The notes beneath the pieces were generated by a model. That model had not been told where the DNA came from. It worked only from the letters and a program-made list of their open reading frames with translations, and made no database searches. Positions 1 to 64,000 of a stretch of 64,000 bases of DNA are shown piece after piece. The DNA lies in contig NZ_JAOWKZ010000004.1 of NCBI RefSeq assembly GCF_025751495.1, positions 1-64,000 on the forward strand, written 5' to 3'. Each line of letters opens with the position of its first letter. The first letter of the stretch is position 1. The translations under genes and the position numbers were made by a program. The stretch comes from Albidovulum litorale (GTDB taxonomy: Bacteria > Pseudomonadota > Alphaproteobacteria > Rhodobacterales > Rhodobacteraceae).

Positions 1-49
1 ACGCCCCAGCCTGGCCCGCACCGATGATCACGATCCCGCCCATCTGCAT
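1..49 (-). CDS. N-terminus of FAD/NAD(P)-binding oxidoreductase (partial)
   Basis: Only the first 16 codons lie in the window; the gene continues past base 1. The visible peptide holds a beta strand followed by GAGQAG, the GxGxxG dinucleotide fold that opens flavoprotein reductases such as ferredoxin or rubredoxin reductases. A GGGAG-type ribosome binding site lies just upstream of the ATG at 49; a second in-frame ATG at 43 is possible. It is divergent from the peroxiredoxin pair. The substrate cannot be told from this fragment. Confidence 0.6.
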   Translation of the reverse strand, partial: MQMGGIVIIGAGQAGA

Positions 50-123
50 TCTCCCTCTGGTCGCCGGTTGCGGCGACCCTATATCGTGGGTTCAGGGAAA
101 CGCAACGCGAGAGGACGACACAT

Positions 124-609
124 ATGGCACTTTCCAAGGGCGACAGGCTGCCGGAAGCGACATTCGTTGAAATGGGCAAGGACGGCCCGAAGGAAGTGAA
201 CCTGTCCGAGCGATTGAAGGGCCGCAAGGTCGTCGTGTTCGGCCTGCCGGGCGCTTATACCGGCCCCTGCTCGACAATCCATATCCCGAGCTTCATCAAG
301 ACCGCCGCGGATTTTCGTGCAAAGGGCGTTGACGAGATCATCTGCGTCTCGGTGAACGATCCCTTTGTTCTGAAAGCCTGGGGGGAATCCACGGGCGCGA
401 CGGCGGCCGGGATCAGTTTCCTCGGCGATGCCGATGGCAGCTTTACCAAGGCGCTGGGCATGGACTTTACCGCGCCGCAAATCGGCCTTATCGGACGGTC
501 AAACCGCTATGCGCTGGTACTGGATGACGGCGTCATAACGGCGTCGAAAGTGGACAAGCCCGGCGTCTGCGATATCTCCACCGGTGAACACCTGCTGGCG
601 GAGCTCTGA
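124..609 (+). CDS. Peroxiredoxin, Prx5/AhpE-like (redoxin), first of tandem pair
   Basis: Thiol peroxidase of the Prx5 class, 161 aa, probably a cytosolic reducer of H2O2 or organic hydroperoxides using glutathione/glutaredoxin or thioredoxin. The fold is complete: the FGLPGAYTGPCS active-site loop, then IPSFI, a VNDPFVLKAWG segment and a conserved Arg in GRSNRYALV. The peroxidatic Cys sits in TGPC; the usual family form is TPTC, but the Thr three residues before Cys is kept. It is followed after 3 bp by a paralogue, so the two are almost certainly co-transcribed. A purine-rich AGAGGA lies before the ATG. Family assignment is secure; the reductant is inferred. Confidence 0.88.
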   Translation: MALSKGDRLPEATFVEMGKDGPKEVNLSERLKGRKVVVFGLPGAYTGPCSTIHIPSFIKTAADFRAKGVDEIICVSVNDPFVLKAWGESTGATAAGISFLGDADGSFTKALGMDFTAPQIGLIGRSNRYALVLDDGVITASKVDKPGVCDISTGEHLLAEL

Positions 610-612
610 TCC

Positions 613-1095
613 ATGCTCGAGACCGGCATGCGCCTGCCCGAGGCGCGGTTTCTTCGCATCGGCGCGGGCGGGCCGGAAGAGGTTCTTCTGTCCACGCTGG
701 TCCGGGGCCGCAAGGTCGTGATCTTTGCGGTGCCGGGCGCGTTCACCCCGACCTGCGATTCCGCGCATGTGCCGAGCTTCATCCGCTCCATGGACGCCTA
801 TCGCGCCAAGGGTGTGGATGAGGTCATCTGCCTGTCGGTCAACGACGCGCATGTGATGCGCTACTGGGGCGAGACGACCGGTGCTGCTGCGGCGGGCATC
901 ACGATGCTCGCCGATGCGGACGGTGCCTTTGCCCGGGCGATGGGTCTTGCCTATGACAATCCCGCGGCGGGCATGTTCGGGCGCTCGCGCCGCTACGCGA
1001 TGGCGGTCGAGGATGGCGTCGTGACGGCGTTCGAACTCGACCCGCTCGGCCAGTGCAGCCTGTCGACGGGTGAGGCGCTCTTGGAAAAGCTCTGA
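613..1095 (+). CDS. Peroxiredoxin, Prx5-like (redoxin), second of tandem pair
   Basis: A 160-aa paralogue of the preceding gene, alignable over its full length, with the canonical PGAFTPTCDSAH peroxidatic motif and VNDAHVMRYWGE. It starts 3 bp after the upstream stop, so the pair reads as a tandem duplication in one transcript. No second resolving Cys is obvious in the usual Prx5 place (a late Cys occurs in GQCSLS), so it may work as a 1-Cys or glutathione-dependent enzyme. It is convergent with the pterin dehydratase gene, with 3 bp between the stops. Confidence 0.88.
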   Translation: MLETGMRLPEARFLRIGAGGPEEVLLSTLVRGRKVVIFAVPGAFTPTCDSAHVPSFIRSMDAYRAKGVDEVICLSVNDAHVMRYWGETTGAAAAGITMLADADGAFARAMGLAYDNPAAGMFGRSRRYAMAVEDGVVTAFELDPLGQCSLSTGEALLEKL

Positions 1096-1098
1096 GCG

Positions 1099-1461
1099 CT
1101 ATTTGCGGGCGTGGATCTGGCAGAGGCAGGCGACCGGCTCACCATGGTCGCGCTGCACCTCAGCCGCGCCCGCAATCTTGTCCATACGTTTTGCGAGCGT
1201 GAGGTCCAGCGCGGACAGGCCTTCGCAATCATGCGTGGTCAGGGTGACATCGACGACGTTGTAGATGTTCGACCATTCCGGGTGGTGGTTTAGCTTTTCG
1301 GCCTGAAGTGCCGCGCGGGACATGAAGCCCCAGGCCTCGGAAAAGTTTTTGAATTTCCAAATCTTGCGGATCGCGTCGCGCCCTTCGACGGCGTTCCATC
1401 CGGTTTCGCCCAGTGCGGGCAGGTCGGATTGCCGTTCGGCATCGGTCAGAAGTTCGGCCAT
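1099..1461 (-). CDS. phhB: 4a-hydroxytetrahydrobiopterin dehydratase
   Basis: Pterin-4a-carbinolamine dehydratase, which dehydrates 4a-hydroxytetrahydropterin to the quinonoid dihydropterin, usually during phenylalanine hydroxylase turnover. The diagnostic motif is present: EKLNHHPEWSNIYNVV followed by LTTHD and a downstream Asp. At 120 aa it is about 20 residues longer than typical family members, owing to a C-terminal tail after the last helix. No phenylalanine hydroxylase gene is nearby, so a general pterin role cannot be excluded. An AAAGGAA ribosome binding site precedes the ATG at 1461. Confidence 0.88.
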   Translation of the reverse strand: MAELLTDAERQSDLPALGETGWNAVEGRDAIRKIWKFKNFSEAWGFMSRAALQAEKLNHHPEWSNIYNVVDVTLTTHDCEGLSALDLTLAKRMDKIAGAAEVQRDHGEPVACLCQIHARK

Positions 1462-1489
1462 GGCGCGTTCCTTTCAAGCTCTGTCTTGA

Positions 1490-2668
1490 TCACGCCCCGG
1501 TATTCGGTTTCCGGAACGGTCCGTAATCGGCGAGGATTTCAATCTCTTCTCCGACAGCACGAGTCTCGGCCTCAAGATAGCGGGCGACGGCGGCGCGGAA
1601 AGAGGGTTTGGCGATCCAGTGCAGCGAATGGGTTTCGACCGGCAGGTAGCCCCGCGCCAGCTTGTGTTCGCCCTGCGCCCCCGCCTCGACGCGCGCCAGC
1701 CCCTGGGCTATGGCGTGGTCGATGGCGCGGTAGTAGCAGCATTCGAAATGCAGGAACGGGTGGTCCTCCACCGCGCCCCAGTAGCGGCCATAGAGCGTGT
1801 CGCGGCCGAGGAAGTTCAGGGCCCCGGCGATGGGGCGGCCCCCGCGTTCAGCGAGGATCAGCAGCACATCGTCCCGCATCGTTTCCTGCACCTCATCGAA
1901 GAAGGCGCGGGTCAGGTAGGGGCGGCCCCATTTGCGGCTGCCGGTATCCTGATAGAAGGCCCAGAAGGCGTCCCAGTGTTCGGGTTTCAGATCGTCGCCG
2001 GTCAGCGCCCGGATGGTCCCGCCGAAGCCCATTGCCCCTGTCCGTTCCTTGCGGATCGCCTTGCGCTTGCGGGAAGAAAGCTGGGCGAGGAAGGCGTCAA
2101 AGTCGGCGTAACCCCGATTTTCCCAGTGAAACTGCTGGGTGACGCGGTGCAGAAGACCCATCCGCGATCCGGCCTCTGCCTCATCTGTTGTGCAGAAGGT
2201 AATGTGGGCCGACGAAAGCCCATTGTCAGCGGCGATTTGGACCATCCCTTGCGTGAGCGCGGCAATGCCGGTTCCCTCCCATCCCGGACGGGTCAGAAAA
2301 CGGCGACCGGTGGCGGGGGTGAAGGGCACGGCGGATTGCAGTTTGGGGTAGTAATTTCCCCCCGCCCGATGCAGCGCATCGGCCCAGCCGTGGTCGAAGA
2401 TGTATTCACCCTGGCTGTGGTTTTTCGCATAGAGCGGCATCACGGCGATGATCTGACCATCGGCCCGCGCGACAAGGTGGTGCGGCTGCCAGCCCGTGCC
2501 CTGACCGACCGATCCCGACCGTTCCAGAGCCGAAAGAAACCGGTAGGTGGTAAAGGGGTCGATGGCACGGCCATCCGCCGCTTCCGGGCAGGCGCAGGCG
2601 TCCCAGTCGGCCTCGGCGATGTCGCCAAGGCCGGAGAGCGCGGTGATTTCGATGGCTGTCTGATCCAT
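1490..2668 (-). CDS. GNAT/FemAB-like acyltransferase, DUF482 family
   Basis: A 392-aa protein of the COG3146/DUF482 group (annotated as peptidoglycan biosynthesis or GNAT-like proteins). Typical segments are FDHGWADALHRAG, YYPKLQSAVPFTPATGRR, LSSRKRKAIRKER and the C-terminal ARVEAGAQGEHKLARGY. The double-GNAT fold suggests an aminoacyl or acyl transfer reaction, but no substrate is established for the family. It lies 28 bp upstream of phhB on the same strand and may be co-transcribed with it. The function is a family-level guess only. Confidence 0.8.
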   Translation of the reverse strand: MDQTAIEITALSGLGDIAEADWDACACPEAADGRAIDPFTTYRFLSALERSGSVGQGTGWQPHHLVARADGQIIAVMPLYAKNHSQGEYIFDHGWADALHRAGGNYYPKLQSAVPFTPATGRRFLTRPGWEGTGIAALTQGMVQIAADNGLSSAHITFCTTDEAEAGSRMGLLHRVTQQFHWENRGYADFDAFLAQLSSRKRKAIRKERTGAMGFGGTIRALTGDDLKPEHWDAFWAFYQDTGSRKWGRPYLTRAFFDEVQETMRDDVLLILAERGGRPIAGALNFLGRDTLYGRYWGAVEDHPFLHFECCYYRAIDHAIAQGLARVEAGAQGEHKLARGYLPVETHSLHWIAKPSFRAAVARYLEAETRAVGEEIEILADYGPFRKPNTGA

Positions 2669-2711
2669 GGCCCTGCCTTACCCATGACTTGGGGGCGGGC
2701 CCTGTCTTTCG

Positions 2712-3485
2712 TCAAGCCGTCAGCGCGGCATTGTACCCTTCGAAGGTGATGTTTCCGGCGATGCGGCGGGCTTTTGCCTCTGCTTCGGCCGAGCGGATCG
2801 TCCAGCACAGCACCTCGGCGCCCGATGCCTTCAACTCGGCCACACGCGGCCGGGCGAGGTCGGCGGCCTCGTGCGAGATGAAGCTCGCTCCCACCCGGTC
2901 GTAGTCCGGAATGTCCCGCAACCGGTCCCGAGCGGCGGGGGGCAGGAGCGGCCAGTCTTCGGCCGTGTAGGCCGAGGTAACAAGCCCGCGCGGGAGTTGC
3001 GGGGCAGCCTCGGCAAGAGCCGCGACCGAATGCGGGTTGAAAGACATGAGCGCGACGGGGCCGTCATAGGCCCTGAGGATATCGGCGACGGCCCGTTCCA
3101 GCGGCCCGACATCGGGGCCCATCGCGCCGTCCTGATCCTTGATCTCGATCAGCAGCGGCACCCGGCCCGCGACGAGGTCGAGCATGTCGGCCAGGGTCGG
3201 AATACCCTCATCCCCGCCGGTCAGGGGAAGTGCTTTAAGCTCCGCCGCTGTCCGGCCACGAACGCGGCCCGGTATGCCGGTCAGACGCTTCAGGTCGTAG
3301 TCGTGAAAGACCATCGGCACACCGTCGGCCGATGGCTGGATATCGCATTCGATCCCGTATCCCGCCGCGATGGCAGCGCGGAAGGCGGCAAGCGAATTCT
3401 CGGGTCTTCCCAAGGCCTTATTGTGAAAGCCCCGATGCGCGATCGGGGCTTTCAGAAAGGCGTCCGGCAAGGGCACCGGCACCAT
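2712..3485 (-). CDS. Glycerophosphodiester phosphodiesterase
   Basis: A 257-aa GDPD-family TIM-barrel enzyme that hydrolyses glycerophosphodiesters to glycerol-3-phosphate and an alcohol. The catalytic signature is intact: AHRGFHNKALGRPENSLAAF (HRG and EN), IECDIQ (metal-binding E and D) and FHDYDL (second His). There is no signal peptide, so it is cytosolic, like UgpQ. The start overlaps the stop of the upstream RidA gene by one base (TGATG), implying translational coupling. Confidence 0.9.
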   Translation of the reverse strand: MVPVPLPDAFLKAPIAHRGFHNKALGRPENSLAAFRAAIAAGYGIECDIQPSADGVPMVFHDYDLKRLTGIPGRVRGRTAAELKALPLTGGDEGIPTLADMLDLVAGRVPLLIEIKDQDGAMGPDVGPLERAVADILRAYDGPVALMSFNPHSVAALAEAAPQLPRGLVTSAYTAEDWPLLPPAARDRLRDIPDYDRVGASFISHEAADLARPRVAELKASGAEVLCWTIRSAEAEAKARRIAGNITFEGYNAALTA

Positions 3486-3949
3486 CAGCGGACCTGAATG
3501 ACCGCGTCGATTTCAACCGCGACGCCGAGCGGCAGCGAGGGGGTGGAGACGGCGGCGCGGGCATGACGGCCGGCATCGCCAAGCACCTCGACCATGAGGT
3601 CGGAGCAGCCGTTGATGACCTTGGGCTGGTCGGTGAAATCGGCTGTCGAATTGACGAAACCGCCCAGTTTCACGACCCGCACGATGCGGTCGAGATCACC
3701 GCCGAGCGCGGCGCGGGCCTGCGCCAGAATGGCGATGCCGCATTGCCGTGCAGCCTTTGCGCCGCCTTCGACATCCATGTTGCCGCCGAGACAGCCCTTG
3801 ATGAGCCCGTCCGGCCCGGCGCTGATCTGGCCCGAGATGAAGAGCATGTCACCGGCCAGCACATAGGGCACGTAATTCGCGGCGGGCGCGGGGGCGTCCG
3901 GCAGGGTGATGCCAAGTTCTGCAAGGCGTGCGTCGATCTTTCCGGCCAT
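3485..3949 (-). CDS. RidA family protein (YjgF/YER057c/UK114)
   Basis: A 154-aa RidA-superfamily protein. These proteins hydrolyse reactive enamine/imine intermediates or act as related deaminases. Recognisable segments are YVLAGDMLFISGQI, NGCSDLMVEVLGDAGRHAR and a C-terminal LPLGVAVEIDAV, where the conserved Arg (GRHARAAV) and Glu (VEID) line the active site. It resembles the YoaB/atu-type subgroup more than archetypal RidA. A strong AGGAGG sits before the ATG. It is first in a two-gene unit with the phosphodiesterase. Confidence 0.87.
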   Translation of the reverse strand: MAGKIDARLAELGITLPDAPAPAANYVPYVLAGDMLFISGQISAGPDGLIKGCLGGNMDVEGGAKAARQCGIAILAQARAALGGDLDRIVRVVKLGGFVNSTADFTDQPKVINGCSDLMVEVLGDAGRHARAAVSTPSLPLGVAVEIDAVIQVR

Positions 3950-4308
3950 GAAATCCTCCTGTTCCGTTCGGCGCGGAAGCTAGCCGCGTGGCGGGTTCAA
4001 GGAAAGGGCAAAAAGCCGCCATCCTCCCGGGTTCGCAAGTGTTACCGGAATATGATCTGCGAGACCGCAAGCGGCTGCCTTGCCATACCCGCCCGTCGAG
4101 TGGTTCAAACGAAAATCCGGGTTATTGCCCTGAAATCAGCCAATTGGCCGGTCTGCAAAGCGTCTGCATCCTGTCGGCAAAACGTATGGCAACCGGCCCG
4201 ACACGGCATGCGAGCGCGAGGCTGCCGCGGATCCGCGTCGTTGGCCCGAAAAACCACTCGTGTGGCCCGCCGGTTCTGAATATTGTCTGAAAAACGGAAG
4301 GGACGGGT
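3950..4308. other. Intergenic region, divergent RidA and GMC oxidoreductase
   Basis: A 359-bp gap between two divergent genes. It must hold both promoters, but no box stands out. No RNA gene, repeat or convincing small open frame was seen. Base composition is slightly AT-richer than the flanks near 4040-4150 and 4270-4300. Confidence 0.5.
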
Positions 4309-5904
4309 GTGAAGGCAGATTTCATCATCGTGGGCGCAGGCTCGGCGGGGTGCGTTCTCGCGAACCGTCTGAGCGCCGATCCGTCCGTCAGGGTGCTGCT
4401 TCTGGAAGCGGGTCCCCGCGACCTCAATCCGTGGATTCACATCCCGGTCGGTTACTTCAAGACCATGCACAATCCTTCGGTCGACTGGTGTTACCGAACC
4501 GAACCCGATCCGGGCCTGAACGGGCGGTCGATCGACTGGCCGCGCGGCAAGGTGCTGGGCGGGTCGTCCTCGCTGAACGGCCTTTTATACGTACGCGGCC
4601 AGAGGCAGGACTACGACCGCTGGTGCCAGATGGGCAATACCGGCTGGGGCTGGGATGATGTGCTGCCGCTTTTCCGGCGGGCCGAGAACAACGAGCGCGG
4701 TGCCGATGAATTTCACGGCGATGACGGGCCGCTTTCGGTGTCGGATATGCGCATCCGGAGGCCCATCTGCGACGCTTGGATCGCTGCGGCGCAGGCGGCG
4801 GGATATCCGTTCAACCCCGATTACAACGGTGCCGAGCAGGAAGGGGCAAGCTGTTTCCAGCTGACCACGAAGAACGGCCGCAGGTGCAGCGCGGCGGTGG
4901 CCTATCTCAGGCCCGCCAGATCACGGACCAATCTGCAGATCGTGACGCGCGCGGCGGTGCAGCGGATCGATCTGGAGGGCCGCCGAGCGGTTGGCGTGAC
5001 CTACAAGGATGCGGGCGGCAGAACGGTCACCGCGACGGCGCGGCGCGAGGTCATCCTGTCGGGCGGGGCGATTGGGTCGCCGCAGATCCTGATGCTGTCG
5101 GGCATCGGCGCGGCGGCCGACCTGAGCGCCAAAGGGATCACGCCCCTGCACGACTTGCCCGGCGTCGGCAGGAACCTGCAGGACCATCTGCAGGCGCGCC
5201 TTGTCTACAAATGCACCGAACCGACGCTGAACGATGAAGTGCGGAGCCTGTTTGACCGCGCGCGGATCGCGCTGACATATGCTCTCTTCCGGTCGGGGCC
5301 GATGACGATGGCGGCAAGCCTCGCGACGGGGTTCTTCAAGACCCGGCCCGATGTTGAAACCCCCGATATCCAGTTTCATGTCCAGCCCTGGTCTGCTGAC
5401 AGCCCCGGCAAGGGCGTTCATCCATTTTCGGCCTTCACCATGTCGGTTTGCCAGTTGCGGCCCGAAAGCCGGGGCGAGATACGGCTGGCCGGGCCGGACC
5501 CGGCGACCTATCCGAAGATCATCCCGAACTACCTGTCGGCCGAAACCGACCGGCGTACCCTCGTCGAAGGTGTCAGGATTGCGCGCAGGATCGCCCGGCA
5601 CGCGCCACTCTCTTCGAAAATCGCGGAGGAATACCGGCCCGATGCCGGCCTCGACATGGACGACTACGCAGGCACGCTGGACTGGGCGCGCAACAACAGT
5701 GTCTCGATCTATCACCCGACCGGAACCTGCAAGATGGGATCAGACCCGGGATCGGTCGTGGACAGCGCCTTGCGGGTGCACGGGATTGAAGGGCTGCGCG
5801 TCGCGGATTGTTCGATCATGCCCGAGATCGTGTCGGGCAATACTAATGCCCCTGCGATCATGATTGGCGAAAAGGCGTCGGACCTGATCCTTTTGGCGAG
5901 GTGA
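4309..5904 (+). CDS. GMC family FAD-dependent alcohol/choline dehydrogenase
   Basis: A 531-aa glucose-methanol-choline oxidoreductase. The N-terminal FAD fold is GAGSAGCVLANRLS with the acidic LLLEAGP strand end. GMC signature 1 appears as WPRGKVLGGSSSLNGLLYVRG and signature 2 as SGGAIGSPQILMLSGIG. The catalytic C-terminus has SIYHPTGTCKMG and SGNTNAPAIMIGEK. Such enzymes oxidise primary alcohols and pass electrons to FAD. The overall look is choline-dehydrogenase-like, but no betaine genes adjoin, so the substrate is open. The start is a GTG preceded by GGAAGGGACGG. It stands alone on its strand. Confidence 0.87.
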   Translation: MKADFIIVGAGSAGCVLANRLSADPSVRVLLLEAGPRDLNPWIHIPVGYFKTMHNPSVDWCYRTEPDPGLNGRSIDWPRGKVLGGSSSLNGLLYVRGQRQDYDRWCQMGNTGWGWDDVLPLFRRAENNERGADEFHGDDGPLSVSDMRIRRPICDAWIAAAQAAGYPFNPDYNGAEQEGASCFQLTTKNGRRCSAAVAYLRPARSRTNLQIVTRAAVQRIDLEGRRAVGVTYKDAGGRTVTATARREVILSGGAIGSPQILMLSGIGAAADLSAKGITPLHDLPGVGRNLQDHLQARLVYKCTEPTLNDEVRSLFDRARIALTYALFRSGPMTMAASLATGFFKTRPDVETPDIQFHVQPWSADSPGKGVHPFSAFTMSVCQLRPESRGEIRLAGPDPATYPKIIPNYLSAETDRRTLVEGVRIARRIARHAPLSSKIAEEYRPDAGLDMDDYAGTLDWARNNSVSIYHPTGTCKMGSDPGSVVDSALRVHGIEGLRVADCSIMPEIVSGNTNAPAIMIGEKASDLILLAR

Positions 5905-6166
5905 GCGCTTTACGGTAACCCGGCGTTTTTATTCGTGATGCGTCTATGTCCGAAAAACAGCTCGACCGACCGTGTCATCAATCAACTTGCGCAAAATCAG
6001 GGCGCAATGGTGGGCCCTCCGCCTCATGCCGTCAAGTTCGGGAATCCGATATCGCGGTGTTGAGGAAATTTCTTTGAAGACTCAGCCCATTCGTCTTGCA
6101 TTCGCCTTGCGTGGCGGGAATTCTGGACCTGTCGCGGGCACGCCCGCCGTCAGATGAGAGGCCGTC

Positions 6167-6748
6167 ATGTATCGTGCTCGTCTCTTCGCGATCCGCCATT
6201 CACGCAAGTTCGAGTGGATCTACAAACGCGTCGAACAGGTCATGGTCGCGCTTGACCCGGTCTTTGCGAAGATCGGGTATGGGCGGGTGGAACGGCCCAT
6301 TGCGCTGGTTGAGCAGGGCATCAAGACGGTGCTTTTTGACTGCAAGATGTGCGGGCAATGCGTGTTGTCGTCGACCGGCATGTCCTGCCCGATGAATTGC
6401 CCCAAGGAACTCAGGAACGGCCCCTGCGGCGGTGTGCGGGAGGGCGGGTATTGCGAGGTGAAGCCCTGGATGAAATGCGTCTGGTCGCTGGCCTGGGATG
6501 GCGCGTCACGCATGAAGGAAGGCGACAAGATCCGCGAGGTGCTGCCCCCCGTGGACCGCAGCCTGAAAGGGTCATCGTCCTGGCTAAGGGTCAGCCGCGA
6601 GAAGGCCGCGAAACTTCGCGAGGCGCGTGAAGCGGCCCGCACCGCCGTCGCAGAGGCTTTCCCCGAGGCGCGTGCGATCGAACCCTCTTCCGCACCCCTT
6701 GCCGAGGAACCGGCGAGCGCCATCAACCGGGAGGTGCTGAAGAAATGA
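6167..6748 (+). CDS. Methylene-THF reductase C-terminal-domain protein (MetV-like zinc/Fe-S protein)
   Basis: A 193-aa protein with a Cys-rich N-terminal domain: DCKMCGQCVLSSTGMSCPMNCPKELRNGPCGG and further Cys at GYCEV and KCVW. This is the methylene-tetrahydrofolate reductase C-terminal (PF12225) family, seen elsewhere as MetV, the partner of a short MetF. The C-terminal third is a charged, Ala-rich tail. Its stop overlaps the next gene (ATGA), so the two proteins are probably made in step and form a complex. The Cys set (at least eight) suggests metal or cluster binding, which is an inference here. Confidence 0.82.
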   Translation: MYRARLFAIRHSRKFEWIYKRVEQVMVALDPVFAKIGYGRVERPIALVEQGIKTVLFDCKMCGQCVLSSTGMSCPMNCPKELRNGPCGGVREGGYCEVKPWMKCVWSLAWDGASRMKEGDKIREVLPPVDRSLKGSSSWLRVSREKAAKLREAREAARTAVAEAFPEARAIEPSSAPLAEEPASAINREVLKK

Positions 6749-7743
6749 GCCCGTCCGATTATACCGATCAGGTCCCGGTCTATGCCCCGCCGCCGGAAGG
6801 CCATGTCTCCCATTCCCGGCTGGAGCGTGTCCTGCGCGCGGGCCGTTTCGCGGTGACGGCGGAACTGAACCCGCCCGACAGCGCTGATCCGTCAGACGTC
6901 TTCGATGCGGCGCAGCCGTTAGGCGAGGTGGCCGATGCGATCAACGCGACCGATGCTTCGGGCGCGAACTGCCACATGTCCTCGATCGGGATATCGGCGC
7001 TTCTGACACGGGCGGGCTATTCGACGGTCTACCAGATCTCCTGCCGCGACCGGAACCGGATCGCCATTCAGGGCGATGTTCTGGGGGCCGCCGCGATGGG
7101 GGTGACGAACGTCCTTTGCCTGACCGGGGACGGCGTGGGTGTCGGGGATCAGCCGGGCGCGAAGCCGGTTTTCGATTTCGACTCGCTCACGCTGCTGCGC
7201 ACAATTCGCACGATGCGCGATCAGGGCATGTTCCTGTCCGGCCGCAAAATCACGCGGCCGCCACAGATGTTCCTCGGCGCGGCAGAGAACCCCTGCATCC
7301 ATCCGCATGACTGGCGCCCCGACCGGCTGGCGAAAAAAGTCGAGGCGGGGGCGGAGTTCATCCAGACCAATTATATCTACGACATCCCGCTTTTCGAGAA
7401 ATTCATGGCGCGCGTGCGCGACATGGGGCTCGACAAGCGGGTCTACATCCTGGCCGGTGTTGGCCCCCTGGCCTCGGCCAAGGCGGCGCGCTGGATGCGG
7501 TCGAACGTGCCGGGCATCCATGTGCCCGACGCGCTGATCGACCGGATGGAGAAGGCCGAAAAGCCCGGCGCAGAGGGCAAGAAGATCTGCATTGAGCTCA
7601 TTCAGCAGATCCGCGAGATCAAGGGTGTCGCGGGGGTTCACGTGATGGCCTACCGGCGCGAACATCAGGTGTCCGAGATCATCCTGGAATCGGGCGTTCT
7701 GGCTGGCCGCAAGGCGAAACGGCGGGTTGGAGGTCCGGAATAG
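6745..7743 (+). CDS. Methylenetetrahydrofolate reductase, MetF family
   Basis: A 332-aa TIM-barrel flavoenzyme that reduces 5,10-methylene-THF to 5-methyl-THF. Visible features are FAVTAELNPPDSADPSD at the N-terminus, the TNVLCLTGD strand, the EAGAEFIQTNYIYD segment (equivalent to FxxTQ in MetF) and VHVMAYRREH at the end. It is translationally coupled to the MetV-like gene upstream. The pair could feed methyl groups to methionine synthesis or, run in reverse, oxidise methyl-THF produced by a demethylase such as the DmdA-like protein at 22.5-23.7 kb. The latter link is inference. Confidence 0.88.
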   Translation: MSPSDYTDQVPVYAPPPEGHVSHSRLERVLRAGRFAVTAELNPPDSADPSDVFDAAQPLGEVADAINATDASGANCHMSSIGISALLTRAGYSTVYQISCRDRNRIAIQGDVLGAAAMGVTNVLCLTGDGVGVGDQPGAKPVFDFDSLTLLRTIRTMRDQGMFLSGRKITRPPQMFLGAAENPCIHPHDWRPDRLAKKVEAGAEFIQTNYIYDIPLFEKFMARVRDMGLDKRVYILAGVGPLASAKAARWMRSNVPGIHVPDALIDRMEKAEKPGAEGKKICIELIQQIREIKGVAGVHVMAYRREHQVSEIILESGVLAGRKAKRRVGGPE

Positions 7744-7810
7744 GTTGATTTGCGCGTGATGTCCCGGACTGAACGTCTTTCCGCCTCATTGTAATCAAGA
7801 TTGGTGGCTT

Positions 7811-7831
7811 TTGTCTCCGCTAACGAGACAA
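7811..7831. repeat. Perfect inverted repeat upstream of the MFS/spermidine-synthase gene
   Basis: TTGTCTC, a 7-nt spacer, then GAGACAA: two perfect 7-bp arms ending 13 bp before the ATG at 7845. It could be an operator or an RNA hairpin at the ribosome binding region. There is no T-run after it, so it is not an intrinsic terminator for the MetF gene. Confidence 0.5.
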
Positions 7832-7844
7832 TGGGGCGCCGCGA

Positions 7845-10046
7845 ATGCACAGTACCGATGTTAGGGAAGTCCGGAGGACGGGCATGTTTGTTCCCGTGGT
7901 CTTTACGGCCACCATTTTTCTTTCGGCATCGCTGCTGTTCTTCGTTCAGCCGCTTTTTGCCAAGATAGTCCTGCCGCAGATCGGCGGTGCGCCCGCGGTA
8001 TGGACGACGGCAATGCTGTTCTTCCAGAGCGTGCTGATCGGCGGGTACCTCTATTCGCATCTGAGCACGCGATATCTGGGAACGCGCGCGCAGGTCGGGC
8101 TGCATCTTGCGCTATGGGCCCTTGCGCTGTGGTTCCTGCCGCTGTCTATCCCGGAGGGATGGACCTATGATGCCGACACCTCGGTTGCGTGGCAGACGCT
8201 GGTCCTCTTCGGCGTTGGTGTCGGCGTTCCGTTCGGGGTTCTCTCGGCCAATGCGCCACTGATCCAGGCCTGGTATGCACGGAGCGACGGGCCATCGGCC
8301 GATGACCCCTATTTCCTTTATGGCGCCAGCAACCTCGGCTCGCTCGCGGCCCTGCTCGCCTTTCCGCTGGTCGCGGAACCCCTGTTCGGTGCGACGCGTA
8401 TCGGGCAGGGATGGGCGATTGGGTTCCTTGCCTTGGGCGGGTTCCTACTGGTCAGCGGTCTTTGCGCGGCGCGCGGCGGGTCTGCGGCCCGGCCCGTGCT
8501 GGCAGCAGGGAGTGATCACGCGCCGGTCCAGTTGAAGCAGATCGTGCACTGGTTGCTTCTGGCCTTCGTGCCGTCGTCGATGATGTTGGCGGTGACGACC
8601 AAGATCAGCACCGATCTTGGTGCGATCCCGCTGATCTGGGTCGTGCCGCTGGCACTCTATCTCCTCAGCTTCGTCCTGACTTTCAGCCGCCGGAACTACA
8701 CCACTACTGGAGGTTTGCGTTGGGCCTATCTTGTGGCGCTTGGATGCCTCGGAACGATCTTCTCCGGCATCACGGGCGCCCATACCAACTTCTATGGTAT
8801 TGCGGGGCTGGTCATCAGCTTCTTCGTAGTCGCACTCTACGCCCATCGCAGATTGTATGAGAACCGCCCGGGCAGCGCGCATCTGACGCTCTTTTACGTC
8901 GTCATGTCGCTCGGCGGAGCTTTGGGAGGGCTTTTCAATTCGATCATCGCGCCGGTGGCGTTCGACAGCTTGGCCGAAGGTGGCGTCACGACTCTGGTGG
9001 CGACGACTCTGATCCTGACCGCAGCCATGCGGCCGACGTGGAAAAGCGCCAAAGTGGGTATTCTTGTCGGGCTGTTAGGAATTGTCCCGCTCATGATCGC
9101 GCTTTGGGTGCTTGGAATCGATAACCGGCCGTTGCTTAAGGTGGTTGTGATGGCCTCGGCCGCTATTGTAGCGCTTGCCCTACGCCGGACCATGTCGTCC
9201 GCCGCCATCGCTGCCCTGATCGTCGCTATCACCGGATCCTATGTCATTCCCGACGGGTCGCTTTATCAGGGGCGCAGTTTCTTTGGCGCCCATCGTGTGA
9301 GCCAGGACACGATTCTGCGCCAATACACAAACGGCACCACGATCCATGGCGTACAGCGTCTCTCGCAGTTTGGCGACATGCGGCCCGATCCTTTGTTCTA
9401 TTACCATAAGAACGGCCCGATGGCGCAGGTCCTGACGTCGGATATCGGCGATACGGCGAAGAAGGTCGGCGTCGTCGGTCTGGGCGTCGGCTCGCTTGCC
9501 TGCTACCGGCAGCCGGGGCAGGAATGGCAGTTCTACGAGATCGACCGTGTGGTCGACGATATCGCGCGCAACCCCGCCTACTTCACCTTCATGTCAAACT
9601 GCGCCGGGGATACGCCGACCAATTTCGGCGACGCGCGGATGGTTCTGGCCCGGCAGGACGGGCTACAATACGACATTCTGGTGATCGACGCCTATGGCTC
9701 GGACGCGGTGCCGATCCATCTGACAACGCATGAGGCGATGCAGGTCTATCTTGACCGGCTGAGCCCGGATGGCGTGCTGCTTTACCATATCTCGAACCGC
9801 TACTATGCGATCCAGCGGCCGTTGGCGCGCAGCGCCGAGACATTGGGTCTTGTCGCGCGCATTCAGCATTATCCCGGTGGTTCCGGCAAGGACCCGGGCG
9901 ACATCCCGTCGCGCGTTGTCATGTTAAGCCGGAGCGAGGCTGCTCTTGGTGTGATCGCCGACGATCCCCGCTGGGTTCCTCTGCCGTCAGATGGCGGACG
10001 GATCTGGACCGACGACTACGCCAACCTGCTATCGGTTCTGGAGTAG
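7845..10046 (+). CDS. Fused membrane/spermidine synthase-like protein
   Basis: A 733-aa protein of the fused MFS/spermidine synthase type. Roughly residues 15-500 form many hydrophobic helices (first: VVFTATIFLSASLLFFVQPL; FAKIVLPQIGGAPAVW is a family hallmark). A periplasmic or loop segment follows. From about residue 540 there is a SAM-methyltransferase-like SpeE domain: VGVVGLGVGSLACY, FYEIDRVVDDIA, DILVIDAYGSDAVPIHLTT and LYHISNRYY. The DAYGSD strand resembles the spermidine synthase catalytic Asp region. The product is unproven for this membrane group. An alternative start is the ATG at 7884, closer to the first membrane helix. Confidence 0.8.
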   Translation: MHSTDVREVRRTGMFVPVVFTATIFLSASLLFFVQPLFAKIVLPQIGGAPAVWTTAMLFFQSVLIGGYLYSHLSTRYLGTRAQVGLHLALWALALWFLPLSIPEGWTYDADTSVAWQTLVLFGVGVGVPFGVLSANAPLIQAWYARSDGPSADDPYFLYGASNLGSLAALLAFPLVAEPLFGATRIGQGWAIGFLALGGFLLVSGLCAARGGSAARPVLAAGSDHAPVQLKQIVHWLLLAFVPSSMMLAVTTKISTDLGAIPLIWVVPLALYLLSFVLTFSRRNYTTTGGLRWAYLVALGCLGTIFSGITGAHTNFYGIAGLVISFFVVALYAHRRLYENRPGSAHLTLFYVVMSLGGALGGLFNSIIAPVAFDSLAEGGVTTLVATTLILTAAMRPTWKSAKVGILVGLLGIVPLMIALWVLGIDNRPLLKVVVMASAAIVALALRRTMSSAAIAALIVAITGSYVIPDGSLYQGRSFFGAHRVSQDTILRQYTNGTTIHGVQRLSQFGDMRPDPLFYYHKNGPMAQVLTSDIGDTAKKVGVVGLGVGSLACYRQPGQEWQFYEIDRVVDDIARNPAYFTFMSNCAGDTPTNFGDARMVLARQDGLQYDILVIDAYGSDAVPIHLTTHEAMQVYLDRLSPDGVLLYHISNRYYAIQRPLARSAETLGLVARIQHYPGGSGKDPGDIPSRVVMLSRSEAALGVIADDPRWVPLPSDGGRIWTDDYANLLSVLE

Positions 10047-10590
10047 CGGCGTTTCATCCCAAGGTTGCCGCTGCCTCGCTTCGTGAGAGGATGAGGCCCG
10101 TCAGCCGAGGGCCTTGCCATGAGTGTGAGGAAGGAAATCGACGGCGCGTAATCGGGCTGGGGGTCGGGAAGGCTTCGCTCATCTTTGAAAAGGATGGCCG
10201 CGTCACGAGCCGGGGGACTGATCTGGTGAGCCATGCCACGGGTTCGAACCGTATCCGGGGCGGGTCGGTGAACCTCAACTGACCGCCGTCAGTCGAATGC
10301 ATAGCCGACCCCGTTCTTGCTGCCGTTTACGGTGAAACGAGTCAGACCCTGCTCCTCCTGCTCGCGTTAAAGGACCTGTCGGCTGAGTTCGTGCAGAAGC
10401 GTGATGGCATGGGCATTCTCGACCTCGGCGAGCAAGATCCATTACGCTCAATCAGACTTCAATCGGCTTGGCGATCGGGAAAGCGCGCGACTGATTTAAT
10501 CACGTCTGATTGCAGACCTTTACCTTGATGAAACATGTCCGAGCGCTGCTGTTGCAATGTCGGCGTCTTTGCGTCAGCCTCTTCAGCCTT
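10047..10590. other. Intergenic region with decayed sequence
   Basis: A 544-bp gap between two convergent units. It contains the probable gene remnant described at 10289-10441 and otherwise no supported gene. A short open frame at 10091-10282 has no recognisable product and is not called. A tRNA-like T-loop string near 10240 lacks the rest of a cloverleaf. Confidence 0.5.
10289..10441 (-). pseudogene. Possible gene remnant, C-terminal fragment
   Basis: Read on the minus strand, this stretch gives LAEVENAHAITLLHELSRQ, one in-frame TAA, then EQEEQGLTRFTVNGSKNG and GVGYAFD before a TGA. The composition looks like real protein rather than antisense noise, and no start or upstream body remains. 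The parent family was not recognised. This is a low-confidence call based on coding-like character alone. Confidence 0.3.
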
Positions 10591-11157
10591 TTATGGCACC
10601 CCGGTGCCGGGACGCATGGTGGCGACCAGTTCCGCGACCTTGATGCCGAACTTGCGCATCTCGGACTTGTTCATGATCGCGCCGTCCCGGGTCAGATACA
10701 TCCAGTCGGTCGCCGTTAGCGTGTGCCCCCCCGCCTCTGGCGGCAGCACGATCTTGTAACGCAGCATCACGGTCGCGCCCGAGACGATGCCCTGCGCCTC
10801 GCCGACGATATCGTCGGCGGTCGCAGTGAACGTGTTGCCGGGGCCGATCTTCAGGTTCCATTGGCGGTGCTGTTCGACGCCGTTGGAATAGATGAAATGC
10901 TCACTCAGCGTACCTGTGTCGCCCTCCCATTCACCGACCATTTTGGCAACGAACGTATTGGTCATCCTGCCGCTCGGACCGTAGATCACGCCCTCAGAGA
11001 GTATCGGTCCCGACAGATGCTCCTTCAGCGAAAAGGCGGGGCCGGTATCGGCATAGTCGGCAGGACTTTGGGCCCGAAAGCTCAGAAACAGGGTCTTGGC
11101 GGCGATCCCGACAATGACAAGGACCAGGATGAAGGCGACGAGCTTCATTGTTTTCAT
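10591..11157 (-). CDS. DUF3833 domain protein, last gene of singlet-oxygen operon
   Basis: A 188-aa protein with one N-terminal hydrophobic helix (LVAFILVLVIVGIAAKTLFL) followed by a lipocalin-like DUF3833 body (GPILSEGVIYGPSGR, GEWEGDTGTLSEHFIY, DWMYLTRDGAIMNKSEMRKFG). DUF3833 has no established function; context suggests handling of modified lipids in the envelope. The start used overlaps the stop of the MFS gene as ATGA, so the long open frame running further upstream is antisense noise. A second ATG three codons on is possible. Confidence 0.8.
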   Translation of the reverse strand: MKTMKLVAFILVLVIVGIAAKTLFLSFRAQSPADYADTGPAFSLKEHLSGPILSEGVIYGPSGRMTNTFVAKMVGEWEGDTGTLSEHFIYSNGVEQHRQWNLKIGPGNTFTATADDIVGEAQGIVSGATVMLRYKIVLPPEAGGHTLTATDWMYLTRDGAIMNKSEMRKFGIKVAELVATMRPGTGVP

Positions 11158-12371
11158 TCCTTTGACGGAAGCGCGAGGATCATGGCAATCGCGCAGAGTT
11201 TGAGCATGCAGGGCACGACGGCATAGGCGATGTTGAGCGTGACCAGCGCATCGGCGCTGTTGATCTGACCGGGGACAAAGCCGCTTTGGCCGAGCACGGG
11301 AAGGACGGCGAAGGCGGCGAGTGCGAGGCCGAGCTTTCCGGCAAAGGACCAGATGCCAAAGGCGGCCGAGGCGTTTAGCCCGGCGGTAGTCAGCGCGACC
11401 GAGAACATGGCGGGCAGAATGACCATGTCCGCACCGAGTGCCGCGCCGGACGCCAGGCAGATCACGGCGAAGCCGATCAGGCTGCCGGGGGCAAGAAAGG
11501 CCGCGCCGACGAAACCCAGAACAGCGAGCGGCATGGCGATCAGAAGCGTCGTTTTGGGGCCGAAACGATGGCTGGCCCGGGTCCAGAACGGAACGCTGAG
11601 GCCAGCGGACAGGAAGAAGAGGACCAGAAGCGGTCCGGCCTTTCCGGGAAGATTCAGGCGATCCTCCACGAAGAACAGAAACAGGGTGGAGGTGATGGCT
11701 ACGGGCAGGCTGTTGACCAGCGCGATGGCGAGAAGACGCAGCGCCCCCGCCCGGGCCATAGCCGGGAGAGACAGCGCCTGGCCCACAACAGGCGGCCGCC
11801 GCCAGATTGGCAGGGTCAGCGTCGCCGTAAGGATCGCGATCGTACCAAGGAGCAAACCGAAAACCGGATAACCCTGACCCGGTGCCCCCATGGCGAAGAG
11901 AAGAGACGGCGCCATCGCCGCAATCACGACACCGCCCAGCATTCCGCCTTCGCGAAAGGCCGCGAGCGTCAGCAGTTCGCCCGCCCCGGGGCGGACAGCC
12001 AGGGTCGCGCTGCGCCCGTAGAGCAGGATCGTGCCGAGGCTGTAGGCTGAAAACAGCAGGATCAGGATCGCCACTAGTTGCGGGACCACCTGCGGCCCCG
12101 GCCGAAGCAGGAAGAGCAGGGGAAACCCGACCGCCAGCCCGCCTGCCGCGCTGAGGGCAAACAGGATTTGCGCCCGTGGCCACCGGTCAATGGCCCAGCC
12201 GATCAGCGGGTCCTGCACCAGATCGATCAGACGGATCAGCAACAGGACGGTGCCGATCGTGCCAAGCGCAATGCCGAGTTCGGCAGAGGCGAAACGCGGC
12301 AGATGGATATAAAGCGGAATGCCGGCCGACGCCAACATCAGCGCGTAGAGACTGACGCGCGGATAGACCAT
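11154..12371 (-). CDS. MFS transporter, GPH/MelB-like
   Basis: A 405-aa integral membrane protein with about 12 hydrophobic segments. The loop RLIDLVQDPLIGWAIDRW matches the GPH (glycoside-pentoside-hexuronide) symporter D-x-DP signature. The start at 12371 (MVYPRVSLYALML) is chosen because it overlaps the upstream chalcone-isomerase-like stop as ATGA and places the first helix directly at the N-terminus. In this operon the cargo is more likely a lipid or small organic molecule than sugar, but that is inference from neighbours. It belongs to the RpoE-type operon that starts at 15297. Confidence 0.85.
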   Translation of the reverse strand: MVYPRVSLYALMLASAGIPLYIHLPRFASAELGIALGTIGTVLLLIRLIDLVQDPLIGWAIDRWPRAQILFALSAAGGLAVGFPLLFLLRPGPQVVPQLVAILILLFSAYSLGTILLYGRSATLAVRPGAGELLTLAAFREGGMLGGVVIAAMAPSLLFAMGAPGQGYPVFGLLLGTIAILTATLTLPIWRRPPVVGQALSLPAMARAGALRLLAIALVNSLPVAITSTLFLFFVEDRLNLPGKAGPLLVLFFLSAGLSVPFWTRASHRFGPKTTLLIAMPLAVLGFVGAAFLAPGSLIGFAVICLASGAALGADMVILPAMFSVALTTAGLNASAAFGIWSFAGKLGLALAAFAVLPVLGQSGFVPGQINSADALVTLNIAYAVVPCMLKLCAIAMILALPSKE

Positions 12372-12865
12372 CACTGGCCGCGCAGCTTGCGGGTAAAGCC
12401 GGGCGAACGGGTGTCGTCGCCGAGAAAGATCGCCATGAACCGCTGCTTGATCTGCGGATGGGACAGCGCGCACATGCGGCGGTCGTTGCGCCAGAACAGA
12501 ATCTCGTCAGGGCCATTGGACACCGCGAGGTACCTGTCGCCTTTGCCGACATCATCAAAGCACCGAGCAAGCTGATCCTTCACGGGCAAAGGCGCGCCGG
12601 TGCGACCGATTTCGCGCAATGTGGCTTCGACAAGGTCGGTCTGGGTCAGCCCGCGGAGATACGTCAGCTCCAGCGCGAGGTCATCCTGCCAGTCGAGCGG
12701 CTTGCCTTCCGGCGTGTATAGGCGCGCGTGATAAAGAGGAAAGCCGAAATAGCGCAACGTCGCCTGACCACGAAGTTCGGCATCGCGCAGGGCAGACGAA
12801 ACCGGAACGGCCTGTGCGATTGCCGGGCAAAAAAGCAGAAAGAGGGAAAAGAGCACCCTAGGCAT
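12371..12865 (-). CDS. Chalcone-isomerase-like periplasmic protein
   Basis: A 164-aa protein with a signal peptide (about residues 1-19, ending AIAQA). The mature domain matches the bacterial chalcone isomerase-like family (PF16036): LRYFGFPLYHARLYTPEG, LELTYLRGLTQTDLVEATLREIGR and RFMAIFLGDD. The plant fold relatives include non-enzymatic fatty-acid-binding proteins, so a periplasmic lipid-binding role fits a cluster that modifies unsaturated fatty acids. The start overlaps the end of the methyltransferase gene by 8 bp and the stop overlaps the MFS start. Confidence 0.8.
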   Translation of the reverse strand: MPRVLFSLFLLFCPAIAQAVPVSSALRDAELRGQATLRYFGFPLYHARLYTPEGKPLDWQDDLALELTYLRGLTQTDLVEATLREIGRTGAPLPVKDQLARCFDDVGKGDRYLAVSNGPDEILFWRNDRRMCALSHPQIKQRFMAIFLGDDTRSPGFTRKLRGQ

Positions 12866-14015
12866 GGGCGAGCTCTACCTGCACGACATTGGTATGGCCA
12901 ACCGCGAAGGACGCCGCGCAGATCTCAAGGTAGTATTTCCAGTTCCGGAAGAACGGCTCGCCGTAACCCAATGTGCCGATCCTGAACTTCTGTGCGGACA
13001 GGCGTTCGGACCACATGCGGCAGGTTCTGGCGTAGTCCTGGCCGAAGGCGAAGCTGTCACGCAGCCGAAGACCGGCCATCTGCGCCTGCTCGGCGATCTT
13101 CGTATCCGATAGAAGCATGCCACCCGGAAACACATATTGGCGGATATAATCCGTAGACGTCCGGTAGGTTTCGAAGAAACCGTCCGCCACGGTTATTGCC
13201 TGCAAGAGCACTCTGCCGCCTTCGGCAAGGTTGCGTTTCAATACCGCGAAATAGCTCGGCCAGTAGCGCATCCCGACCGCCTCGATCATCTCGATGGAGA
13301 CGATGTTGTCATATCGCCCGTCAATGTCGCGATAATCCCGCAGCTGTATGTCCGCGCGCCCGTCAAGCCGGCATTCGGCGTAGCTGTGCTGGTTGCGCGA
13401 GATCGTGACACCGGTAACCGCGCGGCCGTCTTCCGCAGCCTGTTCGGCGAACCCGCCCCATCCGCAACCGATTTCAAGGACCCGATCGCCGTTGCCCAGC
13501 CGCGACAGGGCGCGCGCGTTCTTGCGGTGCTGAGCGCGCCCCAGATCGGCGTCGCCGGGTGCGAACAGACCGGAGGAATAGGTCATCCCGTCGTCGAGCC
13601 AGAGTTGGTAGAACTCGTTCCCGACGTCGTAATGCGATCGGATGTTGCGGGCCGCGCCGCGGCGCGAATTTGCGCGCAGAACCGTATCGACGAGCCGAAA
13701 CTTCGCGCGGGTGAAGGGGCCTGCATGATCGTAGGCACCAAGCTGATCGCGGTTCTGCATTGCAACGGTCATCAGCGTCTCGACCGAGGGTGTATCCCAC
13801 AAGCCCTGCACAAAAGCCTCGCCCAGACCGACCTGTCCGGTCGCCGCCATGGCAGAAATGGCGGACCAGTCCCGGATGATCATCTCGGCCTCGGGCCCGG
13901 TCGTGCCGAAACGGTGCGTCTCGCCCTCGGGCGTCCGGAGGGTCAGCTGACCGTCACGCAGGCGCTCGCAGGTCGACAGGAACTGCGATTTCAGCGCTCT
14001 GTTGGTAAGGTACAT
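12858..14015 (-). CDS. SAM-dependent cyclopropane-fatty-acyl-phospholipid synthase-like methyltransferase
   Basis: A 385-aa class I methyltransferase of the CFA synthase family. It transfers a methyl(ene) group from SAM to the double bond of unsaturated phospholipid chains. Key parts are NIRSHYDVGNEFYQLWLDDGMTYSS, SAM motif I VLEIGCGWGGF, GVTISRNQ, SIEMIEAVG and YIRQYVFPGG. Its first 62 bp overlap the end of the flavoprotein gene. In R. sphaeroides, SAM methylation of vaccenoyl chains is the first step to furan fatty acids, which scavenge singlet oxygen. Whether this enzyme makes cyclopropane or methylated chains is not decidable from sequence. Confidence 0.88.
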   Translation of the reverse strand: MYLTNRALKSQFLSTCERLRDGQLTLRTPEGETHRFGTTGPEAEMIIRDWSAISAMAATGQVGLGEAFVQGLWDTPSVETLMTVAMQNRDQLGAYDHAGPFTRAKFRLVDTVLRANSRRGAARNIRSHYDVGNEFYQLWLDDGMTYSSGLFAPGDADLGRAQHRKNARALSRLGNGDRVLEIGCGWGGFAEQAAEDGRAVTGVTISRNQHSYAECRLDGRADIQLRDYRDIDGRYDNIVSIEMIEAVGMRYWPSYFAVLKRNLAEGGRVLLQAITVADGFFETYRTSTDYIRQYVFPGGMLLSDTKIAEQAQMAGLRLRDSFAFGQDYARTCRMWSERLSAQKFRIGTLGYGEPFFRNWKYYLEICAASFAVGHTNVVQVELAHA

Positions 14016-15297
14016 CTTCGGTCTCTCTCTGCTGATGGCCTTGATTGATCATCCGGACGACACGCATGGCGCTGGCGATGCCGTCCTCGTGGAAGCCGTA
14101 GCGGTTATAGGCCCCGACGAACCAGGTGCGGTTTTGCCCCTGCATCGCACGGATATGGGCCTGGGCGCGAAGCGCATCCTGATCAAAGACAGGGTGGGCG
14201 AACTCGACTTCGTCGTAGATATGCTCACGCGGAATGTCGCAGGTCGGATTGAGCGTCACGAAAAGAGGGTCTTCCTCGGGGATGTTCTGGAGTCTGTTCA
14301 TCCAGTAGGTCACACCGACAGCGCCATCCTGCGACCGATAGACCCAGCTTGACCAGCTGGCCCGCCGTTTGGGCATTTGGTTCGGGTCGCAGTGCAAAAC
14401 GGCCCGGTTCGGCTGATAGCGGATCCTGCCAAGGGCATCAGCTTCCGCTGAGGTCGCAGTGTCCCCCAGGATATTAATGGCCTGATCGGAATGGCAGGCG
14501 AATATCACTTCGTCGAAGACCTCCGCTTCGCAATTGGCGGCCTGGACAGTAACGCCGAACGGAAACCGCTCGATGCTCGTTACGGGCTGTCCGGTGAGGA
14601 TCTTGCAACCCCGCTGAAGCAGCGCCGCTTCGACGCGGCGGACATATTCGATGCTTCCCCCCTTGACGGTCCACCATTGGTGTTGAGCGGAGCCTGCCAG
14701 CAAGGCATGATTTCTGAAGAAGCGCACCAATGACCTTGCCGGGAACCGGTCAACGTCTTCGGTGGGCGTCGACCAGATGGCACCGCACATCGGCATGAGG
14801 TAGTTATTGCGAAACCAAGTACCGAGGCGAAGCTCGGCCACGAGATCGCCAATGGTCTTGTCGTCGTGATCGGCGGCTTTTTCAGCCTCTTTTCCGAACC
14901 GGACAATATCGGCGATCATCCCGTAATAAGCCGGACGGACCAGATTGCGCCGCTGAGCGACGATGCTGCGCAGGCTGTTCAGCCCGTATTCGACCCGGCC
15001 GTTGTCGATGCTCGCCGCAAAGCTCATCTCGCTTTTCATGACCGGCACGTCGAGTTCCCGGAACAGGCGGGTGAGATAGGGGTAGGTGACATAGTTAAAC
15101 ACGATGAAGCCCGTATCCACCGGCTGATCGCCGTTCTTTCCGGCCATAACAGTGCGGGCATGACCGCCGAGCCTCGGAGCCGCCTCGAACAGGGTCACAT
15201 CATGGTCCGGCGCAAGGTAATAGGCGGCAGAAAGACCGGATATCCCGCCCCCGACGATGGCAATCCGCTTGCGGTCCCCGCGCTCGTGATCAAACAT
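13954..15297 (-). CDS. FAD-dependent amine-oxidase-like oxidoreductase of the RpoE regulon
   Basis: A 447-aa flavoprotein with a Rossmann motif IAIVGGGISGLSAAYYL then VTLFEAAPRLGGHA, as in amine oxidases and desaturase-type flavoenzymes. Later segments (GTWFRNNYLMPMCGAIWSTP, FVGAYNRYGFHEDG) are typical of the COG2907 group that accompanies CFA-like methyltransferases. From memory, the R. sphaeroides homologue in this position (RSP1091) acts in furan fatty acid synthesis. The start at 15297 fits a 23-nt leader from the predicted promoter at 15327-15356; an in-frame ATG at 15315 is less likely. First gene of a five-gene operon. Confidence 0.85.
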   Translation of the reverse strand: MFDHERGDRKRIAIVGGGISGLSAAYYLAPDHDVTLFEAAPRLGGHARTVMAGKNGDQPVDTGFIVFNYVTYPYLTRLFRELDVPVMKSEMSFAASIDNGRVEYGLNSLRSIVAQRRNLVRPAYYGMIADIVRFGKEAEKAADHDDKTIGDLVAELRLGTWFRNNYLMPMCGAIWSTPTEDVDRFPARSLVRFFRNHALLAGSAQHQWWTVKGGSIEYVRRVEAALLQRGCKILTGQPVTSIERFPFGVTVQAANCEAEVFDEVIFACHSDQAINILGDTATSAEADALGRIRYQPNRAVLHCDPNQMPKRRASWSSWVYRSQDGAVGVTYWMNRLQNIPEEDPLFVTLNPTCDIPREHIYDEVEFAHPVFDQDALRAQAHIRAMQGQNRTWFVGAYNRYGFHEDGIASAMRVVRMINQGHQQRETEDVPYQQSAEIAVPVDLRAPA

Positions 15298-15326
15298 TCT
15301 CACCCATCCCAGCATGCTTTTTAGTG

Positions 15327-15356
15327 AGATTACGCAGGATCTGCGGCCTTGGATCA
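15327..15356 (-). promoter_or_regulatory. Predicted RpoE (ECF11) promoter for the flavoprotein operon
   Basis: On the minus strand: -35 TGATCC (15356-15351), an 18-bp spacer and -10 TAATCT (15332-15327). The -35 box is the one known for the R. sphaeroides RpoE class. The start site would fall near 15320, giving a leader of about 23 nt to the ATG at 15297. Confidence 0.75.
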
Positions 15357-15384
15357 ATCAAAGTCACCTGCCGACGAAGTTGTT

Positions 15385-15414
15385 TGATCCAAAGCCCGAA
15401 GGCAGTCGTATAAA
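15385..15414 (+). promoter_or_regulatory. Predicted RpoE (ECF11) promoter for DUF1365-SDR
   Basis: TGATCC at 15385-15390, an 18-bp spacer and TATAAA at 15409-15414. The expected start point is at or next to the ATG at 15422, so the transcript may be nearly leaderless. It faces away from the minus-strand promoter 28 bp upstream. Confidence 0.75.
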
Positions 15415-15421
15415 CAGGGTC

Positions 15422-16195
15422 ATGATTGAGCACATTCAGGGTCACACCACGCATGCCCGCCGCGGAGCGTTGAAGAACGCCTTCCGCTATGGTGTCGACT
15501 ATGTGCTTTGCGATCACGACACGACCGAACGCCCGTGGCTCCTGTCACGCAATCGGTTCAATCTCTGGTCACTTTGGGACCGGCATAACGGCGGTCCACG
15601 CAATGCAGGACTTGGATTCGACTGGTTTCGTGAAGAACTTATGCAACGCGGCATCCCGCTTGACGGTACGCAACTCCTGCTGCTGACGCAGCCGAGTTTT
15701 CTCTGGTTCCACTTCAACCCGGTCAGTTTCTGGATCGCGCTCAGGAATGACCGACCCTGTGCCTTCATCGCCGAGGTCAACAACACATTCGGCCACCGGC
15801 ATTGCTATTTCTGCGCACATGACGATTTCCGTCCGATCGGCACCACCGACACCATCTCTGCCGCCAAGCTTATGCATGTGTCGCCATTTCAGAAAGTGGC
15901 CGGACAATACCGTTTCAACTTCGACTTCGCTGCGGATGCCATCCGCATCCGTATCCTCTATGAGAACGGCGCGGAAGGCGTTGTGGCGACGCTGAGCGGC
16001 ACACGTCGCCCGGCGAACAGCAGATCCTTGCTTTGGGCCGCCCTGCGTCGCCCGTTCGGCGCGGCCCGTGTCCTGGCGCTCATCCACTGGCAGGCCCTGA
16101 TCCTCTGGCGCAAGCGCGCGCCGTTCCTGAAACCGCCGCCGCCTCCCGCCAAGCTCGTTTCCGAAAGCGCCGCGCCACGAGAGCCCGCAGAATGA
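15422..16195 (+). CDS. DUF1365 family protein
   Basis: A 257-aa DUF1365 protein, a family regularly linked to CFA-like methyltransferases and COG2907 flavoproteins. The hallmark N-terminus MIEHIQGHTTHARRGALKNA and FRYGVDYVLCD fix the start at 15422; the upstream in-frame extension is non-homologous and lies inside the promoter. Other conserved parts are LLTQPSFLWFHFNPVSFWI, FGHRHCYF and KLMHVSPFQKV. Biochemical function is not established to my knowledge; in R. sphaeroides the gene next to the flavoprotein is needed for the oxygenation step to furan lipids, by my recollection. It overlaps the SDR start (ATGA). Confidence 0.85.
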   Translation: MIEHIQGHTTHARRGALKNAFRYGVDYVLCDHDTTERPWLLSRNRFNLWSLWDRHNGGPRNAGLGFDWFREELMQRGIPLDGTQLLLLTQPSFLWFHFNPVSFWIALRNDRPCAFIAEVNNTFGHRHCYFCAHDDFRPIGTTDTISAAKLMHVSPFQKVAGQYRFNFDFAADAIRIRILYENGAEGVVATLSGTRRPANSRSLLWAALRRPFGAARVLALIHWQALILWRKRAPFLKPPPPPAKLVSESAAPREPAE

Positions 16196-16917
16196 CCAAA
16201 ATGTGTGGAAAAACCTACTGGCTGATCGGAGCGAGCGAGGGGTTAGGTCGGGCGCTGGCAAGGAAACTGGACGGCCGGGGCGCCCGGCTGGTGCTTTCGG
16301 CCCGAAGCGCCGAGCGGCTGAACTCGCTCGCAAGCGAACTCAGCGATGCACGGGTTGTGCCTGTCGACGTGACCGACCATATGTCCGTACGCTCTGCCGT
16401 CGGCTCTGTCTGGCCGGTGGATGGTATCATCTACAACGCGGGTGCCTACACGCCCATGCGCGCGACCGAGTGGGATGCCGATGCCGCGCTGACGATGTGT
16501 GACGTGAACTTCCTTGGCGCGATGCGGGTGCTTGGAGAGATCGTGCCGCAGATGGTGTCCCGAGGGCACGGCGATATCACGCTGATCGGATCTCTCGCCG
16601 GCTATCGCGGCCTGCCTGCGGCGATCGGCTATGGGGCCAGCAAGGCGGCACTGGTGAGCCTTGCCGAAACCATGCGGCATGATCTGAAGGGGACCGGCGT
16701 CGTGGTCCGTCTCGTCAACCCGGGCTTCATCAAGACCCGCCTGACCGAGAAGAACAGCTTCCGGATGCCGATGATCATGACGCCGGAAGCCGCGGCTGAT
16801 CACGTCGCGCGGGCCATGCGGTCCCGTCGATTCCGCACTGACTTTCCCGCGCCGTTTTCATGGCTTCTCAAGAGTTTCGTTTTCCTGCCCGACATTCTGG
16901 TCTATCGCGGTCGGTAG
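16192..16917 (+). CDS. Short-chain dehydrogenase/reductase
   Basis: A 241-aa classical SDR. It has a cofactor loop GASEGLGRALA (TGxxxGxG variant), IIYNAGAYTP (NAG motif), catalytic Ser in LIGSLAGYRG and YGASKAA (YxxxK), with a VNPGFIKTRL segment. It probably oxidises or reduces a carbonyl or alcohol on a lipid-derived substrate, given co-expression with DUF1365 through an ATGA overlap. The start at 16192 is set by this overlap. A bidirectional terminator follows 84 bp after the stop. Confidence 0.9.
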   Translation: MTKMCGKTYWLIGASEGLGRALARKLDGRGARLVLSARSAERLNSLASELSDARVVPVDVTDHMSVRSAVGSVWPVDGIIYNAGAYTPMRATEWDADAALTMCDVNFLGAMRVLGEIVPQMVSRGHGDITLIGSLAGYRGLPAAIGYGASKAALVSLAETMRHDLKGTGVVVRLVNPGFIKTRLTEKNSFRMPMIMTPEAAADHVARAMRSRRFRTDFPAPFSWLLKSFVFLPDILVYRGR

Positions 16918-17000
16918 GCACCTACAGTCCAAGAAGCAAGGGTCAGGACGCTCTCTTCTCAGGCCTCGCTGGATGAAGGTTGAGCATTCAGACAAAAAGA

Positions 17001-17036
17001 ACCGGTGCTGCCCTGAATTGGCAGCACCGGTTTTTT
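17001..17036. terminator. Bidirectional intrinsic terminator
   Basis: A perfect 12-bp stem (ACCGGTGCTGCC, 7-nt loop, complement) at 17001-17031, followed by TTTTT on the plus strand and preceded by AAAAAG, which gives CTTTTT on the minus strand. It lies between the convergent SDR and fasciclin genes and can end both transcripts. Confidence 0.9.
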
Positions 17037-17072
17037 CGGTCATCAGCGGAAGTCGACCTTATGTGCAGCCGA

Positions 17073-17588
17073 TCAGTGGCAGGCCGGGCGCTGTCCCGGC
17101 AAAAGCACCTTGTCGACGACATGGATCACGCCGTTGTCGGCCATGATGTCCGCGACAACGACATTCGCCATCTCACCGGTTCCATCGGCGATCGTCACGC
17201 CATCGCTGCCTGCGGTGATGCAGAGCCGCTCGCTGGCCAGAAGCGGCTTGAAGTAGTTCGATCCGGCCGGGATCATGCTGGCGGTCAGCTTGCGGTCATC
17301 CACATGGTAGAGCAGCACATCGGTCAGTTGCGCCTTGTTCGCGGGCTCGAGAAGGGACTCCACGGTCCCGGCGGGTAGCGCGGCGAATGCATCGTTCAGC
17401 GGCGCGTAGACGGTGAAGGGGCCCGGTCCGGACAAGGTCTCGGCCAGACCGGCCGCGGTAACAGCTGCAACGAGGGTCGAGAAACGTTCATCACCCGCGG
17501 CAATCTCGACGATGTTTGCGGCTTGCGCAGTTGTTGCCGACATGGCGATCGCGAATGCTGCGGCGGTGGCTTTCAGATTGGCTTTCAT
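17073..17588 (-). CDS. Fasciclin (FAS1) domain secreted protein
   Basis: A 171-aa protein with a Sec signal peptide (residues about 1-23, ending AQA) and one FAS1 domain. The domain shows FSTLVAAVTAAGLAETL, the GPFTVYAPLNDAFAALP H1 motif, LLYHVDDRKLTASM (YH motif) and GVIHVVDKVLLP (H2 motif). FAS1 proteins are envelope adhesion-type proteins; a fasciclin gene is part of the singlet-oxygen RpoE regulon in R. sphaeroides as I recall. The predicted RpoE promoter at 17646-17675 supports the same control here, with a leader of about 50 nt. Confidence 0.88.
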   Translation of the reverse strand: MKANLKATAAAFAIAMSATTAQAANIVEIAAGDERFSTLVAAVTAAGLAETLSGPGPFTVYAPLNDAFAALPAGTVESLLEPANKAQLTDVLLYHVDDRKLTASMIPAGSNYFKPLLASERLCITAGSDGVTIADGTGEMANVVVADIMADNGVIHVVDKVLLPGQRPACH

Positions 17589-17645
17589 TCCCTGGTCTCC
17601 GGTTTGGCGGGCCTCTGCGCCCGGTCTGCTTCAATGTTCGTGCAA

Positions 17646-17675
17646 GGGATACGGAGGCGGTCGAAAAGTGGATCA
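17646..17675 (-). promoter_or_regulatory. Predicted RpoE (ECF11) promoter for fasciclin gene
   Basis: Minus strand: -35 TGATCC (17675-17670), an 18-bp spacer, -10 TATCCC (17651-17646). The same architecture is seen at the other three predicted sites of the cluster. Confidence 0.72.
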
Positions 17676-17715
17676 TCGACTCACGAATTCGTGATTTAAG
17701 TTACTGTTATAAATA

Positions 17716-17743
17716 TAAAAAAGCCGCCGGAATCACCGGCGGC
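17716..17743 (-). terminator. Intrinsic terminator of rpoE-chrR
   Basis: A perfect 8-bp GC stem GCCGCCGG / CCGGCGGC with a 5-nt loop, followed on the minus strand by TTTTTT and an AT-rich run. It lies 24 bp after the chrR stop. Confidence 0.88.
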
Positions 17744-17767
17744 CCGAACTGCGCGGTCGTGGTAAGA

Positions 17768-18403
17768 TCAGATCCGGAACAGCGGTTGCAACAGGCGCGG
17801 CATAAGTGCACGGAACCGGAGCGGCGCATCGGTTGCCGCGAGGCAGATACAGGCGTCGCCCGGACCGGCGACCGGCGTGTGGGCCAGTTCCTCGTCGGCA
17901 ACCTCGAGATCTCCGATCCCGAACTGCCCGGTTTCATCGGCGAAGCTTCCCTGCAGCACCAATGTCAGTTCCAGGCCGTTATGCCCATGGTCGGGAACCG
18001 CCTGACCCGGAGGAATGTAGAGAAGACGCGCAGAGCCGGCATTTCCCGCCATGAGAATATCCTGACGCACCCCCGTCCCAAGGGTTTTCCAGCGCGGCGC
18101 GCCGCCCTTCAATGCCTCCATAACCGGTCCGGGGAAGATGCCCGACCGTTTGGCCACAGGTTCTGGCGTATAGGGGTCGTCAAGCTTGGAAAGGACATCT
18201 GTCTTTAGACTGCCCGAAAGTGATTCCCCGTCGACCGTTTCCAGAATTGCACCGCCGGCCGCTTGATGCGCTTCAAGTGCCACGCGGCACTGGAGGCAGA
18301 GCGATACATGGCTGGCGACGACCAGTGCAAATGGTTGTGGCAGCGAACCGGCTGCGTAAGCCGCCAGCATGGCATCGGGGGTATGATGCTTAATCGCGGA
18401 CAT
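17768..18403 (-). CDS. chrR: ChrR-type zinc anti-sigma factor with cupin domain
   Basis: A 211-aa anti-sigma factor that holds the adjacent sigma factor inactive until singlet oxygen or organic peroxide triggers its release. The N-terminal zinc-binding anti-sigma domain has ligand candidates His7, His32, Cys36 and Cys39 (SHVSLCLQC). The C-terminal cupin carries a second metal site: PDHGHNGLELTLVLQG and EELAHTPV. The protein ends LLQPLFRI, nearly as in R. sphaeroides ChrR. It directly abuts the end of rpoE, the usual sigma/anti-sigma operon. Confidence 0.92.
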   Translation of the reverse strand: MSAIKHHTPDAMLAAYAAGSLPQPFALVVASHVSLCLQCRVALEAHQAAGGAILETVDGESLSGSLKTDVLSKLDDPYTPEPVAKRSGIFPGPVMEALKGGAPRWKTLGTGVRQDILMAGNAGSARLLYIPPGQAVPDHGHNGLELTLVLQGSFADETGQFGIGDLEVADEELAHTPVAGPGDACICLAATDAPLRFRALMPRLLQPLFRI

Positions 18404-19036
18404 TCAACGCATTCCCTTTAACTCATGTCTCAGTCGCTCCAGCCCGAGCCGGATACGCGATTTGATAGTTCCCAATGGCAGCCCGGTCTGGGTGCTGATC
18501 TCTTGATGTGTCAGTTCGCCCAGATAGGCTTTTTCGACCATCTCGCGCTGCTCATCGGATAACAGCGCGAGCGCATTTTTCAGTTTGGTCGCTTCCTGTT
18601 CCAGCGCCACGATCTGGCTGGCATCGGGTTCCGCCTCACAATCCTCCACCAAGTCTTCCGGCTCGGGACGGCGCTCCCTGCGTACGATATCAATCTGCCG
18701 GTTTCGGGCGATCTGGTATATCCACGCGGACACCTGTGCGCGGTGCGGGTCGAACAACGATGCCTTTCGCCAGACCGTCAGCATGACATCTTGAACGATC
18801 TCCTCGGCCTGATGGGCCGGTGTGCCCGACCGCATCATCATTCCCTTGAGGCGCGGCGCGAAATGGTCGAACAGTGCCGAAAAGGCATCCCGGTCGCGTT
18901 TGTCCCGCACGGCAAGCATCCAAATGGTCTGCTGTGAACATTCGGACCATGGCTGCGACAAATGTCTACTTTCACGACGAGGGACCAAAGGCACAAAGCC
19001 CACGGTGCGCTGGATATCGAGGTTCACGGCAAACAT
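18404..19036 (-). CDS. rpoE: ECF sigma factor RpoE, singlet-oxygen response (ECF11 type)
   Basis: Group IV sigma factor. Region 2 is visible as DAFSALFDHFAPRLKGMMMR, EEIVQDVMLTVWRKA and WIYQIARNRQIDIVRR; region 4 as LLSDEQREMVEKAYLGELTHQEISTQTGLPLGTIKSRIRLGLERLR. The R. sphaeroides RpoE has the same DLTHREL-type region 4. The N-terminus is uncertain: the ATG at 19036 sits at the predicted transcription start, so a downstream start (GTG at 19027 or 19003, or ATG at 18919) may be real. Followed without a gap by chrR. Probably autoregulated from the promoter at 19041-19070. Confidence 0.92.
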   Translation of the reverse strand: MFAVNLDIQRTVGFVPLVPRRESRHLSQPWSECSQQTIWMLAVRDKRDRDAFSALFDHFAPRLKGMMMRSGTPAHQAEEIVQDVMLTVWRKASLFDPHRAQVSAWIYQIARNRQIDIVRRERRPEPEDLVEDCEAEPDASQIVALEQEATKLKNALALLSDEQREMVEKAYLGELTHQEISTQTGLPLGTIKSRIRLGLERLRHELKGMR

Positions 19037-19040
19037 ACTC

Positions 19041-19070
19041 GAAATACGACGCTGCGCATCACCTAGATCA
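19041..19070 (-). promoter_or_regulatory. Predicted autoregulatory RpoE promoter
   Basis: Minus strand: -35 TGATCT (19070-19065), an 18-bp spacer and -10 TATTTC (19046-19041). It differs from the other sites by one base in the -35 box. The start point would be at or just inside the first ATG of rpoE. Confidence 0.65.
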
Positions 19071-19558
19071 CTTTTTTTTCACGTGCAGTTCGATCGCCTG
19101 GCAACCGGCCATTTGTGGCAACCGTTTCTCATACGACAATCGGACACCGGGTGTTGGGCTGCGTCCGCAATGGCTTTTGCGGCGGCAAAAGTCATTACGA
19201 CTACTGGCATCACTTAACCGGTGGACTTCGACTTTCCGTTATAGCCAGTTGCCTCTGCTTGTACTCAGACAATTCCGCACAAAGGTATGACCGGCCGCTC
19301 TAAAGAAAGTTCTGTCTGGAACGGTTTGAATTCCGATCCGCCTCAATACTGCAGCCGGTCCTTCGCATGTGGTGAATTTCTGTATCAATCCGAGCATCGG
19401 CCATTGGGCGACCGCATGATTTCACATATGTCACGAATGACAGTTTCGGTGGACCGCGCTGCAGCAATCAGTTGCTGCGACCAACGGCGGGAACGGGCCG
19501 GACGTGTCCGGCTTGCCATGTATTGGGGGCGGCGCGCTCCGTCCCGCCCTTTGCCATT
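19071..19558. other. Intergenic region upstream of rpoE
   Basis: About 490 bp between rpoE and the 3' end of the acyl-CoA synthetase gene. It begins with a T-rich stretch. Open frames here are short, lack ribosome binding sites and show no family features, so none is called. No terminator with a T-run was seen for the minus-strand operon that starts further along. Confidence 0.45.
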
Positions 19559-21193
19559 TTATTGAACCGCAAGATCCCTCGCGTGTTCGCGCAGAACGAA
19601 CTTCTGGATCTTTCCGGTCGAGGTTCTTGGAATGGACATGAAAACAAACCTGCCGGGAACCTTGTATGGGGCAAGGTGCGCGCGGCACCAGGCCTGCAGC
19701 GTCTTCGCATCCGCTGTGTGGTCGGTGGCAAGTTCGACAAAGGCGCAAGGCGTTTCGCCCCATTTCTCATGCGGCATCGCGACGACGGCGGCGACTGCGA
19801 CGGCGGGATGCCGGTAGAGCGCCTCCTCGACCTCGATCGAGGAGATGTTCTCTCCGCCCGAGATGATGATGTCCTTGGACCTGTCCTTCAGCTGGATGTA
19901 GCCGTCGGGATGCATGACACCCAGATCGCCGGAATGGAACCAGCCCCCTTCAAAGGCTTCCTGCGTCGATTTCGGGTTGCGAAAATAGCCCTTCATCACG
20001 ACATTGCCGCGGAACATGACCTCGCCGATGGTCTTGCCGTCGCGCGGCACGGGCTGCATCGTCTCGGGGTCCAGAACGTCGAGCTGTTCCAGCGCCAGGT
20101 AGCGCACGCCCTGCCGGGATTTCAGGGCGGCCTGTTCCGCCCGGGGAAGTTCGGACCAGCTTTCGTGCCAGTCGTTCACGACGGCCGGACCGTAGGTTTC
20201 CGTAAGGCCGTAAAGGTGGGTCACGTTGAAGCCCGCATCCCGCATGTCGGCCAGAAGCTTTTCGGGCGGTGGTGCTGCGGCGGTGAAGAACTGCACGGTC
20301 TGGTCGAGATCGCGCTTGACCGCATCGGGTGCCGAAATCATCAGCGACATGACAATGGGGGCGCCGCAGAGATGGGTCACGCCTTCATCGGCCAGCGCAG
20401 TCCAGATCGGTTCCGCCCGCACCTGCCGCAGGCAGACATGGGTACCGATGATGGCGGACATCGTCCAGGGGAAGCACCAGCCGTTGCAGTGGAACATCGG
20501 CAGGGTCCAGAGATAGACCGCGTGTTTCTGCATCGACGTCGTCAGAGCGTTGCCCTGCGCCAGAAGGTAGGCGCCGCGATGATGCGACACGACGCCCTTC
20601 GGGTCGCCGGTCGTGCCGGAGGTGTAGTTGATCGAGATCGCGTCCCACTCATCCTCGGGCATGAGCCATTCGAAATCCGGGTTGCCGCGGGTCAGGAATA
20701 CCTCGTAGTCGGCGGCCTCGAACTCGGTCGGCGCACCGTCATACTCCGGATCGTCGTACTGGATCAGGACCGGTTTCACCGTGGCAAGGGCCAGCGCCTC
20801 TTGCATCAGCGGCATGAATTCGCGGTCGACGATCACGATCCTGGACATGGCGTGATCGAGCTGGAATGCGATGATGGCCGCATCCAGACGGGTATTGATC
20901 GAATGAAGGACCGCGCCGCACATCGGAACGCCGTAATGGCATTCCAGCATCGCCGGTGTGTTGGCCAGGAGTGCCGAAACCGTGTCGCCACGACCGATGC
21001 CGTTCTTGGTCAAGGCCGAGGCAAGGCGCCGCGACCGCGCGTAGAACTCGGCATAGCTGCGGCGCAGGGGGCCGTGAATGATCGCGGTGTGGTCGGGAAA
21101 GACGCTGGCCGCGCGTTCGAGAAAGGTCAGCGGCGTCAGCGGCTGGTGGTTCGCCGGGTTGCGGTCCAGATCGGTGTTGTAGGGATTCTGCAT
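19559..21193 (-). CDS. Acyl-CoA synthetase (AMP-forming), acyl-activating-enzyme type
   Basis: A 544-aa ANL-superfamily ligase that adenylates a carboxylic acid and transfers it to CoA. It has INYTSGTTGDPKGVV (P-loop), LYGLTETYGP, GWFHSGDLGVMHPDGYIQLKDR (ribose-binding Asp) and TSTGKIQKFVLRE with the catalytic Lys. The N-terminus NPYNTDLDRNPANHQPLTPL is that of the PRK08162/AAE-like acyl-CoA synthetases, not the DmdB type. The start at 21193 is chosen from this homology; the upstream extension runs inside the crotonase gene. Last gene of a four-gene operon; the substrate is unknown. Confidence 0.87.
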   Translation of the reverse strand: MQNPYNTDLDRNPANHQPLTPLTFLERAASVFPDHTAIIHGPLRRSYAEFYARSRRLASALTKNGIGRGDTVSALLANTPAMLECHYGVPMCGAVLHSINTRLDAAIIAFQLDHAMSRIVIVDREFMPLMQEALALATVKPVLIQYDDPEYDGAPTEFEAADYEVFLTRGNPDFEWLMPEDEWDAISINYTSGTTGDPKGVVSHHRGAYLLAQGNALTTSMQKHAVYLWTLPMFHCNGWCFPWTMSAIIGTHVCLRQVRAEPIWTALADEGVTHLCGAPIVMSLMISAPDAVKRDLDQTVQFFTAAAPPPEKLLADMRDAGFNVTHLYGLTETYGPAVVNDWHESWSELPRAEQAALKSRQGVRYLALEQLDVLDPETMQPVPRDGKTIGEVMFRGNVVMKGYFRNPKSTQEAFEGGWFHSGDLGVMHPDGYIQLKDRSKDIIISGGENISSIEVEEALYRHPAVAVAAVVAMPHEKWGETPCAFVELATDHTADAKTLQAWCRAHLAPYKVPGRFVFMSIPRTSTGKIQKFVLREHARDLAVQ

Positions 21194-21200
21194 CGCGATC

Positions 21201-21998
21201 TCACTGATCCTGCCACTGGGGCGCGCGTTTCTCGATGAAGGCGCCGATGCCTTCCTCGGCGTCGCGGGCGAGCATGTTCTCGACCATGACGTTTGAGGCA
21301 TAGTCATAGGCCTGGGCCAGCGGCATCTCGCGCTGCGCGTAGAAGGCACGTTTGCCGGTGGCGAGCGTCATGCTGGATTTCGATGCGATCTTGCGCGCCA
21401 TCTCCATGGTCGCTTGCCGCAAGGCGTCCTCGGTCGCAACCCGGTTGACCAATCCGATTTCGGCCGCGCGGGTGGCCGAGGTCATGTCACCGGTCAGGAG
21501 CATTTCCATAGCATGCTTGCCCGCGACGTTGCGCGACAGCGCCACCATCGGGGTCGAGCAGAAAAGCCCGATATGGACGCCCGGCGTGCTGAACTGCGCG
21601 GTGTCAGCGGCAACGGCCAGATCGCAGCTGGCCACCAGTTGGCACCCCGCCGCCGTGGCAATCCCCGTAACCTCGGCAATAACAGGTTTCGGGCAGTTCA
21701 CGATCGCCTGCATGACGCCCGAACACATCGCCATCACCTTGGTGAAATAGGCCCGGCCGCGATCCGGGGCCGCGCGGCCCGCGGTCATTTCCTTCAGGTC
21801 ATGACCCGCGCAGAAGGCCGGTCCGTTCGCGGCAAGGATGACGACCCTCACCGCCGGGTTGGCCCCGGCCTCCGCAAAGGCTGCGCCGAGTTCCGTCAGC
21901 ATTGCCTCGGACAGCGCGTTGCGGCGGCGGGCATCGTTCAGGGTCAGGCGGAGGATGCCGTCGTCCTCCAGATCGCGCAGAAGGATGTTCTCTTGCAC
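21201..21998 (-). CDS. ECHDC3-like crotonase-fold protein lacking hydratase glutamates
   Basis: A 265-aa enoyl-CoA hydratase/isomerase superfamily member. The oxyanion-hole segments are intact (GPAFCAGHDLKEM and TAAGCQLVASCDLAVA). The two catalytic glutamates of crotonase are replaced: Gln stands in AAGCQLVAS and His in PGVHIGLFCSTP. This pattern and the end (EGIGAFIEKRAPQW) match mitochondrial ECHDC3 proteins. A simple hydratase reaction is therefore doubtful; isomerase, hydrolase or binding roles are possible. It starts 21 bp after the OsmC gene and ends 7 bp before the ligase start. Confidence 0.82.
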   Translation of the reverse strand: MQENILLRDLEDDGILRLTLNDARRRNALSEAMLTELGAAFAEAGANPAVRVVILAANGPAFCAGHDLKEMTAGRAAPDRGRAYFTKVMAMCSGVMQAIVNCPKPVIAEVTGIATAAGCQLVASCDLAVAADTAQFSTPGVHIGLFCSTPMVALSRNVAGKHAMEMLLTGDMTSATRAAEIGLVNRVATEDALRQATMEMARKIASKSSMTLATGKRAFYAQREMPLAQAYDYASNVMVENMLARDAEEGIGAFIEKRAPQWQDQ

Positions 21999-22019
21999 AG
22001 GTCTTCTCCCGGTCGGGGC

Positions 22020-22469
22020 CTAAAGGACGTTGATCTCGACACTGTCGGCGAGCGTGTTGGCGATGAAGCAGTAGCGGTGTGCGCGGTCCTGCATTGCCTC
22101 CAACGTCTTGTCGTCGACCGAGAAGCCGGTATCGAAGCGGACCACCGGGTGCAGGTCGATGCGCGTGACCGACATCTGTCCCTTGGGATTCTTGCCAAGA
22201 TGGGCAACCGCGTGATCGTGGTAGCTGGCCACCGGCCACTTGGCCTTCGCGGCCAGCGCCAGGAAGGTCATCATGTGGCAACTGGACAGCGCCGAGGCGA
22301 GCGCCTGTTCGGGGTTGGTGTTTTCCGGTTTGCCGCCCCAATCCGGGGCGGCATCCACTTGCACTTCATAGCTGTTGTTGTAGCGCACGACATGTTCGGC
22401 GGAGTATTTGCCGGGCTCGAAGCCGGGCTCGACGCGGTGCCAGTGCAGTTCGATCGAAAGGTCGGACAT
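22020..22469 (-). CDS. OsmC family peroxiredoxin-like protein
   Basis: A 149-aa OsmC/Ohr-superfamily protein. The two active-site Cys are present in ALSSCHMMTFL and AHRYCFIANTL, with an Arg/Glu pair expected from the N-terminal half. OsmC proteins reduce organic hydroperoxides. In this operon it sits between a one-carbon demethylase and CoA-thioester enzymes, so it may detoxify by-products or act on a thiol compound; that is inference. It is 28 bp downstream of the DmdA-like gene. Confidence 0.87.
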   Translation of the reverse strand: MSDLSIELHWHRVEPGFEPGKYSAEHVVRYNNSYEVQVDAAPDWGGKPENTNPEQALASALSSCHMMTFLALAAKAKWPVASYHDHAVAHLGKNPKGQMSVTRIDLHPVVRFDTGFSVDDKTLEAMQDRAHRYCFIANTLADSVEINVL

Positions 22470-22497
22470 GGGTCAGGACTTTGCTGCTGTGGCGCGT

Positions 22498-23682
22498 TCA
22501 GGCGGCGGCAATTTTCTTCTGCGGATCGTAGAAAGGGCGATCCACGATCGTGGCGCGTTCCGTTCCGGCCTCGTTGACAAGCCCGGTCCTGTTCACGACC
22601 TCCACCTCTGCACCCAGGACGGCATGCTCTGCCGCGACCATCGCCAGAGCAATGTTCTGTTTCAGGCGCGGCGAATAGACCGCCGAGGTGACCTTGCCGA
22701 TGGTCACACCGTTCTTCCGGATCGGCCAATACGAGGTGTTCGGGCCCTTCAAGGGGGTACCCTCGATGATCAGACCGACCTGTTTGCGGCTGACACCCTG
22801 CTCCTTGATCCGGCGCAGCGCGGCCTTGCCGATGAAATCGGCCTCCATATCCAGGTTCACCAGCCGGTCAAAGCCCAGCTCGAACGGATTCGTGTTGATG
22901 TCGGCATCGGCGTGATAGGACAGCATGCCGCCTTCGATGCGGCGGATCGACGAGGTGTGACCGGGCTTCAGGCCAAACGGCTCGCCCGCCGCCATGATCT
23001 TTTCCCACAGCTCGTCGCCGCGCGATCCGTCCTGCAGGTAAAGCTCATAGCCCAGTTCGCTAGACCAGCCGGTGCGCGACACGATCAGCGGAATGCCGTC
23101 CAGCTCGACCGCGCGCAGCCAGTAGTATTTCAGGTCCATGATGCTGTCGCCGAAAAGCGCCTTCATCACCTCGCCGGATTTCGGGCCCTGCAGCTGCAGC
23201 GGTGAGACATCCGGTTCGCGGATCGTCACATCGAGCCCCGAATGCACGGCCACGCCCTGCGCCCAGAGCAGGATGTCGCTGTCGGCGAGCGAGATCCAGA
23301 AGTGGTTCTCGGCCAGACGCAGCAGGATCGGGTCGTTCAGGATGCCGCCATCGGCATTGGTGATCAGCACGTACTTGCACTGCCCGACCGTCATCTTCGA
23401 CAGATCGCGCGGGGTCAGCATCTGCACGAATTTCGCGGCATCGGGACCTGTGATCTCGACCTGACGCTCGACCGCGACATCGCACAGGATCGCGTCGTTC
23501 ACGAGGTTCCAGAAGTTCTGTTCCGGATCGCCGAAGTCGCGCGGGATATACATGTGGTTATAGACCGAGAACCCCTTGGCGCCCCAACGGACGGTTGCCG
23601 CGAAATACGGGGATTTACGGATCTGCGTTCCGAAACCGAATTCGTCGGCGTGCTTCGTACCAAAATCGCTTACTTTCGTCAT
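22498..23682 (-). CDS. DmdA-like GcvT-fold tetrahydrofolate-dependent demethylase
   Basis: A 394-aa member of the GcvT/DmdA/DMGDH superfamily, which moves a methyl or methylene group to tetrahydrofolate. It carries VKGF-type YNHMYIPRDFGD, CDVAVERQVEITGPDAAKF, GGILNDPILLRLAENHFWIS and REPDVSPLQLQGP. Asn in GGILND replaces the catalytic Asp of GcvT (GGxxDD), as in DMSP demethylase DmdA, and SLADSD and EPDVSP also match DmdA. It is about 25 residues longer than DmdA and divergent from it, so DMSP is possible but not shown. First gene of the operon with OsmC, ECHDC3-like and acyl-CoA synthetase. Confidence 0.78.
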   Translation of the reverse strand: MTKVSDFGTKHADEFGFGTQIRKSPYFAATVRWGAKGFSVYNHMYIPRDFGDPEQNFWNLVNDAILCDVAVERQVEITGPDAAKFVQMLTPRDLSKMTVGQCKYVLITNADGGILNDPILLRLAENHFWISLADSDILLWAQGVAVHSGLDVTIREPDVSPLQLQGPKSGEVMKALFGDSIMDLKYYWLRAVELDGIPLIVSRTGWSSELGYELYLQDGSRGDELWEKIMAAGEPFGLKPGHTSSIRRIEGGMLSYHADADINTNPFELGFDRLVNLDMEADFIGKAALRRIKEQGVSRKQVGLIIEGTPLKGPNTSYWPIRKNGVTIGKVTSAVYSPRLKQNIALAMVAAEHAVLGAEVEVVNRTGLVNEAGTERATIVDRPFYDPQKKIAAA

Positions 23683-23866
23683 CGTGTTTGCCCTTGCTGG
23701 CGGGTCATTCCCAGACCGCGCGACCTCGTCTAACTTGGCGAGGTTCTAGGGGCATTCAGGATGAAGATTCGGGCCAAAGATTCATGCTAGAGAGACCGAA
23801 CGGACTATTTTTTATTGGGAGTTCGGACCGTTTGGTCGTTCTGGTAACCAAGCGGGTTCCGCGGGG

Positions 23867-24358
23867 TCACTTCCCGGAATCGGCCAGCAGGCGGGCGAGA
23901 TTGGGCTGAACCGATTTGACCTCTCTGGTCACGATGTAAGTCATGTAACGGTCGATCCCGAGTTCTTGCGACAGCATGTCGTCCATCAGTGTCTGGAAGG
24001 CAGAAAGGCTGGTGGTAACAACCGTCATCACATAGTCCATCCCGCCACCCGTGGCCACGCATTCAGTGACCTCGTGAAGGTTGCGGATATGCATCTCGAA
24101 GCGGTCGAAATCCGTCTTGCGGTGGCTTTTCAGGGAAACCGTCACGACGACCTTGGAGACATCGACTATCTTCCCCAGCGCAAGGTCCGCGTGGTAGCCG
24201 CGGATAAGGCCGGCCTTCTTCAGCCGGGCAAAACGCGCCCAGCAAGGGGTGGCGGAGAGCCCGACCAGTTCCGACAACTCGGACTTACTCAGTTGGCCAT
24301 GCTGCTGCACTGCACTGAGGATACGAATGTCTGCGGCGTCGAGGGCGGTTGGTTTCAT
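23867..24358 (-). CDS. Lrp/AsnC family transcriptional regulator
   Basis: A 163-aa feast/famine regulator. The N-terminal HTH reads LDAADIRILSAVQQHGQLSK then SELVGLSATPCWARFARLKKAGLI. A RAM (AsnC) ligand-binding domain follows, with VTECVATGGGMDYVMTVVT. Lrp proteins respond to amino acids or related small molecules. It lies 184 bp upstream of the DmdA-like operon on the same strand and could control it. The ATG at 24358 overlaps the stop of a six-codon minicistron; the open frame extends further but without a ribosome binding site. Confidence 0.87.
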   Translation of the reverse strand: MKPTALDAADIRILSAVQQHGQLSKSELSELVGLSATPCWARFARLKKAGLIRGYHADLALGKIVDVSKVVVTVSLKSHRKTDFDRFEMHIRNLHEVTECVATGGGMDYVMTVVTTSLSAFQTLMDDMLSQELGIDRYMTYIVTREVKSVQPNLARLLADSGK

Positions 24359-24375
24359 TGTTTCACAGCTTTCAT
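24355..24375 (-). CDS. Six-codon minicistron coupled to the Lrp gene
   Basis: A perfect GGGAGG ribosome binding site sits 5 nt before an ATG that reads MKAVKQ and then TGA. The TGA overlaps the Lrp start as ATGA. The Lrp ATG itself has no good Shine-Dalgarno, so ribosomes probably load at the minicistron and re-initiate. Whether the peptide senses anything (attenuation) is unknown. Confidence 0.5.
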   Translation of the reverse strand: MKAVKQ

Positions 24376-24658
24376 GAAAACCTCCCTCTGGACAATCTGA
24401 TGCCCAACGGCTCGAACATCGAACCATCTACTCGCTGAAAGGTGGCGTTGCCAACCGGCTACTTGCAGAGACGCTATCTCGTGCCGCCAAGAAGAAATCT
24501 GTTATCGCCTCGGCCGGGAAGTCTTTGATGCAGTCAACAAGGCCGTAACTGCAGTTGACGCCCCTCACATGTCCGGCATGCTTATGAGTGGCCAGGTCAG
24601 TACGTCTTACTTGTATCGTTGGGCGGTCGCCGGAGGCGGCCCGCCCAACTGCAAGTCC
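24376..24658. other. Intergenic region between Lrp and MBL-hydrolase genes
   Basis: About 280 bp. It holds an 8-bp inverted repeat at 24619-24648 (TTGGGCGG and CCGCCCAA, 14-nt loop), 11 bp after the hydrolase stop. This could end the pirin-hydrolase transcript although no T-run follows. Two short plus-strand open frames (near 24430-24550 and 24510-24670) look vaguely coding but match no family I know. Confidence 0.45.
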
Positions 24659-25729
24659 TCAATGCATGATCGCGTGCAGCACGACGGTTTCGCAGTGACT
24701 GTCGGCCCAAAGGTCCACCACTGAGAGTTTGTCCTCCCAACGATCAATGATTTGCGCTGCGCATTTGTCGCGGACCTCTTCCATCGTCATGCGATAGGCG
24801 AGGTTGCCGTTCGAAAAGCCCGTCAACTCCATCTTCGCACCGAAGCGTTCAAGAAAGCTGGGCCACATGCCATAGACAGTGTCGCGAACGTCAAAGGCAT
24901 AGTCGCGCGCCGTCTCGACATCCTGGCGGTTGCCAAGGACCGAAACATGACCCGACAGGAAGTGCTCGAAGTCGTAGGCGAGGAATGTCTCGAAGTTGGC
25001 CATGTAGCCTTCGAGATTGCTGGTCGCACCGAAGTTCATGAACGGTGCTTCGCCCGGTGTGATCGTGTCGACCGCCATGAGGAACTTCTGCTGGGGCAGA
25101 TGGATCATCACGTCCGTGTCGTTGGCGTGGAAGTTAGCCGTCTTCAGCTCGATGGGTACCCCGCCGACGGACAGCGACAGCGCATCCTCAAATGTCTCTG
25201 TCGGCGTGAGAACCCCGCGCAGCGGATTGGCCGCAAGGCTGTCGGCGGTCGCTTGTGCGCCGATGACAGTCAATCCTTCAATATCGGCAAAGGCATGTCC
25301 GCCGCCATTGTGATCGGCATGTTTGTGGCTGAGGATGAAATGCGTAATAGGTACGCTCGGCGCCGATACCTCGATTGCCATGCGGTGACGGTCGCCAAAG
25401 CTCGGCGGCGCATCGAAGACGACGACGCCATCATCCGTCACCAGAAACGCCGATTGATAGATGAAGTCGGTAATGAAGAAGAGACCGGGTTCGATCTCGC
25501 CAACGTGGAGACCGAACTCGGTGTTCATCGGCGGTATTCTCGCCTTCATCGCCGGAAGCTCGGGGGCAAAGTGGCGGAAGCTATCGGGGTGATCGGTATC
25601 GGTCGAGATGGTGTTGGCCGGATTATGGCCGCGCTCCGACCCGGCCTTTCCGGGTGAGGAAAGGCCGATGATCGCAATGCCGACGCTCGCGGCAAGAGCA
25701 AGAAGGTTCGGGGAACATAAGGATTTCAT
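24659..25729 (-). CDS. Secreted MBL-fold metallo-hydrolase
   Basis: A 356-aa protein with an N-terminal signal peptide (about 1-30) and a metallo-beta-lactamase domain. The zinc site HKHADHNGG is present, followed by a later Asp in FLMAVDTITPGEAP and His in FLSGHVSVLG. It probably hydrolyses an ester, thioester or lactone in the periplasm. A strong AAAGGAGGAG precedes the ATG. It is 46 bp downstream of the pirin gene, so pirin and hydrolase form a unit opposite a LysR regulator. The substrate is unknown. Confidence 0.85.
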   Translation of the reverse strand: MKSLCSPNLLALAASVGIAIIGLSSPGKAGSERGHNPANTISTDTDHPDSFRHFAPELPAMKARIPPMNTEFGLHVGEIEPGLFFITDFIYQSAFLVTDDGVVVFDAPPSFGDRHRMAIEVSAPSVPITHFILSHKHADHNGGGHAFADIEGLTVIGAQATADSLAANPLRGVLTPTETFEDALSLSVGGVPIELKTANFHANDTDVMIHLPQQKFLMAVDTITPGEAPFMNFGATSNLEGYMANFETFLAYDFEHFLSGHVSVLGNRQDVETARDYAFDVRDTVYGMWPSFLERFGAKMELTGFSNGNLAYRMTMEEVRDKCAAQIIDRWEDKLSVVDLWADSHCETVVLHAIMH

Positions 25730-25775
25730 GGTCTCCTCCTTTTAAGGGTTGGTGGTCGTTTGTGGTGGATTGTCT

Positions 25776-26642
25776 TCAGTCGATTGATCCGAGCCGGCCG
25801 GCACGATAGGCGGCTTCGACGGCGTCAAGCTCGGCCTGGCTGCCCATCGCGAACGGACCTCTCTGGATGAATGCTTCGCGCAGCGGTTTTCCCCGGAAAA
25901 GAACGACATGCGCCGCAACGTCCGAAGACACCTCGATTTCGGTTGCGCCCGCAAAGGCGATCGCCGACCCGCTCTGCAGAATGGTCGAAGACCGGTTCCA
26001 TGTGACGGTTGGTGCCCCTTTGATGACCAGTAGCCAAGCGTGTTGGTCGCTTTCGCCCTGTTGCAGAAACCGGCCGCCTGCCTGGACTTTGATGTCCAGC
26101 AGAGTCAGCGGGGCGTCCGGCGCAGCTGCGCCGGTGATGCCGTTGCTATCGCCCAGCACGAGGCGAGCGGTGGAGCGTTCGCCAAAAAGAAAAGGAATGT
26201 CCGCTGCACGGATGTGAAATGCCGAAGGCGCGTCGTGCCTAGTGTCGGCGGGCAAACCCACGAAAACCTGCAGCGCATGTGTCCTGGCCCCAGGGCGCGG
26301 TTCTTCATTGTGAATTGCGCCGCGCGCGGCTTTGAACCAATAAAGATCGCCGGGCGCCAGATCGACATCGTTGCCCAAAGAGTCGCGGTTCCTGAATGCG
26401 CCTTCACTGTCTTGGAACATGACCGTGACCGCTGAAAGCCCGGCAAGGGGATGCGTCCCGAACGTGGGTTCGGTCATGGTAAAATGATCCACCATGATCA
26501 GGGGATCCATCAGCCCGCCGAAATCTCGGTGATGGTAGCTTCTGGCCGAAAATCCGGTGCCTTTCGCGATCGCCCTTCCGTCGCTTTGGACCAGCGTCTC
26601 GCAGGGTACTCCGGCAATTGTGTCGATGTGTTTGATGTTCAT
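25776..26642 (-). CDS. Pirin family protein
   Basis: A 288-aa bicupin of the pirin family. N-terminal cupin motifs are MDPLIMVDHFTMTEPTFGTHPLAG and GDLYWFKAARGAIHNEEPRPG, with a C-terminal cupin around SDQHAWLLVIKGAP. In typical pirins the metal ligands are His-x-His with Glu and His; here FGTHPLAG keeps one His of the usual HPHRG, so metal binding is uncertain. Known pirins act as quercetinase or redox sensors. The start at 26642 (MNIKHIDTIAG) is set by homology; the upstream 25 codons lie in the divergent regulatory region. Confidence 0.84.
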   Translation of the reverse strand: MNIKHIDTIAGVPCETLVQSDGRAIAKGTGFSARSYHHRDFGGLMDPLIMVDHFTMTEPTFGTHPLAGLSAVTVMFQDSEGAFRNRDSLGNDVDLAPGDLYWFKAARGAIHNEEPRPGARTHALQVFVGLPADTRHDAPSAFHIRAADIPFLFGERSTARLVLGDSNGITGAAAPDAPLTLLDIKVQAGGRFLQQGESDQHAWLLVIKGAPTVTWNRSSTILQSGSAIAFAGATEIEVSSDVAAHVVLFRGKPLREAFIQRGPFAMGSQAELDAVEAAYRAGRLGSID

Positions 26643-26716
26643 CGTTCTCACTCGCTTTAATGTCGTTGACGTTACAAACGAGACAATTCGTCGAAAACCG
26701 GTCAATATCAGGACCA

Positions 26717-26738
26717 ATCGTTCTATCTGTGGAACGAT
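26717..26738. promoter_or_regulatory. Candidate LysR operator (inverted repeat)
   Basis: ATCGTTC and GAACGAT, perfect 7-bp arms with an 8-bp spacer, lie 14 bp before the LysR start and 75 bp before the pirin start. This is where LysR regulators bind to control a divergent gene and themselves. A weaker ACGA-N6-TCGT element lies near 26675. Confidence 0.65.
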
Positions 26739-26752
26739 ATGGGAGATGATGC

Positions 26753-27673
26753 ATGGACCTTAATGACGCCTTCTATTTTGTTCAGGTTGTTGAAAAGGGT
26801 GGTTTTTCCGCAGCATCGCGCGCGTTGAATGTTCCGAAATCGCGGTTGAGTCGCCGCGTCAGCCAACTTGAGGATGACCTGGGAGTCCGCCTTTTGCAGC
26901 GAACCTCGCGCGTCGTGACCACCACGGATATCGGCGAGGAGTACTATCACCATGCGCAGGGTGCTCTGATCCGCTTTAAGGCCGCGGAAACCGCAGTTCG
27001 ACGCAGGGCCAATCGGATCGAAGGCGCTGTCACGGTGTCCTGTTCGGTAGGTATGGCGCAATTCGCGCTCGACCGGATCATACCGCGGTTCCTACAAGAG
27101 AATCCCAGAGTCACCGTCGTGCAGCGGGCGTCGAACCGGATGGAGGATTTGGTGAAGGACGGGATTGACGTGGCGATCCGTGGACACATGGACACGCTGC
27201 CCGATTCAAGTCTCATTCAAGTGAAGCTTGCTAAGCTGGAATGGCACCTGTTCTGTTCGCCCAAGTATCTCGAAAGCCTGTCATCGCCGGACGAACCTTC
27301 ACGTTTGGCCGATCATCCGTCCTTGGTTCTTGGGCGCCCTGAAGACGTGCACCAGTGGCTGCTCACCGACTTAAACGGGCAGAGTGCCTCGGTGCCATGT
27401 CGCGTTCGATTGGCCAGCGACGACATGACAACGCTTAAGCGCACAGCAATATCTTCATTGGGAATTACTGCCTTGCCGTCATATGTCTGCGTGCCCGAGG
27501 TCGAAGCTGGCTCTCTTGTCCGGGTATTGCCAGGTTGGACAGCAGGTTGTCCACAAATCAGCTTGCTGATGCCATCTCGGCAGGGTCTTTTGCCCGTGGT
27601 CGAAGCTTTCATTGATTGCCTTAAACGAGAATTGCCCCCGGTGTTTGCCGGCACATGCAGAATTGATGGCTAA
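26753..27673 (+). CDS. LysR family transcriptional regulator
   Basis: A 306-aa LTTR. The N-terminal winged HTH reads FYFVQVVEKGGFSAASRALN then VPKSRLSRRVSQLEDDLGVRL and LQRTSR. The C-terminal substrate domain begins at about residue 90 (VSCSVGMAQFALDRIIPRF). It is divergent from pirin-MBL with a palindrome between, so it most likely controls that pair. This LysR-pirin arrangement is common in proteobacteria. The effector is unknown. Confidence 0.92.
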   Translation: MDLNDAFYFVQVVEKGGFSAASRALNVPKSRLSRRVSQLEDDLGVRLLQRTSRVVTTTDIGEEYYHHAQGALIRFKAAETAVRRRANRIEGAVTVSCSVGMAQFALDRIIPRFLQENPRVTVVQRASNRMEDLVKDGIDVAIRGHMDTLPDSSLIQVKLAKLEWHLFCSPKYLESLSSPDEPSRLADHPSLVLGRPEDVHQWLLTDLNGQSASVPCRVRLASDDMTTLKRTAISSLGITALPSYVCVPEVEAGSLVRVLPGWTAGCPQISLLMPSRQGLLPVVEAFIDCLKRELPPVFAGTCRIDG

Positions 27674-27738
27674 ACCGGGCACGCCGCCAGCCGTTTTGAC
27701 TATCGTTATGCCGCGTCAGCCGCCGACGGATTTCCGTT

Positions 27739-29253
27739 TCAAAATGAATCTCCGCAATCATGAAGCGCAGTTCCGCGTGACGGAGGATCGACGAGAAAAC
27801 GGGGCCGGCGTTCGTCGCGGTCGAGCCAGGGCATTGTGCGTTCGAGAAGGCTTGCAACATGGAAAACCCGTGGGTCGTCGAAGGCGCGGGCGGCAATCTG
27901 TACACCGGAGGGCAAGCCGTTCGCCGCGATCCCGGCGGGAACAGCCAGGACCGGCAGGCGGGAGAGCATGTTGAAGACGGTTTGCAGGTTGCAGTCGTAG
28001 TCGCTGTCGAAATCCCGCCCCTGCACGATCATACGTTCCCAGGGCATCTGGTTTGCCCGGACCTCATGTGTTGCAAAAGTCGGGCAGATGAAGGCGTAGT
28101 ACTCTTCCATCATCGGGCCGAAGCGGCTGTAGATATCGCCCGCGACGTCCAGGGACCAGAGGAACTGATCGGCAGTCGTGGTGCCCGACCGTTCGGCATA
28201 GAAGGCGGTGTAGTCGCAGACGAGATCGGGATGGGCTTCGACCTCGCGCTTCAGCGCCGAACCCATGAGGTGGTCCAGGTAGAACTTGCAGCCGTCGCGC
28301 ACGTCCGCGCCCCAGCCGAGCGACACTTCCTCGATGCTGGCCCCGGCATCGGCCAGCGCCTCCAGCACCTTCATCGTCTGTGCCGCGACTTCGTCGGCCA
28401 CGACGCCGTTGCCGACATCAAGCGTCCAGGCGATGCGCTTGCCCTTCAGGTCGCCCCAACCGCCGGTGGGGATCACCATCTTTTCGCGAACGGTGGCAAT
28501 ATCCTGCGGGTGAATGCCCGAGATGACGTTCTGCATGATCGCCGTGTCACCCACGGTCCGCGCCATCGGGCCGACATGGCAGTACCAGTCGAGATTGAAG
28601 GGCGGCTCGTCGGGCACACGGCCATATGGGGGCTTGTATCCGACGATGCCGTTCGCGCCCGCCGGACCCCGGATCGAGCCGCCGATATCGGAACCCGTGG
28701 CGAGCGTCGTCGTACCGGCCGCCAGCGCCGCCCCCGCGCCGCCAGAGGAGCCTGAGCAGGTATAGTCCGGGTTCCAGGGGTTGCGCGTCACACCATGCAG
28801 ACGCGAGGCGGTGATCCAGGCGCAGCAGAATTCCGGCGTCGTGGTGCGGGCGTGGAAGATCGCGCCCGCCTCTTGCAGCCGGGTGGCGACCGGGTGGGTG
28901 TGGTCGGCGATGTAATCCTTGTAGATAAGCGACCCTTGGGTGTTGCGCTGGCCCTTGACCGGCATCTCGTCCTTCACGGCGACGGTGATCCCTTCGAGCG
29001 GCCGCGCGGTGTCGGGCCGCGTTGTCCAGACCTTCTCGGCCTGCCGCGCCGCCGCCATCGCCTTATCCGCGAAGGTCTCGGTAAAGGCGTTGATTACAGG
29101 TTCGACCTGCTCGGCCCGGGCAAGCTGTGCCTCAAGCACCTCGACGGGCGAGAGTTTGCGGGCGCGGAACAGGCGCAGCTGTTCCGTCGCGGGCATGTAG
29201 CACAGGTCAAGGTCGATTGTCGTCGCAGAGGTGGTCACGTCAGGCGCTTTCAT
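27739..29253 (-). CDS. Amidase (amidase signature family)
   Basis: A 504-aa amidase with the Ser-cisSer-Lys triad: VKDEMPVKGQ (Lys), GSSGGAGAALAAG (cis-Ser) and ATGSDIGGSIRGPA (nucleophile Ser in GGSIR). It hydrolyses amides to acid and ammonia. No GatB or GatC is present, so it is a catabolic enzyme rather than part of the tRNA amidotransferase. It overlaps the end of the fused ABC ATPase gene by 14 bp, making it the last gene of an uptake operon; the transporter probably brings in its amide or peptide-like substrate. Confidence 0.87.
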   Translation of the reverse strand: MKAPDVTTSATTIDLDLCYMPATEQLRLFRARKLSPVEVLEAQLARAEQVEPVINAFTETFADKAMAAARQAEKVWTTRPDTARPLEGITVAVKDEMPVKGQRNTQGSLIYKDYIADHTHPVATRLQEAGAIFHARTTTPEFCCAWITASRLHGVTRNPWNPDYTCSGSSGGAGAALAAGTTTLATGSDIGGSIRGPAGANGIVGYKPPYGRVPDEPPFNLDWYCHVGPMARTVGDTAIMQNVISGIHPQDIATVREKMVIPTGGWGDLKGKRIAWTLDVGNGVVADEVAAQTMKVLEALADAGASIEEVSLGWGADVRDGCKFYLDHLMGSALKREVEAHPDLVCDYTAFYAERSGTTTADQFLWSLDVAGDIYSRFGPMMEEYYAFICPTFATHEVRANQMPWERMIVQGRDFDSDYDCNLQTVFNMLSRLPVLAVPAGIAANGLPSGVQIAARAFDDPRVFHVASLLERTMPWLDRDERRPRFLVDPPSRGTALHDCGDSF

Positions 29254-30916
29254 GGGTTGGAAGATCGTGATGGGCGGCCGCGATCAGCCGGGCCGTATAG
29301 TCGTGTTCGGGCGCGGCGAAGATGCGCGCGGTGGGGCCGGTCTCGACGATCTGCCCCTTCAGCATCACCGCCACCCGGTCGGCGGCATGGCGCACAACGG
29401 CCATGTTGTGGGTGATCAGCAGGATCGAGAGGCCGAGCCGTTCCTGAAGACCGTTGAGAAGGTTGATCACCTCGCCCTGGACCGAGACATCGAGGCCCGC
29501 CGTGGGCTCATCCGCGACGATCAGCCGGGGTGACAGGGCCAGCGCCCGGGCCACGCCCGCGCGCCGCGCCTGACCGCCCGACAGTTCATGCGGGTAGCGG
29601 TCCGCAAAGCCGCCATCGAGGCCGGCGAGTGTCAGAAGCTCGACCGCCTTGCCGCGCGTCGCCTCGCCCCGGCGGCCGTGGACGACAAGCGGCTCCACCA
29701 CTTGTTCGCCAAGCGTGCGGCGCGGCGAGAGGGAGCCTGCCGGATCCTGGAACATCATCGCCACCTCGGCCCGCGCCGCCTGCCACCCGGCGCGGTCGGC
29801 AGCGGTCAGGTTATCTGTCCCAAGCAGGATCGTTCCGCCGTCCGTCCGCACCAGCCCGAGGATCGCACGGGCCACCGTGGACTTGCCCGAACCGCTTTCG
29901 CCAATCAGCGCCAGCGTCTCGCCCTTGCGTATCTCGAACCCTACCTGCCGGACGGCGTGAACACGGTCTACCGACCCGCCAAGGGCGACAGGGAGGACGC
30001 CGCGGCGGGTATAGGTGACGGAAAGGCCGTTGACGGAAAGGGCCGGCGCCTCCTCCGTCTTCACGCGTCCGGCAGGGTCCGGCGCGGGACCCGCGCCGGG
30101 GGTTCCGGCATCCGCCATCGTGGGCTGGCGCCGTGTCGGGGTCAGGATATGGGCGGGATCGCAAAGGAGGAGCCGCCGCGTGTAATCGTCCTGCGGCGCG
30201 GCGAAGACGCGGGCGACGGGGCCGTCCTCACGCACCTCGCCGTCCTTCATCACCATCACCCTGTCACATAAAGTCGCGACCGTGCCGAGGTGATGGCTGA
30301 CGAAGATGACTGCGCAGCCGGTTTCGCGCTGCAGGCGCCTAAGAAGGTCCAGCACCTCGACCTCCAGCGTCGCGTCAAGCGCGGTCGTAGGTTCGTCAGC
30401 CAAGAGGATGTCAGGGCCAAGCATGAGCGCCATGGCGATGGAGACCCGCTGACGCTGCCCGCCCGACAGTTCGTGGGGATACATCTCCGTTCGCCGCTCC
30501 GGTTCAGGCAGGCTGACCCAGTCGAGCGCGTCGATGACGCGGGCGCGTTTTTCCCGCGCCGACCAAGGCTCGCGGTGCAGGACGTCCATCATCTGCTGGC
30601 CGATGGTCAGCCCGGGCGCGAGCGAGGTCATCGGATCCTGCGAGATGTACGAAATCCGGGTGCCGCGCAGTGCGCGCAGCCGGTCGGGCGGCAGGCGCAA
30701 AAGGTCTGCGCCCTCGAACCACACCTCGCCCGAATTGATCGCGGCGGTTTCCGGCAGAAGCCGGGTCAGCGCCCAGATCAGCGTCGACTTTCCCGAGCCG
30801 CTTTCACCGACGATGCCGAGCGTTTCGCCCCGGTGGAGCGTGAACGACACCCATTTGACCGCCTGCATAGGGCCGAAGCGCACGGCGAGGTTGTCGACCT
30901 GAAGAAGCCTGTCCAT
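29240..30916 (-). CDS. Fused dipeptide-type ABC transporter ATPase (DppD-DppF fusion)
   Basis: A 558-aa protein with two complete ABC domains. The first (about 5-250) has GIVGESGSGKSTLIWAL, HELSGGQRQRVSIAMAL and DILLADEPTTALD. The second (about 290-545) has LALIGESGSGKSTVARAIL, HELSGGQARRAGVARALAL and LIVADEPTAGLD. The oligopeptide-type domain after Walker B (EVLDLLRRLQRETGCAVIFVSHHLGTVATLCDRVMVM) is present in both. In most peptide transporters these are separate subunits; fusion is common in Rhodobacteraceae. One base separates it from the permease gene. Confidence 0.92.
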   Translation of the reverse strand: MDRLLQVDNLAVRFGPMQAVKWVSFTLHRGETLGIVGESGSGKSTLIWALTRLLPETAAINSGEVWFEGADLLRLPPDRLRALRGTRISYISQDPMTSLAPGLTIGQQMMDVLHREPWSAREKRARVIDALDWVSLPEPERRTEMYPHELSGGQRQRVSIAMALMLGPDILLADEPTTALDATLEVEVLDLLRRLQRETGCAVIFVSHHLGTVATLCDRVMVMKDGEVREDGPVARVFAAPQDDYTRRLLLCDPAHILTPTRRQPTMADAGTPGAGPAPDPAGRVKTEEAPALSVNGLSVTYTRRGVLPVALGGSVDRVHAVRQVGFEIRKGETLALIGESGSGKSTVARAILGLVRTDGGTILLGTDNLTAADRAGWQAARAEVAMMFQDPAGSLSPRRTLGEQVVEPLVVHGRRGEATRGKAVELLTLAGLDGGFADRYPHELSGGQARRAGVARALALSPRLIVADEPTAGLDVSVQGEVINLLNGLQERLGLSILLITHNMAVVRHAADRVAVMLKGQIVETGPTARIFAAPEHDYTARLIAAAHHDLPTHESA

Positions 30917-30917
30917 C

Positions 30918-31789
30918 TCAGCCCCTCCGCCGCAGTTTCGGATCGAAGGCGTCGCGCAACGCCTCGCCCAGAAAGGTGAAACCCAGCGTGGCGAGGATTA
31001 GGGGCAGGCCGCCCGCGATCACCAGCCAGGGCGTGTGGCCGACATATCGGAACCCCTGATCGAGCATCAGGCCCCAGCTTGTCGCGGGCGCCTTCACGCC
31101 GACACCGAGGAAGGAGATACCGGCCTCGGCGGTGATATAGGCGGGAATGTCCATCGACGCGATGATAAGGATGGGGCCGATAGCATTGGGCAGGATGTGG
31201 CGCAGGACGATCCGCGCGCGGCCCATGCCCATCGCCCGCAATGCCTCGACATATTCCGCCGAAGATTGCGCGATGACCGAGGATCGCATGACGCGGGCGT
31301 AGTAAGGAACCGAGGTCGCGATCAGAAGGCCCAGGAGCACGCCCATGCCGCCGCCGAAGATCGGCCCGATGGCCAGCGCAAGGATGATCACCGGATAGGC
31401 GCGGACCGTGTCGAAGCCCATGGTCAGGACTAGTCCAGCCAGCGCGGCCCCATCGCCGCCAGCATCCCCAGAAGCCCGCCGATCAGGACAGAGAGGGTCG
31501 TGGCGACAAGGGCGACCGTCAGCGCAATCCGCCCGCCCCAGATGGCGCGGCTGAGAACGTCGCGGCCCAACTCGTCCGTTCCCAGCCAATGCGCGGCGCT
31601 TGGACCTTGCAACTTTGCGGGCACGTCCAGCGCCGCCGGATCGTAGGGCGCGATCCATGGCGCGAAGAACGCCGAGACGATCAGCAAGACCGCGATGGTG
31701 AGACCGAAAAGCCCCATCGGATCGCGCAGGAAGGCGCGAAGGCCTCCGGCCGGTTTCACGGCGCTGATGTTGGTGTTCACGGCAGTCAT
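30918..31789 (-). pseudogene. Dipeptide-type ABC permease (DppC-like), frameshifted
   Basis: The N-terminal part (31789 to 31430) encodes the first helix, the DPxxLD loop and AHWLGTDELGRDVLSRAIWG GR, then stops after GPRWLD. The C-terminal part continues in another frame from about 31433 (LVLTMGFDTVRAYPVIILAL) through the EAA loop YVEALRAMGMGRARIVLRHILPN to the normal end. One missing base in or near TGGACTAGTCC would explain it. Start (ATGA overlap with DppB) and downstream genes are intact. This may be a real inactivating mutation, a recent one, or a sequencing error; a working transporter needs this subunit. Confidence 0.8.
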
Positions 31790-32727
31790 TCCCGGCTCTC
31801 CTTGAAGCGCGGGTCGATCAGCGCGTTGAGGATGTCGGCCAACGTGGTGGCCGCGACCAGAAGCGTGGTGGCGGCCAGTACCGCACCGAGGGTGACGGGG
31901 TAGTTCCTGAGGATCACCGCGTCATACATCAGCTTGCCGATGCCGGGCCGGGCAAAGACGATTTCAGCAAAGACGGCGCTGCCCAGCATGTATCCGACGC
32001 CGACGCCAAGCACGGTGACAGTGGGCGCCACGGCGGTGCGCAAAGCATAACGGTAGACAATACGCCCCTCGGCCAGACCGAAGGCGCGGGCATTGCGGAT
32101 ATAGTTGGCTGAAAGCACTTCGATCATCGAGGCGCGGACAAGGCGCGCGATATAGCCGACCCAGCCGATGCCCACCGCGACGGCGGGCAGGATCAGGTGA
32201 TGGAGACGCTCGGCCAGCCCCTCACCCGCGCCGATGGCCGGGAGCCAGCCGAGCGCGGCGGAGAACAGAAGCATCCCGTAGATCGCGATGATTACCGGCG
32301 GGACCGAAATCAGGCTGACCGACAAAAGCCCGATCGCCCGGTCAAAGAAGCTGTTGCGCCGTACCGCCGCTGCACAGCCGAGAGGAATTCCGAGGCCCGC
32401 CGCGATGACGAGAGCCGCAAGGATCAGTTCGACCGTATAGGGCGCGTGCGCGGCCAGAACCTCGGTCACCGGGCGGCGCGAGCGCAGGTCGGTGCCAAGA
32501 TCGCCAGAGAGGACCGAACCCACATAGCGCGCGATCTGCACTGGCATCGGCTGGTCGAGACCCAGCTTTTCGGCAAAGGCCGCCTTGATCGCGGGCGTCG
32601 CCTTCGGCCCCAGCATGGCCGAGGCCGGATCGCCTGGGGCCGCCTGAACGATGACATAAAGCGTCGAGATGGCGAGCAGAAGCACGGCGCAGCCAAGCGC
32701 GATCCGCCGCAGTATATAGCCGAACAT
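31786..32727 (-). CDS. Dipeptide-type ABC transporter permease (DppB-like)
   Basis: A 313-aa inner-membrane permease with six or so helices. The N-terminus (MFGYILRRIALGCAVLLLAI) and the PGDPASAMLGPKA segment are the DppB/GsiC signature. The cytoplasmic EAA loop is IEVLSANYIRNARAFGLAEG then RIVYRYALRTAVAPTVT. It pairs with the frameshifted DppC-like gene, whose start overlaps its stop. Confidence 0.92.
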   Translation of the reverse strand: MFGYILRRIALGCAVLLLAISTLYVIVQAAPGDPASAMLGPKATPAIKAAFAEKLGLDQPMPVQIARYVGSVLSGDLGTDLRSRRPVTEVLAAHAPYTVELILAALVIAAGLGIPLGCAAAVRRNSFFDRAIGLLSVSLISVPPVIIAIYGMLLFSAALGWLPAIGAGEGLAERLHHLILPAVAVGIGWVGYIARLVRASMIEVLSANYIRNARAFGLAEGRIVYRYALRTAVAPTVTVLGVGVGYMLGSAVFAEIVFARPGIGKLMYDAVILRNYPVTLGAVLAATTLLVAATTLADILNALIDPRFKESRE

Positions 32728-32746
32728 GAAGGGCTCCGGTCAGGGT

Positions 32747-32770
32747 CGGGGGCGGAAGTGCCCGCCCCCG
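32747..32770 (-). promoter_or_regulatory. Intercistronic hairpin between binding protein and permease genes
   Basis: A 9-bp perfect GC stem CGGGGGCGG / CCGCCCCCG with a 6-nt loop sits between the binding-protein stop and the permease start. No T-run follows, so it is more likely an mRNA-stabilising or partial-termination hairpin that keeps the binding protein more abundant than the membrane parts. Confidence 0.6.
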
Positions 32771-32777
32771 TTATCGC

Positions 32778-34295
32778 CTAGTTTACCGTTTTGGCGAAGG
32801 CGCCGAAGACGGGCCGACCATCGGGCAGGCTGCCCGGCACGATCCCATCGCGCCAGAGCACGGTCAGCGGTTCATGGGTGAGGAAGAGGAAATCGCCGCT
32901 GTCCTCCAGCATGTCCTGAAGCTGGACATAGATCGCGGCGCGGCCGCCTTCGTCCACCGTCTCGCGCGCCTTTTCGACCAGCGCGTCATAGTCGGGATCG
33001 GCAAGCCCTTCCCAGTTCCAGACGCCGACCTGATCGGAGATGAAACATTGCAGCGTGTAAAGCCCGTCCGGGTTGCCGAACCAGCTTTTCACGTGCAGTT
33101 GCAGGTCCTTGGCGCGTTCCTCGTCCACGGCCCAGAATGTGCCCTCGTCCTGCCCGTTCAACTCGACCGTCAGGCCGATCTCGGCGAGGTTCGCCTGCAT
33201 GATCTGGGCAATGGCCGCGCGGTTGGCGGTGTTGACGTAGTCAAGACGGATCACCGTGCCCTCGGCCCCCGCCTCGGCGATCAGTGCCTTCGCACCTTCG
33301 ACATCGCGCTCGATCAGCTTGCCCTCGCGGTAGCCGGGCAGGCCCGGGGCGACGATGCCGGGGGCCTGTTTCGCGTGGCCGTTCGAGGTGGCCTGAAGGA
33401 TCGTCGGAATGTCGATCGCCTTCTGGATCGCATGACGGACGCGGATGTCAGACAGCGCTGGATGGGTTTCGGAAATCCCCAGCCAAAGCGGGTCGATGGA
33501 CTGCTTGAGCGCCACCTGTCCGCCGCGCGGCGGACTGGCCGACCAGTTGTCGAATTCCAGTGCCGAGACGCCCGAGACATAGTCGACCTCTCCCGCCTCG
33601 AACGCGACGCGCGCGGCATTGTCGTCGGGGATTGCGATCAGCTTGATCTCATCGAAGGCGCCGGGGGCACCGGTCCAGTCAGGGTCCTTTTCCAGCACCA
33701 TCGACTGGCCCGGTTCGAAGCTCCTGAACCTGTAGGGGCCGGTCGTGGCTACCGGTGTCGCCTCGAAATAGCCACCCGACGCCTCGGCCGCGGCCTTGGA
33801 CACGATGGCGCCCGTGCCATAGGTCATCGTCGCCGACCAGAAGCTGGGCGACGGTTTGGCCAGATGGATGATGCCGGTATATTTGCCCGTCACCTCCACA
33901 TCGGTCAGCAGCGCGTATTCCGGTGCCAGCGCACTTTCCAGATCGGGATTGGCGTGGCGTTCGTAGGAGTATTCCACATCCTCTGCTGTCAGTTCGCCGT
34001 AACCACCCGACCACATGATGCCGGACTTCAGCTCGAACGCGATATTGGCCGGGTCCGAGAGATCGACCGACTTTGCCGCTTCGAGTTCGACCGTCCATTC
34101 GTCCCCGGCGACGTATTTCGCAAGCCGGGGGTAGAGGTTGTCGATCAATATCCATTCCGAGCTGGACCCCGCATAGGCCGGATCGAGATAGCCTGGATCG
34201 GCCGGAATGGCGATGCGCAGCGTGTCTGCGAGGGCGGTCATCGGGAGCGCTGTGGCCAGGGCCGTCGATACGATCAGGCGAACAGTTGGGGTCAT
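32778..34295 (-). CDS. ABC transporter substrate-binding protein, family 5 (peptide/nickel type)
   Basis: A 505-aa periplasmic SBP_bac_5 protein. The signal peptide is about residues 1-22 (ALPMTALA). The mature domain starts with TLRIAIPADPGYLDPAYAG and shows family blocks SIDPLWLGISETHPALSDIR, VRHAIQKAIDIPTI, and LYTLQCFISDQVG. The start at 34295 places the signal peptide at the N-terminus; the frame extends upstream into the regulatory region. It probably binds the amide or peptide later cut by the amidase. First gene of a five-gene operon, divergent from an XRE regulator. Confidence 0.88.
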   Translation of the reverse strand: MTPTVRLIVSTALATALPMTALADTLRIAIPADPGYLDPAYAGSSSEWILIDNLYPRLAKYVAGDEWTVELEAAKSVDLSDPANIAFELKSGIMWSGGYGELTAEDVEYSYERHANPDLESALAPEYALLTDVEVTGKYTGIIHLAKPSPSFWSATMTYGTGAIVSKAAAEASGGYFEATPVATTGPYRFRSFEPGQSMVLEKDPDWTGAPGAFDEIKLIAIPDDNAARVAFEAGEVDYVSGVSALEFDNWSASPPRGGQVALKQSIDPLWLGISETHPALSDIRVRHAIQKAIDIPTILQATSNGHAKQAPGIVAPGLPGYREGKLIERDVEGAKALIAEAGAEGTVIRLDYVNTANRAAIAQIMQANLAEIGLTVELNGQDEGTFWAVDEERAKDLQLHVKSWFGNPDGLYTLQCFISDQVGVWNWEGLADPDYDALVEKARETVDEGGRAAIYVQLQDMLEDSGDFLFLTHEPLTVLWRDGIVPGSLPDGRPVFGAFAKTVN

Positions 34296-34394
34296 GGTCG
34301 GGGCCTTTTCTGAGGTCGAGGTGAACGAAGGATAGGACCGGACAATGTCAGAAAGAAAGTTGATTTGACGCAAGTTTTTATGCCAGATGAAGCG

Positions 34395-34414
34395 AAAGAG
34401 CATAAAAGAGCATA
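34395..34414. repeat. Tandem 10-bp direct repeat at the XRE regulator start
   Basis: AAAGAGCATA occurs twice in exact tandem, one DNA turn apart, ending 1 bp before the ATG at 34416. It lies in the divergent region between the binding-protein operon and the regulator. It overlaps the only purine-rich ribosome binding stretch of the regulator. Likely an operator for the XRE protein itself. Confidence 0.65.
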
Positions 34415-34415
34415 T

Positions 34416-35234
34416 ATGAGCGACAGTAATCTCCCGCAGAATCTTCGGCTTCTCTGCAGCTATGGCGATTCCGTATCCGAGATCTGTCGGCGGATCGGCC
34501 TGAACCGGCAGCAGATGAACAAGTATCTCAGCGGCCAGACCCAGCCCTCACTGTCCACCCTTCGGCGGATCTGCGATTTCTTCGGCGTGGACGAGGGGGA
34601 AATCCTGATGCCACCGCGCGAATTCGCGTCTCTCGTCCGCCTCAGGCCGCCCCGTCTTGGACCAGCCCAGAACCGTTTCGAACTACAGCTTGAGCGTCTT
34701 GTCGATCACGGAACCACATCGGCCCAGCTTTTGGAGCGGCACGAAGGCTACTACTATGTGCATTTCAGCCCGGACCCGGACCGGGACTATATCCTACGCG
34801 CCCTGTGCCGCCTCTACCGAGCTGACAATCGCTGGCTGTCAAAAACCATCGAACGCCATGGCGATGAGGAATTCGCCGTGCCGTCCCCCCTTCGGTTTAG
34901 CGGCGTCGCCATCGAGGCGCATAACCGGTTGATCATCCAGGAGCGGGAATACGGCATGGGGCGCAGCTTCTGGTCCACGATGCTCATAGCCTCTGAATAC
35001 GCCGCGCCGACGTTCCTGCCGGGTCTGGTCCTCGGGATCGCACCGGAAGGGTCGCACGATATCGTTGCAACCCACGTCGTCTGGCAGTTTCTGGGCCGCA
35101 ACCCGAACCTGCGCGCGGCCCTGCGCGGCTGCGGCGTATACGCCTCTGACAGCTCCGACATTGCGGATTATGTACGGCGGTCATGGGCGTCGAGTGCTAC
35201 TCCGGAACAGCGTATTCTGACGGCATCCTACTGA
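34416..35234 (+). CDS. XRE-family transcriptional regulator
   Basis: A 272-aa protein with an N-terminal lambda-repressor-like HTH (residues about 5-60: SVSEICRRIGLNRQQMNKYL then SGQTQPSLSTLRRICDFFGV). A long C-terminal domain of about 200 residues contains GYYYVHFSPDPDRDYILRAL and a late GIAPEGSHDIVATHVVWQFLG; I do not recognise a named ligand domain. Divergent position suggests control of the peptide/amidase operon. The start at 34416 removes an unlikely leader that would cover the direct repeats. Confidence 0.85.
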   Translation: MSDSNLPQNLRLLCSYGDSVSEICRRIGLNRQQMNKYLSGQTQPSLSTLRRICDFFGVDEGEILMPPREFASLVRLRPPRLGPAQNRFELQLERLVDHGTTSAQLLERHEGYYYVHFSPDPDRDYILRALCRLYRADNRWLSKTIERHGDEEFAVPSPLRFSGVAIEAHNRLIIQEREYGMGRSFWSTMLIASEYAAPTFLPGLVLGIAPEGSHDIVATHVVWQFLGRNPNLRAALRGCGVYASDSSDIADYVRRSWASSATPEQRILTASY

Positions 35235-35363
35235 GCCGGTTCCAGATCTTCGCTGGTTGCCGCCAACACCGGTGTGCTGCGGCCCCCCTCATCCGGTTTG
35301 GGCCGTTGGTGGTCACAAGATAATCGCACGCGCCCAAACCGCCGGTCAGATCGACCCGCCGAG

Positions 35364-35377
35364 TTGAGCGAAATCAG
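35364..35377. promoter_or_regulatory. FNR/FnrL-like site upstream of PEP synthase
   Basis: TTGAG-CGAA-ATCAG matches 8 of 10 fixed positions of TTGAT-N4-ATCAA. It is 57 bp before the ppsA start, a usual distance for class II activation. Confidence 0.5.
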
Positions 35378-35433
35378 TCCGTGGCGGTGAAGATCCGGTG
35401 ACAATCGTGCGGGCGCTTGATCTGGAGGATGCA

Positions 35434-37830
35434 ATGAAAACCGATGACCGCCACGTGCGCAATCTGGACAGCGTAACGCGTAACGACATTGCCCTCGTCG
35501 GCGGCAAGAATGCCTCGCTCGGCGAAATGGTCCGTGAACTGGGGGCGAAAGGCGTTCGTGTTCCACCGGGTTTTGCCACGACCGCATTCGCATACCGCGA
35601 CTTCCTTGCGGCAAACGATTTGGGTCCGAAGATCGCCAACCGCCTCGCCCAGTTGAACGCGGGAAAGTTGAAACTGCACGAGGCGGGTGACGCGATCCGC
35701 CGGATGATCGTCGATGGAGATTGGCCAGACGACACGGAGAAGGCGATCCGCAGGGCCTATCGCGATCTGGCGGACGGCACCGGCACTGCCGAACCTGCGG
35801 TCGCCGTCCGCTCCAGCGCCACGGCCGAGGACTTGCCGGATGCGAGTTTCGCTGGTCAGCAGGAGACCTTTCTGAACGTGCGGGGCGAGGAGGCACTTCT
35901 GGCCACATGCCGGCGTTGTTACGCCTCGCTCTTCACCGACCGCGCGATCACGTACCGGCAGATCAAGGGCTTTGACCACGACAAGGTGGCATTGTCTGTC
36001 GGCGTGCAGCAGATGGTACGGGCCGATCTGGGCGGGTCGGGGGTGATGTTCTCCATCGACACCGAGACGGGATTCGACAAGGTCGTGCTGATCAATGCCG
36101 CCTGGGGGCTGGGCGAGAATGTTGTGCAGGGCGCGGTCAACCCGGATGAGTATCAGGTCTTCAAACCGTTCCTCGGCAAGCGCGGTCTGGTCCCGATCCT
36201 TGAAAAGCGTCTGGGGGCGAAGGAAAAGAAGATGATCTATGCCGGCGCGTCCGGCGGCGAGACCCGGAACGTGCCGACGTCGAAAGCCGAGCGGGCAGCG
36301 TTCGTTCTCGGCGATGACGAGATCCTGACATTGGCGCGTCAGGCCAAGGTCATTGAGGATCACTACGGTCAGCCGATGGATATGGAATGGGCAAAGGACG
36401 GAGAAACCGGCGACTTGTTCATCGTGCAGGCGCGGCCCGAGACGGTTCAGTCGCGCCGCACGGCCGGGTCGCTGAAATCCTATGCGGTGGCGAAGACGGG
36501 GCCCAGGCTGCTCTCCGGTCTCAGTGTCGGCGATGCGGCGGTCAATGGCCAGGTCTGCCTGATCGAGACGGCGGCAGAGATCGATCGTTTTGTCGACGGA
36601 TCGGTCCTTGTCACCTCGACGACTGACCCCGATTGGGTGCCGATCATGAAGCGCGCCGCCGCGATCGTAACCGATCATGGCGGGCGCACCTCGCATGCTG
36701 CCATCGTCAGCCGCGAGCTTGGCCTGCCCGCCATCGTCGGCTGCGGCGAGGCCACGCATGTGCTGCATGATCAGCAGGAGATCACCGTTTCCTGCGCGGA
36801 GGGCGAGGACGGATTCGTCTATCAGGGACACGCAGAGATAACCGTGGAGGAACAGGACCTGGCCGGGATCGAGAAGACCCGCACCGGCGTCATGCTGAAC
36901 CTCGCCAATCCCGCCGCCGCCTTCCGCTGGTGGCGGCTGCCGGTGGACGGGGTGGGCCTTGCGCGGATGGAATTCGTGGTGAATTCGTCGGTCAAGGTCC
37001 ACCCGATGGCGCTGGTCGAATACGATCGGCTGACCGATCCCGACGCACGCAAGGCGATTGCCGATCTGACGCGGGGCTATGCAGACAGGGCCGAGTATTT
37101 CGTCGATCACCTCGCGCGCGGCCTGTCGCGGATCGCCGCCGTCTGCCATCCGAAGCCGGTCATCGTCCGGATGTCGGATTTCAAGACCAACGAATACGCC
37201 GACCTTCTGGGCGGGCGTCAGTTCGAGCCCGAGGAGGAAAACCCGATGATCGGGTTTCGCGGCGCGTCGCGCTACTATTCCGACCGTTACCGCGCGGGGT
37301 TCGCGCTGGAATGCCGGGCGATCCGGCGGCTGCGTGAGGAGATGGGGTTCGACAATGTCATCGTCATGATCCCCTTCTGCCGTACGCCGGACGAGGCCGA
37401 CCGGGTGCTGAAGGTTATGGCCGAGAACGGGCTGAAGCGCGGCCGTAAGGGACTTGAGGTCTATGTGATGTGCGAAATCCCGTCAAACGTCGTGCTCGCC
37501 GCCGAATTCGCCGAACGGTTCGACGGGTTCTCCATCGGCTCGAACGACCTGACGCAACTGACGCTGGGCGTGGACCGCGATTCAGAGATCCTCGCGCCGC
37601 TTTTCCGCGAAAGCGATCCGGCGGTGATGTGGATGATCCGCACGGTGATCCGCGAGGCGCACAAGGCCGGATCGAAGGTCGGTTTCTGCGGGCAGGCGCC
37701 CAGCAATGACCCGGCCTTCGCACAAAGTCTGGTCGGGCTGGGGATCGACAGCATCTCAGTCACACCGGACAGTTTCCTGAAGGTCAAGCGCAACGTCGCC
37801 GAGGCAGAGGGGGCGTTGCCACCACACTAG
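35434..37830 (+). CDS. ppsA: Phosphoenolpyruvate synthase
   Basis: A 798-aa enzyme that converts pyruvate, ATP and water to PEP, AMP and phosphate for gluconeogenesis. The N-terminal ATP-grasp part has VGGKNASLGEMVREL and VRSSATAEDLPDASFAGQQE. The swivelling His domain has DHGGRTSHAAIVSRELGLPA with the phosphorylated His. The C-terminal PEP-binding TIM barrel has GLARMEFVVN, FEPEEENPMIGFRGA, the SIGSNDLTQLTLGVDRDS signature and GFCGQAPSNDP. The length fits E. coli PpsA (792). The start at 35434 follows CTGGAGG. Its stop shares the palindrome CTAG with the convergent ACP stop. Confidence 0.93.
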   Translation: MKTDDRHVRNLDSVTRNDIALVGGKNASLGEMVRELGAKGVRVPPGFATTAFAYRDFLAANDLGPKIANRLAQLNAGKLKLHEAGDAIRRMIVDGDWPDDTEKAIRRAYRDLADGTGTAEPAVAVRSSATAEDLPDASFAGQQETFLNVRGEEALLATCRRCYASLFTDRAITYRQIKGFDHDKVALSVGVQQMVRADLGGSGVMFSIDTETGFDKVVLINAAWGLGENVVQGAVNPDEYQVFKPFLGKRGLVPILEKRLGAKEKKMIYAGASGGETRNVPTSKAERAAFVLGDDEILTLARQAKVIEDHYGQPMDMEWAKDGETGDLFIVQARPETVQSRRTAGSLKSYAVAKTGPRLLSGLSVGDAAVNGQVCLIETAAEIDRFVDGSVLVTSTTDPDWVPIMKRAAAIVTDHGGRTSHAAIVSRELGLPAIVGCGEATHVLHDQQEITVSCAEGEDGFVYQGHAEITVEEQDLAGIEKTRTGVMLNLANPAAAFRWWRLPVDGVGLARMEFVVNSSVKVHPMALVEYDRLTDPDARKAIADLTRGYADRAEYFVDHLARGLSRIAAVCHPKPVIVRMSDFKTNEYADLLGGRQFEPEEENPMIGFRGASRYYSDRYRAGFALECRAIRRLREEMGFDNVIVMIPFCRTPDEADRVLKVMAENGLKRGRKGLEVYVMCEIPSNVVLAAEFAERFDGFSIGSNDLTQLTLGVDRDSEILAPLFRESDPAVMWMIRTVIREAHKAGSKVGFCGQAPSNDPAFAQSLVGLGIDSISVTPDSFLKVKRNVAEAEGALPPH

Positions 37831-38072
37831 CCGGTCTTGGCGACGAGGTAGTCGCACAGATGGTCGAACGTGTCCATCTGCGGATAGTCGGCCTCGGGCA
37901 TCTCAAGCCCGAAGCGTTTCGCAAGCGCGGTGACGAGGTTCAGGAAGTCGATGGAATCTATATCGAACTCCTCGCGGAGGTCTTGGCTGCGGTCGACATC
38001 TTTCATGTCGATGTCCGGGGCAATCGTGGCGAGTTCGGCGGTCAGGATCTGTTCGATGCTATCGCGGGTCAT
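37827..38072 (-). CDS. Acyl carrier protein, dedicated
   Basis: An 81-aa acyl/peptidyl carrier protein with the phosphopantetheine site at Ser40 in EEFDIDSIDFLNLV. The ATG at 38072 overlaps the stop of the E2 gene (ATGA), so it is translated with the dehydrogenase genes. It is not near any fatty acid synthesis gene, so it is unlikely to be the housekeeping ACP. A role in carrying an acyl group, perhaps octanoyl for E2 lipoylation or an acyl product of the complex, is inference. Confidence 0.85.
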   Translation of the reverse strand: MTRDSIEQILTAELATIAPDIDMKDVDRSQDLREEFDIDSIDFLNLVTALAKRFGLEMPEADYPQMDTFDHLCDYLVAKTG

Positions 38073-39244
38073 ATCGTGTCGGGCCTTTGCAGATGGGTGT
38101 CGATGGCGCGCAGAAAGAGCGCACCGCGGTGGCCGTCGCTGACGCGGTGGTCGGCGGCGAGGGTGAGCGTGGTGACGGGTCGGGCGACGACCGCACCATC
38201 CGCGATCCAAGGCGCAGTACGCGGGGTGCCGATCCCGACGATGGCGACTTGCGGCGGGTAGATCACGCCGAAGAGCCCGTCGACGCCGCGGTCGCCAAGG
38301 CTGGTCAGGGTGATCGTCGCGTCCGACAATTCACGCGCCTTGAACCGCCCGGCGCGGGTGCGGGCGATAAGGTCGCGCATGTCGGACATGAGCGTGTCGA
38401 GATCCTTTTCACCCGTGTCGAACAAGGCGGGCGCGACCAGCCCCTTGCCGCGCAGGTTGATGGCAAGGCCGACATGGACGGCATCAGACGGTGCAAATGC
38501 ATCTTCGGTGTAGGTGCCGTTGAATTCCGGATAGTCGCGAAGCGCGCGGGCAACTGCCTTGACGTACAGGGCGGCGGGGACGAGCCGGTCTTCAGGCGCG
38601 CGGCCGGCATTGGTCCGTGCGACGAAACCCTCGAGCGCGCTCAGGTCGCTTTGGTGCGAGAGGTAGTAGTGCGGGATCTCCCGCTTCGACCGTGCCATCG
38701 CCGCCGCGATGGCGGCACGCATGTCGGGCATACCGGATTGGCGGGGCCGGGCCTGCACGTCGGCATAGCGGATGGTGCCGTCTGCCCTTGCCGAGATGGT
38801 GCTGAGGTCGATGCCGGTTCGCGCCGCCAACCGCCGTGCGGCGGGCGAGGCGCGGGCGCGCAGTTCCGGAAAGGGCTGGTCCGGTTGCGGCAGCTCCGGC
38901 GGGGGCAGTTCAGGGCCGGGTGGCTGCGGCAGGGGCTCCGGACGAGGCGGCGCTTCGGGCGGTGGCGGCTTTGGCACCGGGTCCTGCGGTTGCGGCGTCT
39001 CGGGTTCACCCTGCGCCCGGATCATCGCGAGCGGCGTTCCGACCGGGACCTTTTCACCGATCTGCACCAGCCAGTTCTCGAGCCTGCCATCCTCGAACAC
39101 CTCGATCTCGATGGCGCCTTTCTGGGTCTCGACAACCGCGATGATGTCGCCGCGATGTACGTCCGTTCCAGGGCTGATCAGTTGTTCCACCAAGGTTCCG
39201 GCCTCCATATCCGCGCCGAGCGAGGGCATGAGAAACGCGCTCAT
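38069..39244 (-). CDS. 2-oxoacid dehydrogenase E2, dihydrolipoamide acetyltransferase-like
   Basis: A 391-aa E2 subunit. The lipoyl domain (1-80) has lipoyl Lys42 in [17 protein letters not shown] Pro-rich linker spans about residues 83-128. A peripheral subunit-binding domain (about 128-165) reads [17 protein letters not shown]. The catalytic domain carries the DHRVSDG active site near the end. It transfers an acetyl (or other acyl) group from E1 to CoA. No E3 gene is in the operon, so dihydrolipoamide dehydrogenase must come from elsewhere. Sits between E1 (ATGA overlap) and the ACP gene. Confidence 0.88.
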
Positions 39245-41244
39245 GGCTTTGCCTCCATCACCGCTCTGACGGTTTCGTCGATCCGATCAGTCTGCGGGAT
39301 CGCTGCCTGTTCAAGATGTGCGGCGTAAGGGATCGGCACTTCGGCGCTGCAGACCCGGGCAAGTGGTGCGTCAAGCTCCCAGAACGCTTCTTCGGCCAGC
39401 CGCATGCCGATCTCGGCGGCAAGGCTGCCGGTCTTCCAGCCCTCATCGACGATTACGGCGCGCCGTGTCTTGCTGACCGATGTCAGGATTGTCGGCAGGT
39501 CGAGCGGACGGAGCGTGCGCAGGTCGATCACCTCGGCCGAGATGCCATCCGCCGCCAGCGCCTCGGCGGCATCGAGCGTCTTCCAGAGCGATCCGCCATA
39601 GGTGATGAGCGAAACATCCGTGCCCTCGCGCCGGATCGCGGCGCGGTCGATGTCGACGGGTCCGGCGTTTTCGGCCAGATCCCCTTCGCGGTTATAAAGC
39701 ATGACGTTTTCGAAGATCAGGACCGGATCGGGGTCCTGAAGTGCGGTCCAGAGCATGCCGCGCGCGTCTTCCAGCGTAGCGGGGGCAAGAACACGAAGGC
39801 CGGGGATATGGGCGTACCAGCCTTCCAGCGAATGGGAATGCTGCGCGGCCAGTTGCCGCCCCGCGCCGGTTGCCATGCGGATCACGACGGGCACGCCAAA
39901 CTGGTTGTTCGACATGTGCCGGAATGTGGCCGCCGTGTTCAGGATCTGGTCGAGCGCCAGAAGCGAGAAGTTGACCGTCATTACCTCGACAATCGGCCGC
40001 ATGCCCGCGATCGCGGCCCCTATGCCAGCCCCGGTAAAGCCGGATTCGGAAAGTGGCGTGTCGCGGATGCGGTCGGGGCCGAAGCGGTCGAGAAGCCCCT
40101 TGGAGACAGCATAGCACCCGCCGTAACGCCCGACATCCTCGCCCATCAGAAAGACGCGGTCATCGCGCTCCATCGCGTCGGTGATCGCGGCCTTGACGGC
40201 CTCGCGGTAGGTCGTCGTCATCGTCTTTCCGGGCGGTTCCATGACCGGCGGGTCGGGCCTGTCGGGCGCCGTGACGAAGCGGGTCAGATCGGCGATGGGT
40301 TCGTCCTGACCCGCCTCGGCAAAGGCGACCGCCTCTGAAATCTCGGCGTCGACTTCGGCGATCAGCGCGGTGACCTCATTTTCATGCAACAGACCGTTCT
40401 CCAGCAGCCAGGTCTGGAACCGCACAATGGGCCCCTTCGCGCGCCATTCCTCGACCTCTTCCTTTGGTCGGTAAAGCTGGGCGTCGAACATCGAATGCGC
40501 GCGAAAGCGGTAGGTGCGGCATTCCAGGAATTGCGGTTTGCCGGTGGTGGCGATGGCCTTCAGCGCCTTGCGCCCGGCGGCCTCGACGGCGACGACGTCC
40601 ATGCCGTCCACCACGCTGCTTTCGATGCCGTAACTGCGCGCCTTGACGCTGATATCGGTCTCGGCCTCGGATATCGCCAAAGCCGTGCCCATCGCATAGC
40701 CGTTGTTTTCGCAGACAAACAGGACCGGTAGACCCCAGAGGGCGGCGAGGTTCATCGCCTCGTGAAACTCGCCCTCGGCCACCGCGCCTTCACCGAAAAA
40801 GCAGGCGGTGACGGCATCGCTGCCCTGCATCCGGTCGGCAAGCGCGAGGCCGGTGGCCAGAGGCAGGCCGCCGCCGACGATAGCATTGCCGCCGTAGAAG
40901 TTGTGATCCCGGCTGAAAAGGTGCATCGACCCGCCACGCCCGCCGGCACAACCCTCGGCCTTGCCGTACATCTCGGCCAGAACCGCGCCCATCGGCACGC
41001 CCCGCGCCAGCGCATGCCCGTGTTCGCGGTAGGTGGCGACCAGCCGGTCCTTGTCCTCCAAGAGCGGGATCACCCCGACTGCTATCGCTTCCTCGCCGTC
41101 GTAAAGGTGCAGGAAACCGCGGATCTTCTGCTGTGTGTAAAGCTCGGCACATTTGTCCTCGAACCGGCGGATGCGGATCATCGCCTTCAGAAGGTCGCGG
41201 ACATGGGTGTGGTCTAGGCGGGGTTTTTCGCTGGTGACGGTCAT
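39241..41244 (-). CDS. Fused E1 alpha-beta TPP-dependent 2-oxoacid dehydrogenase
   Basis: A 667-aa fusion of E1 alpha (about 1-325) and E1 beta (about 345-667). The alpha half has [37 protein letters not shown] and the TPP-binding [20 protein letters not shown] with [12 protein letters not shown] stands in place of the usual GDG. The beta half has [40 protein letters not shown] and [11 protein letters not shown]. The type resembles acetoin or branched/pyruvate dehydrogenase E1; pyruvate is likely because acetyl-CoA synthetase and PEP synthase genes flank it. Overlaps both neighbours by ATGA. Confidence 0.9.
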
Positions 41245-42986
41245 TGTTCATCGCTTTCAAGGGTCGAGATATCGCCTTCCGGCAGGCCAAGTTCGCGCGC
41301 CTTCAGAAGCCGGCGCATGATCTTGCCGCTGCGGGTCTTGGGCAGGTTCTTGCGAAAGACGATGTCCTTGGGGGCCACGGCGGGGCCAAGGCGTTTGCGG
41401 GCATGGCCAAGCAGGTCGAGCTTCAGATCTTCGGTCGGCTCGAAGCGCGGCTTCAGCGCGACATAGGCCTTGACCAGTTCGCCCGCGGTTTCGTCCGGCA
41501 CGCCGATCACGCCCGCTTCGGCCACGGCCTCATGCTCGATCAGCGCGCTTTCCACCTCGAAGGGTCCGATCAGGTGCCCGGCGCTCTTGATCAGGTCGTC
41601 GGCACGGCCGACGAACCAGAAATAACCTTCGGCATCACGCATCGCGAGATCGCCCGAGAGGTACCAGCCATCGCGGAAGCACTTTTTGTACCGCGCCTCT
41701 TCATGCAGGTAGCCGCGCATCATCGAGGGCCAGCCGGGGCGCAACGCCAGTTCGCCGATGGTGCCGGGTGTCGTGACCTCGGTCGCGCCCGCCTCGGTCA
41801 CCTCGACGATCCCGGCATCGATCCCTGGCAGGGGCTTGCCCATCGACCCGGGTTTCACATCCATCGACGCATAGTTGGCGATCATGATGCCGCCGGTTTC
41901 CGTCTGCCACCAGTTGTCATGGAACGGTCGGCTAAAGACCTCGTTGGACCAGACCACCGCTTCGGGGTTGAGAGGCTCGCCGACGCTTGCCATGAAGCGC
42001 AAGGCCGAGAGGTCGCGCCCTTCGACCGCCTCCGCCCCGGCTTTCATCAGCATGCGGATCGCGGTCGGCGCGGTGTACCAGACCGTCACAGCTTCGCGCT
42101 CAAGGATGTCGTACCAGCGGCCTGCATCGAACTCGGCCTCATCGACGATCATGGTGACCCGGTTGGTCAGGGGCGCGATGATTCCGTAGGAGGTGCCGGT
42201 GACCCAGCCGGGATCGGCGGTGCACCAGTAGATGTCCCCGGGCCTTAGGTCGAGCGCGATCCTGCCTGTCATGTTGTGGGCCACGACCGCCTCGTGAACA
42301 TGGACGACGCCCTTGGGTTTGCCCGTCGTGCCGGAGGTGAAGTGGAGTAGCGCCATGTCCTCCGGGTCCATCGCCTCGGTCGCGAAGCGGTCCGGCGCGG
42401 CCTGCATCAGAGGCGGCAGCGTGGCGCAGCCATCCGCCTCGCCATCGGTCAGGAACACGGTCCGCAACTCGGGCAGCCGGTCACGCAGCCCCGCGACTTT
42501 GCGCTTGTAGAGCCGCGCGGTCGTGATCAGCGCATTGGCGCCGCCGATCTCCATCCGGGCATGGATCGGCTCGGGCCCGAAGGCGGAGAAAAGCGGGCAA
42601 AAGACGCAGCCCGCCTTCAAAGTGCCGAGCGCGGCGATATAAAGGTCGGGCGTGCGGCCCATCAGGGCATAGACACGGTCGCCGCTAGCAAGACCCTGAG
42701 CGCGAAGGACGCCGGCGAAGCGGTTGGTCTGCTGTTGCAGGTCAGCATAGGTGAAATCCCGCCGCGCGCCGTCCTTGCCGATCCAGCGCAACGCGGTCTG
42801 TTCGCCATGCCCGTTTGCGACATGGCGGTCGATGGCCTCATGCGCGATATTCAGCTTGTCGCCCGGCAGTCCGTCAATCAGGCCCTGCGCCACGTCCCAG
42901 GTGGATTCTGCGCGCGCCGCGTCATAGTCGGTCATGTTGGCTTGGCGCCTGATCTCCTCGGGCTTGGTTATGTGGTCCTTGGTCAT
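41241..42986 (-). CDS. Acetate-CoA ligase (AMP-forming), AcsA-like
   Basis: A 581-aa acetyl-CoA synthetase of the shorter AcsA type. It has [20 protein letters not shown] (P-loop), [51 protein letters not shown] and [14 protein letters not shown] with the C-terminal catalytic Lys that is commonly acetylated. It activates acetate, or possibly propionate, to the CoA ester. It starts only 8 bp after the upstream ABC permease stop and overlaps the E1 gene, so it joins the BMP transporter and the dehydrogenase genes in one transcript. Confidence 0.88.
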
Positions 42987-42994
42987 CCGGGCCT

Positions 42995-44260
42995 CTATTC
43001 CTTCACATAGGGTTTGCCGTCGGCGGCAGGCGCACGGGCGCGGCCGATCAGGCCGGCGACGACGACGATGGTGGCGATGTAGGGCGCCATGGCGAGGAAT
43101 TCGGACGGGATCGGCGTCTGCAGCAGCGCGAGTTTCTGCTGAAGCGAATCCGCGAATCCGAAGACAAGCGCGGCAGCGAGCGCGCCGACCGGGTGCCAGC
43201 GGCCGAAGATCATCGCGGCGAGCCCGATGAAGCCACGCCCGCCGGTCATGCCCTCGTCAAAGCGACCAACGGCGCCGAGCGTGAACCACGCCCCACCGAA
43301 CCCTGCGACCATGCCCGCCAGCGTGACGTTGATATACCGCGAACGGTAGACGTCGATCCCCAGCGTATCGGCGGCTTTCGGGTGCTCGCCGACCGCGCGG
43401 GCGCGGAGGCCATGGCGCGTGTAAAAGAGGTAATAGGTCGCGACGCCGACCATGATCAGCGCGCCGTAGACGAAGATGTTTTGCTGGAAAAGCATCGGCC
43501 CGAGAACGGGAATGTCGCCCAGGAGCGGTATCTTCACCGCGCGGAAGACCGGCGCGTCGTTCAGGCCCCGGTATTCCTGAAAGACCTGGCTGCTGACATA
43601 GGAGGTCAGGCCAAGGACGAAGAGGTTGATCACCACGCCCGCGATGATCTGGTCCATGCGGTAGGTGACGACGAGGGCGGCGAGGATGAAGCCGAAGAGC
43701 CCGCCCACCGCGACCGCGGAGATGAGACCGCCGAAACCCCCAATGAGCGATCCCATGAGCGCGCCGGTGAAGGCGCCGGCCAAAAGCATCCCCTCGATGG
43801 CGATGTTCACGACCGCAACCCGTTCGGACAGCACGCCCGCCAGCCCGCCAAGCGCGATCGGCACGGCCCGCACCATCGTCGCCTGCAACATGCCGGTCAG
43901 CGAAAACGCCTTGCCCGAGGCCGCCCAGACCAGAAAGGCCGTGACAGCCAGCGCAAGGCCGAAGCCCAGCGACAGGGCGGTCCAGCGCCCGCCGCCGCGG
44001 ATGAACTGCCGCGCCCCAAGAAAGCCGAGAAGCGCTGCGGCGGCGTAGAGGAAAGGCTGCGCGGGCACTGCAAGGTCGGGCAGGGGCAGCGCATCGGTCG
44101 GGCGTGACAGGCGGAAGGTCGCGTGGCCCGTGGCATCGGGCACGAAGGCAAAGAGGACGAGTGCCGCAAGCACGATCAGGACGATCCCGGCAATACGCGC
44201 CTGCCGCTCGCGCCCGGTGTCGAGCTTTGTTTGTTGTGGAAGGTCGGTCGCGGCGGTCAT
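42995..44260 (-). CDS. BMP-type ABC transporter permease 2 (YufQ/NupQ-like)
   Basis: A 421-aa inner-membrane permease of the BPD_transp_2 family with about ten helices. The EAA-like regions are in [20 protein letters not shown] and [20 protein letters not shown] then [20 protein letters not shown]. An N-terminal 90-residue extension with two or three extra helices precedes the core. It pairs with the next permease to import purine nucleosides or similar compounds. The start at 44260 overlaps the previous stop (ATGA). Confidence 0.88.
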
Positions 44261-45384
44261 GTCTTCGGCCCTCCGGATTCGGGTTTGCGGAACCCCCACG
44301 GGAAGAGCGCGCGGACCAGCAAGGGGGCGGCGACGAAAACGATGATCAGCGCCTGAATGATGCCGATCAGGTCGATGGAGACGCCCGCATCGACCTGCAT
44401 CTGCCGCCCCCCGGCCTCCAGCGCGCCGAAAAGAAGGCCGGCAAAGAGGACACCCACCGGATGCGACCGGCCCAGCAGTGCCACCGCGATGGCGTCAAAG
44501 CCGATCCCAGCGGAAAATCCCGGTGTCGCGCGGCCGAGGACGCCCAGTACCTGATTGGCCCCGGCAAGACCGGCAAGCGCCCCGGCCGTTCCCATGGCCA
44601 GCACGATGACCAGCCCGGCGCGGATACCCGCATAGCGCGCCGCATCGGCGCTTTCGCCGCTGGCGCGGAATTCGAACCCGATGCGCGAGCGGAAGAGCAC
44701 CCACCAGATCAGCGCGACCATGGCCAGCATCAGAAAGACACCGGCATGGACGCGCAGGTTGGGGTCGATGAAGCTCAGCAGGCGCGGCAGTTCGGCGGCC
44801 TCGGGTACCGATTTCGATATCGGATCGGCGCGCCCTTCCTTCTGGATCGCGGGCATGCGCAGCAGGTAGTCCAAAAGCCGGTAGGAAATGAGATTGAGCA
44901 TGATGGTCGAGATCACCTCATGCGCGCCGGTGGCCGCGCGGAGCCATCCGGCGATCGAGGCGTAGAACGCCCCCGCCAGCGCGCCTGCCAGAAGCGCGAT
45001 GGGCAGGTGGACCGCGGCGGGCAGGCCCGACAGGGAGAACCCGGCGATCACCGCCGCCATGCCGCCCATCAGCAGCTGCCCCTCGGCCCCGATGTTGAAA
45101 AGCCCCGCCCGGAACCCAAGCGCGAGGCCGAGTCCGGCAAGGACCAGCGGAATCGCGGCGGTCAGGGTTTCAGAAAGCGCGTTCAGCGACCCGACAGACC
45201 CGCGCGCCAGAGCGACATAGGATTGGCCGATCGTGGCAAGGTCCACGTTTGTCGCCAGCATCGTCAGTGCGCCGAGGATCAGCGCGGCGACCACCGCGAA
45301 AAGCGGCACGATCACGATGTCCTCGACCTCGGTCCGGCCCCAGACCGGCCGTTCGAGCAGATCCTTCATGTTGCGCCCGTTCAT
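44257..45384 (-). CDS. BMP-type ABC transporter permease 1 (YufP/NupP-like)
   Basis: A 375-aa permease of the branched-chain/sugar/nucleoside type. Characteristic parts are GSLNALSETLTAAIPLVLAG, FRAGLFNIGAEGQLLMGGMA, and EFRASGESADAARYAGIRAG. It overlaps the ATPase gene (ATGA at 45381-45384) and the second permease, giving the typical order binding protein, ATPase, permease, permease. Confidence 0.9.
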   Translation of the reverse strand: MNGRNMKDLLERPVWGRTEVEDIVIVPLFAVVAALILGALTMLATNVDLATIGQSYVALARGSVGSLNALSETLTAAIPLVLAGLGLALGFRAGLFNIGAEGQLLMGGMAAVIAGFSLSGLPAAVHLPIALLAGALAGAFYASIAGWLRAATGAHEVISTIMLNLISYRLLDYLLRMPAIQKEGRADPISKSVPEAAELPRLLSFIDPNLRVHAGVFLMLAMVALIWWVLFRSRIGFEFRASGESADAARYAGIRAGLVIVLAMGTAGALAGLAGANQVLGVLGRATPGFSAGIGFDAIAVALLGRSHPVGVLFAGLLFGALEAGGRQMQVDAGVSIDLIGIIQALIIVFVAAPLLVRALFPWGFRKPESGGPKT

Positions 45385-46892
45385 GCCGCCGCCCCCGCCA
45401 TGGCCAGGCCGATGGCGCCCTTGTCGACCGGCCCTGCGCCTGTGTCGAACTCGGCCACGATGCGGCCCTTGAACATCACCAGAATCCGGTCTGCGAGCGA
45501 CAGGATCTCGTCCAGCTCGGACGAAACGATCAGCACGCCGTCCCCTGTGTCGCGCGCCTCGACCAGCCGTTTGTGGATGTATTCGATGGAGCCGACATCA
45601 AGCCCCCGCGTCGGCTGCCCGGCGATGGCTAGAAGCGTTTCGCGCGACAGTTCCCGCGCCACGACCAGTTTCTGCTGGTTGCCGCCGGAGAGGTGACCGG
45701 CGGCGGTATAGACCGACGGGGTGCGCACGTCGAAATCCAGCACGGCTTGCGCGGCCTTCTCGGCGACATGGTCCCACATCACCGACGGGCCGCGGCTGAA
45801 CCGCTCGTCGTAATAGGTGTCCAGAACCATGTTCTCGGCAACTGTGAATTTCGGGATCAGGCCGCTCTTCTGCCGGTCCTCGGGGATATGGGCGATGCCC
45901 GCCCTGTGGCGGGCGCGGACCGAGGCATGGGTGATGTCGGTGCCATCATAGGTCACGGTTCCACCGGCCGCGCGGCGCAGGCCGGTCAGCGCCTCAATAA
46001 GCGCCGACTGACCGTTGCCCTGAACACCCGCGATGCCGACGATCTCGCCGCTATGCACCGTCAGGTTCAGGTGATCGACGGCGACCGCGTCGTCGTCGCG
46101 CAGGACGGTGAGGTCGCGCACCTCAAGCAGCGCGCGGCCGGGATTGAAGGGTGCCTTTGCCACGTCGAAACTGACGGGCCGGCCCACCATCATCTCGGCC
46201 AGCGACTTCGGGGTCAGGTCGCGCGGCAGGCCCTCACCGGTGATGCGTCCGCCCCGGATCACGGCGATCCGGTCGGAGATGTCGAGGATCTCGTTCAGCT
46301 TGTGGGTGATGAAGACCAGCGCCTTGCCCGCATCCCGCAGCGCCCGGACCACTTCAAAGAAATCCTTGACCTCCTGCGGGGTCAGGACGGCTGTCGGTTC
46401 ATCAAGGATCAGGACATCGGCGGCGCGGAAGAGGACCTTGATGATCTCGACCCGCTGCTGGACGCCGACGGGCAGGGTTTCGACCAGAGCGTCGGGATCC
46501 ACTTCCAGCCCGTATTTCCGGCTGATTGTAGCGACCTCGGCGCTGGCCTTCGCGCGGTCCAGCCGGTCAAGACGCCCGACCGGCTCGACCCCCAGCACGA
46601 CGTTTTCAGCGACGGTGAAGACCGGGACCAGCATGAAGTGCTGATGGACCATGCCGATCCCGGCGGCGATCGCGTCTGCCGGGCTGGTGAACGTGACCGC
46701 CTGCCCGTCGATCAGAATCTCGCCCTCGTTCGGGCGGTAAAGACCGCAGAGCACGTTCATCAGTGTCGACTTGCCCGCGCCGTTTTCGCCCAGCAGCCCC
46801 AGCACTTCGCCGGCGCGGATGGAGAGGTTCACGCCCTCATTCGCGACAACCTCGCCGAACCGCTTGGTGATGCCGCGAAGCTCGATATCCAT
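45381..46892 (-). CDS. BMP-type ABC transporter ATPase (two ABC domains)
   Basis: A 503-aa double ABC ATPase of the sugar/nucleoside class. The first domain has GLLGENGAGKSTLMNVLCGL, LPVGVQQRVEIIKVL and LILDEPTAVLTPQEV. The second has a degenerate Walker A (GVQGNGQSALIEAL) and LSGGNQQKLVVARELSRET followed by AIAGQPTRGLDVGS, as usual in this class. The start at 46892 fits the family N-terminus MDIELRGITKRFG and lies 16 bp after the binding-protein stop. Confidence 0.9.
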   Translation of the reverse strand: MDIELRGITKRFGEVVANEGVNLSIRAGEVLGLLGENGAGKSTLMNVLCGLYRPNEGEILIDGQAVTFTSPADAIAAGIGMVHQHFMLVPVFTVAENVVLGVEPVGRLDRLDRAKASAEVATISRKYGLEVDPDALVETLPVGVQQRVEIIKVLFRAADVLILDEPTAVLTPQEVKDFFEVVRALRDAGKALVFITHKLNEILDISDRIAVIRGGRITGEGLPRDLTPKSLAEMMVGRPVSFDVAKAPFNPGRALLEVRDLTVLRDDDAVAVDHLNLTVHSGEIVGIAGVQGNGQSALIEALTGLRRAAGGTVTYDGTDITHASVRARHRAGIAHIPEDRQKSGLIPKFTVAENMVLDTYYDERFSRGPSVMWDHVAEKAAQAVLDFDVRTPSVYTAAGHLSGGNQQKLVVARELSRETLLAIAGQPTRGLDVGSIEYIHKRLVEARDTGDGVLIVSSELDEILSLADRILVMFKGRIVAEFDTGAGPVDKGAIGLAMAGAAA

Positions 46893-46908
46893 CGTGCTGG
46901 CCCCCGGA

Positions 46909-47937
46909 TCAGGGGCTGACGTCGATGCTGCCGTCGATGATGCCCTGCCGGACCGACGCAAGTTCGGCCTTGAGGTCCTCGGGCACATCGCCTTCCATGT
47001 CGTGGAAGGGAGCAAGGTCGACGCCGCCATTGGCCAGCGTGCCGGTCAGAACCCCGCCCTCAAAACTGCCTTCCATCACGGCCTTGATCACCTGCAACAC
47101 GGTCGCATCCATGCGCTTGGTGATTGAGGTCAGGTAGACGTGTTTCTTCGCCGGGTCGGTAAAGTAAAGGTCGGCATCGACGCCGATGATCTTCAGCTTG
47201 TCGGTGCCGAGTTCATCGGCCAGTGCCGCCGAGCCAAGGCCCACCGGCCCTGCGACCGGTAGGACGATGTCGGCGCCTTCGTCATAAAGGTTCTGGGCAA
47301 AGGCACGGCCGTCGTCGAGCGAGTCGAAGTTGTTGGTGAAGAGCCCCTCGCGCGTGGCCGGGTCCCAGCCGAGCACGGTCACAGCGGTGCCCTTCTGGCT
47401 GTTGTAGTAGGTTACACCATGATGGAACCCGTCCATGAAGATCGTCACAGGTGGAATGTTGATCCCGCCAAAGACACCGAGCGTCCCGGTTCCGGTCATG
47501 CCAGCGGCGAGGTAACCCGCAAGGAACGCCGCCTCATCGGTCGCGTAGACCTGGCCTAGCACATTCGGCAGCGCCGGGTCATAAGCGAAGTCGACGATGG
47601 AGAATTTCTGGTCGGGGTTCTGTTCGGCGGCTGTCTTCGTGGCGTCACCCAGAAGGAAACCCACGGTGATGATCACGTCGCATGCCCCGCCAAGCAGCGA
47701 GTTGATGTTGGCCTCGTAATCCGTCTCCGCTTGAGATTCGAGAAAGCGCCCCGAAATGCCCAATTCAGCCTCGGCATCCTCGACCCCTTTCCAGGCGGTC
47801 TGGTTGAAGCTGTTGTCGTCGATGCCGCCGGTATCGGTGACCTGGCAGGCGGTAAAGGCGGCTGCCGCGAGCGCGGAACTGGCCAGAAAGGCTGTGGCGC
47901 AGGCGGACTGACACAAGAATTGGGCGAAGCTTTTCAT
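46909..47937 (-). CDS. BMP family ABC transporter substrate-binding protein
   Basis: A 342-aa periplasmic binding protein of the basic membrane protein (BMP/PnrA) family, typically specific for purine nucleosides. A signal peptide (about 1-30) precedes ACQVTDTGGIDDNSFNQTAW, the family N-terminus. Later blocks include SIVDFAYDPALPNVLGQVYAT, EAAFLAGYLAAGMT and IGVDADLYF. First gene of the long minus-strand operon. Its leader contains an 18-bp palindrome and an FNR-like site lies about 85 bp upstream. Confidence 0.9.
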   Translation of the reverse strand: MKSFAQFLCQSACATAFLASSALAAAAFTACQVTDTGGIDDNSFNQTAWKGVEDAEAELGISGRFLESQAETDYEANINSLLGGACDVIITVGFLLGDATKTAAEQNPDQKFSIVDFAYDPALPNVLGQVYATDEAAFLAGYLAAGMTGTGTLGVFGGINIPPVTIFMDGFHHGVTYYNSQKGTAVTVLGWDPATREGLFTNNFDSLDDGRAFAQNLYDEGADIVLPVAGPVGLGSAALADELGTDKLKIIGVDADLYFTDPAKKHVYLTSITKRMDATVLQVIKAVMEGSFEGGVLTGTLANGGVDLAPFHDMEGDVPEDLKAELASVRQGIIDGSIDVSP

Positions 47938-47959
47938 GGCGTTCTCCTTTCATGGCGAA

Positions 47960-47977
47960 TCCGGATCGGGATCCGGA
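47960..47977. promoter_or_regulatory. 18-bp palindrome in BMP operon leader
   Basis: TCCGGAT-CGGG-ATCCGGA has perfect 7-bp arms and a 4-bp centre, 22 bp before the ATG at 47937 and next to the GAAAGGAGA ribosome binding site. It could be a repressor operator or a stable mRNA hairpin that tunes translation. Confidence 0.6.
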
Positions 47978-48020
47978 CGTTCCTGCCGATGCAATGCTAG
48001 ACCTGCGCGCCCGCCCGGAA

Positions 48021-48034
48021 TTGACGCCGATCAG
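48021..48034. promoter_or_regulatory. FNR/FnrL-like site upstream of BMP-acs-E1-E2-ACP operon
   Basis: TTGAC-GCCG-ATCAG matches TTGAY-N4-RTCAA at 9 of 10 fixed positions. It is 84 bp before the binding-protein start and overlaps the last codon of the small gene at 48031-48414. Confidence 0.5.
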
Positions 48035-48414
48035 TTCGCGCCAGTGGCCGGACTACGCAACGCGGCGACACGCACCATGGCGGCCAGGATGGCATGCGAC
48101 AGGACGGGTCCCCGGCCGATCCCGATCATGAAATCGTCGTCGAGCGTATCAGACCGGCGCAAAGTGCAGGTCCAGTGCCCGTCGGCGTCATTGGTGCGGC
48201 CTTTCAGGCTGATCGACCAGTCCGGCAAAGCGAGGTCGACAAGATGAATTGCTTCGTCGCTGGACTGGATCACCGGCATCCGGTCGGCGGGCCATCTGTC
48301 CTTCAACGGTACAAGTGGCCGGATCAGCCCGAGCACGGCGGTGGCGGTTTCAGGGCTTAGATCAGCCGACCCCTCAATCGTGACGGCGATCCCTTCGATG
48401 TCAGCTCTGGTCAT
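48031..48414 (-). CDS. Hypothetical protein, 127 aa
   Basis: A small acidic-to-neutral protein of unknown family, without signal peptide or membrane helix. The middle has a beta-rich AIHLVDLALPDWSISLKG segment and an ADGHWTCTLRRSD stretch. The C-terminal helix GRGPVLSHAILAAMVRVAAL resembles the tail of small stress-island proteins found beside LonB genes, but I cannot name a family. It is divergent from the LonB gene and ends 93 bp before the BMP operon. GAGAGAACG before the ATG can act as a ribosome binding site, supporting a real gene. Confidence 0.6.
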   Translation of the reverse strand: MTRADIEGIAVTIEGSADLSPETATAVLGLIRPLVPLKDRWPADRMPVIQSSDEAIHLVDLALPDWSISLKGRTNDADGHWTCTLRRSDTLDDDFMIGIGRGPVLSHAILAAMVRVAALRSPATGAN

Positions 48415-48464
48415 CGTTCTCTCCGTGTCTGCGGTTAAGAATAGCCCGTCGTTCGGCGAGTTGA

Positions 48465-48478
48465 TTGAGCGGGATCAA
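48465..48478. promoter_or_regulatory. FNR/FnrL-like site upstream of LonB
   Basis: TTGAG-CGGG-ATCAA matches TTGAT-N4-ATCAA at 9 of 10 fixed positions. It is 51 bp before the LonB start, consistent with activation from about -41. Confidence 0.6.
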
Positions 48479-48529
48479 TCGGCACGGGCATCGCGGTGGG
48501 ATACTCGCGGAGTGGAACACGAGGACGAT

Positions 48530-50968
48530 ATGGCCAATCCGGTTGGACCAGCACCGCTGCCAGTCGTGAAACTCTCGGCGCCTGTCAAAGCCGAGGACTT
48601 CACGTTCTCGACCAGCGCCGAGCTTCACGGAACTAACTGGATCGGACAAGACCGGGCCCTGGGCGCGCTTCGCATGGCCGCAGAGATGCGCCACAGCGAC
48701 TTCAATGCCTTTGTCCTTGGAAACCCCGGCAGCGGACGCCGCCGGATGACCCGGGCGATTCTTGCTGAGGCGGCAATGAACCGGCCGCGCCCGGCGGACT
48801 GGGTCTATGTCAACAATTTCGACGCGCCCGACAAACCGGTCGCGATCGAACTGCCCCCGGGAATGGCAACGAAGCTTCGCAAGGCGATGGAAGAGCTGAT
48901 CGACGAACTGGCCAACGACATACCGGCGCTGTTCGACTCGGAAGACTATCAGACCCGCCGACGCAGCATCGAACAAAGCTATACCGAAGAGCATGAAGCG
49001 GAGATGAGCAGGGTCTTCGAACAGGCCCGCGCACGCGACGTCGCCATCCTTCGCACACCCATGGGGTTTACTGTCGTCGGTACCCGTGACGGCGAGGTCA
49101 TGACGCCCGAGAAATACCGGAACCTGAGTGAGGATGAACAGGCGGCCATTGACGCGGCGGTCGATGAGACCGAGCAGGAACTGGCGGCGGCACTCAAGGC
49201 GGTGCCCGGGCGCGAAAAGCAGCACCGGCGCGATGTCGAGGACCTGAACTACGCGATGGCGACCGGCGGCGTCGATGTCGCCATCCGTACCTTGCGCGAG
49301 TCATTTTCCGGGATTCAGGCGGTAACGGATTATCTCGATGCGGTGCGCGGTGACCTGATCGAGAATGCGGAGATTTTTCTGGTCCGTGAGGATGGCGCCG
49401 AGGCCGGACCGTTCCCTGTTGCGACGACACGGCATTATGCAAAGCCGCGGTTCCAGCGCTACGCGGTCAACGTCGTCGTTGCGCAGGAGGGGGATGGCGA
49501 AAACGGTGCGCCAGTGATCGAGGAGGACCTGCCCACGCTCGCCAACCTCATCGGCCGGATCGAATACGCCTCGGAAATGGGGGCGTTGGTGACGAATTTC
49601 ACCATGATCAAGCCGGGTGCCCTGCACCGCGCCAATGGCGGATTTCTCATTCTCGACGCACGCCAGATCCTGTCCGAACCTTTTGCCTGGGATGCGCTGA
49701 AACGCTGCCTCAGAACCCACGAGATCGCGATCTATTCTCCCGCCGAACGGCTCAGCCTGATTTCCACCGTCTCGTTGGCACCCGATCCGGTGCCGCTGGA
49801 TGTACGAGTGATCCTGTTGGGCGAAAGGATCTTCTATTATCTGCTCGCCGCGCTCGATCCGGATTTTGCCCATCTTTTCAAGCTTGAGGCCGATTTCAAC
49901 GACCATATCACAACGGGCAGCGATGGTTCCGGCGCCTATGCGGCGATGATCGCGGAGATCGCGCGGGATGGTGGTCTCAGGCCACTCGATCCCCCTGCGA
50001 TGGCGCGGATCTTCAACGAAAGTCACCGCATGACGGGCGACGCGGAGCGACTGTCATTGAGCCTTGACCATCTTTCCGATCTTCTGCGGGAAGCCGACTT
50101 CTGGTCGGGTTCTGAGGGGCATGACGTTATCGGTGCCGAGGCGGTCGAAAAGGCTGTTGCCGAGCGCGAGTTCCGAGCCGGGCGGCTGCGCGAGCTTGGC
50201 GCGGAGGCGATCCTGCGCGAAACCCTGATGATCGACACCGATGGCGTACGGGTTGGTCAGATCAACGCGCTGTCAGTTCTGGAGATCGGCGGTACCCGTT
50301 TCGGCCTGCCGTCGCGGCTGACCGCTCGGACCCGGCTGGGCACCGGCAAGGTCGTTGATATCGAGCGTGAGACCGAACTGGGCGGCCCGATCCATTCCAA
50401 GGGTATGCTGATCCTTCAGGGCTATCTTGCGGCGGCCTATGCCACCGATGCGCCGATGTCGCTCTGGGCCAGCCTCGTCTTCGAACAGAGTTATGGCGGC
50501 GTCGATGGCGACAGCGCCTCGGCAGCTGAGCTGCTGGCGATAATCTCGTCGCTGTCGGACGTGCCGATCGACCAATCCTTGGCGATCACCGGTTCCGTCA
50601 ACCAGTTCGGCGACATTCAGGCAATTGGTGGTGTGAACGAAAAGATCGAGGGCTTCTTTGACATTTGCGCCGCGCGTGGCCTGACCGGGCGCCAGGGCGT
50701 TCTGATTCCGGCGGCCAACGTAAAGCACCTCTCGCTCCGCCGTCGTGTGATCCAGGCGGTGGAGGCCGGTCAGTTCCGCATATTGCCGATGCGAACGATT
50801 GCCGACGGCATCGAAGCGCTGACCGGGACAGTCGCAGGAACACGCTTGCCGGATGGTCTTTATCCGGAGGGCAGCGTGAACCGCCGCGCCGAAGATCAAT
50901 TGCGCGCCTTTGCCGCGAAGCGCAAGGCATTCGGACGGGCGGGCAAGGAGGTCAGGACAGATGTCTGA
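48530..50968 (+). CDS. LonB-type ATP-dependent serine protease
   Basis: An 812-aa AAA+ protease of the proteobacterial LonB/AAA_32 family. The N-terminal AAA domain has FVLGNPGSGRRRMTRAIL; the expected GKS/T of Walker A is GRR, so the nucleotide site is atypical. A long coiled segment (about 120-260) follows, then HRANGGFLILDARQIL (Walker B-like). The C-terminal Lon domain has the catalytic Ser in GVDGDSASAAELLAIISSLS and catalytic Lys in GGVNEKIEGFFD. It probably degrades selected proteins under stress. The start at 48530 is set by the family N-terminus and GGACGAT upstream. It overlaps the next gene by 8 bp. Confidence 0.87.
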   Translation: MANPVGPAPLPVVKLSAPVKAEDFTFSTSAELHGTNWIGQDRALGALRMAAEMRHSDFNAFVLGNPGSGRRRMTRAILAEAAMNRPRPADWVYVNNFDAPDKPVAIELPPGMATKLRKAMEELIDELANDIPALFDSEDYQTRRRSIEQSYTEEHEAEMSRVFEQARARDVAILRTPMGFTVVGTRDGEVMTPEKYRNLSEDEQAAIDAAVDETEQELAAALKAVPGREKQHRRDVEDLNYAMATGGVDVAIRTLRESFSGIQAVTDYLDAVRGDLIENAEIFLVREDGAEAGPFPVATTRHYAKPRFQRYAVNVVVAQEGDGENGAPVIEEDLPTLANLIGRIEYASEMGALVTNFTMIKPGALHRANGGFLILDARQILSEPFAWDALKRCLRTHEIAIYSPAERLSLISTVSLAPDPVPLDVRVILLGERIFYYLLAALDPDFAHLFKLEADFNDHITTGSDGSGAYAAMIAEIARDGGLRPLDPPAMARIFNESHRMTGDAERLSLSLDHLSDLLREADFWSGSEGHDVIGAEAVEKAVAEREFRAGRLRELGAEAILRETLMIDTDGVRVGQINALSVLEIGGTRFGLPSRLTARTRLGTGKVVDIERETELGGPIHSKGMLILQGYLAAAYATDAPMSLWASLVFEQSYGGVDGDSASAAELLAIISSLSDVPIDQSLAITGSVNQFGDIQAIGGVNEKIEGFFDICAARGLTGRQGVLIPAANVKHLSLRRRVIQAVEAGQFRILPMRTIADGIEALTGTVAGTRLPDGLYPEGSVNRRAEDQLRAFAAKRKAFGRAGKEVRTDV

Positions 50969-51707
50969 GACCGGTTCGCCGCCTTTCCGCGTGATCCTGA
51001 GCGCGACATGTTACGCCGATGCCGAAGCGGCGTTGCATCTGGCCGTTCTTCTGGCGCGACAGGTCGGCGCGGGTCTGCACGGCCTCTTGGTCAGCGATGA
51101 GGCGATCCTTGAAGCCGCCAGACACCCGCATGCCCGCGCTGTTTCTTTCTCCGGGCAAGCCGTGTCCCAGGTAACGGTCGAAACCATGCGCGCCGCCTTC
51201 CGCGCTGACGCACGGCTTTTTGAGAAGCGGCTGGTTCAGGCGGCGCGGGATGCGGTTCTCGACACCGGGTTCAGTGCCATCGGCGGTCGATTGATGGCGG
51301 TGCTTGCACAGATCACCGGCGCCAGGGATATCGTCGTCGTCGGGTTCCGCAGGGCGCTGCGGGAGGGCGACGCGCTGATCCTGGTTCTCGGCGACCGCAA
51401 CCCCGACAGCGGCCAGCTGTCTCTCGCCCTCCATCTTGCTGCCGCTGCCCACAAGCGTCTTGTCGTCTTCGCCACGCCACGGTGGGAAGAAGAGATCGTC
51501 GCAGCATTTCGCCGCGGTAGCGGTGTAAGGCACAACGAATACCGCCCCTATCTCGGGACCGGGAACCTGTTGCGTGAGCTTGAGCGGATGAGCCCCGCCG
51601 CCTTGATCATCGCAACCGGCCAAGACGAGGCGCTTCCTGTCACAGCCTTGATCAACGCGGCGCGCTGCCCGGTGATCCTGACGGGCCCCGCAACGGAGGG
51701 AAAATAA
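50961..51707 (+). CDS. UspA-like stress protein
   Basis: A 248-aa protein resembling a diverged universal stress protein pair. The first half has VILSATCYADAEAALHLAVL and LARQVGAGLHGLLVSDEAIL, a Usp-like strand-helix-strand with a Rossmann-like order. The C-terminal half (LALHLAAAAHKRLVVFA to LPVTALINAARCPVILTGPA) repeats a similar pattern, ending as UspA domains end. The Usp ATP-binding G-x2-G-x9-G motif is not clear. It is translationally coupled to LonB. The function is inferred from fold likeness and context. Confidence 0.6.
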   Translation: MSETGSPPFRVILSATCYADAEAALHLAVLLARQVGAGLHGLLVSDEAILEAARHPHARAVSFSGQAVSQVTVETMRAAFRADARLFEKRLVQAARDAVLDTGFSAIGGRLMAVLAQITGARDIVVVGFRRALREGDALILVLGDRNPDSGQLSLALHLAAAAHKRLVVFATPRWEEEIVAAFRRGSGVRHNEYRPYLGTGNLLRELERMSPAALIIATGQDEALPVTALINAARCPVILTGPATEGK

Positions 51708-51763
51708 TCTCTGGCGCGCTGCTGGCCAAATGTGAAGGTCTGAAATGCAGCGAGGATCGGACA

Positions 51764-51777
51764 GTTGTCGGGACAAC
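51764..51777. repeat. Short palindrome upstream of phosphoribosyltransferase gene
   Basis: GTTGT-CGGG-ACAAC, 23 bp before the ATG at 51801. The geometry is near an FNR-type site (5-4-5) but the bases differ from TTGAT/ATCAA, so no regulator is assigned. Confidence 0.4.
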
Positions 51778-51800
51778 GGGATCAAATCGGGAGATGAATT

Positions 51801-52460
51801 ATGCGCTATCGCGATCGAACGGAAGCCGGCGAAAGGCTGGCACAGGAGCTTAAGGCGCTCGACTTGCCCGACCCAGTGGTCCTTGCCCTTCCCCGGGGCG
51901 GCGTTCCGGTTGCCTATGAGGTGGCGCGCGAGCTTGCCGCGCCGCTTGATCTTGTCATGGTGCGCAAGATCGGCGTGCCTTCTCAGCCAGAGCTTGCCGC
52001 CGGCGCGGTTGTCAACGGTGCCAATCCCGAGATCGTGGTGAATGAGGAGGTCGCCCGCCATGCGCGACTGGTGCCTGCCGACATCGAGAGGCTGGCTGAA
52101 GCACAGCTGGACCTGATCCGCGAACGCCGGGGGCTTTATCTGAAAGGCCGCGTGCAGGTGCCGCTATCGGGCCGCACTGCCGTCGTCGTCGATGACGGCA
52201 TTGCCACGGGCGCGACGATGCGGGCGGCACTGAAGGCGGTGCGGCGGCAGGCACCCGCACGAATTGTGCTTGCAGTGCCGGTCGCGGCGCCCGAGACGCT
52301 TGAGGCGATGAAGAAAGAGGCCGATCTGATCGTCTGCCCGAATGTGCCGACCTATCTCGGCGCGATCGGGGCGTTCTACGTCACCTTCGATCAGACTTCG
52401 GATGACGAGGTCATCCGGCTTCTCGATGCGGCGGCTGAGCGGCCCGCTTCAGGGCAATGA
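51801..52460 (+). CDS. Phosphoribosyltransferase family protein
   Basis: A 219-aa type I PRTase. The PRPP loop VVVDDGIATGATMRAAL is intact, with ALPRGGVPVAYEVA and MVRKIGVPSQPELAAGAV ahead of it. This subgroup is found alone or fused to hydrolases in stress islands with Hsp20, DUF2267 and PEP synthase genes; the substrate base is unknown. The 3' end overlaps the convergent antiporter gene by 50 bp. A GGGAGAT ribosome binding site precedes the start. Confidence 0.85.
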   Translation: MRYRDRTEAGERLAQELKALDLPDPVVLALPRGGVPVAYEVARELAAPLDLVMVRKIGVPSQPELAAGAVVNGANPEIVVNEEVARHARLVPADIERLAEAQLDLIRERRGLYLKGRVQVPLSGRTAVVVDDGIATGATMRAALKAVRRQAPARIVLAVPVAAPETLEAMKKEADLIVCPNVPTYLGAIGAFYVTFDQTSDDEVIRLLDAAAERPASGQ

Positions 52461-53589
52461 CGGTGATCAGCGGGCCAACGACCTCAAAGACGACGGTGCT
52501 GGCGATGGTGATCCCGAGGATCACTTCGGCCCGCTCGGGAAAGCGTTCACCGGCAATCAGTGCCATGCCGATGGCAACGCCCGCCTGCGGCATTAGCGCG
52601 AGACCGGAAAGCCACCCCTCGCGGGCCGGCAGACCGGCAATTGCCCCGCCGATCCATCCGCCGGTTACCCGTGACAGGGCGCGCAACCCGATATAGGCGG
52701 CACCGGCGAGGCCAAGCCCCCCAAGCGATGTGGGGTCGAGTGAGGCACCCGCCATCACGAAAAGAAGCAGCATGAACGGCCATTCGATTCGCTCGATTTC
52801 GTGGAACGGCCGGTCGTGGTGGCGGGCGAAATGGGCAATGACGGTGCCGCAGACCATGCCGGTCAGAAGAAAGGAAAGCCCGAGATAGAGCGACAATCCG
52901 GTGCAGAGAAAGACGAGGCCAAGCGCCTCCATCAGCGTCGGCTCCCCGGGTTTGAGGCGGCCGGTCAGATAGGCGGCGGGCAGGCCGATTGCCGCGCCAA
53001 GAGCGATGGACCCGCCAAGATCCACCAGCGTCTGGAACAAAGGCCCGGGTGTCGGCCCGCCCATGGTCAGATCGGCAATCAGAATAAGAAGGCTGAACAG
53101 AAGGATGCCCCAGGCGTCGTCGATGGCCACGATGCCAAGGATGTTTGTCGCGAAGCGTCCCTTTGCGCCGACGGACCGGATCACCTCATGTGTGGCTGCC
53201 GGATCGGTCGCGACGGCAAGTCCCGCCAGCATCAGCGCCAGCACCGGATCGCCGGACAGAAGCCATAGCCCCACCCCAACAAATGCGGCCGAGGTCAGGA
53301 CTACTGCCAGTGACAGCGTCAGGATCTCGCGCCCATGTGCGTGCAGCGTTTCGGGCTTGAGCCTGCCGCCCAACAGGAAGGCAACCATCGTCAGGGCGGT
53401 TGGGGCAACCGCGTCATCAGTCCCGGCAAGCGCCGTGGGCAGAAGATCCAGACCCGGCGGTCCGATTGCCACGCCCAACAGGATCAGCAGGGTGACCCGC
53501 GGCACATGCGCCCGGCGTTCGAGGGCGTCGATGCCGATGCTGGCGAGGAACAAGGCTCCGATAGCAAGAACGGTTAGCGCTTCTCCCAT
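52411..53589 (-). CDS. Cation/proton antiporter (CPA family)
   Basis: A 392-aa Na+/H+ exchanger-type membrane protein with about 12 helices. Conserved regions are VPRVTLLILLGVAIGPPGLD, SGDPVLALMLAGLAVATDPA and NILGIVAIDDAWGILLFSLL, the last holding the Asp-Asp ion-binding pair of CPA proteins. It lies 4 bp after the CBS-protein gene at the end of the Na+-NQR operon, so it may exchange Na+ and H+ across the membrane charged by the pump. The ATG at 53589 is chosen; a longer form from 53613 would overlap the CBS gene. Confidence 0.85.
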   Translation of the reverse strand: MGEALTVLAIGALFLASIGIDALERRAHVPRVTLLILLGVAIGPPGLDLLPTALAGTDDAVAPTALTMVAFLLGGRLKPETLHAHGREILTLSLAVVLTSAAFVGVGLWLLSGDPVLALMLAGLAVATDPAATHEVIRSVGAKGRFATNILGIVAIDDAWGILLFSLLILIADLTMGGPTPGPLFQTLVDLGGSIALGAAIGLPAAYLTGRLKPGEPTLMEALGLVFLCTGLSLYLGLSFLLTGMVCGTVIAHFARHHDRPFHEIERIEWPFMLLLFVMAGASLDPTSLGGLGLAGAAYIGLRALSRVTGGWIGGAIAGLPAREGWLSGLALMPQAGVAIGMALIAGERFPERAEVILGITIASTVVFEVVGPLITVIALKRAAQPPHREAG

Positions 53590-53593
53590 TGCC

Positions 53594-53992
53594 TCACCTC
53601 CATTGATCGGCAAGCGCCCGCAGCACGTCGGCCCGGCTGATCTGACCCACGAGCCGTCCGCCCTGCATCACGGGAAACCGGCGATAGGGGCCTTTCAGAA
53701 ATGCTTCGGTCGCCGCGACGATGTCCAGATCTGCGTCAAGCGTGTGGACATTGCCGCTCATATAATCGGCGACGCTGTCGCCCCACTCCTGATAGTAGCT
53801 CGCGTTGAGTGCAGCGCGCAGGCAATCCTTCTTGGAAAGAACGCCGACCAGTTGCCCGCTGCTGTCCACGACAGGTGCCCCGGAAATGTTCCGGTCAAGC
53901 AGCAGTTTCATGGCCCGGTTGATCTCCGTGTCCGGTGCCAGCGTCACAAGGTTCCTGGCCATGTAGTCGGCGACTTTTGGGCGATCAGTCAT
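53594..53992 (-). CDS. Two-CBS-domain protein
   Basis: A 132-aa protein made of two CBS motifs: VADYMARNLVTLAPDTEINR with ISGAPVVDSSGQLVGVLSKK, and VADYMSGNVHTLDADLDIVA with YRRFPVMQGGRLVGQISRAD. CBS pairs bind AMP, ATP or similar ligands and regulate partners. Located between nqrM (8-bp overlap) and the antiporter (4-bp gap), it may give adenylate control over the antiporter. The start at 53992 matches the conserved domain start. Confidence 0.85.
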   Translation of the reverse strand: MTDRPKVADYMARNLVTLAPDTEINRAMKLLLDRNISGAPVVDSSGQLVGVLSKKDCLRAALNASYYQEWGDSVADYMSGNVHTLDADLDIVAATEAFLKGPYRRFPVMQGGRLVGQISRADVLRALADQWR

Positions 53993-54161
53993 CCTCGCAC
54001 CCTTCCTGCCGGTGGCGCGGGCACGCCGCGCAGGTTGCTCCGGGGATGCAGGACAACCCACCGCATGAGCCTGCGGGCGGACGGCGCCCGAAAAACCGGC
54101 CAATCGCGAGCCCGGCAAGGGCGAGGAGCGTGACTGCTAGGGTGGCTAGGAAACTGGTCAT
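53985..54161 (-). CDS. nqrM: Na+-NQR maturation protein NqrM
   Basis: A 58-aa protein, one N-terminal membrane helix (FLATLAVTLLALAGLAIG) followed by GSCGGLSC and further Cys in ATCAACP and EGCED. This is the DUF539/NqrM pattern (a single helix, then a Cys-rich tail with SCGG). NqrM is needed to assemble the iron centre held by NqrD and NqrE Cys residues. It sits directly after apbE, the flavin-attaching maturase, where nqrM is usually found. The tail has six Cys, somewhat more than usual. Too short for most gene callers' default cut-offs. Confidence 0.88.
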   Translation of the reverse strand: MTSFLATLAVTLLALAGLAIGRFFGRRPPAGSCGGLSCIPGATCAACPRHRQEGCEDD

Positions 54162-54170
54162 GCGATGGTC

Positions 54171-55124
54171 CTATTCTAAGACGTGGCGTGGGAAGGTGCC
54201 TGTCATGGATTCGCTGTAGGCGGGACCATGACCGGCAAGGAACAGGGCGTCGATGCCCTTCGCCCGGGCAAGCTCCGGCCCGGCTTCTGGGCCGAGGACG
54301 AGCAGCGCTGTCGCCAGCGCGTCTGCCTGTTCGGCCGTCCCGGCCAGCACCGAGACCGCGGCAAGGCCGCGCGTCGCGGGCCGTGCGGTGCGCGGGTCGA
54401 TGACGTGGCTCAGCCCCAGCCGCGGATATCCATTCGCCCTGTGTCCCGATGTGGCCAGCGCCATGTCGTGAGGCCTGACGATGCGCTGCGCCGTCCCTCC
54501 GCCGGGAGTTTCCACCGCGACCAGCCAGTCGCGCCCTTCCGGATGACGCCCCCGGCATGCCACCTCGCCACCAAGCTCGATCAGGAAATTCCGGTGCCCG
54601 AGAATTTCAAGCGCCACAACCATCCGGTCGAGCGCATACCCCTTGGCAATGCCGCAAAGGTCGATGGTCAACTCGGGCATGGCCTTGCGAATGGCATCCG
54701 GGCGCGCATTCAGATCGGCGGGATCACCTGCCCCCTTTCCCGCTATCGGGCCAAAGCCATAGCGGTGGACCAACGGGCCGACCGTGGGGTTGAAGGCGCC
54801 ACCGCTTAACCGCGAGACGTCCAGCGCATTCGAAAGCGTTTGGGCGAGAATTGGCGCGACCTTCTGCCAGCCAGTTTCGCGCGACATGTTGAACCGGGTC
54901 AGATCAGACTCCGCGCGATAGGGCGACATCGCCGCATCTACCGCGGCGATTTCGGACAAAAGCGCGTACCGCACGGCGTCGGAATCGATTCTGTCCGGCA
55001 AAACAACATGCCAGCTGCCGCCGAAGGCCAGTCCCGCCAACCGTGTCACCGCCTGCGCGGCACCAGCCGGCAGGGCGGCACTGGCGGCGGCGGACATGAG
55101 GAACAGGCGACGGGTCAGGTCCAT
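54171..55124 (-). CDS. apbE: FAD:protein FMN transferase (flavin maturase ApbE)
   Basis: A 317-aa ApbE-family enzyme that attaches FMN to Thr residues of target proteins such as NqrC and NqrB. The N-terminus has a twin-Arg-like TRRLFLMSAAASAALPAGA export signal, placing it outside the cytoplasm, where the NqrC target loop lies. Conserved blocks are SPYRAESDLTRFN, GGAFNPTVGPLVHRYGFGP, LCGIAKGYALDRM, FLIELGGEVACRG, ATSGHRANG, and VIDPRTARPA. Starts 3 bp after nqrF. Confidence 0.92.
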   Translation of the reverse strand: MDLTRRLFLMSAAASAALPAGAAQAVTRLAGLAFGGSWHVVLPDRIDSDAVRYALLSEIAAVDAAMSPYRAESDLTRFNMSRETGWQKVAPILAQTLSNALDVSRLSGGAFNPTVGPLVHRYGFGPIAGKGAGDPADLNARPDAIRKAMPELTIDLCGIAKGYALDRMVVALEILGHRNFLIELGGEVACRGRHPEGRDWLVAVETPGGGTAQRIVRPHDMALATSGHRANGYPRLGLSHVIDPRTARPATRGLAAVSVLAGTAEQADALATALLVLGPEAGPELARAKGIDALFLAGHGPAYSESMTGTFPRHVLE

Positions 55125-55127
55125 GTC

Positions 55128-56348
55128 TCAGCCTCCGAAATCGTCGTTGAAGATGGCGTCCGGTTCGACCCCGGCATCCGACAACATGGCAAGGACGGCC
55201 TTGATCATCAGGGGCGGGCCGCAAAGGTAGTATTCGCACTCCTCGGGCGCGGGGTGAGTGGCGAGGAAACGTTCGGCCACGACCGAATGAATGAACCCCC
55301 TTGGCCCGTCCCAGCCGTCCCCCGGGCGCGGGTCTGACAGGGCGACGGTCCAGCGAAAATTCGGATGTTCCGTGGCCAGCGCATCGAATTCGTCGGAGTA
55401 GAACAACTCATCCCGGTTCCGTGCGCCGTACCAGAAGCTCATGCGCCGCGCCGTGCCCAGCCGCTGCAACTGGTCGAGGATGATCGCGCGCAGGGGCGCC
55501 ATGCCGACCCCGCCGCCGATGAAGACCATCTCGCGCCCGGTCTCCTGCGCGCGAAAGCTGCCGAAGGGGCCCGAGACGGTGAGCCGGTCGCCGGGCTTCA
55601 CACAGAAGAGGTAGGACGACACCTTTCCGGGCGGCGCATCGGCAAGCTGTGGCGGGGGCAGGGCAAGACGGATATTGAAGACAAGGCGCCCGGCTTCGCT
55701 GTCCTCCAGCCGGTTCGAGATCGAATAGGCGCGGGTTTCCGGCTTACCACTATCGGAGTGCAGGGCGCGGATGGGTGCCCAGACCTTTGCGTGCGCATCG
55801 GGCACCTCAAGCATGTGGAAATCCAGCCGATAGGGCGGCGCGGTGATCTGGAAGAACGATCCGGCGGGCAATGCGGGCCTGGCATCTTCTGGCAGGTCCA
55901 CGACAACCTCGCGGATCAAGGGGGTAAGGAACCGTGCGGCGCTGACCGTGCAGTCATAGGACTTCGCGCCCGCCAGATCCTCGGGCAGATCGATCTCCAC
56001 ATCGCCCCGCAAAGTCACCTGACAGGCCAGCCGCAGACCCGCCGCGATCTCCGCCCGGCTCAGATGCTCCCGCTCGGTCGGCAGCGGTGCGCCGCCGCCC
56101 TGCGTGACCCGGACCCGGCACAGCCCGCAGGTCCCCGCACCGGCGCAGGCCGAGGGGATCAGGATGCCGCCATCCCCCAGTGCGGTCAGCAGCCGCTGGC
56201 CGGTGCGGGCGGCGATGTTTTCCGTCCCGTTGATCGTCACGGCCACGGGAAGTTCGGGCAGCAGAACCCGCCGCGCCCCCATGACAGCGAGCGCCAGTAG
56301 CAGAAGCAGGGCGGTCAGAAGCACGGTGCCAAGGAGGATCGCGGTCAT
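55128..56348 (-). CDS. nqrF: Na+-translocating NADH:quinone reductase subunit F
   Basis: A 406-aa entry subunit: NADH oxidation by FAD, then a 2Fe-2S centre. One N-terminal membrane helix is followed by a ferredoxin domain with Cys68, Cys74, Cys77 ([12 protein letters not shown]) and Cys109 (LACQV), exactly the NqrF spacing. The FAD-binding part has RAYSISN, and the NADH part has [12 protein letters not shown] and [10 protein letters not shown], ending with IFNDDFGG. The start at 56348 overlaps the nqrE stop (ATGA). Confidence 0.94.
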
Positions 56349-56947
56349 GGCGCCCCCCATCCTGCGACGGCAGAGAGGCCAAGCGACATGAGGCCGGTGA
56401 CCAGAAACGCCGAACCGAGGCCCTGAAGCCCTGCTGGGATCAGGCTGTATCTCAGCCGTTCGCGGATCGCTGCGAAGGTGACGATGGCAAGCGCCCAGCC
56501 GATCCCAGTGCCAAGGCCGTAGACCACGGATTCGGCGAAGCTGTAGCGGCGTTCGACCATGAAAAGGCTGGCACCCAGAATGGCGCAGTTCACGGTGATG
56601 AGCGGCAGGAAGATGCCAAGCGCCCGGTAAAGCCCCGGCGCGAAGCGATCGAGGGTCATTTCAAGGATCTGCACCATTGCCGCTATGACGCCGATGAAGG
56701 CGATGAGCCTGAGATAGGTCAGGTCGAGATCTGGCAGTCCCGCCCAGGCCCATGCGCCCTCGCTCAAGAGGTAGGTATGGATCAGGTTGTTCGCGGGCAC
56801 GGTAATTACCTGCACAACGATCAGGGCCAGTCCGAGCCCCGCCGCTGTTTCCACTCGCCGCGACACGGCAAGAAAGGTGCACATGCCGAGGAAGAACGAC
56901 AGCGCAAGGTTCTCGCCGATCATCGCGGTGAGGAAGAGGTCGCTCAT
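56345..56947 (-). CDS. nqrE: Na+-translocating NADH:quinone reductase subunit E
   Basis: A 200-aa integral membrane subunit with six helices, paralogous to NqrD. The two Cys that bind the intramembrane iron centre are conserved: Cys23 in [12 protein letters not shown] and Cys121 in [15 protein letters not shown]. Length and helices match the family. Translationally coupled on both sides. Confidence 0.94.
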
Positions 56948-57594
56948 GCGTCCTCCTCTTCGCTACTGAGTTGGTATTCCGGCCTTTCTACCTGCGCGGG
57001 ACGCCATGCGCGGATCGCCCAGATCAGAAGGCCGAGGATGAAGAAGGCCGCGGGCGCGCGCTGCATCAGGGCAAGGGTCGTGAACCCGTCAAGTCCGAGC
57101 ATCGGTGCCAGCGGCACACCGAGGATTGTCCCCAGGCCAAGCCCTTCACGCAGCGTTCCGACGACGATCAGGATAAGACTGTAGCCCAGCCCGTTGCCGA
57201 GCGCGTCGAGAAAGCTCTCCCCCGGCGGATGACGCATGGCAAAGGCCTCGGCCCGGCCCATGACGAGGCAGTTGGTGACGATGAGGCCGACGAAGACCGA
57301 CAGGCGCTGGCTCATCTCATAGGCGAAGGCGCGCAGCAGCCCGTCCATGACGATGACGAGGGCCGAGATGATGGTGATCTGGATGATCAGCCGCACGGAA
57401 TGGGGAATGTGGTTACGGATCATGCTGATGAGCGTGGCCGAGAGGCTGATCACCACGGTCAGCGCCAGCGACATGGTCAATGCGGTGGCAAGGGTCGTCG
57501 TCACTGCAAGCGCCGAGCAGATGCCGAGGATCTGCAGCGTGATCGGGTTTTCGTCGATCAGGGGGCGGGTCAGGCGGTCGGGCAATCCGGTCAT
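56944..57594 (-). CDS. nqrD: Na+-translocating NADH:quinone reductase subunit D
   Basis: A 216-aa membrane subunit with six helices. The iron-centre ligands are Cys26 in [12 protein letters not shown] and Cys109 in [18 protein letters not shown]. The start at 57594 fits the family N-terminus ([10 protein letters not shown]); an upstream extension in frame overlaps nqrC and is rejected. Confidence 0.94.
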
Positions 57595-57595
57595 G

Positions 57596-58393
57596 TCAGA
57601 AGCCCCTCTCGCGCAGCCGGTCGAGGAAGGGCCCGAAGCCCTGATCGCCCAGCCAGAAGGTAAGCATCGCGGTGATGCCGTTGCCGGTGCGGGTTGCGCC
57701 GGAAATGCCGTCGACCTCATAGGGCCCGGCTGCCCCCTGCGTGACGCGGATCATGATCCGGCCGTCGTCGTCCGTGATCCGGTGTCCGGGCCAGAGCGCC
57801 TGCCAGTCCGGTTCGGCGATCCGGGCGCCGATGCCGGGGGTTTCGGCCTGCTCGACAATGGTCAGCGCCGCAACCGTGTTCAGATCGGGCTCCAGCGCGA
57901 GATAGGCGCGGATCAGCGACTGATAGCCCATGCCCGAGACGGGAAGGACGACGAGGTGCAGTCTGCCGTCCCGTTCCAGCAGGTAAACCGGCGCATGGGT
58001 GGCGATGCGCTTCAGTCCGGCGGGGTCGGCTCCCGGCGGCAGGTCGCGGCTGGTGGCCGGGCCTTTCGCGGCTTCGTCCGGGTCGAAGCTGGCCGGGTCG
58101 ATTGCGGGGTCATACTGCCCGGACTGCAGATCGACGATGCGGGTTTCCAGCGTGTCGATCCCGGCCTCGACCATCAGGCCTCTGAGACCCGGCAGTGTGT
58201 TCAGCATGGCGTCGAGGCGCGCCTGACGTTCGCGTTCTACATGGACCTGCTGGTAGGGTTTCAGCACGGTCGCGGCGGTCGAAACCCCGAGTGCCGCGAC
58301 GAAGGCCACAAGAACGGTCATGCCCACGGCCTTGCGCGGATCGTCGTTCGCCATGGCGAACAGCCGCCACCAGGGGACAGGGGTTTCAGCCAC
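57596..58393 (-). CDS. nqrC: Na+-translocating NADH:quinone reductase subunit C
   Basis: A 265-aa subunit with one N-terminal membrane helix and a periplasmic FMN-binding domain. The flavinylation motif is GISGATRTGNGI, with Thr234 the FMN acceptor for ApbE. MGYQSLIRAYLALEPDLNTV and EQAETPGIGARI are further family blocks. It overlaps the end of nqrB by 8 bp. Confidence 0.93.
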   Translation of the reverse strand: MAETPVPWWRLFAMANDDPRKAVGMTVLVAFVAALGVSTAATVLKPYQQVHVERERQARLDAMLNTLPGLRGLMVEAGIDTLETRIVDLQSGQYDPAIDPASFDPDEAAKGPATSRDLPPGADPAGLKRIATHAPVYLLERDGRLHLVVLPVSGMGYQSLIRAYLALEPDLNTVAALTIVEQAETPGIGARIAEPDWQALWPGHRITDDDGRIMIRVTQGAAGPYEVDGISGATRTGNGITAMLTFWLGDQGFGPFLDRLRERGF

Positions 58394-59153
58394 GGGCGGA
58401 CCTCCTGCCGGTTCGGGCGCGGATCACGATGTCGTCGATCAGCGGCGCGACGAGCCCCGCGAGAAGTGCTGCAAAGACGACCGCCGACGCCAGACCCGTT
58501 GCACTGAAAAACGCGGCGAGAAGCCCAGCGACAATTCCATAGAGCCATCGCCCCGCCTGCGTCGCTGCCGAGGCAACGGGGTCCGCGACGAGGAAGGTCG
58601 CCGCGAAGAGCGCAGCGAGGAATGTCTCGGGTTCGGGTGCAGTCCCGTTCACCACGGCGAAGCCGGCGATGAGCCCGATGGCAAGCGCGACCAGAACCCG
58701 CCAGAAGACGAGCCCGAGGGCCAGCAGCAGGGCGAGGCCCGGCAGCGTTGCATAGCCGAGGTCGGGACCCGGCTCTGGCAGGACGGTGCCGGGAAAGGCG
58801 AAGATCAGGAAGGCCAGCGAAACTGCGGCTGCGTTGAGAAAGCCGAAGCCGCGCCCGCCGAAGACCTGTTCGCCGATCACGATGCCGAAGCTCAGGGCCA
58901 ATGCGAGGTGCCAGAGTGGCAGATCCGTTGGCGCCATCACGCTCACGATCAGCGCGGTGGCAATGCCGTGCCACGACGGTGGCTGGCGCCGCGCGCGGGT
59001 GAAGATCAGCTCCCAGATCAGGCTGACGACCAGCGCCGTGACGAGGACGCGCAGCGCCGCGTTGCCGTTCCGGTCCAGCATGGTTAGAACAGGGGGCAGC
59101 AGGGCCAGTGTCACCGCAAATGTAACCTGCCAGGGCTGGCGGATCGCGATCAT
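58386..59153 (-). CDS. nqrB: Na+-translocating NADH:quinone reductase subunit B, short form
   Basis: Only 255 aa, against about 410-415 in Vibrio. The conserved core is clear: IFTRARRQPPSWHGIATALI, LPLWHLALALSFGIVIGEQV, FGGRGFGFLNAAAVSLAFLI, then FVLVADPV-like TFLVADPVASAATQAGRWLYG and APLIDDIVIR. Two parts are missing: the N-terminal region with the first helices, and the segment between FAFPG and the next helix, where the covalent-FMN motif (S-G-A-T) lies in other NqrB proteins. The start overlaps the nqrA stop (ATGA), so the short start is firm. It still fits an NqrB/RnfD fold, but an FMN would have to be absent or bound otherwise. Confidence 0.85.
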   Translation of the reverse strand: MIAIRQPWQVTFAVTLALLPPVLTMLDRNGNAALRVLVTALVVSLIWELIFTRARRQPPSWHGIATALIVSVMAPTDLPLWHLALALSFGIVIGEQVFGGRGFGFLNAAAVSLAFLIFAFPGTVLPEPGPDLGYATLPGLALLLALGLVFWRVLVALAIGLIAGFAVVNGTAPEPETFLAALFAATFLVADPVASAATQAGRWLYGIVAGLLAAFFSATGLASAVVFAALLAGLVAPLIDDIVIRARTGRRSARG

Positions 59154-60388
59154 CCTTCCGCCTCCATCCGGTCGAGCACGGTCCGCAATTTCGCGGCGTA
59201 GTCGGTGCCGCTGGTGCACCGGTGGCTTGCCCGTAACATGTCCTCCTCGACAAGGGCACGCCCGCCCAGCTTCTCGACACTTTCGGCATCGCCGACCGTC
59301 AGTGCCCTCAGGAACGGGACCGCCGGAATGCCGACGGGCAGCGCGGTATCGAGGCCGGCGTGGGGCAGGATCGGCCGGAGTGCACCACTTGACGAGGTCA
59401 GCGCCTTCCACAGGTTTGACGTTTGCGGCGGCACGATTCGCGCGGCAGACGTATCGTAGCGGCTTAGCCAGAGCGCTTCGTTCCCGCTGATTGCAGGGCC
59501 GGAAATCAGGTTGGCGGCCGGGGGGCTGGAACCAACGAAAAGGTCATGAAGGCTCACGCCCAGAAGCGCCCGTTTCAGGACCGGCCTGCCGGAATGCGCA
59601 TCCGTGATCGCGACGATCCGTTCGCCGGGGAATTGCCCGGTGCGCAGAAGCTGACCGATGGCGACGACGTCCTGCCAGCCAATGGTCCAGACCGGCCGGT
59701 CCCGGACCTGACCGTGCAGCTGAGCAACATGATGGCTCGTCATTGATGTCATCGGGTGCGGCGCAAAAAACGCGCGGCGAATGCCCGGAGTTTCGATCTC
59801 AGGCAGCTCGAGTCCTTCGGGAAAGCAGGTAAGCACGGCACCCTCGGTCAGAAGCGTCAGAAGCCTGAGACCGGCGGCGAATTCTTCCGCAACCCCGGGA
59901 AGCAATGCGGCCGGGTCGGGTGCGCCGTCGAACCCGGCCATGGCGTGGACAAAGATGGCGTCCGCGCGGGCATCGGGCGGGGGGATGCGCCCGAAGGGCC
60001 GGCTGCGAAAGGCTGGCCACAGGCCCCGCGACAGGAGGAGCGCGCGCGCATCGCCAGCGGTTCCGACGCGGATGGGCGCGGATGCCGCCTTCTCAGCCTT
60101 ATCGCCGTCAAGCTCGACGATCAGTGCCGAAAGTCGCCGCCCTGCGGCGAAGGTGACGGACGCGACCCGGCCTGATGCCGGGGCGACGAAGGCAATGTCG
60201 GGGTGCTTGCGGTCGGTGAACAGAACCTGACCCGCGACAACGGCGTCCCCTTCCTTCACCCGCAAATCTGCCCGCAGGCCGGGATAGTCCGCGCCGAGCA
60301 GCGCGACCGAATGCAGGCGCACCGGCGGTTCGACGGCACCACCGACAGCCCGCACGGGACGACCTTTGATGAAAGGGGTAAGGAACAT
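59150..60388 (-). CDS. nqrA: Na+-translocating NADH:quinone reductase subunit A
   Basis: A 412-aa peripheral subunit. The N-terminal KGRPVRAVGGAVEPP, VALLGADYPGLRADLRVKEG and VLFTDRKHPDIAFVAPASG blocks are typical of NqrA, as are FVHAMAGFDGAPDP and HHVAQLHGQVRDRPVWTIGW. It is shorter than Vibrio NqrA (about 446) by some 35 residues. The ATG at 60388 is chosen because MFLTPFIKGRP aligns with the family; 60406 is an alternative. First gene of an operon that runs through to the antiporter at 52411. Confidence 0.9.
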   Translation of the reverse strand: MFLTPFIKGRPVRAVGGAVEPPVRLHSVALLGADYPGLRADLRVKEGDAVVAGQVLFTDRKHPDIAFVAPASGRVASVTFAAGRRLSALIVELDGDKAEKAASAPIRVGTAGDARALLLSRGLWPAFRSRPFGRIPPPDARADAIFVHAMAGFDGAPDPAALLPGVAEEFAAGLRLLTLLTEGAVLTCFPEGLELPEIETPGIRRAFFAPHPMTSMTSHHVAQLHGQVRDRPVWTIGWQDVVAIGQLLRTGQFPGERIVAITDAHSGRPVLKRALLGVSLHDLFVGSSPPAANLISGPAISGNEALWLSRYDTSAARIVPPQTSNLWKALTSSSGALRPILPHAGLDTALPVGIPAVPFLRALTVGDAESVEKLGGRALVEEDMLRASHRCTSGTDYAAKLRTVLDRMEAEG

Positions 60389-60445
60389 CCGGGACACTCC
60401 AGGCATCTTGTGGATGCAGGATGGTCGGTTCTGTCCGTGCGCACC

Positions 60446-60459
60446 CTGACACACATCAA
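60446..60459. promoter_or_regulatory. FNR/FnrL-like site between nqrA and the cytochrome gene
   Basis: CTGAC-ACAC-ATCAA matches TTGAY-N4-RTCAA at 9 of 10 fixed positions. It lies 57 bp before nqrA and 83 bp before the cytochrome start, so it could serve either or both. Confidence 0.5.
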
Positions 60460-60542
60460 TGACTGGCGTCGGGGAAGCCGCAGAATGGCCTGACATTCAG
60501 TCCATGGTCGTAATCGGCCAGCCAAGGCAGGAGTCCCTACCG

Positions 60543-61625
60543 ATGATCGCCCCCCGTATCCTCATCATTTCACTTCTTCTTGCGTGTGGAGGTGCCGCTT
60601 CCGTTTATGCTCAGGAGGATGCCGCTACGCTTTCGGGTGCGGTGGAGGCGTGGCTGAACTCACCCCATGCCCGACGCGGGTCGGAGTCCTTCACGCACTG
60701 GGACGAGGACGGAGAGATCCCACCGCAATGCGCGACCTGTCATTCAAGCATCGGCATGCGCGACTTCCTCGGCGGCGACGGCAGCACACCGGGGCAGGTG
60801 GATCATCCTACCGCCCTGGGAGCGCTGATCGACTGTACCACCTGTCATTCGGCGGCTGCAGCTGCGCTGGATCAGGTGACCTTCCCGAGTGGCGTAGCCA
60901 TCGGCGGGTTCGGCCCGTCGGCAACCTGCATGGTCTGCCATCAGGGGCGGACATCCGGAGACGGCGTCAATGCCACGACGGCCGGGCTTGACGACGACGC
61001 GGTGGCGCCGGAGCTTGGTTTCGTCAACGTGCACTACCGGGCCGCGGCGGCGAGTCTTCTCGGAACCGAGGTGCGCGGCGGCTTTGAATATCCGGGCAAG
61101 ACCTATGCCGGACGGTTTGCCCATGTTCCGAACTTCAACACCTGTACCTCCTGCCACGAACCGCATGCGCTTGAGGTGCGGGCCGAACCTTGCGCCGAAT
61201 GCCACAAGACCGCCAATCTGACCGCGATCCGGACGCGGCCCGCGGATGCGGACGGTGACGGCAATACCGGCGAAGGGGTGGCTTTCGAAATCACCGGCCT
61301 TCACGACGCACTTGGCCACGCGATCATGGCCTATGCTGCCGAGGTGGCCGGAAAACCGGTTGTCTACGCGCCAGACGCCTATCCGTATTTCTTCGTGGAC
61401 CTCAACGGGAACGGATCGGTGGATGCGGACGAGGCGGCCTATCCCAACCGCTATCAAAGCTGGACGCCGCGCCTTCTGAGGGCCGCTTACAATTACCAGT
61501 TCGTCGCGAAGGATCCCGGCATCTACGCCCACAATCCCAGCTACGCGATACAGCTTATGATCGACAGTCTCGACGATCTTGGAAAGGCGACCGGCCTTGA
61601 TACAGGTGCCTGGATCAGACCGTAG
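60543..61625 (+). CDS. Periplasmic pentaheme c-type cytochrome with EF-hand-like loops
   Basis: A 360-aa protein with a Sec signal peptide (about 1-23, ending VYA). Five CxxCH heme sites are seen, with Cys at 63 (CATCH), 98 (CTTCH), 129 (CMVCH), 201 (CTSCH) and 217 (CAECH). Two acidic loops resemble EF-hand/dockerin calcium sites: DADGDGNTGEGV near 236 and DLNGNGSVDADEA near 286. No named multiheme family was recognised. It probably carries electrons in the periplasm. Divergent from nqrA across a region with an FNR-like site, so co-regulation with the Na+ pump is possible. Confidence 0.85.
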   Translation: MIAPRILIISLLLACGGAASVYAQEDAATLSGAVEAWLNSPHARRGSESFTHWDEDGEIPPQCATCHSSIGMRDFLGGDGSTPGQVDHPTALGALIDCTTCHSAAAAALDQVTFPSGVAIGGFGPSATCMVCHQGRTSGDGVNATTAGLDDDAVAPELGFVNVHYRAAAASLLGTEVRGGFEYPGKTYAGRFAHVPNFNTCTSCHEPHALEVRAEPCAECHKTANLTAIRTRPADADGDGNTGEGVAFEITGLHDALGHAIMAYAAEVAGKPVVYAPDAYPYFFVDLNGNGSVDADEAAYPNRYQSWTPRLLRAAYNYQFVAKDPGIYAHNPSYAIQLMIDSLDDLGKATGLDTGAWIRP

Positions 61626-61687
61626 CCTGCTTGAGGGATGCAAGCCCGCCCCGTGCCTGTCGCGATCCTGTCAGGCGAAGATGACGT

Positions 61688-61855
61688 TCAGTACCGCTGC
61701 AGCGGGATTCGGACACCAATCGAGACGACGCTGTCACGCCGGTCAAAGTTGAGTGCCTCTCTTGGAGAATTGCCGGTACCGGTTACCGGGGCAGTGCCAC
61801 CTTCGGCGGTGCCAAAGTCATAGTATCTGTGGGAGAGATCGACCAAAACCGGATG
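61688..61855 (-). pseudogene. C-terminal remnant of an outer-membrane beta-barrel protein
   Basis: The minus-strand frame reads VLVDLSHRYYDFGTAEGG and later ALNFDRRDSVVSIGVRIPL, then QRY and a stop. The DLSxRYYDFG strand and a last strand ending in an aromatic residue are typical of OmpA/Omp25-type barrels. Nothing of the upstream strands or a signal peptide remains, so only the last two or so strands survive. It indicates gene decay at this junction. Confidence 0.55.
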
Positions 61856-61941
61856 CTGCCCGGCACGCGTCACCTGACACGGCGCGCCCGGTTTATGCAC
61901 GGGCTAAACGGTACGGTGGCCCGGAATCGCGACGATGCGGG

Positions 61942-61977
61942 AAAAAGAGCCGGCCGCGGGAGTGATCCGCGGCCGGC
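61942..61977 (-). terminator. Intrinsic terminator after hsp20
   Basis: An 11-bp perfect stem GCCGGCCGCGG / CCGCGGCCGGC (61949-61977) with a 7-nt loop, then TCTTTTTC on the minus strand. It is 35 bp past the hsp20 stop. Confidence 0.85.
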
Positions 61978-62012
61978 AACGGCCCTAGCAGGCGCACCGG
62001 GGACAGGTGCGT

Positions 62013-62498
62013 TCAGCTTTTGCCGATCTTGATCTTGCGTGTTCTGGATGCAGCCCCTTCGGGCTTGTCGATGTGCAGCTTCAGCACGCCGTCCTTGAAA
62101 CGTGCCTGCACCTTGCCTTCGTCCGGCGTAAAGCCGAGCGACACCGAGCGGCGGAAACTGCCATAGCGGCGTTCGACAACGTGGTAGTTTTCCTCCTTCT
62201 CCTCGTGATCGCTCGACTTCTCGCCCTTCAGCGTCAGAACGCCATCGGTAATTGACACATCGATGTCCTTTTCCGCGACACCGGGGATTTCAGCCGAGAT
62301 GTCGATGGCCGTGTCGGTTTCGGCGATATCGAGCGCCGGCATGAGACTGTCTTCGCTGCGGTCCCAGAGATCGCGGGCCGACATTGGCCAACCGGTGCCG
62401 AAGCGATCGAAAACACGTTCGATTTCGTCATGCAGGGACTTGAAAAAGGGACTGTCTTGCGCTGGCTCGATGCGGCTGGGAAGGGCTCTATGTTTCAT
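62013..62498 (-). CDS. Small heat-shock protein, Hsp20/alpha-crystallin family
   Basis: A 161-aa ATP-independent holdase chaperone. The alpha-crystallin domain spans about 55-150: LDIAETDTAIDISAEIPGVA, EKDIDVSITDGVLTLKGEKS, and the YGSFRRSVSLGFTPDEGKVQ block, followed by DGVLKLHIDKPE and an IKIG tail in place of the classic IxI. The ATG at 62498 has a good AGGAGAG; upstream codons in frame lack homology. Divergent from the bactofilin-like gene, with an FNR-like palindrome in between. A typical member of low-oxygen stress islands. Confidence 0.92.
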   Translation of the reverse strand: MKHRALPSRIEPAQDSPFFKSLHDEIERVFDRFGTGWPMSARDLWDRSEDSLMPALDIAETDTAIDISAEIPGVAEKDIDVSITDGVLTLKGEKSSDHEEKEENYHVVERRYGSFRRSVSLGFTPDEGKVQARFKDGVLKLHIDKPEGAASRTRKIKIGKS

Positions 62499-62575
62499 GA
62501 CGGCTCTCCTGACGGTATTCGGCTCCGCCCGACTCGGGGGCATGCGTGAGTCTAGGGCGGACTAGCCGGAAAGAC

Positions 62576-62589
62576 CTGATTTCGATCAG
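62576..62589. promoter_or_regulatory. FNR/FnrL-like palindrome between hsp20 and bactofilin-like gene
   Basis: CTGAT-TTCG-ATCAG is a perfect palindrome matching 8 of 10 positions of TTGAT-N4-ATCAA. It is 56 bp before the plus-strand start and 78 bp before hsp20. Confidence 0.5.
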
Positions 62590-62645
62590 TCGGGCGGGTA
62601 TCGGCATGGCTTATGGTCAAACCCCGCAAGCCCGGAGGAGCAGTC

Positions 62646-63842
62646 ATGACGTTTCGCGCAGCAATCTTTGCCCTTCTGACAGCCGTGGCATCGCCGGCCG
62701 GGGCCGGACCCGAGATTCAAGCGCTGGGCGGCGATCTTTTCATCGGCGGCTCGGGGACGGCGCGGTCGCTGGAGGCTGAACGAGATGTCTTCGCAGGCGG
62801 TGCCTCGCTGGTCATCGACGGCAGGGTCGCCGAGGATCTGCATGTCAGCGGTTTCGACGTTGATGTCGATGCGCAGACCGCCGGAGACCTTTACGCGGCG
62901 GGTGGCGCGGTGACGATCCGCGCCGCGACAGGCGGCGATCTGAGCGCTGCGGGTTTTTCCCTGCGCACGGCGCCGGCAGCTGAAACCGGCGGCAATGCGC
63001 GACTGGCGGGCGGGACGCTGACGATCGAGGGGCCCGTCAGGGGCGCGCTGGTGGCGACGGGCGCCGAGATCATATTCGATGCGCCGGTCGCAGGCGATGT
63101 CTGGTTGACCGCACACAACCTCACCTTGGGCGATGCCGCTAAGATCGGCGGCAAGCTGATCTATTCCACCCCCTCCGAGATCATCATCCCGCCCGGCGTT
63201 ATCGACGCAGACCGGATCACCTACCGGCCGCTCGACCGGATGCAGATGTTCGAAGAGGCCCGCGATGCCTGGGGGTCGCGTGAATACCCGGCCTTGCCCG
63301 GCTTCATGTCGTTCTTCGCCGGGTTCATCCTGATGCTCGCCTTCTTCCTCGGGCTTGCCGCGATCTGCCTGACCTTCCTGCCGCGACAGGTCGCGCATCT
63401 GAAAAGGAGCGCGGATAACCGGCCGGGCACGACCCTGCTGACTGGCCTTATCGGACTTTCTATCCTCTTCGGTCTCGTCCCGGTCAGTGCGCTGACTGTG
63501 ATCGGCTTGCCAATGGTGCCGATCGTCATCCTGACCATCATCGCGATCTGGGTGCTGGGATATGTTCTCGGCGCCTATGTGGTGACGATGCGGTTGACTG
63601 GCGCTTTCGGGCCCGGGGATTCGCCGGGGCGGATCGGCGAGCTTGGCCTTCTCGCGGTGACACTGACCGCAGCTGCGGTTCTCAACTTCATCCCGGTGCT
63701 CGGATGGGTGCTCAATTTCGGCCTCGTTCTTTTCGGAACCGGCGCGATTGCCAGCGTCATTTTTGAACGGATGATTGGATCGGCCGGGCCTGTGCGCGAC
63801 GCCGCGTTGGAACCGATTCCGGACGAACGCGACGGCGCGTGA
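62646..63842 (+). CDS. Secreted bactofilin-like domain plus membrane protein
   Basis: A 398-aa protein with a signal peptide (about 1-21). Residues 25-190 form a repetitive beta-helix like bactofilin or polymer-forming proteins (GGDLFIGGSG, AGDLYAAGGAVTIRAATGGD, EIIFDAPVAGDVWLTAHNLT). From about 215 on there are five or so hydrophobic helices (FMSFFAGFILMLAFFLGLAA and later). The beta-helix would face the periplasm and the helices anchor it. Such proteins are common but functionally uncharacterised. A GGAGGAG precedes the ATG at 62646. Confidence 0.8.
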   Translation: MTFRAAIFALLTAVASPAGAGPEIQALGGDLFIGGSGTARSLEAERDVFAGGASLVIDGRVAEDLHVSGFDVDVDAQTAGDLYAAGGAVTIRAATGGDLSAAGFSLRTAPAAETGGNARLAGGTLTIEGPVRGALVATGAEIIFDAPVAGDVWLTAHNLTLGDAAKIGGKLIYSTPSEIIIPPGVIDADRITYRPLDRMQMFEEARDAWGSREYPALPGFMSFFAGFILMLAFFLGLAAICLTFLPRQVAHLKRSADNRPGTTLLTGLIGLSILFGLVPVSALTVIGLPMVPIVILTIIAIWVLGYVLGAYVVTMRLTGAFGPGDSPGRIGELGLLAVTLTAAAVLNFIPVLGWVLNFGLVLFGTGAIASVIFERMIGSAGPVRDAALEPIPDERDGA

Positions 63843-63867
63843 TCTGGCTTTTGAACGAGAAAGACGG

Positions 63868-64000
63868 ATGCCTGCCAAGGGACTCAAAGTCATAGATCAC
63901 ACGGTACAATCGACGGATGAATGGTTCAATGAACTTCAGGAGCGCCTGCAACGGGCCAGCGCGCGTGATGTGCTGCTGGTGTTCCGGGTGACGATCCCAG
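63868..64000 (+). CDS. DUF2267 family protein (partial, cut by window end)
   Basis: The first 44 codons begin MPAKGLKVIDHTVQSTDEWF then NELQERL, the N-terminus of DUF2267 proteins (usual form GLxVIDxTVQxTxEWxNEL). After that the usual YRLLRAVLHALRDRL segment reads ARDVLLVFRVTIP, a diverged version. DUF2267 genes recur in stress islands with Hsp20, phosphoribosyltransferase and PEP synthase genes, as here. It starts 25 bp after the bactofilin-like gene. Confidence 0.7.
   Translation, partial: MPAKGLKVIDHTVQSTDEWFNELQERLQRASARDVLLVFRVTIP

Follow-up and report, generated by a model that had tools for sequence, protein, structure and literature searches.

A short-NqrB class of NQR operon in the Rhodobacteraceae, linked to a pentahaem cytochrome c gene

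Here, we describe a class of NQR operons in which NqrB has lost both its covalent-FMN site and the helices that close on quinone, and in which a gene for a pentahaem c-type cytochrome is, with few exceptions, linked to nqrA. The class is widespread in its family, apparently undescribed, and derived from NQR. Our starting point was one such operon in a window of 64,000 nucleotides (the whole stretch analysed) from Albidovulum litorale (Table 1). We favor, with moderate confidence, the reading that the operon encodes a low-oxygen-induced NADH:periplasmic-cytochrome oxidoreductase, in which the upward half of NQR would still work and the quinone-reducing half would not. At low oxygen, NADH electrons would probably leave the cell interior through the short NQR.

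Table 1. Features of the short-NQR locus in the window.
Feature	Position	Strand	Remarks
Na+/H+ exchanger family protein gene (PF00999)	52411..53595	minus	directly downstream
Two-CBS-domain protein gene	53594..53992	minus	last gene of the conserved operon; in 49/54 loci
nqrM candidate	53985..54161	minus	19.3 bits vs Pfam cut-off of 22
apbE, FMN transferase	54171..55124	minus	
nqrF, NADH/FAD/[2Fe-2S] input subunit	55128..56360	minus	passes NCBIfam nqrF
nqrE	56345..56947	minus	two membrane [2Fe-2S] cysteines kept
nqrD	56944..57594	minus	two membrane [2Fe-2S] cysteines kept
nqrC, periplasmic FMN subunit	57596..58393	minus	FMN motif DGISGAT, Thr234; SGAT at about 57692-57703
Short nqrB	58386..59153	minus	255 aa; covalent-FMN loop and N-terminal quinone-closing helices absent, riboflavin-site residues largely kept
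nqrA	59150..60496	minus	real start probably near 60388, judged from relatives; below NCBIfam nqrA cut-off
FNR-type box CTGACACACATCAA	60446..60459		between nqrA and the cytochrome gene; 9/10 consensus positions
Pentahaem c-type cytochrome gene	60543..61625	plus	divergent from nqrA; five CXXCH; hydrophobic, signal-peptide-like N-terminus by eye

A short NqrB in an otherwise complete operon

All six genes, nqrA to nqrF, are present in one operon in the window. Four of the products pass their NCBIfam equivalog models: NqrC (TIGR01938, 148.3 bits against a cut-off of 144), NqrD (TIGR01939, 262 against 244.85), NqrE (TIGR01940, 285.2 against 247.55), and NqrF (TIGR01941, 430.4 against 295). NqrA falls below its cut-off (TIGR01936, 205.1 vs 321.05 bits) and aligns over residues 60-342 and 362-448 to Vibrio cholerae NqrA, with ~50 chain residues forming a break between the two parts. 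A sequence-only reading had described the operon as complete apart from NqrB, with the SGAT of NqrC (Thr234), the four iron-binding cysteines of NqrD/E, the cluster cysteines of NqrF, and the accessory genes apbE and nqrM all in place. We find nqrA, C, D, E, and F, each of these cofactor motifs, and (by Pfam) apbE; the remaining gene is only a candidate, which scores below the Pfam threshold and is nonetheless likely to be nqrM. The input subunits of RNF, RnfB and RnfC, are not found in the window operon, which has NqrF and NqrA instead.

The NqrB of the window matches PF03116 in two pieces (profile positions 17-134 and 177-294), and the SGAT region is the gap between them. This is the protein's only Pfam domain, and no NAD-binding domain is fused to it. 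Its best match among PDB sequences is V. cholerae NqrB (94.8 bits to the best chain), with RnfD weaker at 42 bits. It stays below the NCBIfam cut-offs for NqrB (TIGR01937, 99.1 vs 349.9 bits; NF003756, 118.7 vs 414) and does not pass the RnfD model either (TIGR01946, 86.7 vs 207.05 bits). An AlphaFold prediction from three input sequences has ten helices at low confidence (mean pLDDT 58.6), and the best Foldseek matches of this low-confidence model are RnfD/NqrB (E ~1e-5, TM ~0.5).

A printed alignment with 16 full-length NqrB sequences and that of V. cholerae refines the earlier description, according to which the first ~130 residues were absent. Transmembrane (TM) helix 1 is retained; what is lost is ~60 N-terminal residues (amphiphilic helices I and II, AH-I/II), a stretch of ~48 from TM1 to TM2, ~40 in the FMN loop, and ~11 more beyond it. 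The absence of the covalent-FMN segment from the 255-residue protein, also claimed from the sequence, is confirmed both by the gap in PF03116 and by a gap in 38/38 aligned short sequences. No copy of the missing segment was found elsewhere: a profile search of the genome found this NqrB as its sole PF03116 protein, and the frame upstream of the gene is nqrA coding sequence, so the missing part is not merely unannotated.

Residues lost and kept across the class

We compared 38 short with 16 full-length NqrB sequences from the same family in V. cholerae numbering, with site assignments taken from PMC10643135 and PMC4014512. This alignment is without L046, L048, and L063; L067, L081, and L168 gave no NqrB hit, and a second batch of loci (L162-L181) and the plasmid loci stand outside it. 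All 38 short sequences have a gap at the FMN loop around Thr236 and at the tested helix positions of AH-I/II. Gly140 occurs in 0/38 and Gly141 in 7/38 (11 have Ala there), Asn156 and the Na+-entry residue Glu157 in 0/38, and Phe159 in 1/38. These lost positions are all invariant in the 16 full-length sequences, except those of the helices, which are present but variable. In the window protein, the N-terminal helices are absent, the equivalents of Gly140-Gly141 are Ser-Leu, and the positions of Asp52, Glu157, and the Na+-exit Glu hold Gln, Trp, and Pro. AH-I/II are described as closing on the quinone (PMC10643135), and changes at Gly140/141, even to Ala or Val, as disrupting the interaction with ubiquinone, RnfD being without the pair (PMC4014512). 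A counterpoint to this glycine requirement is a PDB entry titled as a G141A NqrB structure. Neither G141 nor T236 was found in PMC9325719.

Residues of the riboflavin site are largely kept in the short class: Gly198 in 38/38, Asp346 in 36/38 (the position is Glu in the 16 full-length sequences), Ala205 in 32/38, Thr162 in 29/38, Asn203 in 22/38, and Asn200 in 21/38. By its sequence, the window protein keeps Thr162, Gly198, Asn203, Ala205, Phe342, and Asp346, and has Gly for Asn200. The gate positions are relaxed (Phe338 in 17/38, Phe342 in 19/38), and Asp52 is aligned as Asp in 9/38. The Na+-exit Glu is aligned in only 2/38, with Asp or Glu within three columns in 31/38, in a region where the alignment is uncertain.

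Judged from their motifs, the cofactors that link NADH to NqrC form an intact chain across the class. The FMN motif of NqrC is found in 57/57 (56 by pattern, the last as DGLTGAT), the NqrD/E cysteines in all 57 short tips of the tree described below except the contig-cut NqrE of L013, and the NqrF cysteine pattern in 53/54, the single miss being a broken locus. With the flavinylation site of NqrB gone and that of NqrC kept, the complex would carry one covalent flavin fewer, as had been proposed from the sequence; therefore the accepted path, in which NqrB FMN passes electrons from NqrC FMN to riboflavin, cannot operate in that form. That earlier reading had overlooked the loss of the quinone-pocket residues and of the Na+-entry Glu, and also the divergent pentahaem cytochrome gene.

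Distribution and phylogeny of the short class

A genus survey found PF03116 in 6/22 genomes, all six with the same interrupted pattern, but with G005 matching only up to the gap edge. Across the family, taken as Rhodobacteraceae in the broad sense, PF03116 occurs in 118/394 genomes; sorted by the coordinates of their PF03116 matches, 57 are of the gap type and 63 carry full-length NqrB or RnfD, two having both. Five of the 57 turned out to be other things: one is an NqrB-NqrF fusion, and four are RnfD-like proteins that stand alone. The short-NQR type is thus present in ~52/394 genomes: the window's own, 48 with fetched NQR loci, and three unfetched (G214, G265, and G379, the first two being fragments). 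Among the 52 is G179, with a weak, partial PF03116 match and a fetched fragment that has NqrC-F without NqrB.

Outside the family, the short type is rare, on counts that are a lower bound. A class survey found it in 3/385 genomes: G528 and two that belong to the family. A phylum survey found it in at least 5/398, all within the family among the matches listed; this count is a lower bound for spread outside the family and excludes weaker hits (E ~1e-11 to 1e-17). A scan of contigs gave two named carriers, Defluviimonas aestuarii and a Hyphomicrobiales MAG, and further carriers are Shinella sp. HZN7, Paracoccus seriniphilus, Pseudooceanicola algae, Nitratireductor sp. OM-1, and Paracoccus aminophilus, in whose operon transposon genes follow nqrC. 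In 5/5 plasmid records examined, the short NqrB is labelled "RnfABCDGE type electron transport complex subunit D".

We fetched 54 short-NQR loci for comparison (four from the genus survey, 48 from the family survey, G528, and G1109; the window, L012, L013, and the contig fragment L048 are not in this count), and all six nqr genes were found in 49 of them. In a FastTree phylogeny of NqrD+NqrE (90 tips, 57 of them short, rooted on four RNF), the short class forms a single clade (SH-like support 0.953) that adjoins other NQRs. The tree is without L063, L163, L168, L166, and L086; L012 and L046 are one genome region and both enter the tree as well as the FNR-box, cofactor-motif, and exchanger counts. 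The suggestion of a variant class is upheld. An NQR/RNF intermediate, the companion suggestion, fits less well: NqrC, NqrD, NqrE, and NqrF all score as NQR, and in the NqrD+E tree the class stands with other NQRs.

Gene order also separates the two NQR types of the family. In the short class, apbE, the nqrM candidate, and the CBS gene come after nqrF, unlike in full-length Na+-NQR, where apbE is on the opposite strand in 15/16 operons of the family. A full-length NqrB with the short-class gene order was found in none of these 16, and the relatives that share the order have the short form. The CBS protein was rejected as a specific marker of the class: similar proteins are encoded in the fetched stretch of 12/16 full-length operons.

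The recurrence of the type in ~52/394 genomes as one clade means that it is not an assembly error, and conservation across relatives likewise rules out a truncated nqrB. A functionless, degenerating operon or an assembly artefact is, taken together, a highly improbable account. Two fetched loci (L063 and L163) do look broken, with apparently split or stop-containing genes; against this stand the six nqr genes in 49/54 loci, the conserved cofactor residues and gene order, and the monophyly of the class.

Outside the family, locus L192 (2272-9746) encodes an NqrB of 371 aa in which SGAT is kept, the N-terminal helices, Glu157, and the exit Glu are missing, and Trp replaces Gly141; as in the short class, nqrF is followed by apbE and a CBS gene. 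It is an apparent intermediate NQR.

A pentahaem cytochrome shared with a second membrane system

A gene for the pentahaem cytochrome lies within 425 bases of nqrA in 48/54 fetched short-NQR loci and is divergent in 44. It was not found in the fetched stretches of control loci from the same family (0/16 full-length NQR and 0/4 RNF). At the level of whole genomes, 48/57 of the gap type and 19/337 others encode the cytochrome (E up to 1e-10; Fisher p ~8e-37, with genomes treated as independent though they are related). Five CXXCH motifs are present in 47/51 cytochrome copies; each of the remaining four is shortened, broken, or cut by a contig end.

In six of the 54 loci, no cytochrome gene is adjacent. 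For L049 and L050, the contig ends within 3 kb, and L050 has a divergent gene for an ethylbenzene-dehydrogenase-type haem protein in its place; L168 is a contig fragment. In L052, the cytochrome is elsewhere in the genome. Neither L054 nor L162 has one in the fetched stretch: L054 has SelO, and L162 has a tetrahaem ORF ~1.3 kb away, with no nqrA match found at the locus.

Searched against PDB sequences, the cytochrome had no match at E up to 1, and its AlphaFold model was unusable (pLDDT 35.6). Its C-terminal, non-haem part is highly conserved and includes a DxNxDGxxD-like calcium-loop motif; several Tyr, Phe, and His there are invariant. No conserved acceptor gene beside the cytochrome stood out among the loci compared.

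We also fetched 20 cytochrome loci without an adjacent NQR, three of them from genomes that also carry a short NQR. The divergent neighbor in 14/20 is a ferric-reductase/NOX-type membrane flavoprotein, a type confirmed by Pfam in 6/6 neighbors tested; it is absent at L142, L148, L149, L151, L159, and L161. This family is one that we take to carry NAD(P)H electrons outward to the periplasm. The flavoprotein holds the same divergent position beside the same pentahaem cytochrome family as the short NQR does, and differs in being a single membrane protein, non-homologous to NQR. One cytochrome family is thus paired with either of two unrelated NAD(P)H-oxidizing membrane systems, which is the main argument for electron export.

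Possible low-oxygen context and ion movement

We scanned 350 bases upstream of the genes for FNR-type boxes, accepting at least 9/10 positions of the consensus TTGAYNNNNRTCAA, and compared the counts with a rough null of shuffled dinucleotide blocks. Boxes lie upstream of the cytochrome gene in 26/51 short-NQR loci (14 perfect; ~1.1 expected) and at 15/20 cytochrome-only loci (11 perfect; 0.25 expected). Full-length nqrA is preceded by a box in 2/16 (none perfect; 0.57 expected). They are unevenly distributed by lineage, with 7/28 in the largest sub-clade (one perfect) vs 19/23 in the rest (13 perfect), the group to which the window's lineage belongs. These boxes indicate low-oxygen induction, presumably through FNR-type regulation.

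The host carries a gene for the 49-kDa subunit of complex I, and G119 and G145 each combine a short with a full-length NQR; the housekeeping role need not, therefore, fall to the short form. Genes for a LonB-like protease, a phosphoribosyltransferase, the Na+/H+ exchanger, and an Hsp20 flank the window operon (48341-53595 and 62013-62543), a neighborhood that looks like a low-oxygen or stress island.

A Na+/H+ exchanger homologue is encoded in 21/57 short-NQR loci, including the window (and counting L012 and L046, which are one genome), compared with 1/20 cytochrome-only and 0/20 control loci. The exchanger gene is a hint that the short complex may still move ions despite the lost Na+-entry Glu157.

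The same exchanger, and the reversibility in principle of the parts, would fit electron flow in the opposite direction, in which a periplasmic donor reduces the cytochrome and the complex pushes electrons to NAD+ using an ion gradient. We consider this improbable. The alternative partner of the cytochrome is of the ferric-reductase/NOX type, which, from knowledge of that family, points to outward NAD(P)H oxidation. FNR-type boxes would also be a better fit for electron disposal, and, the exchanger aside, no cluster of neighboring genes covers more than nine of the compared loci and no donor enzyme stood out.

A proposed model of electron export

In the export model that we favor, NqrF would oxidize NADH, and its [2Fe-2S] cluster would relay the electrons to the intramembrane cluster of NqrD/E; from there they would reach the periplasmic side at the covalent FMN of NqrC. 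The return leg (NqrB FMN, riboflavin, and quinone) would be disabled, because NqrB is without the flavinylation site, the pocket-closing N-terminal helices, and, usually, the Gly140-Gly141 pair. The FMN of NqrC would instead reduce the divergently encoded pentahaem cytochrome c, which would hand the electrons to a periplasmic acceptor. Induced at low oxygen, the complex could serve as an outlet for excess NADH. The retention of NqrB and NqrA would serve assembly and, perhaps, an ion movement that compensates for the electrons sent outward. A more specific version, in which the complex is a distinct NADH:pentahaem-cytochrome oxidoreductase with the quinone half severed, electrons exiting at NqrC, NqrB acting as ion path or scaffold, induction at low oxygen, and interchangeability with the NOX-type flavoprotein, is one that we put forward tentatively, as slightly short of an even chance.

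Our confidence in export rests on the quinone-site and linkage evidence. The largely kept riboflavin site counts against it: an NqrB that took no part in electron transfer would not need one. Also against it are Gly141, kept in some short sequences and replaced by Ala in others, the loci without an adjacent cytochrome, the sparser FNR-type boxes of the largest sub-lineage, and the exchanger genes; nor was a terminal acceptor found.

The riboflavin site could instead belong to a shortened quinone-reducing pump, in which NqrC FMN reduces NqrB riboflavin directly, the quinone site is remodeled, and the cytochrome is an independent partner. Two-subunit Nqr/Rnf-like analogues that also have no flavinylation Thr lend support to this alternative, since their extracytosolic FMN is proposed to sample a non-covalent flavin site (PMC11334425), as does the presence of all six subunits in most of the fetched loci. 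We nonetheless regard it as unlikely: Gly140, the quinone-closing helices, Asn156, and Glu157 are lost in all 38 sequences, Phe159 in 37, and Gly141 in 31, and a shortened pump leaves the linked cytochrome and its ferric-reductase alternative unexplained. The sequence-only reading was mostly right; pumping linked to quinone is the less likely account.

Relation to known systems

The short class shares with the Na+-NQR of V. cholerae homologues of nqrA-F in the same order, ApbE, the FMN motif of NqrC, the cysteines of NqrD/E, and the domains of NqrF. It differs in its short NqrB, from which the FMN-B site, the quinone helices, Gly140, and the Na+-entry Glu157 are missing, as Gly141 usually is; in that NqrB and NqrA miss their NCBIfam cut-offs; and in the linked pentahaem cytochrome. 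Because defining features of NqrB are absent, we do not regard the complex as Na+-NQR in the strict sense.

One of the two closest published parallels is found in Methanosarcina acetivorans, where an ion-pump-type complex is likewise tied to a multihaem c-type cytochrome: RNF is described as feeding the multihaem cytochrome MmcA (PMC6703419, PMC12174285) and is proposed to reduce it with Na+ translocation (PMC6703419). That archaeal system differs in being RNF rather than NQR, in its ferredoxin donor, and in the transmembrane MmcA with seven haems. Two-subunit Nqr/Rnf-like systems resemble the short class in having an NqrB/RnfD-like membrane domain without the flavinylation Thr, and one-way electron export to the periplasm has been proposed for them (PMC8238504; PMC11334425). 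They consist of a fusion of membrane and NAD-binding domains and one FMN protein, unlike the short NQR, which has all six subunits and its NAD domain on NqrF. In a mainly open-access literature, we found no description of a six-subunit NQR whose NqrB is without the FMN site, and none of a multihaem cytochrome linked to NQR.

To our knowledge, the redox step of NQR that moves Na+ is not settled. The short class would be a natural enzyme in which the upward electron path is intact and the downward path dismantled, so a measurement of ion movement would test the coupling site of NQR directly. If our reading is true, many alphaproteobacteria would have one more outlet through which NADH drives electrons into the periplasm.

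Related proteins also occur apart from NQR. Stand-alone, short RnfD/NqrB-like membrane proteins without NQR genes are encoded at L067 (7755-10065), L177 (640-1524), L178 (8194-10384), and L180 (8794-9687); the first adjoins a DUF2330 protein (Pfam), and the neighbor at L178 is similar by eye. In the same family, L179 (3057-5338) has an ApbE-like gene followed by an NqrB-like/NAD-binding fusion, which is of the two-subunit Nqr/Rnf-like type. On a Defluviimonas plasmid (L187, 8992-18090), a homologue of the cytochrome lies near PepSY, DUF2271, and ApbE genes rather than NQR.
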